A DNA stretch of 64,000 bases, taken from positions 170,190 through 234,189 of the forward strand of contig JAUIAV010000008.1 in NCBI GenBank assembly GCA_030425195.1. The letters run 5' to 3'. This stretch comes from Gammaproteobacteria bacterium (GTDB taxonomy: Bacteria; Pseudomonadota; Gammaproteobacteria; Pseudomonadales; Azotimanducaceae). Position numbers and translations under genes: made by a program. A model generated the notes under the pieces. It worked only from the letters and a program-made list of their open reading frames with translations, had not been told where the DNA came from and made no database searches. How positions within the stretch are numbered: position 1 is the stretch's first letter; every line of letters begins with the position of its first letter. Shown here in pieces: positions 1 through 64,000 of this stretch.

Positions 1-103
1 GGTCCCGGACGCCGTTCACCACTAATGACGTGGGTGCATCCATGGCGGTAGCCACCAGCAGTGTCAGCACCGCACCTGTCAACAGACCGAACAGGAAACG
101 CAT
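1..103 (-). CDS. N-terminus of a small membrane-anchored/exported protein, cut by window edge
   Basis: Reverse complement from ATG at 103 reads MRFLFGLLTGAVLTLLVATAMDAPTSLVVNGVRD..., a hydrophobic N-terminal segment; continues the minus-strand operon. Confidence 0.5.
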   Translation of the reverse strand, partial: MRFLFGLLTGAVLTLLVATAMDAPTSLVVNGVRD

Positions 104-113
104 GACAACCTCC

Positions 114-1499
114 TCAGAGTCGTTCCACACCATTCATGGTGTGAGTGAGATGAATGGCCCGCCATTGAACCGCCGTACCGCCGTCCGCCAGCATGGCATC
201 CAGTTCCGCCAGCCAGGATTCGCTTCGATTCAGCGGGCGGCTGCAGACACCGGTGCGGATGTGCCGGGCGAGTTTTTTCGCCGCAGTGCGATCGTGCACG
301 GCGATGGCGTACAGGCCTGCATCCGGCAGGTTGCCCGGGGAAGGGGGGACGCGGATGCGGAAACGGCGCTCACCGGCGGAGGCCTCCACCAGAGACCGGT
401 CGCAGGCGGTGGTGGAGAGTCTGCGGCTCGAACTGGACAGCACGAACAGATACGCCGGTGTGAGCAGCTCGAAGCCCACCTCGGCGCACTGATTTCCCCG
501 GGCGGCTCCCGTATCGCAGATGCCTTCATCCTCGGCAGGATAGAGCCTGAGGTCGGTGATCAGCGCGCCGGCTGGAACGGCGGGGTGCGAAGGCGGTGCA
601 TTCGCGATCTCGTCCGTGGACGGGCTCGGGCGGCTGCGGGCGCCGGAAACGTAGACGGTGGCGACCTGCTGAGTGGCTCCACGGGACCGTTGTGTGAGCA
701 TCAGACCCAGCTGCTGCACCTGGTTGCCGGTACCGGCGGCCGCAGAATCGAGATCGAGCACCCAGGCGGCACCGTCCTCGTCGCTGGAGAGGGCGGCGAT
801 CGGGGTGGTGGCGAGCTCCGTTCGCAGGCTTGCCAGGATCCGGTTCAGATCCGCATTCTCACCCTGCGCGATGTAGACGGGACCGTCCAGCCCCTGAGGA
901 TGTGCACAGTTGAGATGCCTGCGCAGAATCTTCGCGATCTCGCGGCCGGAACGGACAGGTAGCGGGCTGTCCACGCTGCCGGCAGCGGCTCTGGTCACGG
1001 ACTGGCGGAGCGCGGCACTCTCGGCGGCGGTGAGACGACCGCGCCAGCTGTGACTGATGCCGCTGACCCAGACAGATTCACTCACGTCGATCATGCGGAT
1101 GTTGAGCCTGTGGTAGGCGCTGCCGTCAGGGTCGATCTCCACACCGAGCAGGTAGGCCGGCGGCAGGTCGATGCCGCACCGGTTGAGAGGCTGATCGGAC
1201 CAGGCGATCCGCACTCCGGAAGTTTCCAGGAGGCGCAGCGTGAGGTGCGCTTCCACCGCCTCGTGCAGACGGCTGGCGCGATCCGCTGGCTGACCCCCGT
1301 CCAGACTCACCAGCTTGATGGTTTCACCTTTGAACCGCGGGTGCTCCCCCAGCGTACGGCCGAGCTCGGGCAGGACTTCGGTGTCCAGCCAGCGGCCCAG
1401 GGTGCCGTTCAGGAGGCCGGAGTCGGCGGCGGCCATCGGCGTCAGCAGGATCAGCAGCATGACACCGATGGCCCGGGCCGGTTCAGGTAGCCGCGACAT
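114..1499 (-). CDS. Exported hypothetical protein, last complete gene of envelope operon
   Basis: Long ORF with signal peptide (MSRLPEPARAIGVMLLILLTPMAAADS); overlaps the upstream ORF 3' end, same strand. Confidence 0.75.
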   Translation of the reverse strand: MSRLPEPARAIGVMLLILLTPMAAADSGLLNGTLGRWLDTEVLPELGRTLGEHPRFKGETIKLVSLDGGQPADRASRLHEAVEAHLTLRLLETSGVRIAWSDQPLNRCGIDLPPAYLLGVEIDPDGSAYHRLNIRMIDVSESVWVSGISHSWRGRLTAAESAALRQSVTRAAAGSVDSPLPVRSGREIAKILRRHLNCAHPQGLDGPVYIAQGENADLNRILASLRTELATTPIAALSSDEDGAAWVLDLDSAAAGTGNQVQQLGLMLTQRSRGATQQVATVYVSGARSRPSPSTDEIANAPPSHPAVPAGALITDLRLYPAEDEGICDTGAARGNQCAEVGFELLTPAYLFVLSSSSRRLSTTACDRSLVEASAGERRFRIRVPPSPGNLPDAGLYAIAVHDRTAAKKLARHIRTGVCSRPLNRSESWLAELDAMLADGGTAVQWRAIHLTHTMNGVERL

Positions 1500-2280
1500 G
1501 ATGCACGTCTCCATATCGGTCGATCACGAGCTCCCCCCGTCTGACCCGGTTCAGGTGCTGCTCGATCTGGTGGCTGATGCGTCCCGGCAGCGCGATCCCC
1601 CATCGGTAGCCGGCCGTATCCGAGCGGGCCTGCCTCAGGGCGTCCAGGATCAGGCTCGGGATAGATGGGGGAAGCAGCTCGTAGACCTGTCCGGGTGCTG
1701 AAGTGTCGAGAAACCGGTACGTCTCGCTGAGGGTCAGCACGTCGGTATCCTGAAAGGCATAAACCCGGATGTCTCCTCTGGCAATCAGCCGGAGGAAGTC
1801 GCCATCCGAGGCGAAACGCAGGGTCAGGCCCTCTGCGTCTGCCTCTGCGTCTGCCTCTGCTTCCGATGCCGCCTCCGGTTCCGGCGACGATTCCATGGCG
1901 GCTGCGACAGAGGTGGCCGGTTCGATCTCCGGTGCCCGTTCTACCGGGTCCGAAGCCGCCAGCACGGATGTTTCTCCGGCCTCCGGCGGTTCGACAGCGG
2001 TGGCAGGGGCTTCCGGCCGCGGGGTCGGCTCAGGTGCGACAGGCGCCGGCAGGGCGGGTGTGTGCTGGACAGGCTCCGGCAGGGCGGGCTCGCTGACGGG
2101 CGTCTCCACTGCCACGACCAGGGCGGGTTCTGGCTCGACCGACGATGGGTCCGCCGGCTCCGTATTCCGCACCAGGGCAAGAATGGCAATCAGGCAGAAA
2201 GCGATGATGGCCATGAACCGCATCACGTCCGCCTGGAGCGATTCGCTGTCGCCGGCGTAGCTGGGACCCGTGCGCTGCAT
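1483..2280 (-). CDS. Single-TM protein with long Pro/Glu-rich linker and C-terminal domain (ExbD/MotB/TonB-like architecture)
   Basis: TM segment DVMRFMAIIAFCLIAILALV followed by a P/E/A-rich stretch; start overlaps stop of upstream gene (TGATG). Confidence 0.75.
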   Translation of the reverse strand: MQRTGPSYAGDSESLQADVMRFMAIIAFCLIAILALVRNTEPADPSSVEPEPALVVAVETPVSEPALPEPVQHTPALPAPVAPEPTPRPEAPATAVEPPEAGETSVLAASDPVERAPEIEPATSVAAAMESSPEPEAASEAEADAEADAEGLTLRFASDGDFLRLIARGDIRVYAFQDTDVLTLSETYRFLDTSAPGQVYELLPPSIPSLILDALRQARSDTAGYRWGIALPGRISHQIEQHLNRVRRGELVIDRYGDVHHVAAT

Positions 2281-2963
2281 CAGCGGATGTCCCCGGCAGG
2301 CAGTCGGGCATCGTCAGCTCCGGTCCGTTCGAGCAGGACGGTTTCCAGGCGCCGGGTCACCTCGATCAGCTCGCCCATGTCGCGACGGTTGTGCGCTTCA
2401 TAGAAGGTGTTCAGTCGGGCGCCCACGGTCATGGCTTTGCCGAGCCGCATCAGATAGCTGCCCACACCGCCGACGATGGTGGTGGTCAGTGCCAGCAGGA
2501 TGCCGCCGTCCACCAGCTTCTGCAGAACCGAGCCGGCACTGTCCACCAGCGCTTCACCCGGATCGCCCAGGGCGGCCTGAAGGGCGCTGCGCATGCCGAC
2601 GGCGGTCCAGATGACGCCGATGCCGACGAACAGATGGATCCAGACGTCGAGCAGCTGATCCAGCTCGATGACTTCCGTGAAACCGGGCGGGCGGACTGCG
2701 TCGGCGAGCAGACCCGACAGTCGGGTCAGGTTCATGAGGAAGACCGTCAGGATGATGGCGAACAGCCAGACGGAGTGACCCAGATTGGAGTCGACCCAGC
2801 CGCCGAGACTGGCCCTGGAAGAGAGGGTCGGGTCGGGGGGCACGGCAACCAGGAGCGCGATCAGGGTGAGCACGATACCCGTGCCGGCACCCAGTCCGAA
2901 GCCCCAGCCGCCCGAACGGGGAGGGGCGGCAAAGGTCAGCGGTTCGCGCTCCGCCTGGCTCAC
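2280..2963 (-). CDS. Multi-TM inner membrane protein, divergent MotA/TolQ/ExbB-like
   Basis: Several hydrophobic helices; C-terminal GGILLALTTTIVGGVGSYLMRLGK resembles ExbB/MotA TM segments; ATGA overlap with upstream lipoprotein gene. Confidence 0.7.
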   Translation of the reverse strand: MSQAEREPLTFAAPPRSGGWGFGLGAGTGIVLTLIALLVAVPPDPTLSSRASLGGWVDSNLGHSVWLFAIILTVFLMNLTRLSGLLADAVRPPGFTEVIELDQLLDVWIHLFVGIGVIWTAVGMRSALQAALGDPGEALVDSAGSVLQKLVDGGILLALTTTIVGGVGSYLMRLGKAMTVGARLNTFYEAHNRRDMGELIEVTRRLETVLLERTGADDARLPAGDIR

Positions 2964-3502
2964 CGGGTGCCTCCGGCCACACAGGCACGGCAGGTGGCTT
3001 CCAGAACCAGGTCCGTTTCCTTGAGCAGGTGATCGGCCCGGTAGAAGCTCGCGGCGTCGTTGCTCGCGCGCAGGAGTCCGAGCTCCTTGTCGTGCAGCTC
3101 CGCCTGCATGTCGGACATCACCTGCTTGCGGATGGGGCAGGTCTGGGAGCAGGTGTTGTAGTCCCCCTGAAGGGAGACGAACTTCACGTTGAAGTAGCGG
3201 TTGTAGAGGCCTTCCGCCTGGCGGCGGCTGATCACACCCATCTCCTGAACGCGCATCAGATGGTCGCTGAAGTAACGCCGGTTGTTCTTGTCCGGATTGG
3301 CTTCCGCCAGCGTGAGCAGGGACTGGAAGTAGCCGTCGAAGTGGTACTCGCAGCCGCTGCCGAGCTTGGTCTCGACGGTTCTCATGGCGGTCTCGATTTC
3401 ACCCCGGACGTCTACGGCACAGTAGTCGGGGCTCGTGGTGGTGCAGGCGGCGGCCAGTGCCAGGAGGGGCGCTGCCAGCAGCAGTTTTGCGTGTCTCAAC
3501 AT
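2960..3502 (-). CDS. Putative lipoprotein
   Basis: Lipobox LALAAACTTT after signal peptide; Cys-rich mature domain. Confidence 0.75.
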   Translation of the reverse strand: MLRHAKLLLAAPLLALAAACTTTSPDYCAVDVRGEIETAMRTVETKLGSGCEYHFDGYFQSLLTLAEANPDKNNRRYFSDHLMRVQEMGVISRRQAEGLYNRYFNVKFVSLQGDYNTCSQTCPIRKQVMSDMQAELHDKELGLLRASNDAASFYRADHLLKETDLVLEATCRACVAGGTR

Positions 3503-3526
3503 GTCATTTCTCCGTGTGAAGGCCGG

Positions 3527-4351
3527 TTACATCGCCAGGGGACTTTCGAACTCCGGCTCGCCGATGGCGTATGGCGGCGATGCGATCGGAGATTCCATGG
3601 CGGTTTCGCCGAAGAGGATCTCCTTCACGCCGCTCACCACCGCCGACATCTCCGGAGTGATCATCCCGAACGACTGGTTCAGCTGTTCCATGAGTGCGGC
3701 CCGGCTGATCTCCTGCTGTGTGAAGGCGATGAGCTGAGAGGCTTCTTCCATGTCCAGATAGATGTCGGCGGCCACGACAGCCAGCGACTGGCTGGGACCG
3801 TTCTTGCTGGTGGAAACCAGGTCGTAGTACTGCTTGAAACGATCCGAGAGACGGACACCGGAACGGCCGCGGAGCGCAGGCCGTTCTTCGGCATTCGGTG
3901 TGGCCGTACCCGCCTCGCCGAGCAGCGTGTTCTGCAGAGAGGTGGGTGTGGTCCGCTGGCCGAGCTCCTGGCGCAGTCGCTTCTCCAGGCTGGAGCGGGT
4001 CGAGTTCACCGCTCTTTCCATCTCCGGCAGCCGGTCGCTCATCACCTCCAGCATCTCCAGGTAGGTGGCGCCCAGCTGCTTTGCGATGCGCTCGCAACCC
4101 TGGTCGCCGTCTGCACCCTGGCAGAGGCTTTCGGTATAGAGCTGCTGCTGCATGTCCAGTCGATGAATGACCTGCTGCAGATTGTTTTCCATGTCCTCGG
4201 CCACCTGGCCGGTTTCACGGATGTCCTCGAGCACGGTGGTGGGGAAGAGACGGACCACCGGGCCGGAGCCGGTGGCATGGCCTGTGGCTGAGGCGAGCAG
4301 GCACAGCGCCGCCAGCATCAGAACCGGACCGCGATAAGTCAGTGGTGTCAT
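3527..4351 (-). CDS. Exported hypothetical protein
   Basis: Signal peptide MTPLTYRGPVLMLAALCLLASATGHA; helical mature region; colinear in operon. Confidence 0.75.
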   Translation of the reverse strand: MTPLTYRGPVLMLAALCLLASATGHATGSGPVVRLFPTTVLEDIRETGQVAEDMENNLQQVIHRLDMQQQLYTESLCQGADGDQGCERIAKQLGATYLEMLEVMSDRLPEMERAVNSTRSSLEKRLRQELGQRTTPTSLQNTLLGEAGTATPNAEERPALRGRSGVRLSDRFKQYYDLVSTSKNGPSQSLAVVAADIYLDMEEASQLIAFTQQEISRAALMEQLNQSFGMITPEMSAVVSGVKEILFGETAMESPIASPPYAIGEPEFESPLAM

Positions 4352-4454
4352 GGTTGGATCTCCTGGTGTTTGGAACCTGGCGGTCTGGTCCAGGAACCGG
4401 TAGTCGCGGGAGGGAGCTTCGCCCGCTGCGAATGAATGAGAGCTGAACCGGCCA

Positions 4455-5069
4455 TCAGGGAGCCGCCGGCTCCAGCTCGATACGTACACGCACGGTGCTG
4501 CCCGGGTGTTCCGTCATGCGTTTCTCGAACAGCTGCCCCGCGTATTCGTAGGTCACGTCGTAGGCACTGACGTCGCGGATCACCTCAGTCCGGTACGAGG
4601 TATGACAGATCTCGGCCGGACGGCTGGTCTGGCGGTGCTGCCGCGCCGCGTCCCTGGCGATGGAGGACCCGGCCAGCGCGCCGACCACGGTGAGGGCTTT
4701 CTTTCCGTTCCCGCCGCCGAACTGATTACCGATGAGGCCGCCGACGATGCCGCCGAACAGCCCCGGCAGAAATGCGTTCTCCTGCCGGTGCTCGTAGCGG
4801 TAGTCACGGTAGTCCGGAGACTCACGCGTGCACTGACGCACCGGATGTCGAACCGTGCGTTCTACTGTTATCGGACTGACGTTCACGACCGGAGCGGATA
4901 TGTAGTAGCTCGACGCGGGGTCGCTGCTGTACACGGCCGCCTGTGACTCGATCACCGGTAGAGCGAGCGTGCCGGCAAGCAGCAGGGCCGTACCCCGGTG
5001 TGCGTTGAATCTGAGGCGGATGAGCGGTGATTGGAGCCGTCCGGCCTTCCCTTTCCGAGACTTCGTCAT
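4455..5069 (-). CDS. Glycine-zipper 2TM domain protein
   Basis: PGLFGGIVGGLIGNQFGGGNGKKALTVVGALAGSSIA glycine zipper plus signal peptide. Confidence 0.8.
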   Translation of the reverse strand: MTKSRKGKAGRLQSPLIRLRFNAHRGTALLLAGTLALPVIESQAAVYSSDPASSYYISAPVVNVSPITVERTVRHPVRQCTRESPDYRDYRYEHRQENAFLPGLFGGIVGGLIGNQFGGGNGKKALTVVGALAGSSIARDAARQHRQTSRPAEICHTSYRTEVIRDVSAYDVTYEYAGQLFEKRMTEHPGSTVRVRIELEPAAP

Positions 5070-5193
5070 GAGTCCTCTCCACGATGGGATCTGCGGAGAA
5101 GATCTTATGGGGGGCAACCTAAACAGAAGCTGAATGGCTGTCCGACAGTCGCCGTTGCCACGCCGGAAGAACAGCGCCCGCTGAGATGTTTGA

Positions 5194-5233
5194 GTATGTT
5201 TTATTTGACAACGAGATTATTAAAACATACATT
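5194..5233 (+). promoter_or_regulatory. Sigma70-type promoter inside a perfect 10-bp inverted repeat (candidate operator)
   Basis: GTATGTTTTA (5194-5203) and TAAAACATAC (5221-5230) are perfect reverse complements; TTGACA at 5205-5210, 17-bp spacer, TACATT at 5228-5233. Confidence 0.65.
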
Positions 5234-5264
5234 GTGTCCAGTACTTTCGACCAGGAGCGGTTTC

Positions 5265-5756
5265 GTGGCGTCCTTCTTGAACCTGTTCAACGGCTTCTCC
5301 TACAAGGAGAAGAGCATCCTGATCTCGCTTCTGGCCGTGAGCGGTCTCTATGGCGGTTACTTCCTGGACATGATCCAGGATCCCGTCGATGCCTCCCTGG
5401 CCGCCATGCTCAGGAGCATGGTCGGAATCGTGATCGCCCTCGTGGTGGTGCATGTGGTGTTCCACATCGTCATCTCGCTGGATGATGTGGACGAGGCGGC
5501 AGACGAACGGGATAGGGCCGTGGCGAGACGGGCGAGCGTGGTCGGATTCAACGTGCTTTTCCTCGCCGTGCTGCTGGTGACCGGACGGATCATCATTCTG
5601 GGAGCCTGGGCCGAGTCGGAGGCACCCCTGGACGCTCCGGGCGGTTTGCCGGGCCTGTTCGAGATTGCCAACCTGCTCCTGGCCGGACTCGTGCTCTCGG
5701 ACGTCGCCTACTATGCGGCGCAGCTCTACTTCTACCGCCGCGGGCTCCGGGACTGA
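5265..5756 (+). CDS. Multi-TM membrane protein paired with XRE regulator
   Basis: GTG start after purine-rich RBS (ccaggagcgg); four hydrophobic segments; the longer ORF start at 5031 runs through the promoter region. Confidence 0.75.
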   Translation: MASFLNLFNGFSYKEKSILISLLAVSGLYGGYFLDMIQDPVDASLAAMLRSMVGIVIALVVVHVVFHIVISLDDVDEAADERDRAVARRASVVGFNVLFLAVLLVTGRIIILGAWAESEAPLDAPGGLPGLFEIANLLLAGLVLSDVAYYAAQLYFYRRGLRD

Positions 5757-5768
5757 CGGAGGCGACCG

Positions 5769-5999
5769 GTGGGACGGACGAAGAGCAGCGGACGTATCCG
5801 CAATCACATGCGGCGACTGCGCTTCGAGACGGGGGAGATGACCCAGGCGGAGCTTGCAGAACTCATCGGTGTGACCCGGCAGACGGTGGTCGCCATCGAA
5901 GGCGACAAGTACGCACCATCGCTGGAGGTCGCCTTCCGTATCGCCACCGTCTTCGACGTGCCGCTGGATTCCGTGTTCGAGTACGACCCGGAAGGCTGA
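5769..5999 (+). CDS. XRE/Cro family helix-turn-helix regulator
   Basis: [49 protein letters not shown] is a typical small HTH_3 regulator. Confidence 0.9.
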
Positions 6000-6089
6000 C
6001 GAACGCCGAGGTCTGGCCGGTGGAACGCGGATGGATTTCCGGAGGATTGCTGTTAGTCTTCGGAGTATCCGGGAGGTGGACAACCAGAC

Positions 6090-7241
6090 ATGCGAACGCT
6101 TTTCCTGCGATTTCCTCGACAGGCGCGACGGGGCCTGCTCGCGATCCTGACTTTCCTTCTGAGTCTTCACGCAGCGGGTTCCGTGGCAGCGGAGCTGGAG
6201 CCAGAGCTCGGCAGCGTTGAAACCATGGAAACGCCGGGCGCTCACTGGTTCATGACCATCGGCTTCATGGGCGGAGGCAACATCTTCGATGCGGACTCCG
6301 GCGAGATGAAGGGCAGGGTGCGCGTATCCGATTACACCTCGGCCGTTTCTCTGGACCGGGACCGGGGGATGATCTACGTGCCGGCGACCTTCTACTCGCG
6401 GGGTACCTACGGCGAGCGGACGGACCTGCTGGTGTTCAACGATGTGGAGAACCTGGATGCGGTGGCCGAGGTGGAGGTGCCGAAGAAGCTGGCCGTGGTG
6501 TTTCACCGTGCGGTGATCAATCCCATCGGTGAGCGGTTCATCGGGCTGTACAACATGACACCGGCCATGTCGGTGTCCATCGTCGACGTGGAAAACAGGA
6601 ACTTCGTCGGCGAAATCTCCACCGCAGGGTGCGGGTTCATCTACCCGCTGCCGGGACGGCGGTTCATGCAGATCTGTGGCGACGGAACCGTCCAGGTCAT
6701 CGATTTGAACGAGGATGGAGAGGAATCCGCACGCCGGCGCAGCAGAGCGTTCTTCGACATCGACGAGGACCCGGTTTTCGACCTGGCGCTCGCAAAGAAA
6801 GACGGCTGGGTGCTCGTCTCGTTCGAGGGCAAGGTGTTCGAGGTGACGGTGGACGGCCGGAACATCGACGTATCCCGACCCTGGTCCCTGGTCACCGAGG
6901 AACAGGCCGCAGAAGGCTGGCGCGTCGGCGGTGATCAGCCCTTCACCTACAACGATGAGACCAGGCAGCTGTTTGCGCTCATGCACCAGGGCGGGCCGGA
7001 TACCCACGAAGATCCGGGCACGGAAGTCTGGGCTTTCAACGTGGACACCCAGCGGCGCGGGTACCGGTTCGAGCTCGAAGAGCCGTCCGGCGTAATCGAG
7101 GTCAGCCGGGATGCGGATCCGCTCCTGTACGTCGGCAGCGGTTTCCCCGCCTCGGTGCAGGTACGCAGAGCGAACACCGGACGGCTGCTGCACGTGATTC
7201 CCGAAACCGGCCTGACGGCCGGCCACATCCAGGCGTTCTGA
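6090..7241 (+). CDS. Amine dehydrogenase large (beta-propeller) subunit, MauB/AauB-like
   Basis: MADH heavy-chain features (FMGGGNIFDADSGEMKG...); immediately followed by the light chain. Confidence 0.85.
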   Translation: MRTLFLRFPRQARRGLLAILTFLLSLHAAGSVAAELEPELGSVETMETPGAHWFMTIGFMGGGNIFDADSGEMKGRVRVSDYTSAVSLDRDRGMIYVPATFYSRGTYGERTDLLVFNDVENLDAVAEVEVPKKLAVVFHRAVINPIGERFIGLYNMTPAMSVSIVDVENRNFVGEISTAGCGFIYPLPGRRFMQICGDGTVQVIDLNEDGEESARRRSRAFFDIDEDPVFDLALAKKDGWVLVSFEGKVFEVTVDGRNIDVSRPWSLVTEEQAAEGWRVGGDQPFTYNDETRQLFALMHQGGPDTHEDPGTEVWAFNVDTQRRGYRFELEEPSGVIEVSRDADPLLYVGSGFPASVQVRRANTGRLLHVIPETGLTAGHIQAF

Positions 7242-7253
7242 GGAGGTCCGTCG

Positions 7254-7802
7254 GTGAATATGCTGAACAAACTCCATGCAGTGCTGTGGAGCGGCCTGGA
7301 CGGTCGGATCACCCGCGGCACGCGGACGCTCGCCAAGCGGGTCTCTAGACGGGGATTCGTGAGTCGGCTCGGTACGCTGCTGGTGGGCACCGGCGCTCTG
7401 CCACTGCTGCCTGTCGTGCGGGATGCGGCCGCAGCAACGGGCATCCCTGAGATGGGCGACCCTCAGAGCTGTGACTACTGGCGCTACTGTGCCTTCGGCG
7501 GCAATCTCTGCAGCTGCTGTGGTGGTACCCACACTTCCTGCCCGCCCGGGACCGAGCTTTCGCCGGTCACCTGGGTCGGGACCTGCCGGAACCCGGCGGA
7601 TGGCAAACACTATCTCATCTCCTACAACGACTGCTGTGGCAAGGAACCCTGCGGCCGCTGCTACTGTCATCGTACGGAAGGTGACAAGCCCATCTACTAC
7701 CCGTCCAAGAGCAACAACATCCTCTGGTGCTTCGGGACGGACAGCCATGCCTACCACTGCACCGTGGCACTGGTGCTGAGTGAGACAGACAGCCCCGGTT
7801 GA
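7254..7802 (+). CDS. mauA: Methylamine/aralkylamine dehydrogenase light chain (TTQ), MauA-like
   Basis: CDYWRYC..., TWVGTC, YNDCCG, NILWCFG match the TTQ-forming Trp and catalytic Asp regions; Tat-like RRGFVSRLG signal. Confidence 0.92.
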   Translation: MNMLNKLHAVLWSGLDGRITRGTRTLAKRVSRRGFVSRLGTLLVGTGALPLLPVVRDAAAATGIPEMGDPQSCDYWRYCAFGGNLCSCCGGTHTSCPPGTELSPVTWVGTCRNPADGKHYLISYNDCCGKEPCGRCYCHRTEGDKPIYYPSKSNNILWCFGTDSHAYHCTVALVLSETDSPG

Positions 7803-7812
7803 GCCCATCGTC

Positions 7813-8220
7813 ATGCGATGTCTTTTTCCACGCGTCGGCGCGGCGCTGATTCTGAGCGGCCTGCTCAGCCTGCCTGCTCATGGGGAAGATCCGAAAATCG
7901 CCTACTGGCTGCACTGCGCCGGCTGTCACCTGCTGGACGGGACCGGCGCTCCGCCGGAAGTGCCCACGCTGATCGATGAGCCGGGCGTGCTTGCCGGGCG
8001 CCCGGGCGGGCGCGAATACCTGATCAGGATTCCCGGCGTGGCACAGGCAGGACTCGACGATGCCCGGCTCGCTGCGGTGCTGAACTACATGCTGGAAGCC
8101 TTCTCGCCCGAAACCACTCCGGGAGATTTCGATCCCTATACGGCGGCGGAGATCGCCCGCCACCGGGCGGCGGTGCTGGTGGATCCGCTCCGAACCCGGG
8201 CGGAAATCGTCGGTGACTGA
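7813..8220 (+). CDS. Monoheme c-type cytochrome
   Basis: Signal peptide and CAGCH heme motif; downstream of mauA-like gene. Confidence 0.85.
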   Translation: MRCLFPRVGAALILSGLLSLPAHGEDPKIAYWLHCAGCHLLDGTGAPPEVPTLIDEPGVLAGRPGGREYLIRIPGVAQAGLDDARLAAVLNYMLEAFSPETTPGDFDPYTAAEIARHRAAVLVDPLRTRAEIVGD

Positions 8221-9505
8221 CCTCGCCAGGGCCCGCGTGCTCGGCCTCCTGCTGTTGTGGCCGTCTGCCGTGCTGTCTGCCGACTACGATGCCGAGATCG
8301 CGGCTCTGGCTGCCCGTCCGGACGTGCGCGCCGCCATGAGCTGGGCTGCGGAGCGGGAGAAAGAGAACCTGCCGCGCCTGATCGAGCTGACGGAAATCCC
8401 TGCGCCGCCTTTTGGTGAAGCCGCACGTGGACGCCGGTTTGCAGAGATGCTCGAGGGCACGGGTCTGCGGCAGGTGGAGACCGACGCCGTCGGGAACGTG
8501 CTCGGGTACCGGCCGGGTACCGGCGGGGGCGGGACCCTTGCGGTGGTCGCACATCTGGATACCGTCTTTCCGGCGGACACCGACGTCCGGGTTCGAGGTC
8601 CGGAGCTGGATGCGAACGGACGCCGTCGCTGGTACGCCCCCGGGATCGGCGATGACAGTCGGGGTCTCGTGCTGCTGCTGACGCTGGCGGAGTCGCTGGA
8701 AGCCGCCGGGATCCGGACCGAGGCGGATCTGCTGTTCGTCGCATCAGTGGGAGAGGAGGGACTCGGTGATCTGCGGGGCGTGAAGCATCTGTTCCGGGAG
8801 GACGGCCCACGCATCGACCAGATGATCGCCATCGACGGTGGAAACGATGGCCGGGTGCTCAATCAGGCCATCGGCTCCTACCGCTACCGGGTGCGGATCA
8901 CGGGTCCGGGGGGACATTCCTGGGGAGCCTTCGGCCTTGCCAATCCCGCGCATGCGCTGGCGAGCGGCATCCACCGGTTCGAAAGAAGCGCCCGGACCTT
9001 CGTGGCGTCACCGCCCCGTACCACGTTCAATGTGGGCAAGATCGGCGGCGGCACATCGGTGAATGCCGTGCCTTTCGAGAGCTGGGCGGAGGTGGACATG
9101 CGCTCCGAATCCAGAGAACGGCTCGAAGGCATTGACGTGCTGCTCAGGGAGTCGTTCACCGACGCGGTAGCCGGCCACAACGACCGACGCAGCCGGGGAG
9201 ACGCGCTCGAACTTCAGTTCGAGCCCATCGGCAGACGGCCTTCCGGAATCGTGTCCGCCGACACTCCCCTGATCGCTCGAGCGCAGGCCGTGAGCCGCTA
9301 TCTCGGGCTCGAAGGCGAACTCGGCTCCGGTTCCACCGACGCCAACGTGCCGATCGCGCTCGGGATCCCGGCTACCACGATCAGCCGCGGCGGTACCGGC
9401 GGCGGCGCTCATTCCCTGGATGAATGGTGGTCGGATCACCAGGTGGTCACGGGCACGCACAAGGCGCTGCTGCTGCTTCTCGCATCGGCTGGCCTGTCCG
9501 ACTGA
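8213..9505 (+). CDS. M20 family metallopeptidase, exported
   Basis: VVAHLDTVFP, GEEGLGDLRG, GPGGHSWGAFG motifs; GTG start overlaps cytochrome stop. Confidence 0.85.
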   Translation: MTDLARARVLGLLLLWPSAVLSADYDAEIAALAARPDVRAAMSWAAEREKENLPRLIELTEIPAPPFGEAARGRRFAEMLEGTGLRQVETDAVGNVLGYRPGTGGGGTLAVVAHLDTVFPADTDVRVRGPELDANGRRRWYAPGIGDDSRGLVLLLTLAESLEAAGIRTEADLLFVASVGEEGLGDLRGVKHLFREDGPRIDQMIAIDGGNDGRVLNQAIGSYRYRVRITGPGGHSWGAFGLANPAHALASGIHRFERSARTFVASPPRTTFNVGKIGGGTSVNAVPFESWAEVDMRSESRERLEGIDVLLRESFTDAVAGHNDRRSRGDALELQFEPIGRRPSGIVSADTPLIARAQAVSRYLGLEGELGSGSTDANVPIALGIPATTISRGGTGGGAHSLDEWWSDHQVVTGTHKALLLLLASAGLSD

Positions 9506-9578
9506 CCGGGTTTCAGGGCAGCTCCAGGCACCTGGCCGTGTATACTCTGGCGGCGTTTTCAGGCTGCTGTTGCCCACC

Positions 9579-11816
9579 ATGACTACAACCACGACGCGGG
9601 CAGCTGCCCGTGCCGGACTCTTCTGTCTGGCCACCCTGATCTCCGCGGCTGCCTGGTCGGCCGATACCCGGATGCCGCCCAGCATCCCGCCGGTGACTCA
9701 GGCTTACCCACTCGGGACCGCTCCCGTGCTGGATGGGGACGTGAAGAACGATCCCGCCTGGGCAGGGGCGAGGTCCACCACGGGCTTCTGGCAGATCCAG
9801 CCGTTCGAAGGTCAGCCGGCCAGTCAGCGCACCGAGGTGTTCGTGGGCTTCACCGAAGAGGCGCTCTATATCGGCGCCATTCTTCACGACGATGATCCGG
9901 ACGGCATCATCGTCTCGGACAGCAGGCGGGATGCGGAGCTGGAAGAGACGGATGCGTTTCTGGTGATCATGGACACCTTTCTGGACCGGCAGAACGGGTT
10001 CGTTTTCGGTACCAATCCGGCCGGCCTGGAGTATGACGGCCAGGTCACCAAGGAGGGCCAGCAGAGCTTCGGCTCCGGCGGCGGCGGATTCAACAAGAAC
10101 TGGGACACGAACTGGTCGGTGGCCACGTCCGTGGACGACTTCGGCTGGTCCGTCGAGATGCGGATTCCATTCAGCTCGCTGCGCTACAAGGGCCGGGATG
10201 TGCAGATCTGGGGCATCAACTTTCAGCGGAACATCCGCCGCAACAACGAAGTGGCTTTCTGGTCGCCTCTGCCGAGACAGTACAACCTGTTCAGGACCTC
10301 ACAGGCGGGCACCCTCGAGGGCATCGCGCTGCCTGCGCAACGGAACCTCAAAGTGACGCCGTACGTCCTCGGCAAAGCCTCCGAAGCGCCGGAGATCGAC
10401 GGCACGGACACGGACTACGAGATCGGAGGTGATCTGAAGTGGTCCATCACTCCGAGTCTGACCCTGGATGCGACCATCAATACGGACTTCGCTCAGGTGG
10501 AGGTGGACGAAGTAGTGGTCAACCTGAACCGCTTCAATGTCTTCCTTCCGGAGAAGCGGCCGTTCTTTCTGGAGAATGCCGGCCAGTTCTCCGTGGGCAC
10601 GCCCGAGCAGGTGGAGCTGTTTTTCAGTCGCCGGATCGGCATCAGCGACGATGGCGACATCATTCCCATCGAAGGCGGGCTGAGGATGTCCGGAAAAGTC
10701 GGCGGCAGTACCAATCTCGGACTCCTCTACATGAGTGACGAGGGGATCGACGATGAAGCCTCCCAGAACGATTTTGCGGTGGTCAGAGTCAATCAGGAGC
10801 TCAGGAACCGTTCCTCCATCGGCATGATCTTCGTCAATCGGGACGGCGACGGCAGCTATGGCGGTCTCCCCGACCCGGACGATGACTACAACCGGACATA
10901 CGGTATCGACGGCCGCTGGGGGATCGGTGATGACACCATCCTCTCGGGTTATCTGGCCAAAACGGATACGCCCGGGCTCGATGGCAAGGATCACGCGTTC
11001 GAGCTGAAGGCCGATTACAACTCGGAGAACTGGTCCAACAGCGCGAGCTACACTGAGGTCGGTGATGATTTCAATCCGGAAGTGGGCTTCCTGCAGCGTG
11101 ACGACTACCGCAAAGGCAGCGTCAGGCTGCTGCGCCGCTACCGGCCGAAGGATTTCTGGGGCCTCCAGGAGCTGAGACCTCACGTCTCCTACACCGGCTA
11201 CTGGAATTTCGACGGTATCTACGAATCCGGGTTTCTGCACGTGGACAATCACTGGGAGTTCCGTACCGGCGGTGAGATTCACACCGGCGTCAATTTCGTG
11301 CACGAGGACGTGCTGGACCCCTTCGAGATCATCGATGGTCAGGAAGTACAGGTAGGCACCTACGACAATGCGGAGGCTCAGCTGGTGGGTTTCACCAACC
11401 GGGGTGCTCCGCTGTCCGTCGGCCTGGAAATGAAAGCGGGCGGTTTTTTCAGCGGTGACCGGTTGACGCTGGAGCCCGATGTGCAGTTCCGGATCGGTGA
11501 AACCTTCGTCTCCTCGCTGAGCTGGAACTACAACGACATTGATCTGAAAAATCCGGGTGGTGAATCTTTCCGCATCAACGTGGGCATCCTCAAGCTCGCC
11601 TACTCCTTCACGCCGAAGATCTCCCTCGAGGCACTGATCCAGTACGATGACCGCTCGGATGCCGTCGCGACGAACCTGCGTTTCGCCTGGCTGCAGTCGG
11701 CGAGCTCCGGTCTCTACGTGGTCTACAACGAGCTGAATCAGGACGATCTCATGCGCAACCGGGAGACCCGCAAGGAGTTCACCATCAAGTACAGCTATAT
11801 CTTCGACCTGCTCTGA
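9579..11816 (+). CDS. DUF5916 / CBM9-like domain outer-membrane protein
   Basis: [16 protein letters not shown]...[11 protein letters not shown]...[13 protein letters not shown] hallmark; C-terminal beta-barrel strands. Confidence 0.85.
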
Positions 11817-11818
11817 TC

Positions 11819-12139
11819 ATGGCTGAGCGGCTGACCACAGCGGAAATCGAGACGGCCCTGGCTGCGCTGAACGCAGGTACGCCGGCCGATTCCGGAACGC
11901 TCTGGCAGCACCGGGGTGTGCGGATCGAGCGGCGCTTCCGGTTCCCGGACTTCGTGTCCGCGTTCGCCTTCATGACAGAGGTGGCGCTCGTGGCCGAGCG
12001 CATGAATCACCATCCGGAATGGTCGAACGTTTACGGCAATGTGGAAGTGGCGCTCACTACTCACGATGCGAAGGGTCTCACCCGTCTGGATTTCGAGCTG
12101 GCGCGGGCGATGAACGAGGCGGCGATCGGGCGTCTCTGA
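11819..12139 (+). CDS. phhB: 4a-hydroxytetrahydrobiopterin dehydratase
   Basis: [51 protein letters not shown] is PCD/DCoH family. Confidence 0.92.
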
Positions 12140-12223
12140 AGCCGGCTCGCCTATGACTGGCCGGCTGTTTGGGTAATACTGAACGCTTTCGACGAGTGTC
12201 CAGCTGGACACCAGGGAATATCA

Positions 12224-12829
12224 GTGGGTTTCGAAGTCTGGATCCTCATCGTCCTAGCCGCCTCCGTTCTGTCCGGCCTCATCGGGTACGCCGTCGCGCG
12301 GAAAAATGCCCCCAGTCAGTCTGAGCTGGACGCCCTGACGGAGGAACTGGACGCAGCCCGTGACCAGGCAGAGTCTGTGCAGGCGGATGTCAGCGAGCAT
12401 TTCGAGCAGAGCGCCGTACTGTTCGGCAAGCTGGCGGCCGACTACCGGGAATTCCTCGATCATTTCTCTGCCAGCGCCCAGACGCTCGGCCTGTCCGAAG
12501 CCAGAGCCCGCGCGCTCATCGAGCAGGGTTTTCAGCCGCTGCTCACCCATGAGGCGGTCGAAGCGACGCCTGCCACCCTGGGCAGCGTGACCGTTGAAAT
12601 GCCGGATGAAGCCGAACACTCTGCCGACACGGCGGAAGCGCCTGCGGAGGCCGCGGCTGCAGAGACTACCGAAGAGAACACTGAAGAGATCACTGAAGAG
12701 ATCACTGAAGAGATCACTGAAAAGATGGCTGCGGACGTGTCTGCGCCGACGCTGGACACAGAGAAAGCCTCCGAGCCGGAAGCCCCTGCGGAAGCGGCAG
12801 AGGATATCGACCGGACAAAGACCGCCTAG
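12224..12829 (+). CDS. YhcB/ZapG (DUF1043) family protein
   Basis: N-terminal TM plus coiled coil ending in YREFLDHFSASAQTLG; C-terminal acidic repeat tail. Confidence 0.8.
   Translation: MGFEVWILIVLAASVLSGLIGYAVARKNAPSQSELDALTEELDAARDQAESVQADVSEHFEQSAVLFGKLAADYREFLDHFSASAQTLGLSEARARALIEQGFQPLLTHEAVEATPATLGSVTVEMPDEAEHSADTAEAPAEAAAAETTEENTEEITEEITEEITEKMAADVSAPTLDTEKASEPEAPAEAAEDIDRTKTA
12680..12719 (+). repeat. 12-bp in-frame tandem repeat (ACTGAAGAGATC)n encoding EEIT repeats
   Basis: About three direct copies read in sequence. Confidence 0.85.
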
Positions 12830-12870
12830 GAACTGTCTACCGCCCGGACTCCTGGCGCGTTTCAGCGCAG

Positions 12871-14523
12871 CTACTCACCACCCAGAATGAATCCCGCGCC
12901 TTTCTCGGCGATCATCACCGTGGGCGCATTGGTGTTTCCGGAGGTGATGCGCGGCATGATCGACGCATCCACCACGCGCAGTTGCCGTACGCCGGATACC
13001 CGGAGCCGGTCGTCCACCACGGCCATTGCATCGTTGCCCATCCGGCAGGTGCCCACGGGATGGAAAATCGTGGTACCGAGGTCGCCGGCAGTCTGAAGCA
13101 GGTCTTCCTCGGTCTCGTACTCCGGACCGGGTTTGAACTCCCGGGGTTCGAAACGGGCGAGGGCGTCGGCGGCCATGATCCGGCGCGTGAACTGAAGACC
13201 GGCTACGGCGACCTGACGGTCGTAGTCCGTGGACAGATAGTTCATGGTGATGGCCGGGTGCGTGTCCGGATCCGCCGAGCGGATCCGGATGTGACCGCGG
13301 CTGGTTGGCCGGAGATTACACACGGACGGCGTGATGGCGTCGAAGGGATGCAGCGGCTCACCGAACCGTTCCAGGGAAAGTGGCTGCACGTGCCACTCGA
13401 TGTTTGCGCTCGGCTCATCCTCCGAGGAGCGGGCGAAAGCTCCGAGCTGGGAGGGCGGCATGGTGAGCGGGCCGGTGCGGAACAGGGCATATTCGAGCCC
13501 CATCAGAGCACGGCCGAACAGAGTGCGCGCGCGCCGGTTCAGGGTGGTCGTATTGCTCACCTGATAGATGGTGCGTACCTGCAGGTGGTCGTGCAGGTTC
13601 TCCCCCACGCCCGGCAGGTCGTGCCGGACCCGGATGCCGCATTCTGAGAGCAGGGCCCCGGGCCCGATGCCGGACAGCTGCAGAATCTGCGGTGAGCCGA
13701 TGCTGCCGGCCGCCAGAATGACCTCTCTGCCGGCGGTGAAAGTCGCCCGTCCCGTCCGTCCCCGGGCGCCCCGGCCGCCGAACTGTACCGTCACTCCGCC
13801 GGCAGTAAGCCCCTGGTCCGTCTCGTCGAGCTCCAGGTGCTGCACGTGCGCGCCCGTCTGCACGGTCAGGTTGGGTCGATGCAGCACCGGTCTCAGATAC
13901 GCCTTGCTGCCCGACCAGCGGACACCCCGCTTCTGATTCATCTGGAAGTAGGCGCAGCCGGAGTTGTCGCCGCGGTTGAACTCCTGGATGCGCGGGATGC
14001 CGCACTGCTGCGCAGCCTCCTGCCAGGCATCGAGGATTTCCCAGTTGACCCGTCGCTCCTCCACACGGAGCTCCCCGCCACTGCCGTGAAACTCGTCGGC
14101 GCCGTGCTGATAGTCCTCGTGGGCCTTGAACACGGGCAGCACGTCGTCCCAGCCCCAGCCGCGGTTGCCGAGTGCGGCCCAGTGATCGTAGTCGCTGCGC
14201 TGACCGCGCATGTAGATCATGGCGTTGATGGACGAGCAGCCGCCGAGCACCTTACCCCGGGCGTAGCCGATGCGCCGCCCGTTCAGACCGGGATCCGGCT
14301 CGATCTCGTAGCACCAGTCCGTGCGCGGATTGCTGATGGTATAGAGATAGCCCACCGGAATGTCGATCCAGAAATAGTCGTCCCGGTCGCCGGCTTCCAG
14401 CAGCAGCACCCGGTTGTCCGGATCCGCACTCAGGCGGTTGGCCAGCACGCAACCGGCGGTACCGGCGCCGACCACGACGTAGTCGTAGTGGCTCTGTTCA
14501 GTCTTATCTGCCATAAGAGGCAC
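12871..14523 (-). CDS. GMC family FAD-dependent oxidoreductase (choline dehydrogenase-like)
   Basis: [34 protein letters not shown]-terminal GMC motif [15 protein letters not shown]. Confidence 0.93.
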
Positions 14524-14548
14524 ACCATACCATCGGGAGGAGGCATGG

Positions 14549-15007
14549 ATGACGGACGAACAGGCACCCGGGCACGGCGGGCTGAAAGGCGGCTGTCTCT
14601 GTGGCCGGGTACGTTTCGAGGTGGATCGGCTGACGGGACCCTTCGAGCTCTGTCACTGCCGGCGCTGCCGCAAGGTCACCGGATCGGCGTTTGCTGCCAC
14701 GATCGGAGCCCGGGCCGAGGACTTCCGGTTTCTCTCGGGAACGGATGCCATCCGGCGCATCGAGCTTCCCGTGCGCGAGCGGCCGCCTGCTTACGGAGTG
14801 AGCTTCTGCGGTGACTGTGGCTCCGCGCTGCCCGCGCCGCCGGACGAGGGCTTCTTCGAAATCCCGGCAGGGCTCCTCGACGAGGATCCCGGTCTGCGAC
14901 CGGAGCGGCACATCTACGTGGAGTACGCGGCGCCCTGGTATGGGATGGATGAGCGTCTGCCCCGACTCACGGCGCTGGAGATTGCCCGGTACCGACGCGG
15001 TCATTGA
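14549..15007 (+). CDS. GFA/CENP-V zinc-binding domain protein
   Basis: GGCLCGRVRFEV...CHCRRCRK...FCGDCGS Cys pattern. Confidence 0.88.
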   Translation: MTDEQAPGHGGLKGGCLCGRVRFEVDRLTGPFELCHCRRCRKVTGSAFAATIGARAEDFRFLSGTDAIRRIELPVRERPPAYGVSFCGDCGSALPAPPDEGFFEIPAGLLDEDPGLRPERHIYVEYAAPWYGMDERLPRLTALEIARYRRGH

Positions 15008-15259
15008 TCCAGGCGCGGCGCGGAAGGCGTCTCGTGCATGATTCTGGTGCGTGGATGCGCCGGCAGGGAGGGCTCGTGCGCCATTTCGGCGCCATCGACA
15101 GGCTCGCGCGGAGAAGGGGTCTGCCGGGCGGAGTCGGAAACGCGGCCGATGACGGTGTTTCCGTCTTGGTGCAAAAACTGGCCCGTCAATTGCTTTGAGT
15201 CAGGGAAAGTGACAGCGACCGAAGCCACGCTGACCGACCCGACCGCAAGGAGCGAAGAC

Positions 15260-16039
15260 ATGTCCACCCCCGCCGAAGCTCTGGTTAACATCCGGAGCAA
15301 GAAAGTCCCCACTCTCTATGAAGCCGACGAGCGCAAATACGTCGGACCGCATCGCTGGCAGATCCAGTGGTGGGCAAAAAGTGTCCGCAGAATCATGGAG
15401 CGTCGCGCCTACACACGCTGGCTGGAGGCGGCCTGTGAGGAGATTCAGGTGAACGGTCTCGAACACCTCGACGGCATCGAAGGGCCCTGTGTGTTCATCG
15501 CCAATCACACCAGTCATCTGGATACGCTGCTCGTTCACGACGTGATGCCCCGCGCGATCCGTCGCCGTCTCTACTTCGGTGCTGCTCAGGACCGCTGGTT
15601 CGTCAAAGGCAAGAAGAAGCTCGAACTGAAACCCTGGTATCAGTCCCTGGTGCTGGGGAATTTCCCCATCCTGCGGGGCGGGGGTGCCCGTGCGCTCTCC
15701 TACGCACACTGGCTGCTCAGGAAGCGCCAGCACGTCTTCCTGTTTCCGGAGGGTACCCGTGCCACGGGTGACGAACTCGGCGAGTTCAAAATGGGTGCTG
15801 CGCTGCTGGCACTGGAGAACGATGTGCCGGTGGTACCGCTGTACCTCTGCGGTCTCCGGGCCATCCGGCCGAAAGGCAGTCGTGAGGCGGTCCGGGGCAG
15901 TGCCGGGGTGGAGATTCTGGCCCCGGTGCGCTTCTCGCCGGGCAGCGACCCGGCGTCAGCGACGGCGCTGCTGCAGAGCAGGCTCAATGCCGTGCACCGT
16001 GCCGCGGTCGGAAACCTCTCCGTACCGGACGCGGCCTGA
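15260..16039 (+). CDS. 1-acyl-sn-glycerol-3-phosphate acyltransferase family
   Basis: NHTSHLDT (HX4D) and FPEGTRATGD motifs. Confidence 0.9.
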   Translation: MSTPAEALVNIRSKKVPTLYEADERKYVGPHRWQIQWWAKSVRRIMERRAYTRWLEAACEEIQVNGLEHLDGIEGPCVFIANHTSHLDTLLVHDVMPRAIRRRLYFGAAQDRWFVKGKKKLELKPWYQSLVLGNFPILRGGGARALSYAHWLLRKRQHVFLFPEGTRATGDELGEFKMGAALLALENDVPVVPLYLCGLRAIRPKGSREAVRGSAGVEILAPVRFSPGSDPASATALLQSRLNAVHRAAVGNLSVPDAA

Positions 16040-16055
16040 CATTCAGCCCTGAGAT

Positions 16056-16655
16056 TCAGTAAGGGCGGATTCCTCCGAACCGGCTGCGGACCCGTCTGTC
16101 CAGCAGCCAGTAGCCGGTGAAACCGCCGGCCATCAGGCAGACGAGCGCAGCGACGATGAACCAGCCCAGCGGCATCCGGATGCCGCTCGATGCCAGCGTT
16201 TCCCTGAGGGCGGCGTTCTCTGCTTCCAGCGCCGGCAGGTTGGTGATGTTCTGTTCCGCCACTGCCAGCTGGCTGGCCAGCTCGTTCGCCTCGCTCCGAC
16301 TGGCTTCCAGCGCTTGCTCCGCCTCCTCGAGCCGCGCCCCGGCCGTCTCCACCGCCGCCTCCAGCCGGCCCAGCCTGGACCGGGCCGGTTCCGTCTCCAC
16401 GATATAGGCGGTCTTCACCCAGCCTTCGTCACCGTCCTCCGTCCGAACGCGGATGGACATCAGGGCGCGCTCGAGGACGGTCAGGCGGGCGCCGCTGATG
16501 AGGGTCTTTACCGTTCTGCCGCTGGTTTCCTCCGTCCGGTAGAGGCCGAGGCGGAGCTCGTCGGTGACGTAGACCACATCCGCCTCCGCGGCTGTTGCGG
16601 GTGTGCTGGTAAGGAGCAGGAGCACGGGAAGAAGCAGATGTGCGGTCGTCCTCAT
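16056..16655 (-). CDS. TIGR04211-type SH3-like domain membrane protein
   Basis: Signal peptide, SH3b-like region, coiled coil, C-terminal TM; ATGA overlap with upstream gene. Confidence 0.75.
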   Translation of the reverse strand: MRTTAHLLLPVLLLLTSTPATAAEADVVYVTDELRLGLYRTEETSGRTVKTLISGARLTVLERALMSIRVRTEDGDEGWVKTAYIVETEPARSRLGRLEAAVETAGARLEEAEQALEASRSEANELASQLAVAEQNITNLPALEAENAALRETLASSGIRMPLGWFIVAALVCLMAGGFTGYWLLDRRVRSRFGGIRPY

Positions 16656-17896
16656 TCGGCGGCCTCCCGCGCAACGGGTAACGGCAGCGCCACGTCCACC
16701 CCGAGACTGGCGAGCCCCGTTTCGAGCGCCTGGGCGTTGAGCCCGTGACCGAGCAGTTCGTGCACGAGCAGGTCCAGGGTCGTATCGTGCCGTGCCAGGG
16801 TGCCGGCCAGCTCGTGCAGCATGAGAACGGCGAAAGCGGTGTCCGCCCCTTTGGAGGGGCTCGTGAGGCGGCCGCCTTCCCGGTCTGCCCATTCCTCCAG
16901 GCTGTCCAGCGCGGCTTCGAAGCGGCTCTCGCTGATGCCGCCGGTGCGGCGCAGAATCTCCAGCGAGTAGTATTCGGCGAGACCTTCCACGAGCCAGTCG
17001 TCCGGTTTGCCGGAGACGTCCCTGACCGCAAGGTGCACCAGCTCGTGCAGCAGGGTACTGGTGCCGTTCTCGCTGATCAGCGGCCGGTCCGGATGGAGAT
17101 ACAGAGAAGCGGGCCCCGAAAGCCCGCCACGCCACATGTCTCTGCCCCCGCCGACGACGAGGAGCCGCTCCGAAAAGCAGGGAAAAACATCGACGAGATC
17201 GGGCAGCGTCCAGTGCAGAAATGCCAGGATGTCCAGACGCCGGAAGCCCTGGCCTACCGGTGCCGCGACCGCCACCTCGCGTTCCGCGATCAGTTCCCGG
17301 CGAACGCCGATCTGTCCCGCCACCGCCCAGCCGACGGGCCGGGGAAACAGCCTGTCCCGGTTCAGGGTATGCACCGGCTCGCTCGAGGGTCCGTAGGGGG
17401 TTTCGAATCGCCAGCCGGCAGGACCGCGCAGACGGAGGGTGGCGCTGGCTTCGCTGTCCTTCAGAGCCCGGGTGCGGGCCGCGGGAAAGAGGTCGTCGAG
17501 ACGGAAAACGGCCCAGTCATCCGTCATGCGGGCGTCGTGCGCATCGCCGCGCAGGTGGTCGATGGGGACCCGATAGCGGAGGCTGCCGCCTTCGGCCGGC
17601 GGGGTCCAGAGCACCCGTTCTTCGGAAACCTCCAGCTTGCCATCGCCTTCGAACGCCGTGAACCTGCTGGCGGGTGCATTGAAGTCCAGCGCCAGCAGAA
17701 CGGACTGGCGCTGGCTCAGGAGTATCTCCGCCGCGGCCATGCCGGTTTCCGGCTGCAGGGTGGCCCGGTAGCTGAGCGAGAAGGTGCGATCTCCCGGATC
17801 CACCGCAGCGCCGTCGGCGCAGGCAGCCATCGCGAGGCCGGTGAGAAGGGCTACGACGCGCCGGTTCAGGAGGCCGACGGAATGGCGCATGGACAC
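16652..17896 (-). CDS. Putative gluzincin-like metallopeptidase, lipoprotein/exported
   Basis: LLHELVHLAVRD...WLVEGLAEYYS (HExxH with downstream EG). Confidence 0.7.
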   Translation of the reverse strand: MSMRHSVGLLNRRVVALLTGLAMAACADGAAVDPGDRTFSLSYRATLQPETGMAAAEILLSQRQSVLLALDFNAPASRFTAFEGDGKLEVSEERVLWTPPAEGGSLRYRVPIDHLRGDAHDARMTDDWAVFRLDDLFPAARTRALKDSEASATLRLRGPAGWRFETPYGPSSEPVHTLNRDRLFPRPVGWAVAGQIGVRRELIAEREVAVAAPVGQGFRRLDILAFLHWTLPDLVDVFPCFSERLLVVGGGRDMWRGGLSGPASLYLHPDRPLISENGTSTLLHELVHLAVRDVSGKPDDWLVEGLAEYYSLEILRRTGGISESRFEAALDSLEEWADREGGRLTSPSKGADTAFAVLMLHELAGTLARHDTTLDLLVHELLGHGLNAQALETGLASLGVDVALPLPVAREAAE

Positions 17897-17901
17897 CTGG
17901 A

Positions 17902-18084
17902 TCAGTGGATTCTGCCGCCGATGCTGAAGCTCGTTCCCACACCGCCGCCGCCGTAGTAACCGCCGCCGCTGTAGGAGGAGAAACCGACGCTGCCGTAGAT
18001 CTGGGGATCGTCGCAGCCGGACAGTCCCAGGCAGAGCATGCCGAGGATCAGAAGTCTGAAGGGTCTCATGGGGCGTCTTCGCAT
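17902..18084 (-). CDS. Small Gly/Tyr-rich lipoprotein
   Basis: Lipobox LGLSGCDD then SSYSGGGYYGGGGVG. Confidence 0.65.
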   Translation of the reverse strand: MRRRPMRPFRLLILGMLCLGLSGCDDPQIYGSVGFSSYSGGGYYGGGGVGTSFSIGGRIH

Positions 18085-18094
18085 GGTCGTCTCC

Positions 18095-18991
18095 TCAATC
18101 CGCAGTGGTTTCGAGTGGCCAGGTCTGCAGGGCAATGCCGGCACCCGAGGGGTCGGCGATCAGGGCGACCTGACCACCGAGCGGCCTCTGTTGTGCTTCC
18201 AGATAGACCTTGCCGCCGAGTCCGGCCACTTTCGCGGTGATGGCGGCCGGGTCCGCCACCCGGATGTAGGTGACCCAGACCGGGCGTCTGCCCTCAATGG
18301 GATGGGTCATCGCCCCAAGCGCAGGATTTCCGTCCCGGTTCAGAGTCCGATAGGAACGGCCGCCGTCCACGGCTCTATCGCTCTTCGCCAGTCCGGTCAG
18401 GCCCGTGTAGAACTCCGTCGCCGCGGTCAGGTCCGTCGTCCAGAGTTCATCCCAGAGGAAGTCTCCGTAGTCCGGCTCGTGAATCTCCGGGTCGCCGTCC
18501 GCGGTCTGCACCAGCGCCAGCAGCGCGCCCTGAGGATCCACTACGACGGCCATCCGGCCCCTGTCAGCCACGTCCGTCGGCGGTGCGAGCACTTCGCCGC
18601 CATGGCCCCGGAAGTGGTCGGCGGCTGCGTCCACGTCTGCGACCGACATGAGGACGACCCACTGGGAGACGTTCTCGGCGTTGTTGTTGAGGCTCGCTTC
18701 GTTCACCATCCCGCCGATCAGACGGCCGTTGTGCCGGATCAGGCTGTACGCGTCGTCACCGCCGAGACTGAAGAGCGTGCCTACGCTCTCGAACTCCCAG
18801 CCGAAAAGCTCTTCATAGAAACGGCGGGACTGCGCCGGGTCGTCGGTAATGAGGTCGCGCCAGACGATGCGGCCCGGATCATGCTGTCCCGTGGGTGCAT
18901 CGGTGATGGCCGGAAGACGGATCCCCGTGGTCGTGCAGCCCGGCACGCCGATCAGAGCCAGCACGGCCAGAAACATCCACTGTCTTTTCAA
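18095..18991 (-). CDS. VOC (glyoxalase/bleomycin resistance-like) family lipoprotein
   Basis: Two VOC-like modules (RIVWRDLITDDPAQSRRFYEELFGW; LWTTDLTAATEFYTGLTG); lipobox IGVPGCTT. Confidence 0.85.
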   Translation of the reverse strand: MKRQWMFLAVLALIGVPGCTTTGIRLPAITDAPTGQHDPGRIVWRDLITDDPAQSRRFYEELFGWEFESVGTLFSLGGDDAYSLIRHNGRLIGGMVNEASLNNNAENVSQWVVLMSVADVDAAADHFRGHGGEVLAPPTDVADRGRMAVVVDPQGALLALVQTADGDPEIHEPDYGDFLWDELWTTDLTAATEFYTGLTGLAKSDRAVDGGRSYRTLNRDGNPALGAMTHPIEGRRPVWVTYIRVADPAAITAKVAGLGGKVYLEAQQRPLGGQVALIADPSGAGIALQTWPLETTAD

Positions 18992-19021
18992 GACTCTTCC
19001 TTGCTGAGAGATAATGAAGCG

Positions 19022-19894
19022 ATGCTAACTCAGATTCGCCGCAGGGTTCGATGGTTTTGGCTCGGATGCTTCGGTTTCGGCGCCCTCGGCGTAGCACCCG
19101 GCCTCATGAGTGCCACCCGATACGACCCGGAGGATCTGATCAACGTCAGCTACATCCATGCCGCGGTGCTCGGGACCGGCACCTACAGCCTTCGCGGACG
19201 GCGGGTAACCATGCTGAAGCTGCCGTTTGCCTGGAACGAGCGGCCCGTTTCCGACGGGTCTCCAGGACGGCGCTGGCTCGCGCCCACGGTGCTCGGGTAC
19301 GACGATCTGAGCGGCGTGGACTCCGATTTCATCGAAGCCCTGCTCCCGAACCGGCTGGTGACACTGTCGGTGATGCCGGGCGTGGAGTTCACCTATCCGA
19401 TCAACGACCACTGGTATCTGAAGCCTTTCGCCGAGATCGGCGGTGGCCGGGACTTCAATCAGGAAGAGACTTTCTTTCTCACGCAGCTCGGCGTCCGGAA
19501 CCTGTTTCCGTTCAGGTTCGGTGACAACTGGCAGTTGCGGCTCGGCGGCGCGCTGCGCTGGGCCGGGGAATATCAGCTGCATTCGGACGACACCAACGCC
19601 TTCGGCATCATCGACCTGGGTGTGGACGTTCGCCGCAATCTGCCCTGGGATCTGTTCGAGCAGCGGCTCAATGCCGGTATCTATTACATCTATCAGCGTT
19701 ACCTGCCCGAGTGGCGGGCGGGCGACGCGGACGACTGGCAGAACCGGGCGCTCAACGTCCATGAGTTCGGCGTCAGTCTGGGCGTGCCGGAGGTCCGCAA
19801 AGTGCTCGGCATCAACGTGAAACGCGTGCGCGTGGGCTACAAGCAGGGGGGCAACCTCCGGGGCTGGACCTTCGGTACCGAGTTCCCGTTCTGA
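19022..19894 (+). CDS. Putative outer-membrane beta-barrel protein
   Basis: Signal peptide and alternating amphipathic strands ending in ...GWTFGTEFPF. Confidence 0.7.
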   Translation: MLTQIRRRVRWFWLGCFGFGALGVAPGLMSATRYDPEDLINVSYIHAAVLGTGTYSLRGRRVTMLKLPFAWNERPVSDGSPGRRWLAPTVLGYDDLSGVDSDFIEALLPNRLVTLSVMPGVEFTYPINDHWYLKPFAEIGGGRDFNQEETFFLTQLGVRNLFPFRFGDNWQLRLGGALRWAGEYQLHSDDTNAFGIIDLGVDVRRNLPWDLFEQRLNAGIYYIYQRYLPEWRAGDADDWQNRALNVHEFGVSLGVPEVRKVLGINVKRVRVGYKQGGNLRGWTFGTEFPF

Positions 19895-19904
19895 CGCTGC
19901 GGCC

Positions 19905-21500
19905 TCAGGTCTCGGTGATGTCCTCACCGAGCGCCCGGGCGCGCTGCAGCCGGCTGGCCTCGTCCTTCGGCAGATGCCGCCAGGCCAGGGTGAGCAGCAC
20001 CAGAGTGATGACGAAGATGCCCATGGCCGCGGCGATGGCCGTCTGCAGCGCGGCGGCATCATCCATGCCTGCGGCCCGGAACCCGTCGGACAGCTGACCC
20101 ATGAAATAGGGCCCGAGCGCCAGACCGATGAAGGTGTTGACCAGGATATAGTAAGCACCGGCCACCGCCCGCATGCGCGGCAGCACCAGATCAGCGGCCG
20201 TGCTCGGAGGGATTCCCGGCCAGGCGGCGCTGAACAGGTGATGGGCCAGATTCATGGCGAAGGCCATCATGAGGCTCTCCGTATAGACCATCACCAGCAC
20301 CAGCGGCACGGTGCCGAATACGGCCAGGTAGCCGACGATCAGCCGGCCCGCCGGATGTTTCCGCTTCATGACGTCACCGAGCCAGCCGCCCAGGGTGACA
20401 CCCAGCCAGCCGCCGATGGCGCTGCCGAGACCGATGTAGACGCCCACTTCGGTGGCGCTGGTCTCGTGCAGCCGGAGCAGCAGCGGGGCGGTCCAGAATC
20501 CGACCCCGTAGGTCACGAAGGAGATGGTGGGGAAGGCGAGCATGGTGAAGATCATCGCCTTGGATCTGAAGATCATCGCGAAGGTGGCCGGATCCCTGGC
20601 GGCCAGAGACTGGGCCCAGGAAAACACCACGTAGACACCGATTCCGATGGCCACCCACTGGGGTACGTTGCCGGTGAGCAGTACCAGACCGGTGGCGACC
20701 AGGAAGATGATGATGGCGGCGAGCGCGTTCCTGCCGAGTGAGGCACCGTCCCGTTTCAGGCCGGGCAGATTCAGCAGCGGCAGTACCGCGAGCATCTCGC
20801 TTCTGAGCACGGACCAGGGTGCCGGGTGGTCGCGGGTGACAAGACCTTCGCTGATGCCTCGCTGCGGTTCCCGGAGGGTGCGGACCCAGGCAGCCATGAG
20901 AATGCCGGGGATGCCCACCGCCATGAATGCCACGTGCCAGCCTTTGAGGCCGAACGGCGCCTGCTCCACCACCGGATAGGCGTTTGCCCAGGTGTCCAGG
21001 ATGAGGCCGCCGAGAAACAGACCGATGCCCCCACCGATGTAGACGCCGGAGGAGTAGATGCCGATGACCGTGGAGCGCAGGCGGGCGGGGTAATAGTCGG
21101 CCAGCATGGAGTAGGCGGCCGGTGAGGCGCTGGCCTCGCCGATGCCGACGCCGATCCGGAATGCCGCCAGAACCGGGAATGACCGGGCGAATCCCGAGAG
21201 CGCGGTCATGGCCGACCAGAAGAGGAGCCCCAGCGATATCAGGCTGCGCCGGACCCAGACGTCGGCGAAGCGGGCGAGCGGAATACCGAAGACGGCATAG
21301 AAAACGGCGAACACCGTGCCGTAGAGAAACCCCATCTGGGCATCCGTAATGCCGAGATCGGCTTTGATGTCCTCGGCCAGGATGGACAGGATGTTCCGAT
21401 CGATGAAGTTGAAGACGTAGACGATCACCAGCACGGCCAGCACGTAGTGTGCGTACCAGCCGCCCAGCGCGGGCGTTTTCTTCCGCTCCTGCTCGCTCAT
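19905..21500 (-). CDS. MFS transporter, spinster-like
   Basis: YVFNFIDRNILSILAEDIKADLGITDAQMGFLYGTVFAVFYAVFGIPLARFAD; about 12 TM segments. Confidence 0.92.
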   Translation of the reverse strand: MSEQERKKTPALGGWYAHYVLAVLVIVYVFNFIDRNILSILAEDIKADLGITDAQMGFLYGTVFAVFYAVFGIPLARFADVWVRRSLISLGLLFWSAMTALSGFARSFPVLAAFRIGVGIGEASASPAAYSMLADYYPARLRSTVIGIYSSGVYIGGGIGLFLGGLILDTWANAYPVVEQAPFGLKGWHVAFMAVGIPGILMAAWVRTLREPQRGISEGLVTRDHPAPWSVLRSEMLAVLPLLNLPGLKRDGASLGRNALAAIIIFLVATGLVLLTGNVPQWVAIGIGVYVVFSWAQSLAARDPATFAMIFRSKAMIFTMLAFPTISFVTYGVGFWTAPLLLRLHETSATEVGVYIGLGSAIGGWLGVTLGGWLGDVMKRKHPAGRLIVGYLAVFGTVPLVLVMVYTESLMMAFAMNLAHHLFSAAWPGIPPSTAADLVLPRMRAVAGAYYILVNTFIGLALGPYFMGQLSDGFRAAGMDDAAALQTAIAAAMGIFVITLVLLTLAWRHLPKDEASRLQRARALGEDITET

Positions 21501-21619
21501 TCCTCTCCCCATGAACCGCGTCTTTTTGATAGCAGAGAAGGACGGCGCGCGCAAAACATTCAGCGGTGGCTGATTACGGGCGCCCTCCGGCGTAAGCTCC
21601 GCGTGAGGGAGGGGCGAAG

Positions 21620-22246
21620 ATGCCGGGCAGGAACAGCGGGACGAGCGCGGTGGTGGTGGGGGTAGCCGAACACGGGAACAGTGCCGTGCTGGTGACGGTC
21701 TCCAGCGCGAAGGCGGTTGTGGATCGGCGGTCGGTGGATCTGACGTCCGATCTGCCGACACACCCGTACCATCATGAGGGTGCCTGGGCGCTCGGTCGCT
21801 ACAGGGACAGCGCCTGGTCCCGGGACATCTCGCTGCCGGAGGCCATCGAGCTCGTGCGGACCGTGCAGGCAGCGGCAGAAGCCGGTGCGCTCAACGTCCT
21901 CCGTGCGCTGTCCGATGACCTGGACGTGCCCGTCCGTGGAATCTCCATCCGTATCTGCCCACAGCTTCCGGAGACCATCGAGGCAAGGATACGGGACCAC
22001 CGGGCCGAGACCATGGCGGATTCCATCATGTACCGGCAGGCACTGGCCGGGGCTGCCGGGGTCCTGGGCTGGCCGGTCGCCTGGTATGACAGGACGCAGG
22101 TCTTCGAGGCGGCCGGGCAGGTGCTTGGGGAAGTGGACGTGGACGCAGCGCTCAAAGCGCTCGGTCGTCCTCTGGGTGCGCCGTGGCAGGCGCGGCACAA
22201 GCTGGCTGCGGCGGCTGCGCTGACGTTTTCCCGTTGGACGGGTTAG
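21620..22246 (+). CDS. Conserved-looking hypothetical protein
   Basis: 208-aa ORF with coding character; no family recognised. Confidence 0.65.
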   Translation: MPGRNSGTSAVVVGVAEHGNSAVLVTVSSAKAVVDRRSVDLTSDLPTHPYHHEGAWALGRYRDSAWSRDISLPEAIELVRTVQAAAEAGALNVLRALSDDLDVPVRGISIRICPQLPETIEARIRDHRAETMADSIMYRQALAGAAGVLGWPVAWYDRTQVFEAAGQVLGEVDVDAALKALGRPLGAPWQARHKLAAAAALTFSRWTG

Positions 22247-23274
22247 GAACTGCCCAGAGTCAGCAGGTTCTCCACCGGCCGGTAGGGTTCCTCCAGGTAG
22301 GCCACGTCCGCCGGATCCAGGATGAGCTGACTGGCGGCGACCAGCTGCTCGAGCTGCTCCACCCGTGATACTCCGACGATGGGACTGGTGACTTCCGGTT
22401 TGCTGAGCAGCCAGGCAACGGAAACCTGAGCGGGTTTGACGCCGAGCTTCTCCGCCACCTCCACCACCCGCTCGGCCACGGTGAACGTGTGCTCACCCCG
22501 GTAAAGGCTCTCGGTGCGGGCCCGGTCCTGGCCTTTCGAACGGTCAGTGGAGCCGGCGTCGAAACTGCCTTTGAACGAACCGGCGAGAATGCCGCGGGCA
22601 AGTGGAGACCAGGGGGTGAGCGCTACACCCGTCTTCGCGCAGTACGGGTTCATTTCCCGTTCTTCCTCACGGTAAACCAGGTTGTAGTGATTCTGCATGG
22701 AAACGAACCGGGTCCAGCCGTTCATCTCGGCAGTCAGCTGCAGTTCGGCGAACTGCCAGGCGAACATGGATGAAGCACCGAGATAGAGCGCCTTGCCGGC
22801 TTTAACCACGTCGTGCAGGGCTTCCAGGGTTTCCTCGATGGGGGGCTGGGCCTGGCCCGGAACACCGTGCGGATGCCGGTGAATGACCAGGTGGTCGATG
22901 TAGTCGTGGCCGAGGCGTTTGAGACAGGCATCCACGCCCTCCATGACGTGCTTGCGCGAGAGACCGCCCTGATTGGCGCCCCGGCCCATGGGCATGGAAA
23001 CCTTGGTGGCGAGCACGTATTCATCCCGCGGCAGCAGTTCGTTCAGGAGTGCGCCTACCACTTCTTCACTGGCGCCGATGCCGTAGATGTCCGCGCAGTC
23101 GAAGTAGTAGAGGCCCTGGTCCAGGGCGGCCTTGAAGATGGGCCGGGCTTCGTCGAGACCCAGGGTCCAGTCGCCCTGATGGCCCCGGCCCGGCACCCCG
23201 AAATTCATGGTGCCGAGACACAGCCTGGAGACTCTGAGGCCGGCGTTCCGGCCGAGCTGAACGGACTCGAGCAT
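22243..23274 (-). CDS. Aldo/keto reductase
   Basis: LGRNAGLRVSRLCLGTMNFG...DCADIYGIGASEEVVG...VIHRHPH. Confidence 0.93.
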   Translation of the reverse strand: MLESVQLGRNAGLRVSRLCLGTMNFGVPGRGHQGDWTLGLDEARPIFKAALDQGLYYFDCADIYGIGASEEVVGALLNELLPRDEYVLATKVSMPMGRGANQGGLSRKHVMEGVDACLKRLGHDYIDHLVIHRHPHGVPGQAQPPIEETLEALHDVVKAGKALYLGASSMFAWQFAELQLTAEMNGWTRFVSMQNHYNLVYREEEREMNPYCAKTGVALTPWSPLARGILAGSFKGSFDAGSTDRSKGQDRARTESLYRGEHTFTVAERVVEVAEKLGVKPAQVSVAWLLSKPEVTSPIVGVSRVEQLEQLVAASQLILDPADVAYLEEPYRPVENLLTLGSS

Positions 23275-23362
23275 GATCGTTTCCCGTGGTCGTTTGAGGT
23301 GCTGCAAGCAGGCTGGAAAGCATGCCACACTCGACAGTGTCTGCGCAGGAGGGGGAGAAGCG

Positions 23363-24514
23363 ATGCGGGTCAGTGTGGTCGGCGAATCGGATCTCGGCTG
23401 GGACGAACGGACGCCGCCGAACGAGACGGTGGATGCCAACGGCAAACCGTCACCCATGGCGCCCGGTTTCGGGGTGCCTGATCCCTCGGCGCCGGCCTGC
23501 AGGCGTTATGACGATCCGGCGGTGGTGGCACTGCGTGCTCACCTGAAGGCGCACAACGGCATCGATGGCCTGGAAATCTGCGCGCCGGATGAAGTGACCC
23601 GGATCGCGAGAATTCTCCGCCGGGATGGGTTCGTGGTGGTCCGGGATCTGCTGAATCCGGATCAGCTGGAGCGCTGGCGGGCCGGCTGTGCCCGGGTGCT
23701 CCGGCAGATCCTCGAGATTCCCGGCCGGGACGGCCGGGCCTACGTCACGGAAACACAGCGGTTGCCGCACCGCTACAGCTTCGGGACCTGCTCCGCTTCC
23801 CGCCATCTGCTCCACGAGCCCGAGTGGGCCGACATGGTGGATCTGCCGACGACGACGCCGATTCTCGAAGCCGTTTTCGGCTCCAGGGACTATCTCCTCT
23901 GGGGTGCTGGCGGCGATCTCTGTCTGCCCGGTGCCGTGGAGTACCAGCATCTGCATTCGGATCTCGTGGACAGCCAGGAGATCGGGCCCGGACGGCTGGC
24001 CCAGGCACGGCAGCTGGGCATGGACGTGCCCGACCGGCCGGAAGACCTGGACGTGCCCACCGCCCGGCTCATTCTCGAGCGGACACCGCCGCAGATCACC
24101 ATCAATTTCCTGATGAGCGATCTGACCTGGGAGAACGGTCCCATCCGGCAGATCGCCGGCACCCACGCCAGCGTGCAGCGGCCACCCTCTCCCGGATACG
24201 AGCCGGACTGGATGAAGACGTCCACGCTGGTGGGGGCCCTGGCGGGCGCCGGCGTTTTCCGCGACACCAGAGCCTGGCATGGCGCCACCCCGAATCTCAG
24301 CCGGGAGGTCCGGGCCATGCCGAACATCGAGTACACGCCGGTCTGGAACGAGCCACAGGTGCGCCGGTCCATGCCGTACGAGCGCTGGCTGGCACTCCCG
24401 GAGCACGGCCGGCATGTGGCGAGGGCCGCGGTCTGCGAGGCCGGAGTCTGGCCCGCTGGCGCCGGCTTCATGCATCCGCTGCTGAGCGAACGGCAGAAAG
24501 CGGCCGATGGCTGA
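23363..24514 (+). CDS. Phytanoyl-CoA dioxygenase (PhyH) family protein
   Basis: LRRDGFVVVRDLL...YQHLHSDLVD (HxD)...GPIRQIAGTH...DTRAWHGATPNLSREVR. Confidence 0.85.
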   Translation: MRVSVVGESDLGWDERTPPNETVDANGKPSPMAPGFGVPDPSAPACRRYDDPAVVALRAHLKAHNGIDGLEICAPDEVTRIARILRRDGFVVVRDLLNPDQLERWRAGCARVLRQILEIPGRDGRAYVTETQRLPHRYSFGTCSASRHLLHEPEWADMVDLPTTTPILEAVFGSRDYLLWGAGGDLCLPGAVEYQHLHSDLVDSQEIGPGRLAQARQLGMDVPDRPEDLDVPTARLILERTPPQITINFLMSDLTWENGPIRQIAGTHASVQRPPSPGYEPDWMKTSTLVGALAGAGVFRDTRAWHGATPNLSREVRAMPNIEYTPVWNEPQVRRSMPYERWLALPEHGRHVARAAVCEAGVWPAGAGFMHPLLSERQKAADG

Positions 24515-24528
24515 TGCCGGCGGGGGAA

Positions 24529-26112
24529 TCAGTCCGCGGGCGCCGGGTTCCGCTTCCCGGCGCCGAACAGACCCTCCAGATGGGTTTTGGGCAGCGGCCG
24601 GGTCAGACGGGATACGGTGAAGGTCACCAGCACCGAGACGATCTCTCCCATGGCCGCACAGGAGTAAGGGTTCGGCCCTTCCTGATACAGCCAGCTGACG
24701 ATGCCGTGAATCGCGCCCGGGTCGAACCAGGCAGGGTCCAGGAGCCGGGTGTGCAGCACGATGAAAGTGAGGAAACCGGCAAGCAGTCCGGCATACGCCC
24801 CGTGCCGGGTGACGCCGCGCCACAGGGCACCCACCACCAGCGGACCCGCGAAGGCCGCCATCATGCCGCCGTTGCCGATCCAGACGATCATGGCGATGTT
24901 GGTGTCGATGAGTGCCCAGGCCATGCCCATGCACAGCAGCAGCACGACCACCGTGGATATCCGGCTGATGGCGAGCACGCTCGCATCCAGCGCGTCGTGA
25001 CTGATGGTCAGCTTCAGCCGGGGCACCAGCGTGCGGCGGTAGAGGTCGTTGGCGATGATCTGCGATGAGGAGACCACCAGCCCGTCCGCCGTGCTCATGA
25101 TCGCGGAGAGCACGCCCACGCCCACCAGGGCCGCCAGCCAGGGTGGGAACAGCTCGATGAAGAGCATGGGCAGCGCCGCATTGGGATTCATGCCTTCCTG
25201 ATAGAGGGCGTCGCCGAGCAGGGCCCGGGCGAGCAGGCCGCCCACGCCGAGCAGTCCCATGGTCAGGCCGAACAGGAAAGCCAGCCGGACGAACTTCATC
25301 TGCCCGCCGTCGTCTTTCAGCGCCCAGAGCTTGTTGCCCAGATGCGGGAGCAGGCCGAGCGGCATGTGGGCGAGCAGGATCGCCAGGATGGACCACCAGG
25401 AGTGATACAGCGGCGTAGCCGGATTCAGGGTGGCCACCAGGTTTTCATCCTGAGCACCGAGGCTGTCCACCACCCCTGCAAAGCCCCCTTCCACGCCGAA
25501 ACCGAGCGCGACCAGCACGATCACCACCACCGCAAGCAGCAGCATCATGGCGCCCTGAATGCCGTCCGTGAGGATGTCGGCGTGAGCCCCGCCGAGCACC
25601 ACGTAGAAAAGCAGGACCACAGTGGTGATGATCAGCGCCCAGTGCGGCGGCAGACCGAGCATGATCTCGAACATCACCAGCCCGGACACCAGCTGTCCGG
25701 CCAGGTAGAAGAACAGGATCAGCGACATCAGGGATACCAGCACCCGGATGCCTTCGGACTGGTAGCGGTCGCCCAGGTACTCGGGAATGGACCGGTTGCC
25801 GAACCGGTTCCCGGCCGTGGCCACCAGCCGCATGCTGATCAGCACGCCGAAGTACAGCCCGATCGGATAGAGCACGTGACCCCAGGTGGAGGCGAGGCCC
25901 CATTCGTAGGACAGGGCCGGACTGCCGAGGAAGGTCGCGCCGCTGGCCGTGGAGGCGGCAAAGGCGAACGCAAGAAAGACCGGACCGTAGGAGTTACGGG
26001 CGGTGGCGAAGTCGTCCGCGTGCTTCACACGCCGCTGCGCGTAGAGCCCGATGCCCACCATCAGACCGATGTAGACGACCAGAAAGATCCACGACCAGGT
26101 GATCAACGTCAT
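24529..26112 (-). CDS. Sodium:solute symporter (SSS) family
   Basis: VKHADDFATARNSYGPVFLAFAFAASTASGATFLGSPAL; about 13 TM. Confidence 0.9.
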   Translation of the reverse strand: MTLITWSWIFLVVYIGLMVGIGLYAQRRVKHADDFATARNSYGPVFLAFAFAASTASGATFLGSPALSYEWGLASTWGHVLYPIGLYFGVLISMRLVATAGNRFGNRSIPEYLGDRYQSEGIRVLVSLMSLILFFYLAGQLVSGLVMFEIMLGLPPHWALIITTVVLLFYVVLGGAHADILTDGIQGAMMLLLAVVVIVLVALGFGVEGGFAGVVDSLGAQDENLVATLNPATPLYHSWWSILAILLAHMPLGLLPHLGNKLWALKDDGGQMKFVRLAFLFGLTMGLLGVGGLLARALLGDALYQEGMNPNAALPMLFIELFPPWLAALVGVGVLSAIMSTADGLVVSSSQIIANDLYRRTLVPRLKLTISHDALDASVLAISRISTVVVLLLCMGMAWALIDTNIAMIVWIGNGGMMAAFAGPLVVGALWRGVTRHGAYAGLLAGFLTFIVLHTRLLDPAWFDPGAIHGIVSWLYQEGPNPYSCAAMGEIVSVLVTFTVSRLTRPLPKTHLEGLFGAGKRNPAPAD

Positions 26113-26242
26113 CCGGATAGTATCCCCTCACCACAGGCAACCCTGATGATACGGCACCTGGTTTTCGATTGGGGCGTATTGAACGGCAGCGGGTGAACGG
26201 GCTAAGTTGACCGGCAAGGGATATCGGAAACAGGGGAGCCTG

Positions 26243-27316
26243 ATGAACACGACTGCCATCGACCCGGATGCGCTCAAGCGCTATTCGTTCTCGGTCTGGA
26301 ATTTCAAGATGGGTGAGATGGTCTCGCTCATGATTCATATCGGCGACCGTCTCGGACTGTACAAAGCGCTGGACGGGGCCGGTCCCGTCAGCGCGGCGGA
26401 GCTGGCGCAGAAGACGGGTCTCAAGGAGCGCTGGCTGCTCGAGTGGCTGCGCGGTCAGGCCGCCGCCCGGCTGCTGAACTATCACGACGGTGATCGTTTC
26501 GAGCTGCCCGCAGAAGGGGCGGAAGTGCTTGCGAACGAAGAAGGCAGTCTGGCCTTCGCAGCCGGTGCCTTCTCAGGTCAGACTCCGCCGGAGACCGTGG
26601 ACAAGCTCATCGAGGCGTTCCGGACCGGGATCGGGCTCTCCTATCAGGACCTCGGACCCAATGCGGCCCATCGGACCGAACGCATGCTCGGTCCCTGGAC
26701 GCGCCGCGAGCTGGTTCCCAACATCATTCCGGCGCTGGATGGCGTCATTCAGAAGCTCGAGAAGGGTGCGGTGGCCGCAGACGTGGGATGCGGGGGCGGC
26801 GTGGCCCTGATCGCCATGGCCGAGGCGTTCCCCAATTCGGAATTTCACGGCTACGATCCGAGCCAGCATGCCGTCGACCGCTGCCACGAGAAAGTGGAGC
26901 AGCTCGGGCTGGACAACGTGCATCTCTATGTCGCCGGCGGCGAAAGCCTGCCGCGCGCGGCCACCTATGACTTTCTGATCACCTTCGACTGCATCCACGA
27001 CATGACCCGGCCCGGCGAGGTGATCGCCTCGATCCGCCGCGCCATGAAGCCGGACGGCACCTGGCTGATCAAGGACATCCGCAGCCAGCCCGAGTTCAGG
27101 GACAACATGAAGAACCCGCTGCTGGCCATGTTCTACGGATTCTCGGTGTCCGCCTGCATGTCTTCGGCGCTGTCCGAGCCGGATGGGGCGGGGCTAGGGA
27201 CTCTCGGGTTCAACCCCGAAGTCGCCGAGCGGATGACCCGGGAAGCGGGTTTTTCGCGGTTTCAGATGCACGATTTTGAAGATCCCAGCAATCTGTACTA
27301 CGAGGTGCGGCCGTGA
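26243..27316 (+). CDS. SAM-dependent methyltransferase with winged-helix N-terminal domain
   Basis: AADVGCGGGVALIAMAEAFPNSEFHGYDPS motif I. Confidence 0.88.
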   Translation: MNTTAIDPDALKRYSFSVWNFKMGEMVSLMIHIGDRLGLYKALDGAGPVSAAELAQKTGLKERWLLEWLRGQAAARLLNYHDGDRFELPAEGAEVLANEEGSLAFAAGAFSGQTPPETVDKLIEAFRTGIGLSYQDLGPNAAHRTERMLGPWTRRELVPNIIPALDGVIQKLEKGAVAADVGCGGGVALIAMAEAFPNSEFHGYDPSQHAVDRCHEKVEQLGLDNVHLYVAGGESLPRAATYDFLITFDCIHDMTRPGEVIASIRRAMKPDGTWLIKDIRSQPEFRDNMKNPLLAMFYGFSVSACMSSALSEPDGAGLGTLGFNPEVAERMTREAGFSRFQMHDFEDPSNLYYEVRP

Positions 27317-27424
27317 GCGTCGTGCTCCGGACGAGTGACCGGTAGAACACCGGGCCCGGATCCGCCTGGCGCTTTACGGGTATCTCCGGATGACCTCCTC
27401 CCACCAACCCGCTACGCTGCAGGG

Positions 27425-28246
27425 ATGCTCCATTGGGGAAGGTGGCCGTTCATGCAGAAAATACGCATGGGAATACCTCTGCGCGTACCGGGCGTATTCG
27501 GTGCGCTCTGTCTGCTGACGTTCGCGACCGCCGTCTCCGCCCAGGAGACGGCCGGCGTCGATGAAGTGCTCGATACGCAGACCGCCTATCAGACCGACGC
27601 CATCGAGAGCCAGGCTCGGCTCGACGCGCTGGATGACGAAACCCTCACCCTGATCAGCCGCTACAACAGCGAGCTCGCCCGCTTCGAGGATCTGAAGACC
27701 TACAACGCCAACATGCGTCAGCTGCTCGCCAGTCAGGCGGCGGAGAAGGCCCGGCTCGATGCGGAGCTGGAGGAGGTGGAGGTGGTCAGGCGCAGCGTGG
27801 TTCCTCTCATGGTGGAGATGGTCGAGGTGCTGGAGCGGTTCATGGAACTGGATCAGCCCATGCTCACCGACGAGCGGCTGGCCAGGCTCGAGGCGCTCAA
27901 ACGGAACCTGACCCGTTCGGACGTGGAAATCGCCGAGCGCTACCGCCGGGTCATCGAGGCCTACCAGATCGAAGCCGAATACGGGCAGACCATAGAGGCT
28001 TACGAGGGTCCGCTGATGCTGGGGGATCGCGAGCTGACCGTCGACTATCTCCGGGTCGGCCGCGTCGGCCTATACTATCTCAGCCTCGACAGAGAGACGG
28101 GCGGGATCTGGAATCCCGCCGACGGTGACTGGGCGCCGCTCTCGGACAGTCAGCTCGATGCGCTCGATTTCGCCGTTCGCGTTGCAAGACGGCAGGCGCC
28201 GCCGAATCTGGTCCCGCTGCCGCTGTGGACGGGGGAGTCCCCTTGA
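27425..28246 (+). CDS. DUF3450 family periplasmic coiled-coil protein (TonB-system operon)
   Basis: LISRYNSELARFEDLKTYNANMRQLLASQ...VGLYYLSLDRETGGIW. Confidence 0.88.
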   Translation: MLHWGRWPFMQKIRMGIPLRVPGVFGALCLLTFATAVSAQETAGVDEVLDTQTAYQTDAIESQARLDALDDETLTLISRYNSELARFEDLKTYNANMRQLLASQAAEKARLDAELEEVEVVRRSVVPLMVEMVEVLERFMELDQPMLTDERLARLEALKRNLTRSDVEIAERYRRVIEAYQIEAEYGQTIEAYEGPLMLGDRELTVDYLRVGRVGLYYLSLDRETGGIWNPADGDWAPLSDSQLDALDFAVRVARRQAPPNLVPLPLWTGESP

Positions 28247-29640
28247 ACGCTTTGCGCCTGATGCTGCTGCTACCGCTGCTGCTGCTGGAATCCACCCATG
28301 CCCTGGCCGCCGAAGCGGAGAGTGATGCGGACGCTGCCGCCCTGTCCCTTTCCGAGCTGGTGCAGCGTGTGAAGGAAGGCAGCGGTGAGCGGCGCCGGGC
28401 GCTGGAAGAGAGAGAGCGACGTTTCCTCGAGGCCCGGGACGAGCGTGCGACGCTGCTGGCCGGGATCGAACGGCAGCGCCGGGAGCAGGAGGCCCTGGCG
28501 GACGAGCTCAGGGATGCATTCGAAGTCGGCGAGATTGAGCTTGCGGACCTGGAGACTCTGCTGGATGAGCGATCGGGAGACCTGAAGGACGTGTTTACCG
28601 CGGTCAATCAGGTGGCGGCGGACGCGGGGGCGTCGCTGCAGAATTCCATGGTGTCCGCCGAGCTCGGAGACCGCAGCGAGCTGCTCGACCGTCTGGCCAG
28701 TCCGGACGCGCTGCCGAGTGCGGCGGATCTCAGGGCCCTGTGGCTGACGCTGCTGGACGAGATGCACCAGAGCGGGCGGGTTTCCCGCTTCGAAGCGCCC
28801 GTGATCGTTGCCAGCGGCGAGGAAATCGTCCGCCGGGTTACCCGCATCGGTACGTTTACCGCACTCGCGGAAGGAGATTATCTGCGCTTTCTCCCCGACA
28901 GCGGCCGCCTCCTGGCACTGGCGAGGCAGCCGGCCGGCACCAGCCGCGGGGACGTGCTGGCTTTCGAAGCCGCACAGGAACCGCTCGCCATGGTCGCGCT
29001 GGATCCGTCCAGAGGTGCGATTCTGTCCCTGGTCGTGCAGACCCCCGGGCTCGAGGAACGGCTCGCTCAGGGTGGGCTCATCGGCTACCTGATCATTGCA
29101 CTGGGCCTGATCGGGGCGGTGCTGGGACTGGAGCGTCTCATTCAGGTGATGATCGCCAGCCGCCGGAGCCAGCGCGTCCGGCAGGGCACGTCCGGGACGG
29201 ATGGTGATCACCCCATCGCCCAGCTGAGAGCGGTTGCCCGGGATCCCGACTTTCTTGCCGATGCGGATGCCCTGTCCGCGAAGATGGACGAGATCGTCAC
29301 CATCGCCTCGCAGCGGCTGAACCGGGGCCTGCCCGTGCTCGCCATCTTCGCCGCCGTGAGCCCGCTGCTGGGTCTGCTCGGCACGGTGACCGGCATGATC
29401 GAAACGTTTCAGGTGATCACGCTGTTCGGAGCCGGCGACCCGCGTCTGATGTCGGGAGGTATTTCCCAGGCACTGATCACCACCCAGCTCGGTCTGGCGG
29501 TGGCGATTCCGCTGCTGCTGATCCACAGCTTCGCCCAGAGTCGGGCGAATACGCTGATCACGGAGCTCGACGAGATGGCCGCCGACGTCTTTGCCAGAAG
29601 CCGGGCCGGTCTCGAGCGTCCGGCGGCGGGAAGGGACTGA
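28243..29640 (+). CDS. MotA/TolQ/ExbB family proton channel with long N-terminal periplasmic region (TtpC-like)
   Basis: LPVLAIFAAVSPLLGLLGTVTGMIETFQVITLFGAGDPRLMSGGISQALITTQLGLAVAIPLLL; TTG start overlapping upstream stop. Confidence 0.88.
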   Translation: MNALRLMLLLPLLLLESTHALAAEAESDADAAALSLSELVQRVKEGSGERRRALEERERRFLEARDERATLLAGIERQRREQEALADELRDAFEVGEIELADLETLLDERSGDLKDVFTAVNQVAADAGASLQNSMVSAELGDRSELLDRLASPDALPSAADLRALWLTLLDEMHQSGRVSRFEAPVIVASGEEIVRRVTRIGTFTALAEGDYLRFLPDSGRLLALARQPAGTSRGDVLAFEAAQEPLAMVALDPSRGAILSLVVQTPGLEERLAQGGLIGYLIIALGLIGAVLGLERLIQVMIASRRSQRVRQGTSGTDGDHPIAQLRAVARDPDFLADADALSAKMDEIVTIASQRLNRGLPVLAIFAAVSPLLGLLGTVTGMIETFQVITLFGAGDPRLMSGGISQALITTQLGLAVAIPLLLIHSFAQSRANTLITELDEMAADVFARSRAGLERPAAGRD

Positions 29641-29641
29641 C

Positions 29642-30178
29642 GTGTTCGCGGACTGGTTGCAGTCCAGCAGCCTCCTGCTGGCCGGCGGCTGGGTGATGGT
29701 GGCCATCCTGCTGCTGAGCGTGCTCATGTGGGTGCTCATTCTCGACCGCTATCTGTTCCTCTTCCGACGCCGGGGTGATCTGGTCCGGGATGCCGTGGAC
29801 GCGTGGCGGATGTCGGCGGGCAGCTCGCCCCAGGTCAACCGTCGCCTGCGGGCGGCGCTGACGGCGTCGTTTCACGGCCGGCTGGGCAGCTGGCTGATCA
29901 CCATCCAGGTGATCACCGCCGTGCTGCCGCTGCTCGGACTGCTGGGCACCGTCGGCGGCATGATCCAGACCTTCGAGGTGATGACGGTGTTCGGTTCCGG
30001 CAATGTGCGCGGCATGGCCGAAGGGATCTCCCAGGCGCTGATCACGACCATGGCGGGACTGATGACGGCACTGGCCGGCATGTACTTCGCCGGCGATCTG
30101 ACGAGCCGGATAGAGCGGGAGACAGAGCGGCTGAGAGAGCATCTCGTCACCCGTCCCGGGGAGGCCGACGGATCATGA
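29642..30178 (+). CDS. exbB: ExbB-like biopolymer transporter
   Basis: LPLLGLLGTVGGMIQTFEVMTVFGSGNVRGMAEGISQALITTMAGL. Confidence 0.9.
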   Translation: MFADWLQSSSLLLAGGWVMVAILLLSVLMWVLILDRYLFLFRRRGDLVRDAVDAWRMSAGSSPQVNRRLRAALTASFHGRLGSWLITIQVITAVLPLLGLLGTVGGMIQTFEVMTVFGSGNVRGMAEGISQALITTMAGLMTALAGMYFAGDLTSRIERETERLREHLVTRPGEADGS

Positions 30179-30594
30179 TGCGTCTGCATACGCGGGAAGA
30201 GGGAGGCGCGGCGGCGATCAATCTGACGCCGCTCATCGACATGGTCTTCATCCTGCTGATCTTCTTCGCCGTCAACTCCACCTTCGTGAAGTTTCCGGGT
30301 GTGGACGTGGAGCAGCCTGTTGCGAAAACGGCAACAGTTCAGCAGGCCAGCACCATCCTGATCGCCGTCACCGCGAGCGGTGAGGTCTGGATCGATAAGA
30401 AGAAGGTGGACGTGCGCCGGCTTCGCGGCGTGGTGGAGCAGATGCTGGTGGAGTCTCCGGATGCCTCGGTGGTCGTGCTCTCGGACGAAGATGCACGCAC
30501 GGGCGTGGTGGTCGAGGTGATCGATCAGGCCCGCCTGGCGGGTGCGGCCAAGGTGGCGCTGGCAGCGGCGGAACCGGAGCAGCAGGACCAGTGA
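30175..30594 (+). CDS. exbD: ExbD biopolymer transporter
   Basis: INLTPLIDMVFILLIFFAVNSTFVK. Confidence 0.93.
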   Translation: MMRLHTREEGGAAAINLTPLIDMVFILLIFFAVNSTFVKFPGVDVEQPVAKTATVQQASTILIAVTASGEVWIDKKKVDVRRLRGVVEQMLVESPDASVVVLSDEDARTGVVVEVIDQARLAGAAKVALAAAEPEQQDQ

Positions 30595-31226
30595 GGTGGC
30601 TGGCCATCGTTGCCGGCGCGCTGGTGGTCAACCTCTGCCTGTATCTGCTGATGGAAGGCATGGTGTCCCGGGACCGGGTCCGCGTGCTCGATCTGTTCGA
30701 TGCCCAGACCATCGAATTTGTCCGATCGCCTGTGGAAGACGAAACCCGCACGAAGGACCGGCGCCGGAAACCACCGCCGAAACCGCGTGACGTGAAGAAG
30801 CCCAGGGCGGAAGTGGACGACATGACCAGCAGATCCGAACTCCCCGCGGACTTCCAGGCTTACAACGTCTCCAGTCTGCTGGGCGAGGGCGGCGGCGTAG
30901 GTCTCGGTCAGCGCATCGTTCAGGGCAGCGGTGAAGGGATGCGGATGGTCATGGCGAGCGATCTGACGGCGCTGGCCAAGTTTCCGCCCCAGTACCCCCC
31001 CTGGGCCCAGCAGCGAGGGCTGGAAGGCTGGGTGGAACTCACGTTCATCGTGACGGAGCAGGGGATGGTGGTGGATCCGGTGGTGACCGACTCCAGGCCG
31101 AAAGGCGCGTTCGAGGACTCGGCCCTTGCCGCCGTGGCCCGATGGCGGTTCCAGCCGGTGATGGAGAACGGAGAACCGAAACCGGTGCGTGTCTTTCTGC
31201 ACGTCGACTTCGAGATTCCGGAATGA
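30591..31226 (+). CDS. tonB: TonB family energy transducer
   Basis: FPPQYPPWAQQRGLEGWVELTFIVTEQGMVVDPVVTDSRPKGAFEDSALAAVARWRFQP. Confidence 0.93.
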   Translation: MRWLAIVAGALVVNLCLYLLMEGMVSRDRVRVLDLFDAQTIEFVRSPVEDETRTKDRRRKPPPKPRDVKKPRAEVDDMTSRSELPADFQAYNVSSLLGEGGGVGLGQRIVQGSGEGMRMVMASDLTALAKFPPQYPPWAQQRGLEGWVELTFIVTEQGMVVDPVVTDSRPKGAFEDSALAAVARWRFQPVMENGEPKPVRVFLHVDFEIPE

Positions 31227-32428
31227 GCGGGCTGCGGTGCCGGGTCCCGGCTCTGCTGCTTGCGCTGTGGGCGGGTGGGCTGTCGCTGTGCTCTCCCGTG
31301 CAGGGCGCAGAAAGCGTCAATCCCGAGCTTGCCAGCCGGGTGCTGACCATCCTCGAAAGATCGGAGAATGACCCGCAGGAAGCGCTGGCAGATCTCGCCA
31401 GGCTGGCCGCCCGCGCCCGATCGGACAAGGACCTGGCGTTCGTGATCACCGAGCGGGCGGCGCTGCTCATTCAACAGAACCACCTGGATGTGGCCCGCAC
31501 GGAGATGGCAGAGGTACTGGAGAACCGGGCGCCTGAGTTCGCGCCCCGGTTGAGAAACCTGTATGCCACGACGCTGCTGTCCGTGGAGGACTATGCGGGC
31601 GCGCTGACTCAGCTCGAGTACTGGTCCCGGTACTCGGAGTCCCCGCATCCCCATGGTCTTTTCCTCATGGGGTACGCGTGCATCCGTCTGGAGCGATACG
31701 AAGAGGCGATCACGGCGCTGGAACGCGCCGTGGGGTCTGACTATCCCACGCGGGATCCCTGGATCGAGCTGCTGGCTTTCGCCTATTCCCAGGCCGGCCG
31801 GCCGGAGGATGCCGTGGCGCTCCTCTCGACACTCATCGCCCGCGATCCGGGGCGTGCGCGCTGGTGGGAACAGCTCGGCGGTCTGCTCATGCTCATGGAC
31901 CGGATGCCGGAGGGCACCGCGGGTCTGGCGATTGCCCGGATCGTCGAGCCGATGCGCTTTGCGGATCAGAAACGCCTGGCCAGACTGTTCGCTCACATCG
32001 GCATGCCGGCAGACGGCGCCGACATCCTCGCCGGAGCCCTCACCGCACGCGACGAAGTCGCCGGGTTCGACGATCTGATGCTGCTCGGCGAACTCTGGAT
32101 GCTGGCGCGGGAAACGGATCGGGCCATCGCCGCGTTCGAGAAGGCACAGGCGATTGCCGATCAGGGTGAAGCGGCGATGGTGATCGGTCAGCTGCATGCA
32201 CAGCGGGAGGATTACGAGGCGGCAAGGCGGGCTCTGGAGATCTCGGTTGACGCTTATGGAGACGAGGCACCCGGCCGGCTGTACTACCTGCTGGCGGTCA
32301 TCCAGATCAATCTCGGAGATCTCCGGGCAGCCGAGGCTGCGCTCGAGCGTCTCGCAGCGGACGAGGCGTATCGGGAGCGGGCCGCCAGCCTCTCCGCGTA
32401 CATGACCGGCGCAATGGGCCGCGGCTGA
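31223..32428 (+). CDS. TPR-repeat periplasmic protein of TonB operon
   Basis: Signal peptide and repeated TPR helices; ATGA overlap with tonB. Confidence 0.85.
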   Translation: MSGLRCRVPALLLALWAGGLSLCSPVQGAESVNPELASRVLTILERSENDPQEALADLARLAARARSDKDLAFVITERAALLIQQNHLDVARTEMAEVLENRAPEFAPRLRNLYATTLLSVEDYAGALTQLEYWSRYSESPHPHGLFLMGYACIRLERYEEAITALERAVGSDYPTRDPWIELLAFAYSQAGRPEDAVALLSTLIARDPGRARWWEQLGGLLMLMDRMPEGTAGLAIARIVEPMRFADQKRLARLFAHIGMPADGADILAGALTARDEVAGFDDLMLLGELWMLARETDRAIAAFEKAQAIADQGEAAMVIGQLHAQREDYEAARRALEISVDAYGDEAPGRLYYLLAVIQINLGDLRAAEAALERLAADEAYRERAASLSAYMTGAMGRG

Positions 32429-32467
32429 TCGCCTGGACAACGGGACCGGCGAGCGGTCAAATCCGGT

Positions 32468-33634
32468 GTGACTGAGGGCCGGGGGGCGAATGTGACTGAC
32501 GCACTGGAACGCGCGATGGCGCTGGAGACTCTCGTTCGAGGCCAGGCGGACGAGGCGGAGAGGATCCGCCGTCTGCCGGAACCGGTGGCGGAAGCCTTCG
32601 CGGCCAGCGGTCTCTACCGTATCGCGGCTCCAGAGTCGCTGTCCGGGTTCGACGCGGATCCGGCCACCCAGATGGCTGTCATCGAAGCGGTTTCCCGGTT
32701 CGACGGCAGCGCGGGCTGGAATCTGATGATCGGTATCGAAACCTTTGCCCTGCTCGCACCCGGCTGCATCGAATGCCGGGCGCTGATCGAAGATCCACGT
32801 GTGGTGCTGGCGAGCTCCACTGCTGCGGTCGGCAGGGCGGACCGGGAAGGAGACGGTTACCGGGTGACCGGTTGCTGGCAGTTCGTTTCCGGCTGTCACA
32901 ACGCCTCGGTGTTCGGCGCCACGGTCCGGCTCTACGAGGATGACGAGCCTGTCAGTCCGAACCTCTATGCCATGGTTCCGCTGCCGGACTTCCGGATCGA
33001 GGACACCTGGCACGTGGGCGGGCTCCGGGGCTCCGGCTCGCACGACGTCCGGGTGGATGGCGTGTGGATTCCGGCTTCACAGATCGTCGCCCCGCTGGGC
33101 GGCGCCGAGGAAGCCTCCAACCAGCTCCGGTTTCCGCTCGGGTCCCGGCTGGCCTTCAACAAGGTCGCGGTGGCACTTGGAATTGCCAGGGCAGGTATCG
33201 ACGCGTTCGTGGATCTGGCCGAAGGAAAGGTGCCGCGTTTCACCAGCCGGAGTCTCCGGGATCGACCGGCTTCCCAGCGGGCGGTTGCGGAGGCGGAAGT
33301 GCGTGTGCGTGCCGGGGCGGCGCTGGTGCGGGAGCTGCTCGACGGGATGTGGGAGAAGGTGCTCACCAGAGCACACATCAGCACGCGCGACCGGGCCATT
33401 TTCCAGCTTGCCTGCTCGGATGCCGTGCGCGGCTGCGTGGAAGCGGTGGACCGCCTCTGTGACGCCGCAGGGACCACGGCAAACCAGCAGGCGCATCCTC
33501 TGGAGCGGATCGCCCGGGACATCCGGGTCGTACGCCAGCATGTCACCGTGGCCAGTCATCAGATTGATGATGCGGGGCGTGTGCTGCTCGGACTGCCGGC
33601 CACCGGGCTGATGCTGTCGGGAAATCGCGGCTAG
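32468..33634 (+). CDS. Acyl-CoA dehydrogenase-like flavoprotein (group D monooxygenase/HsaA-like)
   Basis: LYRIAAPESLSGFDADPATQMAVIEAVSRFDGSAGWNLMIG...GLRGSGSHDVRVDGVWIP. Confidence 0.85.
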   Translation: MTEGRGANVTDALERAMALETLVRGQADEAERIRRLPEPVAEAFAASGLYRIAAPESLSGFDADPATQMAVIEAVSRFDGSAGWNLMIGIETFALLAPGCIECRALIEDPRVVLASSTAAVGRADREGDGYRVTGCWQFVSGCHNASVFGATVRLYEDDEPVSPNLYAMVPLPDFRIEDTWHVGGLRGSGSHDVRVDGVWIPASQIVAPLGGAEEASNQLRFPLGSRLAFNKVAVALGIARAGIDAFVDLAEGKVPRFTSRSLRDRPASQRAVAEAEVRVRAGAALVRELLDGMWEKVLTRAHISTRDRAIFQLACSDAVRGCVEAVDRLCDAAGTTANQQAHPLERIARDIRVVRQHVTVASHQIDDAGRVLLGLPATGLMLSGNRG

Positions 33635-33728
33635 GCAGTCTGCGGCCTGCTTGTGTGCACTGGTACGCAGCACTGACCGACGGAGTCCGGGAGAATGAGG
33701 CGATCAGTACTCTTCCCTGGCGTGACCC

Positions 33729-34049
33729 ATGTCCCGATATCTGTGCAGAATCTCTCTGGTCGTAGCGGCGCTGGTGATGGCCGCGCCGATGTCGGCCCAT
33801 GAGCCCATGACCCATGACTGTGTCGCGCCCGTCCGCCCTCAGGATGATCAGAACGACGCGCTCTGGGCGGAGTTCCTTGCCGGTATCGACACCTTCCAGC
33901 GCTGTATCACGGAGGCGGCCGATCGTCACCAGGCGGCATCGGATGCGCATCAGCGGGCCGCGTTTGCCGCGGTAGATGCCTGGAACGATTTCGTGCGCAC
34001 ATCATTGAACGCCCCGGAGGATTTTCCCTGGCCCCCTGAGCAAGACTGA
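33729..34049 (+). CDS. Small exported hypothetical protein
   Basis: Signal peptide MSRYLCRISLVVAALVMAAPMSAHE; 106 aa. Confidence 0.55.
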   Translation: MSRYLCRISLVVAALVMAAPMSAHEPMTHDCVAPVRPQDDQNDALWAEFLAGIDTFQRCITEAADRHQAASDAHQRAAFAAVDAWNDFVRTSLNAPEDFPWPPEQD

Positions 34050-34068
34050 CACTGTCTTTTTAACGCCG

Positions 34069-35004
34069 ATGGCCGTATGGTTTCTGCGCCATCGAGCCAC
34101 GCAGGGAAGCGGGATTTTGAAACGCAGGGAAGAGCGGCGCGGAGCCGTTCCGGGGTGCCACGTAGGCGGTAAGCACGTCAGGGTGGCGGATGACGACGGG
34201 CGTCTGTTTCCCATGGTGATCATGTACCCGACGTCGGTACCGGCGGAGCGCCTGACCTTCGGTCCTTTCAATCTCGATATGGCCGCCAATGCGGCACCGC
34301 GGGCCGGAAGCGCCCCCGTCGTCATCATTTCGCACGGATCCGGTGGTACGCATCTGGGTTATCTGGATCTGGCCCGTCGGCTTGTGCAGGCGGGTTACGT
34401 GGTGCTGATGCCCGAACACCCGGGAAACAACCGCAGTAACAACGAGCTTGCGGAGTCACCGCTCAATCTTTCCAACCGGCCCCGTCACCTCACCCTCGCG
34501 CTGAACAGACTGCTCGAGGACCCTGTGCTCTCGCCCGTCGTGGACGGGGAACGGGCTGCCATCGTCGGTCATTCCATGGGCGGCTATACCGCGCTCGCCA
34601 TGGCCGGTGGCCGGCCTTTCACCCGGGATGGTCAGCGTGTCCCGGTGGATGGAGATGGGCGGGTGCGGGCGCTGGTGCTGCTGGCCCCGGCGACCGTCTG
34701 GTTCGCCGGTCCGGATGCGCTCGCGGACGTGCGGGTGCCCATTCTCATGCTGACCGGCGAACTGGACGAGCATACCCCGCCGTTTCATGCGGAGGTGGTC
34801 AGAAACGGCGTGCCGGACGCAACGACGCTCGACCATCGGGTGGTGCACAACGCCGGGCACTATTCCTTCATGAGCCCGTTTCCGGAAGTCATGCGCGGCC
34901 CCGACTTTCCGCCGGGAAACGATCCGGAAGGCTTCGATCGGGCGGCTTATCAGGACACTCTGGCGACCGATGTAGCCACCTTTCTTGACAAAACACTCGA
35001 ATGA
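34069..35004 (+). CDS. Alpha/beta hydrolase (dienelactone hydrolase/PAF-acetylhydrolase-like)
   Basis: IVGHSMGGYTALAMAGG nucleophile elbow; HNAGHYSF. Confidence 0.88.
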   Translation: MAVWFLRHRATQGSGILKRREERRGAVPGCHVGGKHVRVADDDGRLFPMVIMYPTSVPAERLTFGPFNLDMAANAAPRAGSAPVVIISHGSGGTHLGYLDLARRLVQAGYVVLMPEHPGNNRSNNELAESPLNLSNRPRHLTLALNRLLEDPVLSPVVDGERAAIVGHSMGGYTALAMAGGRPFTRDGQRVPVDGDGRVRALVLLAPATVWFAGPDALADVRVPILMLTGELDEHTPPFHAEVVRNGVPDATTLDHRVVHNAGHYSFMSPFPEVMRGPDFPPGNDPEGFDRAAYQDTLATDVATFLDKTLE

Positions 35005-35078
35005 CCTGATGAATGAGATCACACTCCGGTCTGAACCCACTTGAGTCATCGCGGTCGTAAATGCGAACGTAGGCGAAG

Positions 35079-35178
35079 TGCCCCATCCGGGGCATCTGCA
35101 GTAGTCGCTGCGTTACCCCCCACCCACGTTTCGTGGGTATCACTTGAGAACCCATCGGGTCATACCAAAACAAGGTAT
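35079..35178 (+). promoter_or_regulatory. Structured intergenic leader with four short perfect hairpins
   Basis: TGCCCC-atcc-GGGGCA (35079-35094); ACCCACG-ttt-CGTGGGT (35122-35138); ACCC-atc-GGGT (35150-35160); ATACC-aaaacaa-GGTAT (35162-35178), then SD and ATG at 35193. Confidence 0.45.
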
Positions 35179-35192
35179 CTAGGAGAGAATAG

Positions 35193-35792
35193 ATGAAACC
35201 AATCAGAACCCTGTCACGCGCATTGCTGCCGCTGGCATTTGCTTCGGCACCTGCGTTTGCAGCCGAACCACCGGCAGAGATCCGCTACGACTATCTGAAT
35301 CTCGGACTCAACTTCGGTGAAATCGACACTGCCGGTGACGACGTGGATTTCTGGGGTGCCGCCGCGGACGGTTCCTGGGGCTTCCACCGGAACATCGCGA
35401 TGACGGCCTCCATCGGGATGGGTGAGATCGACGCGCTGGGCGACATCGACACGACGGAACTGTCGGTCGGGCTCACCCCGCACTTCGCGCTCACCAGCAA
35501 CCTGGATCTCGTCGTCCCCGTCTCCCTCGTGTGGGTGGATTACGATGCCTCGGCATTCTCGGATGACGACACCGGGTATTCGATCGGTGTCGGTGTCCGC
35601 TGGCTGATCAACCCTGCCTGGGAACTCGGCGGTGGTATCACCCACCTGGACATCTTCGATACCGACGATCAGAGCGTGAATGCCAACGTGCGCTGGCACC
35701 TCAATGATCTGCTGTCGCTGGGTCTCGGCGCCGAGTTCGGAGATGACGTCACGGCTGCGCTGTTCGACGTGCGGTTCTCCTTCGGCGGCTGA
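35193..35792 (+). CDS. Outer-membrane beta-barrel protein (OmpA/porin-like fold)
   Basis: Signal peptide; beta strands; C-terminal ...ALFDVRFSFGG. Confidence 0.75.
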   Translation: MKPIRTLSRALLPLAFASAPAFAAEPPAEIRYDYLNLGLNFGEIDTAGDDVDFWGAAADGSWGFHRNIAMTASIGMGEIDALGDIDTTELSVGLTPHFALTSNLDLVVPVSLVWVDYDASAFSDDDTGYSIGVGVRWLINPAWELGGGITHLDIFDTDDQSVNANVRWHLNDLLSLGLGAEFGDDVTAALFDVRFSFGG

Positions 35793-35796
35793 TCCT

Positions 35797-37191
35797 TCAG
35801 CCTTCCGGCACCCGGGTCCAGCTGTCGAGCAGGGCCCGGGCGTCGTCGAACTCGGGATGAAACCCGAGTACTTCTTCTACCAGATTCCGTGCCAGGAACT
35901 CGTTTCCGGCGGCATGGGCGGCTTCCGCTTCCTCGATGAGCGCCACGGCGCTCATGTACATGAGCTTCAGGCCTTCCTCATTCGAGGGATCCATGTTGAG
36001 CACCTGAGTGAGGTTGTTCACCGCGTTGGCGTGTGCCGGCGTCACGATGCTGCCCGCGTCATAGTAGGCTCTGGCTTCTGCCAGCAGAGAAGCGATCAGT
36101 AACGCGTCCGCCTCGTTCCGGGGCGAGGGGTCTACCGGCGCGGTTTGCGGGATCTCGATGGCCAGTGGCTGCAGATCGGGTGTCTGCGGGCTCCCGGCCA
36201 TCGGCTCGGCCCCGGTCACAGGCACCGGTTCCAACGCGACCGGCGTCTGAACCTGCTCATCCGGAGACCGATAGTTGCTGAGCGGGAAGTCCACACCCAG
36301 TCCGCGGGGGTCCGCGAGAAACAGGCACATCGGTGCGAGCAGGGCGGCGGCCGCGATGAGGCTCGCCAGGGACAGGTGATTCCGCTGTGCGGGTTCCGGC
36401 CCGGGCAGGGCGGTCACCGTTGCGGACCCCGGGGTTGCCCTGGCGGGAGAGAGTTCGGCGTCTCCCTCCTGGCTGCCGGTTTGTAGCGACGCTTCTTCGG
36501 CCGATCCGCTTCTCGAGGCCTCTCTTTTCCGCAGCGCCTGCGCAGCCCCGGATTCTGCCTTCGGCGTCTCGGGTCGGATGAACGGCAGCGGGGGTGGGGC
36601 TGTGTGTTCTTCCAGCTGTTCGTCCGGAATCTCGTGCGCCCAGCGGGTCAGAGCTTCCGCCGCTCTGGCCTGGGCAGCCGCTTCCTCCAGGAGTTCCTCC
36701 TCGATTTGAACGTTCCGCCGTGGAAGCGTTCCCGTGTCGTCGGCCAGGGCCTCAGGCGCAGGCAGCGGTTCCATGAGCACCACGGGCTCGCCGACCCGGG
36801 TCAGGGTCAGCGCGGGTGTGCGGGTCGGGGTGAGAAAGATTTCTCTATCCACCTGCGCCTGCATACCGGCCTGAAAGTCCGGGGTGATGAGCAGCGTAGA
36901 CTTGGGAAAGGTCAGCCTCAGCGTCACACCTTCCACAAAGGTCAGGTGCTGGACGCTCAATCCGCCGTTCTCGGAAAACGTCCAGTCCATGGCCAGTGCC
37001 TGAAGAGTCAGGCAGCCATGATCGCTGCTGATGCGCAGAAGCGCGTCCTCCCGTGCCGGGCTCAGCACGGTCTGGCCCCGCTCGTCTTCGCCGATCATCA
37101 GACCTTGTGCGAGCTTGAGCACCAGATCGCCATCACAGGCGATCAGGAACCAGTCCTGTGTCCTGTAGTACGCCCTGTTTTCTGTCAACAT
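35797..37191 (-). CDS. Protein with possible FHA-like N-terminus, central TM and TPR-like C-terminus
   Basis: N-terminal beta-rich region, low-complexity linker, TM LASLIAAAALLAPMCLFLA, C-terminal ANAVNNLTQVLNMDPSNEEGLKLMY. Confidence 0.65.
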   Translation of the reverse strand: MLTENRAYYRTQDWFLIACDGDLVLKLAQGLMIGEDERGQTVLSPAREDALLRISSDHGCLTLQALAMDWTFSENGGLSVQHLTFVEGVTLRLTFPKSTLLITPDFQAGMQAQVDREIFLTPTRTPALTLTRVGEPVVLMEPLPAPEALADDTGTLPRRNVQIEEELLEEAAAQARAAEALTRWAHEIPDEQLEEHTAPPPLPFIRPETPKAESGAAQALRKREASRSGSAEEASLQTGSQEGDAELSPARATPGSATVTALPGPEPAQRNHLSLASLIAAAALLAPMCLFLADPRGLGVDFPLSNYRSPDEQVQTPVALEPVPVTGAEPMAGSPQTPDLQPLAIEIPQTAPVDPSPRNEADALLIASLLAEARAYYDAGSIVTPAHANAVNNLTQVLNMDPSNEEGLKLMYMSAVALIEEAEAAHAAGNEFLARNLVEEVLGFHPEFDDARALLDSWTRVPEG

Positions 37192-37317
37192 TATTGTCAG
37201 GGTCTTTGGAGTCCTTCCATCGCGGAGACTACTACGAACCCAGGCGTCATGAGAAGTCGGGCGATTCGGCCCGGAATCCCGGTATGATTGCCGTGAAACT
37301 GGGAGGAGGAGATCAGG

Positions 37318-39471
37318 GTGTCGTCCAGCGGTTCAGCAGCCGGTGCCAGCACCGGATCCAGGGTTACCAGGCGCACGTTCTGCCGGGTCTGTGAACCCGC
37401 CTGCGGAATGATCGCCACCGTGGAGAAGGGTGAGCTGATCAGGCTCGAGGCCGACCGCGACCATCCGGTGTCCCGCGGTTTCGTCTGCAACAAAGGCATC
37501 TACGGTGCCGACGTCCACAACGATCCGGACAGGCTCGACACGCCGCTCAAAAAAGTGGGCCCCGGCCGGTTCGAGCCCATCGGCTGGGATCAGGCCGTCA
37601 CCGAGATCGCCGGGCGCCTCGCTGAGATCAGGTCGAGCCACGGAGCAGAAGCCATCGGCAGCTACACCGGCAATCCGAACGCGTTCAACACGCTGTTCGG
37701 CCCGTCCTACGGGAGCTTCATGCGCCAGCTGGGTGCCCGCTACTTCTTCAGTTCCGGCACTCAGGACTGCGCGAACAAGTTCGCCGCCAGCGAGGCCGTG
37801 TTCGGCACCCGTACGCTGCATCCGCTGCCGGATATCGATCATTCGGATTTCATCCTGATCGTCGGCGAGAATCCGGCGGTCAGCCACATGTCCTTCGTAT
37901 CCATTCCGAATCCCATGGCGCACCTGAAGGCGGCCGTGGAGCGCGGTGCCAGAGTCCTCTACGTGAATCCCCGCCGGATCGAATCCGCATCCATTGCGGG
38001 TGAACTGCTGAAAATCCGGCCGGACACGGACGTTTACCTGTTTGCGGCGCTGATTCACGAGATCGACCGCACCGTGGGCTTTCACGAGTCCGTGCAGGTC
38101 CGGGGTGAGCGCATCGATGAGCTCAGGCGTTTCGTGGCCGACTACCCGCCCGAGCGGGTGGCGGCCGTGACCGGCATTCCGGCGGCTGAGATCCGTGAGC
38201 TGGCCCGGGCGTTTGCCACCGCACCGACCGCGTGTGCGCACATGTCCACCGGTGTGAACATGGGGCGGCAGGGAACGCTCGCCTACTGGCTGCTGCAGAT
38301 GCTCGTGTTCGTCACCGGCAACCTGGGGCGGCGGGGCGGCAACTTCTACTCGCTGGGATTCTACGAGCGCAGCACGGCGGCCGGCCGGGCAGCTCCGGAA
38401 GGCATGCTCGACACACCCTTCGGAGAGGTCCGCAAACCGGGCGGTGTGGGCATCAGCCTGCCGGGAAACCTGCTCGCAAGCTACGTCACGGAGCTGGATC
38501 CGCCCATACGGGCGCTGTTCGTCAGTTCCGGTAATCCGGTGCTCTCGATCGGTGGTGAGGCCCATCTGCGCAAGGCCATGGAATCTCTGGAACTGCTCGT
38601 TTGCGTGGACATCTATCGCAACGCCACCGGGGAGTATGCGGATTATCTGCTTCCTGCCGCCGGCGCCTTCGAGCGGGAGGACATCAACTTCGCGGGGATC
38701 GGTCTGCAGTTCGAGCCCTCGGTTCAGTTCACCGAGGCTGTGGTGCCGCCTGCCCACGACAGGAAACCGGACTGGTGGATCTACGAGCGGCTGTGCCAGG
38801 CCATGGGATTCGATTCGGCCCTCGACGGTGTGCCGGAAGGCGAGCTGCCGGACATGTGGGGCCGGGTGAATGCCATGCTCAGATCCCGTGGCCACGACAT
38901 GGCGGAGCTCCGGGCACGCGGAATCATCGCCTTCGAGCGCTCGGACCCGGAAGACTTCTATGACCGCTACCTGCAGCGGGATACCCAGATGGTGGACTGC
39001 TGCCCCGAAAGCTTTGCCCAGGCCATGGACCGCATGGCCGGGCTCTTCGAGGAAGAGGCCTCCCGGGGCGCCACGGATCTGAAGCTCATCACCAAACGCG
39101 ATGCGTACATGTTCAATTCCTGGTACGCCAACGTGGCGAAGCTCAAAACGAAAGACCGGGACAGGAACTACCTCTACATGCATCCCGAGGATGCGGAAGT
39201 CCGCCAGATCCGGGAAGGTGCGACCGTGCGCATCGAGAACGATCAGGGCGCAATTGCGGCACCGGTCAAGCTGACGGACGATCTGATGCCGGGGGTGGTG
39301 GCCATGAGCCACGGCTGGGGGCAGGCGCAGAGTGCGGGCATGAACGTGGCGAATGCCGCGCCCGGCGTGAACTGCAACGTGCTGCTGCCCTCAGGGCCGG
39401 GCAGCTACGAGCCCCTGTCGAACCAGGCACACATGACGGGAATACCGGTCCAGGTCAGCCTGGAAGGCTGA
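37318..39471 (+). CDS. Molybdopterin (Mo-bisPGD) oxidoreductase, DMSO reductase superfamily
   Basis: CRVCEPACGM 4Fe-4S motif; TQDCANKFAASEAVFG; C-terminal molydopterin dinucleotide-binding region. Confidence 0.92.
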   Translation: MSSSGSAAGASTGSRVTRRTFCRVCEPACGMIATVEKGELIRLEADRDHPVSRGFVCNKGIYGADVHNDPDRLDTPLKKVGPGRFEPIGWDQAVTEIAGRLAEIRSSHGAEAIGSYTGNPNAFNTLFGPSYGSFMRQLGARYFFSSGTQDCANKFAASEAVFGTRTLHPLPDIDHSDFILIVGENPAVSHMSFVSIPNPMAHLKAAVERGARVLYVNPRRIESASIAGELLKIRPDTDVYLFAALIHEIDRTVGFHESVQVRGERIDELRRFVADYPPERVAAVTGIPAAEIRELARAFATAPTACAHMSTGVNMGRQGTLAYWLLQMLVFVTGNLGRRGGNFYSLGFYERSTAAGRAAPEGMLDTPFGEVRKPGGVGISLPGNLLASYVTELDPPIRALFVSSGNPVLSIGGEAHLRKAMESLELLVCVDIYRNATGEYADYLLPAAGAFEREDINFAGIGLQFEPSVQFTEAVVPPAHDRKPDWWIYERLCQAMGFDSALDGVPEGELPDMWGRVNAMLRSRGHDMAELRARGIIAFERSDPEDFYDRYLQRDTQMVDCCPESFAQAMDRMAGLFEEEASRGATDLKLITKRDAYMFNSWYANVAKLKTKDRDRNYLYMHPEDAEVRQIREGATVRIENDQGAIAAPVKLTDDLMPGVVAMSHGWGQAQSAGMNVANAAPGVNCNVLLPSGPGSYEPLSNQAHMTGIPVQVSLEG

Positions 39472-39523
39472 CCTGGCGTCAGCCTGGAAGGCTGACCTGG
39501 CGTCAGCCTGGAAGGCTGACCGG
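39450..39523. repeat. Three 24-bp tandem palindromic hairpins between convergent genes
   Basis: GTCAGCC-TGGAA-GGCTGAC at 39454, 39478 and 39502; first copy extends to 11-bp stem CCAGGTCAGCC/GGCTGACCTGG. Confidence 0.9.
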
Positions 39524-39535
39524 GATGCGCGCGCC

Positions 39536-41113
39536 TCAGCGTCGCTGCTGCGCTTCCATCATGGCCCGCTCCATCTGCTCCATCACCTGATCGATGGTGA
39601 AGCTGGCCGCTTTCTGCCGTGGCGGGAATGCCTGGAAGGTCTGCAGGAACCCGGCCACTTCCGCCTGGCCGCCGAACAGGAGAAACACCCGGTCCAGAAA
39701 CCAGTCGTAGTAGGTGTTGGAGGTAAAGTAGGCCCGTTCGTAGGGATCCCGGCGCAGATTGAACAGCAGCGGCACTCTGAGCGGTGTGAACGGCTCGATC
39801 CAGGCGCGCATGGTGCCGCGGGCTTTCTGCTCCATGAAGATCATCTTCCAGTCGCCTTTTCTGAGCGCGGTGAGATCGCCGTCGTCGGAGAAATAGAAGA
39901 CCTCGTCCCGCGGCCCCTCGTCCGTCTCGCCGGTGAGCAGCGGCAGCAGATTGTAGCCGTCCAGGTGCACCCGGTAGCTCCGGCCGATGGCGCGCACGCC
40001 GCCTTCCTTCAGTCTCTCCTTGATGTCCGGCGCACCGGCGACGGCCAGATAGGTCGGCAGCCAGTCCATGTGATGGACGATCTCGTTGGAGATGGAACCG
40101 GCCTCGATCTTCCCGGGCCAGCGCACCATGGAGGGCACCCGCCAGCCACCTTCCCAGTTGGTGTTCTTCTCGGACTGGAACGGCGTCATGGCTGCGTCCG
40201 GCCAGGTGTTCATGTGCGGTCCATTGTCCGTGGAGTAGTGCACGATGGTGTCGTCGGCGATGCCGAGCTCGTCCAGCAGGTCGAGCAGCTGGCCCACGTG
40301 CATGTCGTGCTCCACCATGCCGTCCGCGTACTCGTCCTGGCCGGAGATGCCCCGGAGGCTGTCCTTCACGTGAGTGCGGAAATGCATGCGGGTGCCGTTC
40401 CACCAGACATAAAAAGGCTTGCCCTGGGTGTGCGCGCGCTTGATGAAGTCGATGGCGGCAGCCACGGTTTCGTCATCCACCGTCTCCATGCGTTTCCGGG
40501 TCAGCGGCCCCGTATCCTGGATCTCGCCATCGGCGGAAGATCTGATGACGCCGCGCGGTCCGAAGCGCTCCCGGAAGGCCGGATCCTGAGGATAGTCCTC
40601 GTTCTCGGGCTCCTCTTCCGCGTTCAGGTGGTAGAGGTTGCCGTAGAACTCGTCGAAACCGTGGTTGGTCGGCAGGAACTCGTCCTTGTCACCCAGGTGG
40701 TTCTTGCCGAACTGCCCGGTGACGTAGCCGTATTCCTTCAGCAGACCGGCAATGGTGGGATCCTTCTCCGAGATCCCGAGGTCTGCTCCGGGGACGCCGA
40801 CCTTGGACAGTCCGGTACGGTAGACGCTCTGACCGGTGATGTAGGAGGAGCGGCCGGCGGTGCAGGACTGCTCGCCGTAGTAGTCGGTGAACATCATGCC
40901 CTCCCGGGCCACCCGGTCGATGTTCGGTGTGCGATAACCCACCACCCCGAAGGTGTAGGCGCTGATGTTACTCTGGCCGATGTCGTCACCCCAGATCACT
41001 AGGATGTTCGGCTTGTCCGCCGCCAGCGCAGGTGTTGCGATTGCGGCAGTCAAGAGAGCGGCGAGCGAGCAGGCAACCGCCTGCAGGGCGGCGATGAGAT
41101 TCCGTGCTGACAT
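39536..41113 (-). CDS. Arylsulfatase-type sulfatase, exported
   Basis: PNILVIWGDDIG and SCTAGRSSYITGQ formylglycine motif (CxAxR); signal peptide. Confidence 0.93.
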   Translation of the reverse strand: MSARNLIAALQAVACSLAALLTAAIATPALAADKPNILVIWGDDIGQSNISAYTFGVVGYRTPNIDRVAREGMMFTDYYGEQSCTAGRSSYITGQSVYRTGLSKVGVPGADLGISEKDPTIAGLLKEYGYVTGQFGKNHLGDKDEFLPTNHGFDEFYGNLYHLNAEEEPENEDYPQDPAFRERFGPRGVIRSSADGEIQDTGPLTRKRMETVDDETVAAAIDFIKRAHTQGKPFYVWWNGTRMHFRTHVKDSLRGISGQDEYADGMVEHDMHVGQLLDLLDELGIADDTIVHYSTDNGPHMNTWPDAAMTPFQSEKNTNWEGGWRVPSMVRWPGKIEAGSISNEIVHHMDWLPTYLAVAGAPDIKERLKEGGVRAIGRSYRVHLDGYNLLPLLTGETDEGPRDEVFYFSDDGDLTALRKGDWKMIFMEQKARGTMRAWIEPFTPLRVPLLFNLRRDPYERAYFTSNTYYDWFLDRVFLLFGGQAEVAGFLQTFQAFPPRQKAASFTIDQVMEQMERAMMEAQQRR

Positions 41114-41170
41114 TAAGTGTCCCTGATTCCCCTGGTGCCGCACCATTATTAGCCGCGTGATCGCGGTTGA

Positions 41171-41953
41171 CTACTCCCGCTGGCGGAAAAGGGCCGCGCT
41201 CCTCGAGGCGAGGCCGCCCAGAGTCCGGAGCAGCCAGCGGGGCTGGTAGTTGGCCCAGTTCACCATGGCCTGATTCGCGAGACCCGGCACGCGGATCACC
41301 TGTCCGGAGCGGAGCGCATCGAATCCTTCTCTCGCCACGCTCTTCGGATCCGCCAGGAACCACTCCGCCATCTCCAGGTCGGCGAACGCATCCGCCATCT
41401 CGGTGCGGGTGGGCCCGGGGCACAGAGCGGTCACGGTGACGCCGGTGCCTCGCAGCTCCTCGGAGAGACTCTCGGTCAGGGACAGCACGAAGGCTTTGCT
41501 GGCGGCATAGACCGCCATGCCCGGAACCGGCTGGAAGGAGGCCACCGAGGCGACGTTCAGGATGCGTCCATAGCCCCGGTCGACCATCTTTCTGCCGAAG
41601 TGGTGAGTGAGCTCCATGAGTGAGCGGCAGTTCAGATTGACCAGGTTGGTGAGGGCATAGCCCTTTGCCTCCAGCATGAGCTCCGTGCTGATGACGCCGG
41701 CGTTGTTGACCAGCACATCGATCCGGATTTTGTGCTCGGCCACCGCGTCCATGAGCTTCTGCGGACCCTTGGCTTTTGCCAGATCCACGGGCACGCAAAG
41801 GACCGTGGTATCGAGCTCTGCAGCCAGGGCCTGAAGGCGGTCCTCGCGTCTGGCTGCGAGGATCAGATCGTAGCCATGGGCAGCGAAAATCCGGGCGAGC
41901 TCGACGCCGATGCCGGCGGAAGCGCCGGTGATGAGGGCGACGGGTCGGGGCAT
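41171..41953 (-). CDS. Short-chain dehydrogenase/reductase
   Basis: ALITGASAGIGVELAR; NNAGV; YAASKAF. Confidence 0.93.
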   Translation of the reverse strand: MPRPVALITGASAGIGVELARIFAAHGYDLILAARREDRLQALAAELDTTVLCVPVDLAKAKGPQKLMDAVAEHKIRIDVLVNNAGVISTELMLEAKGYALTNLVNLNCRSLMELTHHFGRKMVDRGYGRILNVASVASFQPVPGMAVYAASKAFVLSLTESLSEELRGTGVTVTALCPGPTRTEMADAFADLEMAEWFLADPKSVAREGFDALRSGQVIRVPGLANQAMVNWANYQPRWLLRTLGGLASRSAALFRQRE

Positions 41954-42128
41954 AGGTCGTTCTCCTGCCAGGTGTATGACGCATGATAGCCGGACGGGAT
42001 GATCTCCGCGTGAATCGGCTGCCGAGGCGTCGGGCACTGGGCGGTGTGGTTAGTCCAGTTTTTTAACTGCCCTGTCATCTTGCGGTGTGACACTGCCCCG
42101 GTTTTTGAACCAACCAGGGAAACGTTTC

Positions 42129-44498
42129 ATGGATCACACTACCCGCCGGGTGCAGGCCAGGCGCCGTCTCATCACTACCGTGGCCGCACTGGCCACAGCA
42201 TTGGGCGCCGCTGGCGCCGTGGCTGGAGGAAACGGCCACGGGCACAAGTATGCGGATCAGCGGTTCCGCTGGGTCGGCACCTTCGACGTGATGGAAGGTA
42301 ACGGGTCGGGGGTCGCCGAGATCACCGATGTCACGAGGAATGGTAAGCAGCTGATCTACACCGATGCGGAGAACGGCGAGATCGGATTCGTCGATATCCG
42401 CAATCCCAGACGTCCGGTGGGCGAAGGGACCATGAGTGTGGACGGCGAGCCCACCAGTCTCGTCATCCTGGATCCGCTGGTGCTGGTCGGTGTGAACACC
42501 TCCGAGTCGTTTACCGATCCGTCGGGGAAACTGCTGGTCATCCACCGCAACAGGCGGGAGGTAGTGGGCAGCTTCGATCTGGGCGGGCAGCCGGATTCCG
42601 TGGCGCTGGCGCCGGACCGCAAGCGGGCCGTCGTCGTCATAGAAAACGAGCGTGACGAGGAGGTCTGCGTCGGCGGCTCGGCCGATGGGCTGCCGGTGCC
42701 GGAAGACGATGACGCTGCGGAAGATGCCTGTGAAGGTGGCGGCGGTGTCATCGGTGGCATGCCTCAGGATCACCTCGGCAATCCCACGGGCGCGGTGAAG
42801 ATCGTCGACCTCAAGGGCGGTGTCCGTTCCTGGACGATCCGGGACGTGGATCTTGCCCCGATCGCTGCCGCCGCCTTTGCCGGCAGCGACCTGGAGCCGG
42901 AGTTCGTGGACATCAACGCCAGGAATCTGGCCGTCGTGAGCTTTCAGGAGAACAACCACCTGGCCGTGATCGACATCGTCAAAGGCGAAGTGGTCAGTGA
43001 ATTTTCCGCAGGCTCCGCAGACCTCGGCAACGTGGATACGGTGGAGGACGATCTGATCATCCTCGATTCGGACATCACCAAGCGGCGTGAGCCGGATGCG
43101 GTGGCCTGGATCGACGGCGATCGTTTCTCAACGGCCAACGAAGGTGACTACGAGGACGGCAACGGTGAAGAAGGCGGCAGCCGGGGCTTCACCGTATTCG
43201 ACGTCGAAGGCAACGTCGCCTACGAATCTGCCGAGTCCTTCGAGCACCTGCTGGTTTCCGCCGGTCACTACAATGAGGGCCGTTCCGAGAACAAAGGTGT
43301 GGAGCCGGAAGCCGTGGAGACCGGCAGGTTCCGGGGGCGGAACCTGCTGTTCGTGGGTTCCGAGCGGTCCAATGCCGTGGGCGTGTACGACGTGAGCAGG
43401 GGCGATCCGCGTCTGCTGCAGGTGCTGCCGACGGGGATCGGGCCGGAAGGCGTGAAGGCCATTCCTCACCGCAATCTGCTGGCGGTTTCCACCGAGAGCG
43501 AGGTGGCCGGTGATGGTATTCCGACCATGATCAACCTCTACAGATACAGCGGCAGCCAGTCCCGCTACCCGCAGATCGCGTCCGGGCCGGATGCTGATGG
43601 CCTGCCCATCGGCTGGGTGGCTCTGTCCGGTCTGGCCGGCGATCGCTGGGATGCACAGACGCTCTACGCGGTCAGCGACTCGTTTCTCGCCGAAGGCTTC
43701 GTCTACACCGTGGATGTCTCTCAGAGACCGGCCATGATCGTCGATCGCGTGCAGGTCACCGGCGCCTCGGTGGATCTGGACCTGGAAGGCATTGCCGTGG
43801 GCCCGGATGGCGATTTCTGGCTCGGCAGCGAAGGCAATGCCGGCTCGCGGCCGAACGCCATCCTGAAAGTGAATGGTCTGGGTGAGGTACAGGCCGAGTA
43901 CTTCCTGCCTTCCGAACTTGAGAACAACGCCCGCAGCAACGGTATCGAAGGCATCGCCGTGACCGGTGGGTCCGGAGAGGAAGTGGTCTACGTGGCCATC
44001 CAGCGTGCCTGGCTGGACACGGGTGACGTCAACGGCCTGCATACCAGGATCGGCCGCCTGGATACGTCTACCGGCGACTGGACATTCGTCTACTACCCGC
44101 TGCAGTCCGAAGGTGACGGCGGCTGGATCGGCCTGTCCGAGCTCACCGTGCTGCCCGACGATACTTTCGCCGTGATCGAGCGCGACAAAGGCTGGGGACC
44201 GACCACCGGCCCCATCGCAGAGCTCAAGGCCGTCTTCCGGGTGGATCTTGCCGGCGCCGATTTCCGCACGCTGGACGACGGGGACGGTCTCGCCACCATC
44301 GAGAAGCAATTGCTGGTCGATCTGCTGCCGCGTCTGTCGCGAACGAGCATCTTCACCTCGGAGAAGCTCGAAGGCTTCGCCGTGAGCGCCCATGGCCGGG
44401 TCTATGCGGTCACCGACAATGACGGCGTGGACGACGCGCCGGGTGAGACGATATTCCTCCGGCTCGGCAGATACGAGCAGCTGCTCGGCAACGACTGA
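42129..44498 (+). CDS. Esterase-like activity of phytase family / beta-propeller secreted protein
   Basis: Signal peptide; repeated propeller blades; DLEGIAVGPDGDFWLGSEG...SEKLEGFAVSAHGRVYAVTDNDG. Confidence 0.82.
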   Translation: MDHTTRRVQARRRLITTVAALATALGAAGAVAGGNGHGHKYADQRFRWVGTFDVMEGNGSGVAEITDVTRNGKQLIYTDAENGEIGFVDIRNPRRPVGEGTMSVDGEPTSLVILDPLVLVGVNTSESFTDPSGKLLVIHRNRREVVGSFDLGGQPDSVALAPDRKRAVVVIENERDEEVCVGGSADGLPVPEDDDAAEDACEGGGGVIGGMPQDHLGNPTGAVKIVDLKGGVRSWTIRDVDLAPIAAAAFAGSDLEPEFVDINARNLAVVSFQENNHLAVIDIVKGEVVSEFSAGSADLGNVDTVEDDLIILDSDITKRREPDAVAWIDGDRFSTANEGDYEDGNGEEGGSRGFTVFDVEGNVAYESAESFEHLLVSAGHYNEGRSENKGVEPEAVETGRFRGRNLLFVGSERSNAVGVYDVSRGDPRLLQVLPTGIGPEGVKAIPHRNLLAVSTESEVAGDGIPTMINLYRYSGSQSRYPQIASGPDADGLPIGWVALSGLAGDRWDAQTLYAVSDSFLAEGFVYTVDVSQRPAMIVDRVQVTGASVDLDLEGIAVGPDGDFWLGSEGNAGSRPNAILKVNGLGEVQAEYFLPSELENNARSNGIEGIAVTGGSGEEVVYVAIQRAWLDTGDVNGLHTRIGRLDTSTGDWTFVYYPLQSEGDGGWIGLSELTVLPDDTFAVIERDKGWGPTTGPIAELKAVFRVDLAGADFRTLDDGDGLATIEKQLLVDLLPRLSRTSIFTSEKLEGFAVSAHGRVYAVTDNDGVDDAPGETIFLRLGRYEQLLGND

Positions 44499-44535
44499 CG
44501 GTTCCACTCCTGCCGGTCTGTCCGGCAGCGAGCCC

Positions 44536-44557
44536 GAAGGCCCCATCCGGGGCCTTC
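44536..44557. terminator. Bidirectional intrinsic-terminator-like hairpin between convergent genes
   Basis: GAAGGCCCC-atcc-GGGGCCTTC, 9-bp perfect stem; T tract weak. Confidence 0.6.
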
Positions 44558-44575
44558 TTCCGTTTCATCCGGCAG

Positions 44576-45868
44576 TCAGTCGAACTGCTTCTCGCCGCTC
44601 GCGAACAGGAGATAGAACACCATGCCGAAGGCGGTGACGGCGGCGGTGACCTGGAACACCAGGGCCCAGGAACCGGTGATCTCCAGGATCAGACCGGAGA
44701 CATACACGCCGACGATGCCGGGAATGGTGCCGGCGGTGTTGGTGATGCCCATCAGAGAGCCCGCGTACTTGGGTCCGATGTCCATGTGATTCACATTGAA
44801 ACCGCCCACGCCGGCGGCGGAAAACACCTTGCCCAGGCAGAGAATGCCGATGGCGGCCCAGCTGCTTTCGACAGTGGGGATCAGAAACAGGCAGACGGCG
44901 AGCCCGCCGAAGGCGATGGTCTGCAGCAGCTTGCGTACGAAGGTGACGTCCATGCCCCGCTGGATCATGCGGTCGGCAATGTTCCCGGCCACGTTCAGGC
45001 AGATGAAAGACGTGATGTGAGGCAGCATGGAAACGATGCCCACGGCAGCGAATGCCACGCCCAGGCCTTCGTTCACATACTTGGGCAGCCAGGAGAGGAC
45101 CACGTAGAGGGTCCAGTTGTTGCAGAAGTGGGCGACGATGATGGCCCACACGGCCTTGTTCTTCAGAAACTCGGATATGGGAGGTGCGTCGTTCACCGCG
45201 CCTGACGCCTGGGCCCGTTCCGCGAGGAAAGCCCGCTCCGCTTCAGAGATCCCCGGATGACTGCCCGGGTCCGTGCTCACCATGCGGTTCCAGGCCAGAT
45301 ACCAGAGCACGCCGACCGCCCCGAACAGGTAAAAGGCCCACTCCCAGCCCAGGTACAGGACGATGACCGGTGTCACGACGAGCGCGAACACGGTGCCGAT
45401 GGGAATGCCGCTGGCGTTGAAGGCGACGGCCTTCACCTTCTCCTCGTGGGGGAACCAGCGTGTCACCAGGCTGTAGACGGAAGGAAAGGTGACGGCCTCG
45501 CCGAGACCCATGCCGATCCGGGCGGCATAGAGGGCAAACAGGCCCATGAAGGCAGCCGCGGGCGTGATGATGGTGAACAGCGACCAGATCAGCACACCCA
45601 GCCCGAGAATCAGCTTGCCACCGAACCGGTCGGCCAGCCGTCCGCCGCCGATCTGCATCAGCAGATAGCCGATGTAGAAGGAAGAGAGAATGGCACCCTG
45701 GGTTGCCACGTCCCACCCCAGGTCGTTCGCCATCGGGATGATGGCCACCGAGATGTTCACCCGGTCTATGTAGCAGATGAACGTGGCGGCAAAGCACATG
45801 CCGATCACGGTGTAGCGCGTCTTCCAGAAACCGGAGTCGTCAGCGCTCGACGCTCTCACCTCGCTCAT
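44576..45868 (-). CDS. MFS transporter, anion:cation symporter-like
   Basis: CYIDRVNISVAIIPMANDLGWDVATQGAILSSFYIGYLLMQIGGGRLADRFG. Confidence 0.9.
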   Translation of the reverse strand: MSEVRASSADDSGFWKTRYTVIGMCFAATFICYIDRVNISVAIIPMANDLGWDVATQGAILSSFYIGYLLMQIGGGRLADRFGGKLILGLGVLIWSLFTIITPAAAFMGLFALYAARIGMGLGEAVTFPSVYSLVTRWFPHEEKVKAVAFNASGIPIGTVFALVVTPVIVLYLGWEWAFYLFGAVGVLWYLAWNRMVSTDPGSHPGISEAERAFLAERAQASGAVNDAPPISEFLKNKAVWAIIVAHFCNNWTLYVVLSWLPKYVNEGLGVAFAAVGIVSMLPHITSFICLNVAGNIADRMIQRGMDVTFVRKLLQTIAFGGLAVCLFLIPTVESSWAAIGILCLGKVFSAAGVGGFNVNHMDIGPKYAGSLMGITNTAGTIPGIVGVYVSGLILEITGSWALVFQVTAAVTAFGMVFYLLFASGEKQFD

Positions 45869-46004
45869 GGGCTCTCCCTCATCCCGAACGGCACTCTAGC
45901 ACAGGCCGCAGCCGGCACAGGCCGCAGATAGTACAGATGCCTCATTGAACTGACGGGAGAACTGCTATAAGAACCTCGGGGGGAGGCATTCTGGAGAAGA
46001 GATC

Positions 46005-47354
46005 ATGGGACACAAATACATCCGCAGCAGCGACGAAGAACGGCGTTCGCTCATCCAGCGGTCGAGAAGCGGCGACATGACCGTTTCGAACCGGGAGGTG
46101 GCCGAAGCCTTCGCCATAGACCCGCACTACGACCCTTACGGCATCCCACTGGACGAGGTGGATCCCTCCCACCCGGCTCTCTTTCTGCATGGCACCCACT
46201 GGGACCATCTCAGACGGCTGCGCGAAGAGGACCCGGTGCACTACCACGAGGAGAGCATGTTCGGGCCCTACTGGTCCGTGACGAAGCTCGAGGATATCAA
46301 GTACGTGGACTCCCACCACGAGATCTTCTCCTCACAGCAGCAGAAGGGCGGCATTGCGCTGGGCGGAGTACCCGACCGGGAGGATCAGTACTCGCTGCCC
46401 ATGTTCATTCAGGAAGACCCGCCGAAGCATGACGATCAGCGGAAGGTGATCGCACCCATGTTCACCCCGCGGAATCTTGCCGATCTGAAACCGCTGATCC
46501 GCGAACGGGCCGGCAATATCCTGGATAACCTGCCCAGGAACGAGGAGTTCAACTGGGTGCGGCACGTGTCCGTGGAGCTCACCGGTCAGATGCTGGCCAC
46601 CCTGTTCGACGTGCCTCAGGAGGACCGGCTCCGGCTCATCGACTGGTCCGATACGATTCAGAATCTGGGGGACCCGGAAGAGTTCGAGAACCCGGAGGAA
46701 GGATTCCAGAAGCTCTTCGAATGCCTGGCCTACTTCCAGGAATACTACGAGGCGAGGAAGAAGGAGCCACCCAAGTTCGATCTGATCTCGCTGCTTGCAC
46801 ATGATCCCGCCACCAGCAACATGGATCCGCAGGAGCTGCTCGGCAACGTGATGCTCCTGATCGTCGGCGGCAACGACACCACCCGGAATTCCATTTCCGG
46901 CGGCGTGCTGGCGCTCAATCAGAATCCGGCCCAGTACGAGAAACTGCTGCAGAATCCCGGGCTCATTCCGAAGATGGTGCCGGAGATCATCCGCTGGCAG
47001 TCGCCCGTCGCGCACATGGCGAGAACGGCGCTGGAAGATACGGAGCTCGGCGGTAAGCAGATCCGGAAAAACGACCGGGTCTGCATGTGGTACATCTCAG
47101 GCAACCGGGATGCGGACGCCATGGAGAAGCCGGACGAATTCATCATCGACCGGGAGAACCCACGGGGGCATACGGCCTTCGGATTCGGCATTCATCGCTG
47201 CGTGGGTAACCGTCTGGCCGAAATGCAGCTCGAGGTGATCTGGGAAGAGATCATGAAGCGGTTCCCGAAGGTGGAGGTCACCGGTGAGCCCGTCGGGCTG
47301 GCGTCCAGCTTCATTCACGGCATCCGCGAGCTGCCGGTCACGATCAGGGATTGA
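46005..47354 (+). CDS. Cytochrome P450, CYP153-like
   Basis: FGFGIHRCVGNRLAE heme loop; GGNDTTRNSISGG I-helix; MVPEIIRWQSPVAHMARTA. Confidence 0.88.
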   Translation: MGHKYIRSSDEERRSLIQRSRSGDMTVSNREVAEAFAIDPHYDPYGIPLDEVDPSHPALFLHGTHWDHLRRLREEDPVHYHEESMFGPYWSVTKLEDIKYVDSHHEIFSSQQQKGGIALGGVPDREDQYSLPMFIQEDPPKHDDQRKVIAPMFTPRNLADLKPLIRERAGNILDNLPRNEEFNWVRHVSVELTGQMLATLFDVPQEDRLRLIDWSDTIQNLGDPEEFENPEEGFQKLFECLAYFQEYYEARKKEPPKFDLISLLAHDPATSNMDPQELLGNVMLLIVGGNDTTRNSISGGVLALNQNPAQYEKLLQNPGLIPKMVPEIIRWQSPVAHMARTALEDTELGGKQIRKNDRVCMWYISGNRDADAMEKPDEFIIDRENPRGHTAFGFGIHRCVGNRLAEMQLEVIWEEIMKRFPKVEVTGEPVGLASSFIHGIRELPVTIRD

Positions 47355-48192
47355 GGTTGTTGGGCCCGGCACGCCGGGCCACCCATTTCCGGCTGTCGAA
47401 ATCATCCTCCGACTCCAGCAGCGCGAACCCGGCGATGCTGTCATCGCCGGCGATTCCGTTGAAGGCCAGCCGCTGGCCGTTCATCGTCGCCATCAGAGAA
47501 AACTTCCGCCCCGAGAGAGTGGCGTCCAGCACCCGGGCGGTGGCCGTGCCTTCCGTGAGCCGGACCATCGGCATCTGATACCGCTGCTCGATGGACATGC
47601 GGAAATGCCGGCCGCTCAGTTCGAAGGCCCAGTCACCCGCCACCCGTGCGGGAATGATCCAGAGCATGGCACCGCCGCTCGTGCGTCCGTAGACGCGGCC
47701 GTCGGGAACCCAGTCTCCCATGTCGAAAGCGTTCGAGACCACCCGGGTGCCGGGCGCGAGCTCGGCGAGCAGCTTCGGGCGCAGGCGCAGGTTGGCCTCC
47801 GGAAACAGGTAGGCGGTAACCACGGTTGCCTGACCGAGGTCCGCATCGAAGATGTCTCCTTCGAGAAACCTCACCCGGTCGGCGACTCCGGCCTCTTCGG
47901 CCCGGCCTCTGGCAAGGGTCACCAGATCCGGATCGAGTTCCACCCCGTGGCCACGGGCACCCCGCTCGGCAGCGCCGATGACGATGCGCCCGTCCCCGGC
48001 ACCCAGGTCTATCAGGTAGTCGTCCGGGCCCACGCCGGCCAGGTCGAGCATGAGCGCCACGTCTTCTTCCACCGTGCTCACATAGGGCGCGACGAACTCT
48101 GCCGCCTCCGCCGGGTGCGCGGCGAGCAGCAGCACGGTGGTCAAGCCCACGGTGCTGGCGTGGCAGCAGGTGCGCCTCTGTTGCATGATCAT
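47344..48192 (-). CDS. Class I SAM-dependent methyltransferase, exported/anchored
   Basis: YLIDLGAGDGRIVIGAAERGARGHGVELDPDLV; N-terminal hydrophobic signal. Confidence 0.8.
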   Translation of the reverse strand: MIMQQRRTCCHASTVGLTTVLLLAAHPAEAAEFVAPYVSTVEEDVALMLDLAGVGPDDYLIDLGAGDGRIVIGAAERGARGHGVELDPDLVTLARGRAEEAGVADRVRFLEGDIFDADLGQATVVTAYLFPEANLRLRPKLLAELAPGTRVVSNAFDMGDWVPDGRVYGRTSGGAMLWIIPARVAGDWAFELSGRHFRMSIEQRYQMPMVRLTEGTATARVLDATLSGRKFSLMATMNGQRLAFNGIAGDDSIAGFALLESEDDFDSRKWVARRAGPNNLNP

Positions 48193-48263
48193 GACTCCTG
48201 AACGAAGGGACCGAGCTTAGTGAGAGGAACAGGATCCTGCCAGACGTTCCCGCGGAGCCCGCG

Positions 48264-49373
48264 ATGAACACGTTCACCCGCAGGCGTCTGATGCTGGGCA
48301 CGGGTGCTGCAGTCCTTGCCGGTTGCGGCGGGCGGGATCTTCCCGGACGCGGCTATTCCAGAAAACCCTGGGCAGCCCCCAGGATCGCACCGGGCAACGT
48401 GATCCGGGAAGTGGTGGGCCACCGGCCGTTCCGGCCTTCCGGATTCGTGGTCCGTGCCGAACGGGTCGATGACAAGCTGCTGATTCACAACTACGGTCAT
48501 GGGGGCGGCGGCATCAGTCTGGCCTGGGGCTCGTCCGCGCTGGCGGTCCAGGCGCTCGGAAACCGGCTCCCCGGAGAGGCGGCCGTCGTGGGCAGTGGCG
48601 TGATGGGCCTGACCAGTGCCCGGCTTCTGCAGGATGCGGGCTGGCAGGTGACCATTCATACCCGCAGCGTTGCCCGACATACCACTTCCAACGTGGCGGG
48701 CGGTGAGTGGGGGCCCTTCAGCGTGCATGACCCGGATGTCTCCAGCGAAGCCTTCAAGACCCGGCTCGATTGGGCAGCGAGGATCTCGCACCACGCCTAC
48801 ACGAACCTGACCGGTGCGGACTACGGTATCCGCTGGCTGGAGCAGTACTCGCTCAGTCGTACTGCACCGGAGCCGATGGACGAACCCGGCCAGTGGGACG
48901 ATCTCTTTCCCCACACGGCCGACCTGGCGCCGGGTGAGCATCCTTTCGGTGACTGGCATGCTCACCGCAACGTGACCATGCAGATCGACCCCGGCACGCT
49001 GCTCCGGGCACTCGTGCGGGATTTTCAGCTGGCCGGCGGGCGGATACGCATTCGCGATTTCACATCCGCGGGTGACGTGCTCGGCCTGCCGGAGCCTGTG
49101 ATCTTCAACTGCACCGGCCTGGGAGCTGCCGCACTCTTCGACGATCAGGAACTGGTCCCGGCCAAGGGCCAGCTGCTGTTTCTGCCACCGGACCCGGCCG
49201 TGGACTATATGACGCTCGGCGGCGGCCGCGGTCAGCTCTACATGTTTCCACGCTCGGACGTGCTGCTGCTGGGCGGCACGTTCAAGCTGAACGACTGGTC
49301 CACCCAGCCGGAGCCCGACGAAACCGACCGGATTCTGGAAGAGCACGAGCGGCTGTTCGCCGGATTCGGCTGA
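48264..49373 (+). CDS. FAD-dependent oxidoreductase, D-amino-acid oxidase family with permuted domain order
   Basis: RRRLMLGTGAAVLAGC signal; LIHNYGHGGGGISLAWGSSA precedes AAVVGSGVMGLTSARLLQDAGW. Confidence 0.85.
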   Translation: MNTFTRRRLMLGTGAAVLAGCGGRDLPGRGYSRKPWAAPRIAPGNVIREVVGHRPFRPSGFVVRAERVDDKLLIHNYGHGGGGISLAWGSSALAVQALGNRLPGEAAVVGSGVMGLTSARLLQDAGWQVTIHTRSVARHTTSNVAGGEWGPFSVHDPDVSSEAFKTRLDWAARISHHAYTNLTGADYGIRWLEQYSLSRTAPEPMDEPGQWDDLFPHTADLAPGEHPFGDWHAHRNVTMQIDPGTLLRALVRDFQLAGGRIRIRDFTSAGDVLGLPEPVIFNCTGLGAAALFDDQELVPAKGQLLFLPPDPAVDYMTLGGGRGQLYMFPRSDVLLLGGTFKLNDWSTQPEPDETDRILEEHERLFAGFG

Positions 49374-49430
49374 GGTGCGATACCGGGGCCGGACGGGTAA
49401 CTGACAGACAACCGAAAAGGAGGTGACGCA

Positions 49431-50687
49431 ATGGCACTGACCCTGCCCACACAACAGGCCTGGGCGGATCGCTGTGCCGCCGACGGCGAGTTCGGACTGG
49501 CCGCCCGTCACTGGACCGGCGGGCTGAGTCTGATCGCGGGATCAGTCGAGCTCAGACTCAGACTTGACGACGGCGTCGTCTCTGCCGGTCCGGCAGAGCG
49601 CGGGGTGATTGAGTTCAGTGGCCCGGAAGCGGCCTGGAGCAGATTCTTCGAAGCGGTCCCGCCCCGGTTCCACAATGATGTGATGGCCAATATTTCCACC
49701 GGTTCGGGCCTGCAGCGCGGCGGGAGCGATCTGGTGTACGCCCAGTACTACGGCGCCGCCATGCGGGCGCTCGAGCTGCTCCGGGAAGCATCCGCCGGAA
49801 AGGCTGCACGGCACGGGGTAAAGGCGCCGGGCAGCTTCGATGCGCCGGCGGGGCGGTACGTTCATCTGGAGCTGGACGGCCACGACCACCGCCTGTACTT
49901 CGAAGAAGCCGGATCCGGGATCCCGCTGCTGATGCAGCATACGGCCGGATGCCACGGCAGTCAGTGGCGGCACCTGTTCGAAGCCTCTGAGATCACGGAC
50001 CGGTTCAGGCTGATTGCCTACGACCTGCCGTTTCACGGCAAGTCCGTGCCGCCGGTGACGAAGGACTGGTGGGCTGAAAAATATGATCTGCGGGGCGATT
50101 TCCTCCGCAGTGTTCCGCTGGCGCTGTCCGAGGCGCTGGATCTGGAGCGTCCCGTGTTCATGGGCTGCTCGGTGGGTGGGCTCATGGCGCTCGATCTTGC
50201 TTATCGTCATCCGGACCGGTTCCGTTCGGTGATCTCGGTGGAAGGGGCGCTGAAGATCGAAGGCAGTCAGGACGGGCTGCAGGAGCTCTGGCATCCGCAG
50301 GTGAGCAACGAGTACAAGGCACGGCTGATGGAAGGGCTCATGTCGCCCACTTCACCGAAGCCCTACCGGAAGGAAACCAGCTTCGTCTACGCCAGCGGCT
50401 GGCCGCCCGTCTTCCTTGGCGACCTGCACTACTATCTCCACGACTTCGATCTCAGGAATACGGCGGGCGGGATCGATACGAGCCACGTCGGCGTGCATAT
50501 CCTCTCCGGCGAGTACGACTGGAGCGGCACTTCGGAGCTGGGTCGGGAAGCCCACGCGGCCATTGCAGGATCCACCTGGGTGGAGATGAAAGGGGTGGGT
50601 CATTTCCCCATGTCGGAGAATCCGGAAGCGTTCATCGGCTATCTCCTGCCCATCCTGGACAGAATCGAGGCTGCCGCTTCCGGCTGA
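49431..50687 (+). CDS. Alpha/beta hydrolase with extra N-terminal domain
   Basis: GCSVGGLMALDLAYRHPDRF; VGHFPMSENPEAF; strong SD aaggaggtga. Confidence 0.85.
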   Translation: MALTLPTQQAWADRCAADGEFGLAARHWTGGLSLIAGSVELRLRLDDGVVSAGPAERGVIEFSGPEAAWSRFFEAVPPRFHNDVMANISTGSGLQRGGSDLVYAQYYGAAMRALELLREASAGKAARHGVKAPGSFDAPAGRYVHLELDGHDHRLYFEEAGSGIPLLMQHTAGCHGSQWRHLFEASEITDRFRLIAYDLPFHGKSVPPVTKDWWAEKYDLRGDFLRSVPLALSEALDLERPVFMGCSVGGLMALDLAYRHPDRFRSVISVEGALKIEGSQDGLQELWHPQVSNEYKARLMEGLMSPTSPKPYRKETSFVYASGWPPVFLGDLHYYLHDFDLRNTAGGIDTSHVGVHILSGEYDWSGTSELGREAHAAIAGSTWVEMKGVGHFPMSENPEAFIGYLLPILDRIEAAASG

Positions 50688-50700
50688 CAGATCGGCCGGA

Positions 50701-51108
50701 TCAGTGGCAGGCGGCCTGCTTCGCTTCGCGCTGGTCGTCTTCCTCCCGGGACGTCTTACCGATCTCCTGCATGGAGAGGATGTAACGTCCCAGCTGCTGG
50801 CCGGCTTCCTCCCGGGAATCGTAGGGACCGATTTCGCCTTCCCGGGACGCGAAATACCAGCCGTCCTTCATCTCCAGGATGCGTCTCGCGGACGAAGGGG
50901 AGTTCAGGTTGTCGAGCATCAGATTCGCACCGCCGGCGACTCTGGCAGCCGCCTCGGAGAAGGGCAGATCGAGCACCTGGGTCTGTTCGTTCACGCGGTA
51001 GCTGACCTGGGCGGTGTTGTTGGCTTCATCGGCGTTGACCACCATGAACAGGGTGCCTCCCTCCGTGAACAGGCGTCCTTCCAGTCGATTCAGGTTGCGG
51101 GTCATCAT
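50701..51108 (-). CDS. Conserved hypothetical protein
   Basis: MMTRNLNRLEGRLFTEGGTLFMVV...DGWYFASREGEIGPYDSREEAGQQLGRY. Confidence 0.65.
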   Translation of the reverse strand: MMTRNLNRLEGRLFTEGGTLFMVVNADEANNTAQVSYRVNEQTQVLDLPFSEAAARVAGGANLMLDNLNSPSSARRILEMKDGWYFASREGEIGPYDSREEAGQQLGRYILSMQEIGKTSREEDDQREAKQAACH

Positions 51109-51254
51109 GATTCTCCCCTGCGGTTTCCGGGTCACCGGTCCTTGTCGGACAGGCATGCACTGATTGGCAGAAATCTTATGAACCGGCCCGCGTGGATTCC
51201 GTGATGCCGGTCACATTTCCGGCACGGACAGTTGAACTCCCGTGGAAAAGGCGG

Positions 51255-52055
51255 TCAGCACCTCAGCTGGTACAGGCAGGACGTCATGTTCCGGCGCACG
51301 CGCCCGGCGAATCGGGTTTCTGCGATCTCCATGAGCGCTTCCAGCAGGCGGTCGCGCTCGTCTGCCGGCAGACGCTGAACGGCGGAGAAATTCGCGTACA
51401 GCAGTCCCACCTGTTCCGTATCGATCTCGCAGGACCACCGGGATTCATCGTAGGTGATCTCATCGAAACCAGCCGCACGAGCTTCGCTTTCTCTGGCCGT
51501 TCTCTCCAGCGCCCAGGGCAGGGTGTCCGGCGCACCTGAAGGGGACACAGCCAGGGGTGCGAGCAGCGACTTCGTCGCTTCGTGAAACGGATCCGGCTTG
51601 TCCGGGTCCTGAAACAGATTCCAGAACAGGGCGGCGGTGCCGCCTGGATTCAGAACCGTCCTGAGCTTCGTGAATCCGGATCGCGGTTCGACCCAGTGAA
51701 AGGCGGTGGCAGCAACGGCGAGGTCGAAATGCCCGGCGGGCAGCTCGGCCTGTTCAAAGCTCATCGGTATGAGAGAGCAGTGGTCGCGGCCGCGGAGCAC
51801 GTTGTCCTTGAGAACGGCAGCGAGTCGGTGGTCCGGCTCGACGACCGTCAGCGGCCTGCTGCCATGCTTCAACAGCTGCCGGGTGGCCAGTCCGGTCCCG
51901 GGCCCGATTTCCAGGGTGCGCGCGCCTTCGAACAGGGCTGTGGAACCCTTCAGCGACTCGAAGATCCAGTCCGGGTATGGCGGGCGGCCTCTGTCGTAGG
52001 CATCTGGATCCGCTCCGAACAGTGCCCGGCCTTCCTCCCGCGCTATCCGATCCAT
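51255..52055 (-). CDS. SAM-dependent methyltransferase (Methyltransf_11-like)
   Basis: TLEIGPGTGLATRQLL; FDLAVAATAFHWVEP. Confidence 0.85.
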   Translation of the reverse strand: MDRIAREEGRALFGADPDAYDRGRPPYPDWIFESLKGSTALFEGARTLEIGPGTGLATRQLLKHGSRPLTVVEPDHRLAAVLKDNVLRGRDHCSLIPMSFEQAELPAGHFDLAVAATAFHWVEPRSGFTKLRTVLNPGGTAALFWNLFQDPDKPDPFHEATKSLLAPLAVSPSGAPDTLPWALERTARESEARAAGFDEITYDESRWSCEIDTEQVGLLYANFSAVQRLPADERDRLLEALMEIAETRFAGRVRRNMTSCLYQLRC

Positions 52056-52229
52056 GGGAGAAGCCGGGTGATCCGATTGCAATTCAGAGCTCCATGGGCT
52101 CCGCGTGCTTCCATCCTCCGCCTCCCCGGCGATTTCCGGCACGAAGATCTTAGGGGATCGATGGGTCCATGACATCAGATTTCGGCCGGGTGACTGGTGT
52201 CCTTCACCGGATTGGGCGACCATCCACGG

Positions 52230-53072
52230 ATGTCTTCGCCGCTGCTTTCGAAGCGCCGGATCGCCGAACTGCCAGGGGACTTTCTGGACTCAACCGGCCG
52301 TATCTTCGCGACCTTCGGCCCGCCGGCCCAGGATTCGGGCAACCTCTCCTTTGGCGTGCAGACCCCGGCGGGTCGTTTCTTCGTGAAGACGACGGATCCG
52401 GATGCAGCCGTGCTGCTCCCCTTCGAAGAGCGGACCGTACTGCTGCGCAACGCCGCAGCGCTGGCCGAACGATGCCCGCATCCGGCCATGCCGGTGCTGA
52501 AGAACGTCCTGGAAAGTCCGGTCGGACCCGTGCTCGTATACGACTGGGTTGAAGGCGAACTGCTGCGCCGGAACCCCGGGGATCCGGCGTCCGCGCACGA
52601 CCGCTTCCGGGCGCTGCCGGTCACCGACATCGTCGCGGCGCTCGATGTCGTTTACGACCTGCATGGGTTGCTGGCCGGGGCCGGTTACGTGGCGGCAGAT
52701 TTCTATGACGGGTGCCTGATCTACGACTTTGCGGCAAAGCGCCTGCAGGTCGTGGATCTCGATCACTATCACTTGGGCCCTTTCACGAACCGGATGGGGC
52801 GCCTGTTCGGATCGAGCCGGTTCATGGCGCCGGAGGAGTTCGAGCACGGGGCCGTGATCGATGAACGGACGACGGTCTTCAATCTGGGTCGCGCAGGCAG
52901 GACATTTCTGGGTGATGCGGATGCAGGTGAGGAGGGATTCCGGGGCGGCGAAAGACTCTACGGTGTGCTGGAGAAAGCCTGTGCACCGGATCCGGATGAC
53001 CGCCATGAGTCGGTGAAGAGATTTCTGGAGGCCTGGAGAACGGCGATCGACGGTCAGCTGGTGCCCAGCTGA
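52230..53072 (+). CDS. Protein kinase/APH-like fold protein
   Basis: GRFFVKTTDP Lys; VAADFYDGCLIYDFAAKRLQVVDLDHYHLGPF catalytic-loop/metal-like region. Confidence 0.7.
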   Translation: MSSPLLSKRRIAELPGDFLDSTGRIFATFGPPAQDSGNLSFGVQTPAGRFFVKTTDPDAAVLLPFEERTVLLRNAAALAERCPHPAMPVLKNVLESPVGPVLVYDWVEGELLRRNPGDPASAHDRFRALPVTDIVAALDVVYDLHGLLAGAGYVAADFYDGCLIYDFAAKRLQVVDLDHYHLGPFTNRMGRLFGSSRFMAPEEFEHGAVIDERTTVFNLGRAGRTFLGDADAGEEGFRGGERLYGVLEKACAPDPDDRHESVKRFLEAWRTAIDGQLVPS

Positions 53073-53452
53073 CGGGCGTAGTCCGATGCGTCGAACGAAC
53101 CCTGGGAGTCCTGGATCAGACCATCCGGACTGAACTGCCAGCGTTCACGGCCTTCGATGACGACGACGTTTCCAGCGACGCCTTCCAGCCCGGAATTGGT
53201 TCCGGTGAGCCGCCAGTGATAGACCACCCGATCACCTTCGTCATGGAGGTTCACCAGTTCCAGGCGCATGTCGGGAAACGTCCTCATGAACGCTGCAGCC
53301 ACTTCGGTGATGGCTGCCCGGCCGGAACTTGGCTCACCGTCGTTGATGGTGAGGATGCCATTCGTCGCGCAGTGTGCTGAAACGGCCTCAGGGTCACCGC
53401 TGCACCAGGCGGCCGTGTAGCGATCCGCGAACTCTGTGATTCGGATGTCCAT
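53054..53452 (-). CDS. NTF2-like/SnoaL-like family protein
   Basis: MDIRITEFADRYTAAWCSGDPEAVSAHCATNGILTINDGEPSSGRAAITEVAAAFMRTFPDM. Confidence 0.82.
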   Translation of the reverse strand: MDIRITEFADRYTAAWCSGDPEAVSAHCATNGILTINDGEPSSGRAAITEVAAAFMRTFPDMRLELVNLHDEGDRVVYHWRLTGTNSGLEGVAGNVVVIEGRERWQFSPDGLIQDSQGSFDASDYARQLGTS

Positions 53453-53472
53453 GCTGTGCTTCCTGACTCCGG

Positions 53473-54093
53473 TCAGCCGCTGAGGGCGAAGTAGGCGCCG
53501 ATCAGACCGGCCACCGCCACCACCGCCCAGCCGAGGGCCTCCACGTAACGCCGGATCATGGTCTCCATCCGCTCGCCGCCGGCGACGATCAGGCCCGCCA
53601 CCAGAAAGAATCGGGCACCGCGGCCGATGAACGAGGCAAGGATGAAGGCAGGCAGATTCAGCATGGCGACACCGGCCGCGACGGTGAAGATCTTATAGGG
53701 CACGGGGGAGAAGCCGGCGATCAGCACGGCCCAGACGCCCCATCTGTCGAACCACTCCTTACCCCGCTGATAGGCGTCCCAGTAGCCGAGATCCTTCAGC
53801 AGCGGTGCCACGGCCTCGAACAGGAAGTAGCCGATGGCATATCCGGCGATGCCGCCGAGCAGGGACATCACCGTGGTGATCAGAGCATAGCGCCACGCCT
53901 TCTGCCGGTCTGCAACGCACATGGGGATGAGCATCACATCCGGCGGGACGGGAAAGAAGGAGGACTCAGCGAAGCTCATGCCACCCAGATAGCGCTCGGC
54001 ATGCGGATGCCGGGACCAGGTGATCACCTTCTCGTAGAGAGATCCAAAGAGCTGCAAATTCCTTTCCTCAGGGAGTGCTGCGTCCTGCGGCAT
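53473..54093 (-). CDS. YqaA/DedA-like (VTT domain) membrane protein
   Basis: AESSFFPVPPDVMLIPMCVADRQKAWRYALITTVMSLLGGIAGYAIGYF. Confidence 0.85.
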   Translation of the reverse strand: MPQDAALPEERNLQLFGSLYEKVITWSRHPHAERYLGGMSFAESSFFPVPPDVMLIPMCVADRQKAWRYALITTVMSLLGGIAGYAIGYFLFEAVAPLLKDLGYWDAYQRGKEWFDRWGVWAVLIAGFSPVPYKIFTVAAGVAMLNLPAFILASFIGRGARFFLVAGLIVAGGERMETMIRRYVEALGWAVVAVAGLIGAYFALSG

Positions 54094-54143
54094 CCTACGA
54101 TTCCGGTGGTGCGGCCGCCACCTCGAGAGGTTGCTGAAAGTGT

Positions 54144-54172
54144 AAAAAAAACGCCGCCCCGGGGGGCGGCGT
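54144..54172 (-). terminator. Rho-independent terminator of nirS-like gene
   Basis: ACGCCGCC-CCGGGG-GGCGGCGT hairpin; minus-strand U tract from AAAAAAA at 54144-54150. Confidence 0.85.
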
Positions 54173-54190
54173 CGAAAAGGATCGTTTGGG

Positions 54191-56365
<2,175 letters not shown>

Positions 56366-58555
56366 CTACAGATCCACGCGCAGGGCCACGCTGCCGTAGC
56401 GTCCGGGTGCGGAGAGGTAGTTGAACATGGGGTCGTTTTCCGTCCGGTTGCGGACCGAACTCCACTGCCAGTACGTCTTGTCGAAGGCATTGAAGAGGCC
56501 TGCATCGAGGCGGATGTTCGTCGAGATCTGCCAGCTGGCTGTCAGATCGAGAATGGCGTAGCCGTCGGTGGTGACCTGGCCGGGGACACTTTCGTCCACC
56601 CGGTCCTTGGCGGCCACCGCGGTGATGATCATGCCGAGTCGCCAGCGGTCACCCGGGGCCCAGGTCAGCGCGGTGATCAGCTCTGCCGGGTCCACGGTAT
56701 TGAGCGGTTCGTCCGTGGTCCGGTTGTCGCCGCGGGTAATGCTGCCGGCGGCGTCCAGCGTGAGGCCGGGTACCCACTCGTCGAAGGAATAGCCGAATGT
56801 GAACTCGGCGCCGTAGACCCGGGCGTGGTCGATATTGCGGGACTGGAAGATCAGGGTGCCGGACTCGTCCAGACCCAGATTCACCTTGGTTTCGATCAGG
56901 TCGTCGTAGTCGGCGCCGAAAGCGGCCAGTGACCATTGCATGCGGCTGCCGCGGTAGCGGTAGCCGATCTCGATGCCGTCCGAGGTTTCAGGCTCCAGAT
57001 CCGGATTGGGAATGGCCCGGTAGCCGAACAGCGGCAGATTGAAGCCGATGTTCAGATCTTCGAAAGGCGGCGCCCGGAAGCCGTGCGCGTACTGGAAGTA
57101 GGCTTCGGATGCGCTGTTGAAACGCCACAAAGCACCGAATTTTGGCGCCAGGGAGGACTCGTTCTTGTCCACCACCACGGTTCCCGGATTGTCTTCGCTG
57201 AAGACAGCGTCCACCTGAGCATCCAGGTCGTAGCTCTGGTAGCGCAGGCCGGGAATCAGGGTGAGGCGCCCGAAAGAGATCTCGTCATGCACATAGACGG
57301 CGAACTCCTCCACGGTGGAGTTGGGGAAGTCGCGTACGGGCATGGCCTCTCCAAGCAGCCAGTTGCTGCTGATTCCCGTGCTCAGATCCGTGCTGCGTCC
57401 GTCCCGGATCTCCTCCACATCGCTGGTCTCGAAAGAACCGCCCCAGGCGATCCGGTGCTCGGCACGGCGCGTTGTGAAGCCGGACTCCAGATCGATCATC
57501 GCCCCGATGGTCCGGGTGTCGTACCGGAACTGGCGCTCGTTCAGCGTGGCGATGGGTTCGCGCAGGTCTACCGTATTCTGTTCCACACTGACATCCTGCC
57601 AGTAAAGGTTCAGCCTGCCGCCATCGAGCCAGGGGGAGGCGACGTCGAAGTCGTAACCCAGCGTGACGGCGTAGCGGCGGCGCTCGTCGTCGCCGGTGAG
57701 GCCGGTGGTGTTGCGGAACTGGCGGCCCGTGCCGAGCACGCTGACCATGTCCGTCTGCACGTTCTCATCGAAAACCGATCCCTCCAGACGGATCCGGTGG
57801 CCGTTCTCCCGTGTGTAGCCGCTCTTGAGAAACACTGATTTCCGCGTCCGGTCCTGCTGGTCCGGCTCGTCCACGGCCGATCGGTCGATCTCGTGACCGT
57901 CTTTCCTGGAGACGTGCACTACGCCATCGGCGGTGCCGGTTCCGATTCTGCCGCCGGCCGCGAAAGAGCCGTTCAGGGTGGTGGAGTCATCCCGGCCGGA
58001 CCAGGTGGCGCTACCGCCGACATGGGCGTTGCGCCCGTTCAGGTATTCCTGCGGGTCGCGGGTGACGATGGCGAAAACGCCACCCAGCGCATCATTGCCG
58101 AACAGGGTGGAAGCGGGGCCGCGCAGAATCTCCACGCGGGAGATGGCGTCCGCCACCAGGAAGTCCTGGCCCGCATTGGAAAATGAGCCGACGTCGAACT
58201 GATCCGGTATGGGCACGCCGTCGATCAGACTGGCGACCCGGTTTCCGGAGAGGCCCCGAATGGTGATCTCCGTCTCGCCGAAACGGCTGTCGGCCGTGGT
58301 CACGCTGATTCCGGGGGTGTAGCGGGTGATGTCGGAGAGACTGGCCGCCATCTCGTCCATCAGATCGGCATGAGTGATGACGTCCACCTTGCCGACCACG
58401 TTGTCGGCAGGACGGGGCATGCGTGCGCCGACCACCAGGATCTCGTCGATCACACCGATGGAAGCATCGGAAACCTCCGCACAGACGACGCCGGCAGCAG
58501 CGAGCTGAAGGCAGACCACGGCGGCGAACGGCGTGGTGTAACTGGGTAGTCTCAT
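56366..58555 (-). CDS. TonB-dependent outer-membrane receptor
   Basis: Plug ISDITRYTPGISVTTADSRFGETEITIRGLSGNRVASLIDGVPIPDQ; C-terminal barrel ...GSVALRVDL. Confidence 0.93.
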   Translation of the reverse strand: MRLPSYTTPFAAVVCLQLAAAGVVCAEVSDASIGVIDEILVVGARMPRPADNVVGKVDVITHADLMDEMAASLSDITRYTPGISVTTADSRFGETEITIRGLSGNRVASLIDGVPIPDQFDVGSFSNAGQDFLVADAISRVEILRGPASTLFGNDALGGVFAIVTRDPQEYLNGRNAHVGGSATWSGRDDSTTLNGSFAAGGRIGTGTADGVVHVSRKDGHEIDRSAVDEPDQQDRTRKSVFLKSGYTRENGHRIRLEGSVFDENVQTDMVSVLGTGRQFRNTTGLTGDDERRRYAVTLGYDFDVASPWLDGGRLNLYWQDVSVEQNTVDLREPIATLNERQFRYDTRTIGAMIDLESGFTTRRAEHRIAWGGSFETSDVEEIRDGRSTDLSTGISSNWLLGEAMPVRDFPNSTVEEFAVYVHDEISFGRLTLIPGLRYQSYDLDAQVDAVFSEDNPGTVVVDKNESSLAPKFGALWRFNSASEAYFQYAHGFRAPPFEDLNIGFNLPLFGYRAIPNPDLEPETSDGIEIGYRYRGSRMQWSLAAFGADYDDLIETKVNLGLDESGTLIFQSRNIDHARVYGAEFTFGYSFDEWVPGLTLDAAGSITRGDNRTTDEPLNTVDPAELITALTWAPGDRWRLGMIITAVAAKDRVDESVPGQVTTDGYAILDLTASWQISTNIRLDAGLFNAFDKTYWQWSSVRNRTENDPMFNYLSAPGRYGSVALRVDL

Positions 58556-58680
58556 GCGGGGTGCTCTTGTTCTTTTAACCCGGATGCCAAGTCTCCCGGA
58601 ACCACAACCTTACCTCACTCCGGACAATCCCTTACAGCGCTAGCTGAAACTCACGGTTCGAGCCATTTCGTGTCCGGCCT

Positions 58681-58739
58681 ATTCTCTCATGTGGGTCAGA
58701 AGGCGATGAGCGCCTTCGGTTTAGTGGGATAGAGAGAAT
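58681..58739 (+). promoter_or_regulatory. 5' UTR inverted repeat covering SD/start codon of porin gene
   Basis: ATTCTCTC (58681-58688) complementary to GAGAGAAT (58732-58739, includes AT of ATG); inner hairpin GAAGGCG-atgag-CGCCTTC (58699-58717). Confidence 0.45.
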
Positions 58740-59991
58740 GAATACGAAAAACATCCTGGTCGTCGCTTCGGCGGCTATACTGCTATCTATGGTGTGGGCG
58801 GTGCCCGTGCAGGCGGCCGAAGAGAGTGATTCCCTGGACGTGCTGCTCGACGAAGGCAAGGTCATGCTGGACTTCCGCTACCGGTACGAGTTCGTGGAGG
58901 ACGACCGTTTTCCAGAGGACGCCAATGCCTCGACGCTGCGGACCCGGCTGGGCTTCCAGTCCGGCAACTGGAACGGCCTGGACTTCAACATCGAAGTGAA
59001 TGACGTCCGCCACATCCTCTCGAACGACTTCAACGCCGGGGGCGGCACGACGCCGGACCGGACGGAATATCCGGTGGTCCCGGATCCAAAAGGCACGCGG
59101 CTCAACCAGGCGTACGTGAACTACACGGGTATCGACGACTGGGGATTCAAGGTCGGCCGGCAGCGGATCAACCTGGACAATCAGCGCTTCGTCGGCTCCG
59201 TCGGCTGGCGGCAGACGGAGCAGGTGTTCGATGCCGGGACCGTCGGATGGGCCAGCGACAATGCGGACTTTTCCGCGACCTACGTGCAGTGGGTACGCAG
59301 GATTTTCGGACCGGACTCATCCGACGGCAAGCACCGTCAGGATGGCACGATCTTCCTGAATGGCGGGATCGGTACGCCCATCGGCAAGGTCCGCGGCTAT
59401 TACTACCTCATTGATGACGATGACGCAGCGGCGTTTTCCACCGGCACCATCGGTGCTCGGCTGGCCGGAGCCCCCGCGATCAACGATGACTGGTCGCTCC
59501 GCTACGAAGCGGAATACGCGCGCCAGAGCGATGCCGGAAACAATCCGGTGGATTATTCTGCCGATTACTTTCACCTGGCAGCCGCCGCCGTCACCGGCTT
59601 TTTTGACTTCGGTCTCGGATGGGAACTGCTCGGCGGTGACAATGGCAGCGACGGTTACGCGGCCTTCAGAACACCACTGGCGACGCTGCACAAGTTCAAC
59701 GGCTGGGCCGATCAGTTCCTCGCAACGCCCACCCGTGGCCTTTCGGATTTCTATCTCACCTTCAAGGCAACGCCCGGTGACATGATCTTCGACGCCCGCT
59801 TCCACACCTTCGAGGCGGATTCGGGCAGCGCCAAGTTCGGGAACGAGCTCGACTTCCGTGCCGGATACAAGTTCACCAGGCGTTTCAGGGGAGATCTGTT
59901 CCTGGCGGTGTTCGACGCCGACAGTGAGGGGGCGGTGTTCGGCTATGAGGACGTCACCAAGTTCTGGGTGCAGCTCTACTACAACCTGTAG
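58738..59991 (+). CDS. Alginate-export-family outer-membrane porin
   Basis: VMLDFRYRYEFVEDDRFPEDANASTLRTRLGFQSGNWNGLDFNIEVNDVRHI...GFKVGRQRINLDNQRFVGSVGWRQTEQ. Confidence 0.88.
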   Translation: MNTKNILVVASAAILLSMVWAVPVQAAEESDSLDVLLDEGKVMLDFRYRYEFVEDDRFPEDANASTLRTRLGFQSGNWNGLDFNIEVNDVRHILSNDFNAGGGTTPDRTEYPVVPDPKGTRLNQAYVNYTGIDDWGFKVGRQRINLDNQRFVGSVGWRQTEQVFDAGTVGWASDNADFSATYVQWVRRIFGPDSSDGKHRQDGTIFLNGGIGTPIGKVRGYYYLIDDDDAAAFSTGTIGARLAGAPAINDDWSLRYEAEYARQSDAGNNPVDYSADYFHLAAAAVTGFFDFGLGWELLGGDNGSDGYAAFRTPLATLHKFNGWADQFLATPTRGLSDFYLTFKATPGDMIFDARFHTFEADSGSAKFGNELDFRAGYKFTRRFRGDLFLAVFDADSEGAVFGYEDVTKFWVQLYYNL

Positions 59992-60102
59992 GCGTGCATC
60001 AGGGTGTGGCGACGCCGACTCCGTGATTTCCCTTATTTTCAGGGTGGTCGATCGGAGCGATAGTCGCCAGCACCAGTAAAAGCAGTACCGCTGGCCATGT
60101 CT

Positions 60103-60133
60103 GCCCGGCGCGGGTCTCAAGGAGGCGCCGGGC
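60103..60133 (+). promoter_or_regulatory. GC-rich hairpin between porin and NOR-like cluster
   Basis: GCCCGGCGC (60103-60111) / GCGCCGGGC (60125-60133), 9-bp perfect stem, 13-nt loop. Confidence 0.4.
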
Positions 60134-60161
60134 GTCGAGAACAAGAACAGGGGCGGATCTC

Positions 60162-60317
60162 ATGGCTGATCAGGGCGACGACGATAGGGATGTGCCGGTA
60201 ATGCAGCGCATCCTGGACAATCCTTTCATTCTTCTCTTCATTGGCATCCTGATACCCACGATGACGTACATCATCTGGGGCATCATGGAACTGATATCGA
60301 TTCCTATCGCAGATTGA
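60162..60317 (+). CDS. 51-aa single-TM protein, putative accessory subunit of heme-copper reductase
   Basis: ATG at 60162 to TGA at 60317: MADQGDDDRDVPVMQRILDNPFILLFIGILIPTMTYIIWGIMELISIPIAD; just upstream of CuA subunit; below cutoff of ORF track. Confidence 0.75.
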   Translation: MADQGDDDRDVPVMQRILDNPFILLFIGILIPTMTYIIWGIMELISIPIAD

Positions 60318-60337
60318 CTGACCGGGGGTAGCGGAAG

Positions 60338-60898
60338 ATGACGAGTCTGGCACCACCGAGCAAGAAAATCTGGTGGAAAGAACCCATAGAAAAAGGGGAG
60401 CTGATCTGGATAGCCGTGGTGGTTGTCTGGGGCATCATCCTCACCCTGATGATGCCGTTCTGGCACATCTACGGGGAGCAGAACCTTTCCAGCGAAGCGT
60501 ACAAAACCACGGCCGAGGCCTTCCAGGCGAAGACCATGGCGGTGGTGGAAGAGTACACCGTGCGGACGGAAGGACCCTTCAACAAGCCGGTCGTAAAGCC
60601 GCCGGCCGGAGCGGACATCTATCTCATCGGCCGTCTCTGGGACTGGTGGCCGGCCTATGAGCTGGAGAAGGGGCAGAGTTACCGCCTGCATATCAGTTCG
60701 ACGGACTGGCAGCACGGCTTTTCCCTTCAGCCGGCCAACATCAACGTGCAGGTCCTGCCGGGATACGACATGGTGATGACGGTCACTCCGAACAGGACGG
60801 GCGAACACACGATCGTCTGCAACGAATACTGCGGTATCGGACACCACAACATGCTGGGGACGATACACGTGGTGGAGGGAGGTGCCAGCGGTGAGTAG
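60338..60898 (+). CDS. CuA-containing subunit II of heme-copper oxidoreductase (NorS/CoxB-like)
   Basis: CNEYCGIGHHNM CuA motif (CX3CX3HX2M); N-terminal TM. Confidence 0.9.
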   Translation: MTSLAPPSKKIWWKEPIEKGELIWIAVVVVWGIILTLMMPFWHIYGEQNLSSEAYKTTAEAFQAKTMAVVEEYTVRTEGPFNKPVVKPPAGADIYLIGRLWDWWPAYELEKGQSYRLHISSTDWQHGFSLQPANINVQVLPGYDMVMTVTPNRTGEHTIVCNEYCGIGHHNMLGTIHVVEGGASGE

Positions 60899-62600
60899 CG
60901 CAACAGCAAGCGATTTCCGGACCTGCCCCGACACGGGGCTCAAGTTCCACAGACCTGCAGAGGCGCTGATCAAGGCCAATGCCGTCGCAGCAGTGGTTTT
61001 TCTCCTGGTGGGTGGTGTGCTCGGCCTGCTCGTGGGCCTCACCCGCTGGCCTGAAGTGCACCTGCTCGAAGCGGACGCGTTTTATCAGGTGCTCACGGCG
61101 CACGGCATCAACGTGCTGATCTTCTGGATGATCTTCTTCGAGATGGCGGTGCTGCAGTTCTGCTCCTCCACGCTGCTCGGCTGCCGGATCGCAACGCCGA
61201 GGCTCGGCTGGGCATCCTGGGGGCTGATGGTGATCGGCGCACTGCTCAACAACTACGCCGTTCTGTGGAAAGGCAACTCGAGCGTCATGATGACGTCCTA
61301 CGTGCCGATCCCGGCCGACACCTGGTTCTACGTCGGCCTGATCCTGTTTGCCGTCGGTGCCCTCATCAACTGCTTCATCTTTCTCGCCACCCTGGTGATC
61401 GCCAAATCGGAACGGACCTATGAAGGGTCGCTGCCTCTGGTCACCTTCGGTGCTCTGACGGCGGCGATTATCGCCATCTTCACCATCGCGTCCGGTGCAG
61501 TCATCCTGATTCCGACTCTGCTCTGGAATCTGGGATTCGTGAGCCACATCGACGCCGGCGTTTACCGGCTCATCTGGTGGGCGTTCGGACATTCCTCTCA
61601 ACAGATCAATGTGGCCGCGCATGTTGCCGTCTGGTATGCCATCGCGGCGATCGTATTCGGCGCCAAGCCGCTGTCCGAGAAGGTCAGCCGTTTCGCGTTC
61701 CTCATGTACATCGCCGTCCTGCAGATCGCCAGCGCGCACCACCTGCTCGTCGATCCCGGCCTGAGCTCTGAATGGAAGATCTTCAATACGAGTTACGCCA
61801 TGTATCTCGCGGTGATGGCCAGCATGGTTCATGGTCTGACGGTGCCCGGTTCGATAGAAGCCGCACAGCGGGCCAAGGGATTCAACTCGGGCCTCTTCGA
61901 ATGGCTGAGAAAAGCGCCCTGGGGAAATCCGGTGTTCTCCGGCATGTTCCTCTCGCTGGTCGGCTTCGGCGTGCTGGGCGGTATTACCGGCGTGGTGATG
62001 GGTGCTGAGCAGATAAACCTGATCGTGCACAACACGCTCTATGTGCCCGGCCACTTCCACGGCACCGTGGTGGTGGGGTCCACGCTGGCATTCATGGCGC
62101 TCACCTACTGGCTCGTGCCCATTCTGTTCCGGCGGGAGCTGATTCTGCCCAGGCTGGCGAGCTGGCAGCCTTATCTGTTCGGGCTCGGTATGACGGGGGT
62201 CGCGCTGTTTCTGATGGGTGCCGGGACGCTGGGAGTGCCACGCCGGCATTGGGACATTCTGTTCTCGAGTGCGCCCGGCGGCGGCTACGAGTTCTCCGCA
62301 GCCGCGCTGACGATGATGAGTCTGAACGGCATGTCTGTCGTTCTCGCCTGTCTGGGCGGCGCGGCGTTCATCCTGATCGTAGTCGGCTCCCTGCTTTTCG
62401 GCCGGAAGCTCGACGAAGAAGAGAAGGTTGGAAGAGAGATGATCGCCACGCCACCCGCGGAAGCATCCTATGCGGGGATCGGCTCCGGCAGTATCACGAT
62501 TCCCGGAACGCTGGTGATGGTGTTCGTCTTCTTCGCTGCCTTCGCGCTGTACTACTTCATCAACTGGAAGTACCTGGCCGAGACCTGGGGTATCAGCTGA
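60882..62600 (+). CDS. Heme-copper oxidoreductase subunit I, NOR-like (sNOR/eNOR-type candidate)
   Basis: His ligands TAHGINV, GHSSQQ, AHHLL, GHFHG; HPEVY Tyr replaced (HSSQQ). Confidence 0.82.
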   Translation: MPAVSSATASDFRTCPDTGLKFHRPAEALIKANAVAAVVFLLVGGVLGLLVGLTRWPEVHLLEADAFYQVLTAHGINVLIFWMIFFEMAVLQFCSSTLLGCRIATPRLGWASWGLMVIGALLNNYAVLWKGNSSVMMTSYVPIPADTWFYVGLILFAVGALINCFIFLATLVIAKSERTYEGSLPLVTFGALTAAIIAIFTIASGAVILIPTLLWNLGFVSHIDAGVYRLIWWAFGHSSQQINVAAHVAVWYAIAAIVFGAKPLSEKVSRFAFLMYIAVLQIASAHHLLVDPGLSSEWKIFNTSYAMYLAVMASMVHGLTVPGSIEAAQRAKGFNSGLFEWLRKAPWGNPVFSGMFLSLVGFGVLGGITGVVMGAEQINLIVHNTLYVPGHFHGTVVVGSTLAFMALTYWLVPILFRRELILPRLASWQPYLFGLGMTGVALFLMGAGTLGVPRRHWDILFSSAPGGGYEFSAAALTMMSLNGMSVVLACLGGAAFILIVVGSLLFGRKLDEEEKVGREMIATPPAEASYAGIGSGSITIPGTLVMVFVFFAAFALYYFINWKYLAETWGIS

Positions 62601-62652
62601 TACGCCGGCAGGACGCGGAGGCGGTCATCCGGCCGGACGATCGCCTCCCGCC

Positions 62653-63546
62653 ATGTGCCACTTCCTGACGGAGCTTTCCGTGATCGCTCAGATTGTCGAC
62701 ATCTTCAAGCTGCGCATCGGGCTCTTCATGGCGGTCACGGCCCTGGCCGGCTACGCCGTCACGCCTGGCGTCGAACTTTCGCTGGTAGAGCTTGCCCTGC
62801 TCGCCCTGGTGACCCTGGGGGCATCCGGCGCGGCCGGTGCGTTCAATCAGTTCATGGAATGGGACCTGGACGGCCTCATGAAGCGGACGGCCTCCCGGCC
62901 GTTCGTCACGGGTGCGGTGCGCAGAGAGGACTGGTGGTTGTGGCTCATCGGAGGTCTGCTGCTCACCTCGGTGCTCGCCGCCGCCTGGTGGTTCAATGCG
63001 GCCGTGGCCGTGCATCTGTTTCTCGGCGCCTTCTTCTATGGTGTGGTGTACACCCTCTGGCTGAAGCGCCGCACGCCGCTGAACATCGTCATCGGCGGTG
63101 CGTCCGGAAGCTTTGCCGTTCTGGTTGGCGCCTCCGCGGCGGATCCCTCGCTCAGTGCGGCCTCGGTGCTGCTGGCCATCGTTCTCTTCCTGTGGACGCC
63201 GCCGCACTTCTGGGCGCTGGCGATCGCACAGAAGGAGGAATACGCGGCTGCCGGAGTGCCCATGCTGCCGGTGGTGACCGGTGATGCTCAGGCGGCGCGG
63301 ATCATCCTGCAGAACACGCTGCTTCTGGTGGCGGTTTCGCTGCTGCCGGTGCTGTTCGGCATGGGATGGCTGTACCTGATGGGCGCCGCGGCGGGCGGCG
63401 GGTACTTCGTTTACCGCAGCCTTCGTCTCGACCAGCGTCCGGAGAAGCTTCAGGCCATCCGGTGTTTCCTGGCTTCCCTGGTGCAACTCCTGCTGCTGAT
63501 GGTGACGGCCATTCTCGATCCGCATTTCCACTGGCCGGTCTTCTGA
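62653..63546 (+). CDS. ctaB: Protoheme IX farnesyltransferase (heme O synthase)
   Basis: NQFMEWDLDGLMKRTASRPFVTG UbiA/CyoE motif; polytopic. Confidence 0.92.
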   Translation: MCHFLTELSVIAQIVDIFKLRIGLFMAVTALAGYAVTPGVELSLVELALLALVTLGASGAAGAFNQFMEWDLDGLMKRTASRPFVTGAVRREDWWLWLIGGLLLTSVLAAAWWFNAAVAVHLFLGAFFYGVVYTLWLKRRTPLNIVIGGASGSFAVLVGASAADPSLSAASVLLAIVLFLWTPPHFWALAIAQKEEYAAAGVPMLPVVTGDAQAARIILQNTLLLVAVSLLPVLFGMGWLYLMGAAAGGGYFVYRSLRLDQRPEKLQAIRCFLASLVQLLLLMVTAILDPHFHWPVF

Positions 63547-63547
63547 G

Positions 63548-64000
63548 ATGAAAACCGTGGTTCTTACAGTGCTGACGGTGGTTCTGGGCCTGCTGCCCGG
63601 CAGTGTGGTGGCGGAGGAATCCGGATTCGAACGCAGCGAGGCGCTGGCGATCAGCCAGGCGGCCATCGGCAGAACCCTCGGCGCCTACCGTTTCCGGAAC
63701 ACACATGGACAGACGGTTTCACTCGATCAGTATGCCGGGAAACCGCTGGTGATCAGCCTCATATTCACGAGCTGTTATCACATCTGCCCGGCCACCACTC
63801 AGCATCTGGCGAAGGTGGTTCGCAAAGCGCGGGACGTGCTCGGCGATGACAGTTTCAATGTGGTGACCCTCGGGTTTGATGCGCCCAATGACACCCCGGA
63901 CGCCATGCGGGTTTTTGCCGCGCAACAGAGCGTGAACCTGAATGGCTGGGATTTCCTGGCCGGTGAGCAGACGGCCATCGACGCGCTCGCTGTGGAGCTC
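63548..64000 (+). CDS. SCO1/SenC family copper chaperone, truncated by window end
   Basis: ATG at 63548; signal peptide then GKPLVISLIFTSCYHICPATTQHL (CxxxC); open to 64000. Confidence 0.88.
   Translation, partial: MKTVVLTVLTVVLGLLPGSVVAEESGFERSEALAISQAAIGRTLGAYRFRNTHGQTVSLDQYAGKPLVISLIFTSCYHICPATTQHLAKVVRKARDVLGDDSFNVVTLGFDAPNDTPDAMRVFAAQQSVNLNGWDFLAGEQTAIDALAVEL

Follow-up and report, generated by a model that had tools for sequence, protein, structure and literature searches.

A CuA-containing enzyme of the eNOR family, a probable nitric oxide reductase, and its wider gene cluster in a gammaproteobacterium that carries nirS

The heme-copper operon at the end of the window, by which is meant here the whole stretch of 64,000 nucleotides that was analysed, raises the question of whether an enzyme with a CuA subunit is a terminal oxidase that reduces O2 or a reductase of nitric oxide (NO), and, in the latter case, to which of the described NO reductase families it belongs. 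The first-pass annotation of the sequence had favoured a CuA NO reductase over a terminal oxidase, on the ground that the cross-linked active-site Tyr is absent from an otherwise intact set of metal-ligand motifs, and had left the choice between sNOR and eNOR undecided. When the sequence was re-read, every His motif reported in it, and the CuA motif, were found in place within positions 60162-64000.

The window ends where its contig (C42) ends, in a genome of 4.63 Mb on 45 contigs that is rated 100% complete. The operon, on the forward strand, consists of genes for a 51-aa peptide, a CuA-bearing subunit II, subunit I, a heme O synthase and a SCO protein (Table 1). The 51-aa peptide has no family match in profile searches, and in 83 of 86 loci the gene for a homologue of it immediately precedes that for subunit II; because it occupies the gene position of subunit IIa of the ba3 oxidases (PMC3128077), it is read as a third subunit. 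A CuA-bearing subunit II adjoins subunit I in 84 of the 86 loci, and a heme O synthase lies near eNOR in 39. The CuA site of the present subunit II is intact, as had been claimed. Subunit I scores 222 bits against the COX1 profile, and the second of its two possible starts is the better placed, behind GGAGG.

Table 1. Features of the locus and of its inferred continuation on contig C4
Feature	Position	Strand	Basis or remark
NirS (cytochrome cd1 nitrite reductase), extra N-terminal cytochrome c domain	54191..56314	-	PF02239 and two cytochrome c domains
TonB-dependent heme-type receptor beside nirS	56366..58555	-	TIGR01785 and TIGR01786 over cut-off
Outer-membrane porin (alginate-export/Opr-like)	58738..59991	+	Also near nirS in relatives
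51-aa single-TM peptide, subunit IIa-like	60162..60317	+	First gene of operon, conserved ORF
Subunit II, CuA motif CNEYCGIGHHNM	60338..60898	+	Matches T. thermophilus CuA domains
Subunit I, putative eNOR catalytic subunit, Gln241 and His317	60882..62600	+	GTG start 60882, maybe GTG 60891
Heme O synthase (CyoE/CtaB)	62653..63546	+	TIGR01473 over cut-off
SCO1/SenC copper-insertion protein	63548..64000	+	PF02630; cut by contig end
Cytochrome b, two [4Fe-4S] sites and FlpD (MvhD-like) domain, fusion	L192:291-1856 (contig C4)		After SCO
COX1 homologue without CuB His pair	L192:4287-5732 (contig C4)		Homologues in L011-L083

The six metal-ligand histidines of subunit I are kept in the motifs TAHG (H74), GHSSQQ (H237), SAHH (H286, H287) and GHFHG (H391, H393), and in the alignment they correspond to His72, His233, His282/283, His384 and His386 of the ba3 oxidase. 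The residue that stands opposite ba3 Tyr237, the cross-linked Tyr of helix VI, is Gln241, which confirms the loss of that Tyr. Gln is invariant at this position in all 72 aligned rows of the Q type, as Tyr is in all 27 rows of B-family oxidases, and because every relative at 64-89% identity keeps the Gln, its presence in the window's enzyme is not a matter of chance. The other position at which a cross-linked Tyr is known, that of the cbb3-type Tyr in helix VII, which precedes the CuB His pair by six residues, is occupied in subunit I by Leu280 and in eNOR by Leu or Ile, and both known positions are empty in all of the relatives aligned; the genome's own cbb3 oxidase, which served as a control, has its Tyr in helix VII and none at the helix VI position. 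The replacement of Tyr237 speaks against a B-family O2 reductase of the ba3 kind, and Leu280 against a C-family (cbb3) O2 reductase.

The fold likewise resembles that of the B family. The nearest solved relatives of subunit I are the T. thermophilus ba3 oxidase and another B-type oxidase (7deg), these being the best PDB hits (TMq about 0.76) of a predicted model whose mean pLDDT is 83, with a weak stretch immediately ahead of the helix X His. The likeness to ba3 extends to the His ligands, the CuA subunit and the small subunit IIa; the two catalytic subunits differ, at about 26% identity, in the replacement of Tyr237 by Gln, Trp239 by Asn, Tyr244 by Val or Ile and Thr312 by His. In a larger alignment, Gln240, Asn243, Glu87, Tyr276, Asn302, Tyr305 and His317 are also invariants specific to the Q clade.

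The identity of the residue at the Tyr site is informative about family, since the published codes for this site are Q for eNOR, N for sNOR and for bNOR (the Bacillus CuA enzyme), and D for gNOR (PMC8756737 Table A4). The placement of subunit I in a heme-copper tree, which the first-pass annotation had proposed as a check, was carried out with 70 rows comprising Q rows, Tyr-bearing B-family sequences and A-family sequences as the outgroup, the Thermus copies standing in for published eNOR accessions. The Q rows are all united in a single clade (100/100), next to which stands that of the Tyr-bearing B family (85/88). The window's subunit I lies outside the latter and deep inside the Q clade, among sequences from gammaproteobacterial MAGs. 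This is not the nesting within B-family O2 reductases, with a Tyr elsewhere in the active site, that the first-pass annotation had named as a refutation: the Tyr is missing from both known cross-linked positions. Thermus, which is counted among the eNORs (PMC8756737), has plasmid copies that carry the Q, and its copies group with those of Thermomicrobium and with the window's subunit I in the Q clade. Because of the Gln at the Tyr site and the position in the tree, the enzyme is assigned to eNOR rather than sNOR, which settles the choice left open at first; we put the probability of membership in the eNOR family, as judged from sequence, at about 0.95. Two plasmid eNORs of Thermus thermophilus (L099, L100) read GHFK, with the low-spin heme His replaced by Lys, where all other Q-type rows have H, and a divergent eNOR branch (L137, L138) at 53% identity, with the motif LAHSTQQ, comes from small-genome members of another proteobacterial family (f46).

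An sNOR of the ammonia-oxidiser type would be a CuA two-subunit NO reductase too, and the present CuA subunit II and SCO neighbours recall the norSY-senC arrangement (PMC6967387), but sNOR carries Asn at the Tyr site (PMC8756737 Table A4), in place of which the window's enzyme and all 72 Q rows have Gln; the sNOR reading is accordingly rejected on the residue and must be considered extremely improbable. When B-family sequences were sought in 369 Gammaproteobacteria, those that were aligned were all of the Tyr or the Gln type, and no Asn-type (sNOR or bNOR) sequence was found. A gNOR is ruled out in the same way, as it would need Asp in the position of Gln241. The cNOR and qNOR enzymes share the proposed reaction, but they have Glu at the Tyr site (PMC8756737 Table A4) and are related to the C family (PMC11388526), whereas the window's enzyme is related to the B family and has a CuA subunit.

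The eNOR family, which is the same as subtype ba3-a1, has already been described. A clade sister to the B family and missing the catalytic Tyr was noted in 2019 (PMC6431628), and according to a later account it was renamed eNOR after NO reductase activity had been reported (PMC8879329); another source lists eNOR among the biochemically characterised NO reductases (PMC11388526). Members are known from Proteobacteria, Thermus and Chloroflexi (PMC8756737, PMC8879329), and of 397 other genomes sampled across the phylum, 29 were found here to have close homologues. The window's enzyme shares with the family the Gln at the Tyr position, the CuA subunit II, the relation to the B family and the six His ligands, and its catalytic core shows no difference from it; since eNOR is a known and common family, the operon adds another member to it.

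NO reduction is very likely the main activity of this eNOR, the Gln at the Tyr site and the clade making a CuA NO reductase, rather than a terminal oxidase, the best reading of the sequence. The opposing proposal is that of a high-affinity O2 reductase which dispenses with the canonical Tyr and draws on a donor such as Tyr305 or on a radical elsewhere. Tyr276, Tyr305 and Tyr180, and nearly so Tyr308, are indeed conserved throughout the Q clade but not shared by ba3, and for the related sNOR of N. europaea the case has been made that it is an oxidase (PMC6967387). Against this proposal stand the absence of Tyr from both known cross-linked positions in all of the relatives aligned, which also rules out O2 reduction by way of a Tyr displaced to the cbb3 position, the presence in the genome of aa3 and cbb3 oxidases, and the reports of NO reduction by members of the clade (PMC11388526, PMC8879329). 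We therefore regard an O2 reductase as very unlikely.

From the sequence anatomy, the clade and the genome content, which were observed, we infer the substrate, the electron and proton routes and the heme type of the eNOR as follows. Electrons would enter at CuA in subunit II and pass by way of the low-spin heme (H74/H393) to the site formed by the high-spin heme (H391) and CuB (H237, H286, H287), where two molecules of NO would be converted to N2O; with Gln241 in place of the cross-linked Tyr, the extra electron and proton donor for O2 splitting would be missing. Protons would probably arrive through a K-type channel, of which Tyr252, Ser314 and Thr320 (ba3 Tyr248, Ser309 and Thr315) are kept, together with the invariant His317, which takes the position of ba3 Thr312, the site of Lys362 in the A family (PMC12901375 Table 2). 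The heme may be of type O or type A, because CyoE and a CtaA-like protein are both encoded in the cluster as extended below. The source of the NO would be the neighbouring NirS, and the N2O would be the final product.

The genome contains four genes of the COX1 family, namely those of the aa3 and cbb3 oxidases, the eNOR and a divergent homologue lacking CuB, and no cNOR or qNOR is among them; NosZ models found nothing in the genome beyond the CuA stretch of subunit II. Because no cNOR, qNOR or NosZ was found in the genome, N2O is the likely end product if NirS works. For NarG, the sole match in the genome was a weak cross-hit on a different molybdopterin enzyme. In the window itself, a short gene product at 37318-39471 (+) belongs to the formate dehydrogenase/DMSO reductase superfamily of molybdopterin oxidoreductases and falls below all specific cut-offs.

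NirS is encoded 3.8 kb upstream of the eNOR operon on the opposite strand, and it is reasonably likely that it supplies NO to the eNOR within the same cell. NirS homologues occur near eNOR in 26 of the 86 loci, about 20 of them being close in sequence, and the window's NirS is well conserved along the whole of its cd1 part. Both observations weigh against the alternative that the eNOR, while still an NO reductase, serves mainly to detoxify NO from outside, and not a nitrite-respiring pathway in this cell, an alternative which is in turn favoured by the failure to find NarG, NosZ or heme d1 synthesis genes in the genome, because of the last of which NirS may be idle, and by the absence of a close nirS from most of the sampled eNOR loci within the DNA examined. 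Detoxification is possible but is not the reading that we prefer, which is that the eNOR receives its NO from NirS.

The maturation of this NirS presents a further problem. NirJ and NirD/L/G/H were not found in the genome, nor was a second d1-type protein (such as NirF or NirN) besides NirS, and incompleteness of the genome is an unlikely cause here, given a completeness of 100% by the tool's figure, though it may account for missing genes in some of the relatives surveyed below; because heme d1 synthesis genes were not detected, NirS may be inactive without an imported cofactor. The protein aligns with PDB 5guw_M over 538 residues, and its extra cytochrome c domain resembles the tethered cytochrome of three-domain NirK. 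A C1-C2-NirS layout has been called unique to Chloroflexi (PMC8756737), and the window's NirS has such a layout in its order of domains. In a survey of 18 related genomes reached via eNOR loci, mostly MAGs, five had a NirJ over the cut-off together with three strong d1-type proteins each, and 13 had no NirJ over the cut-off, NirS being the sole strong d1-type match in 12 of these; besides the window's genome, seven of the 13 relatives without NirJ have the two-cytochrome NirS. One family of TonB heme-type receptors (34-94% identity) lies directly beside nirS in all eight genomes with a two-cytochrome NirS, and within the DNA examined in none of 11 with an ordinary NirS, although two of the 11 regions are short, the counts are small and the receptor is of a general heme-receptor type.

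This association suggests the hypothesis that heme d1 is imported through the adjacent receptor, which we hold to be improbable; heme d1 synthesis genes that were not recognised, an inactive NirS, or ordinary heme uptake by the receptor could each stand in its place. A literature search, judged by title, found nothing relevant on heme d1 uptake with TonB receptors. A broader proposal, to which we attach equally little confidence, is that of a nitrite-to-N2O module in a host unable to make heme d1, in which NirS would be matured with imported heme d1 or a late precursor, and the NO would be removed by an eNOR that is fed by an FlpD fusion and accompanied by a heme-only homologue lacking CuB.

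The last two components are encoded on contig C4 (5,972 bp), which starts inside the same SCO gene and carries its C-terminus. Exactly nine residues are missing between the ends of C42 and C4 in 15 of 15 relatives checked, and because of this constant gap in SCO, C4 is inferred to follow C42. It encodes a cytochrome b-two-[4Fe-4S]-FlpD fusion, an uncharacterised protein, a CtaA-like protein, a second SCO and a COX1 homologue. Almost every proteobacterial eNOR cluster has the fusion after SCO. Of the relatives with at least 4 kb of downstream sequence, 63 of 64 have both the fusion and the uncharacterised protein; near the Thermus or Thermomicrobium eNOR copies no fusion was found within the DNA examined. 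Electron transfer between quinol and soluble carriers on behalf of eNOR is a possible role of the fusion; a literature search for FlpD joined with ba3 and NOR found nothing.

Where at least 5.8 kb of downstream sequence is available, 30 of 54 relatives have the COX1 homologue. It retains the His ligands of the hemes (H78, H354, H356) and that of helix VI (H225), and the helix VII CuB His pair is found in none of 29 aligned homologues, because of which a standard CuB site is impossible; the heme-copper oxidases matched by the structure predicted for one of these homologues (pLDDT 85.9) are 12-18% identical to it. The wider cluster, with its cytochrome b-ferredoxin-FlpD fusion and CuB-less homologue, was not found described in the literature searched, and the extension of the eNOR cluster on C4 (the FlpD fusion, the uncharacterised protein, CtaA, the second SCO and the CuB-less homologue) is new in the present work.

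Within the heme-copper superfamily, this genome encodes no NO reductase other than the eNOR; it has nirS and no detected nosZ, and, as far as its gene content indicates, the bacterium probably turns nitrite into N2O, a greenhouse gas. The first-pass statement that CuA NO reductases are usually misannotated as cytochrome c oxidase holds for the plasmid relatives, which are annotated as cbb3-type oxidases, and since genes of this kind are labelled cytochrome c oxidase by automatic annotation, the capacity to reduce NO and produce N2O is undercounted. The wider cluster provides testable leads on the electron supply to eNOR, and the neighbours of nirS raise the testable question of cofactor sharing between denitrifiers.
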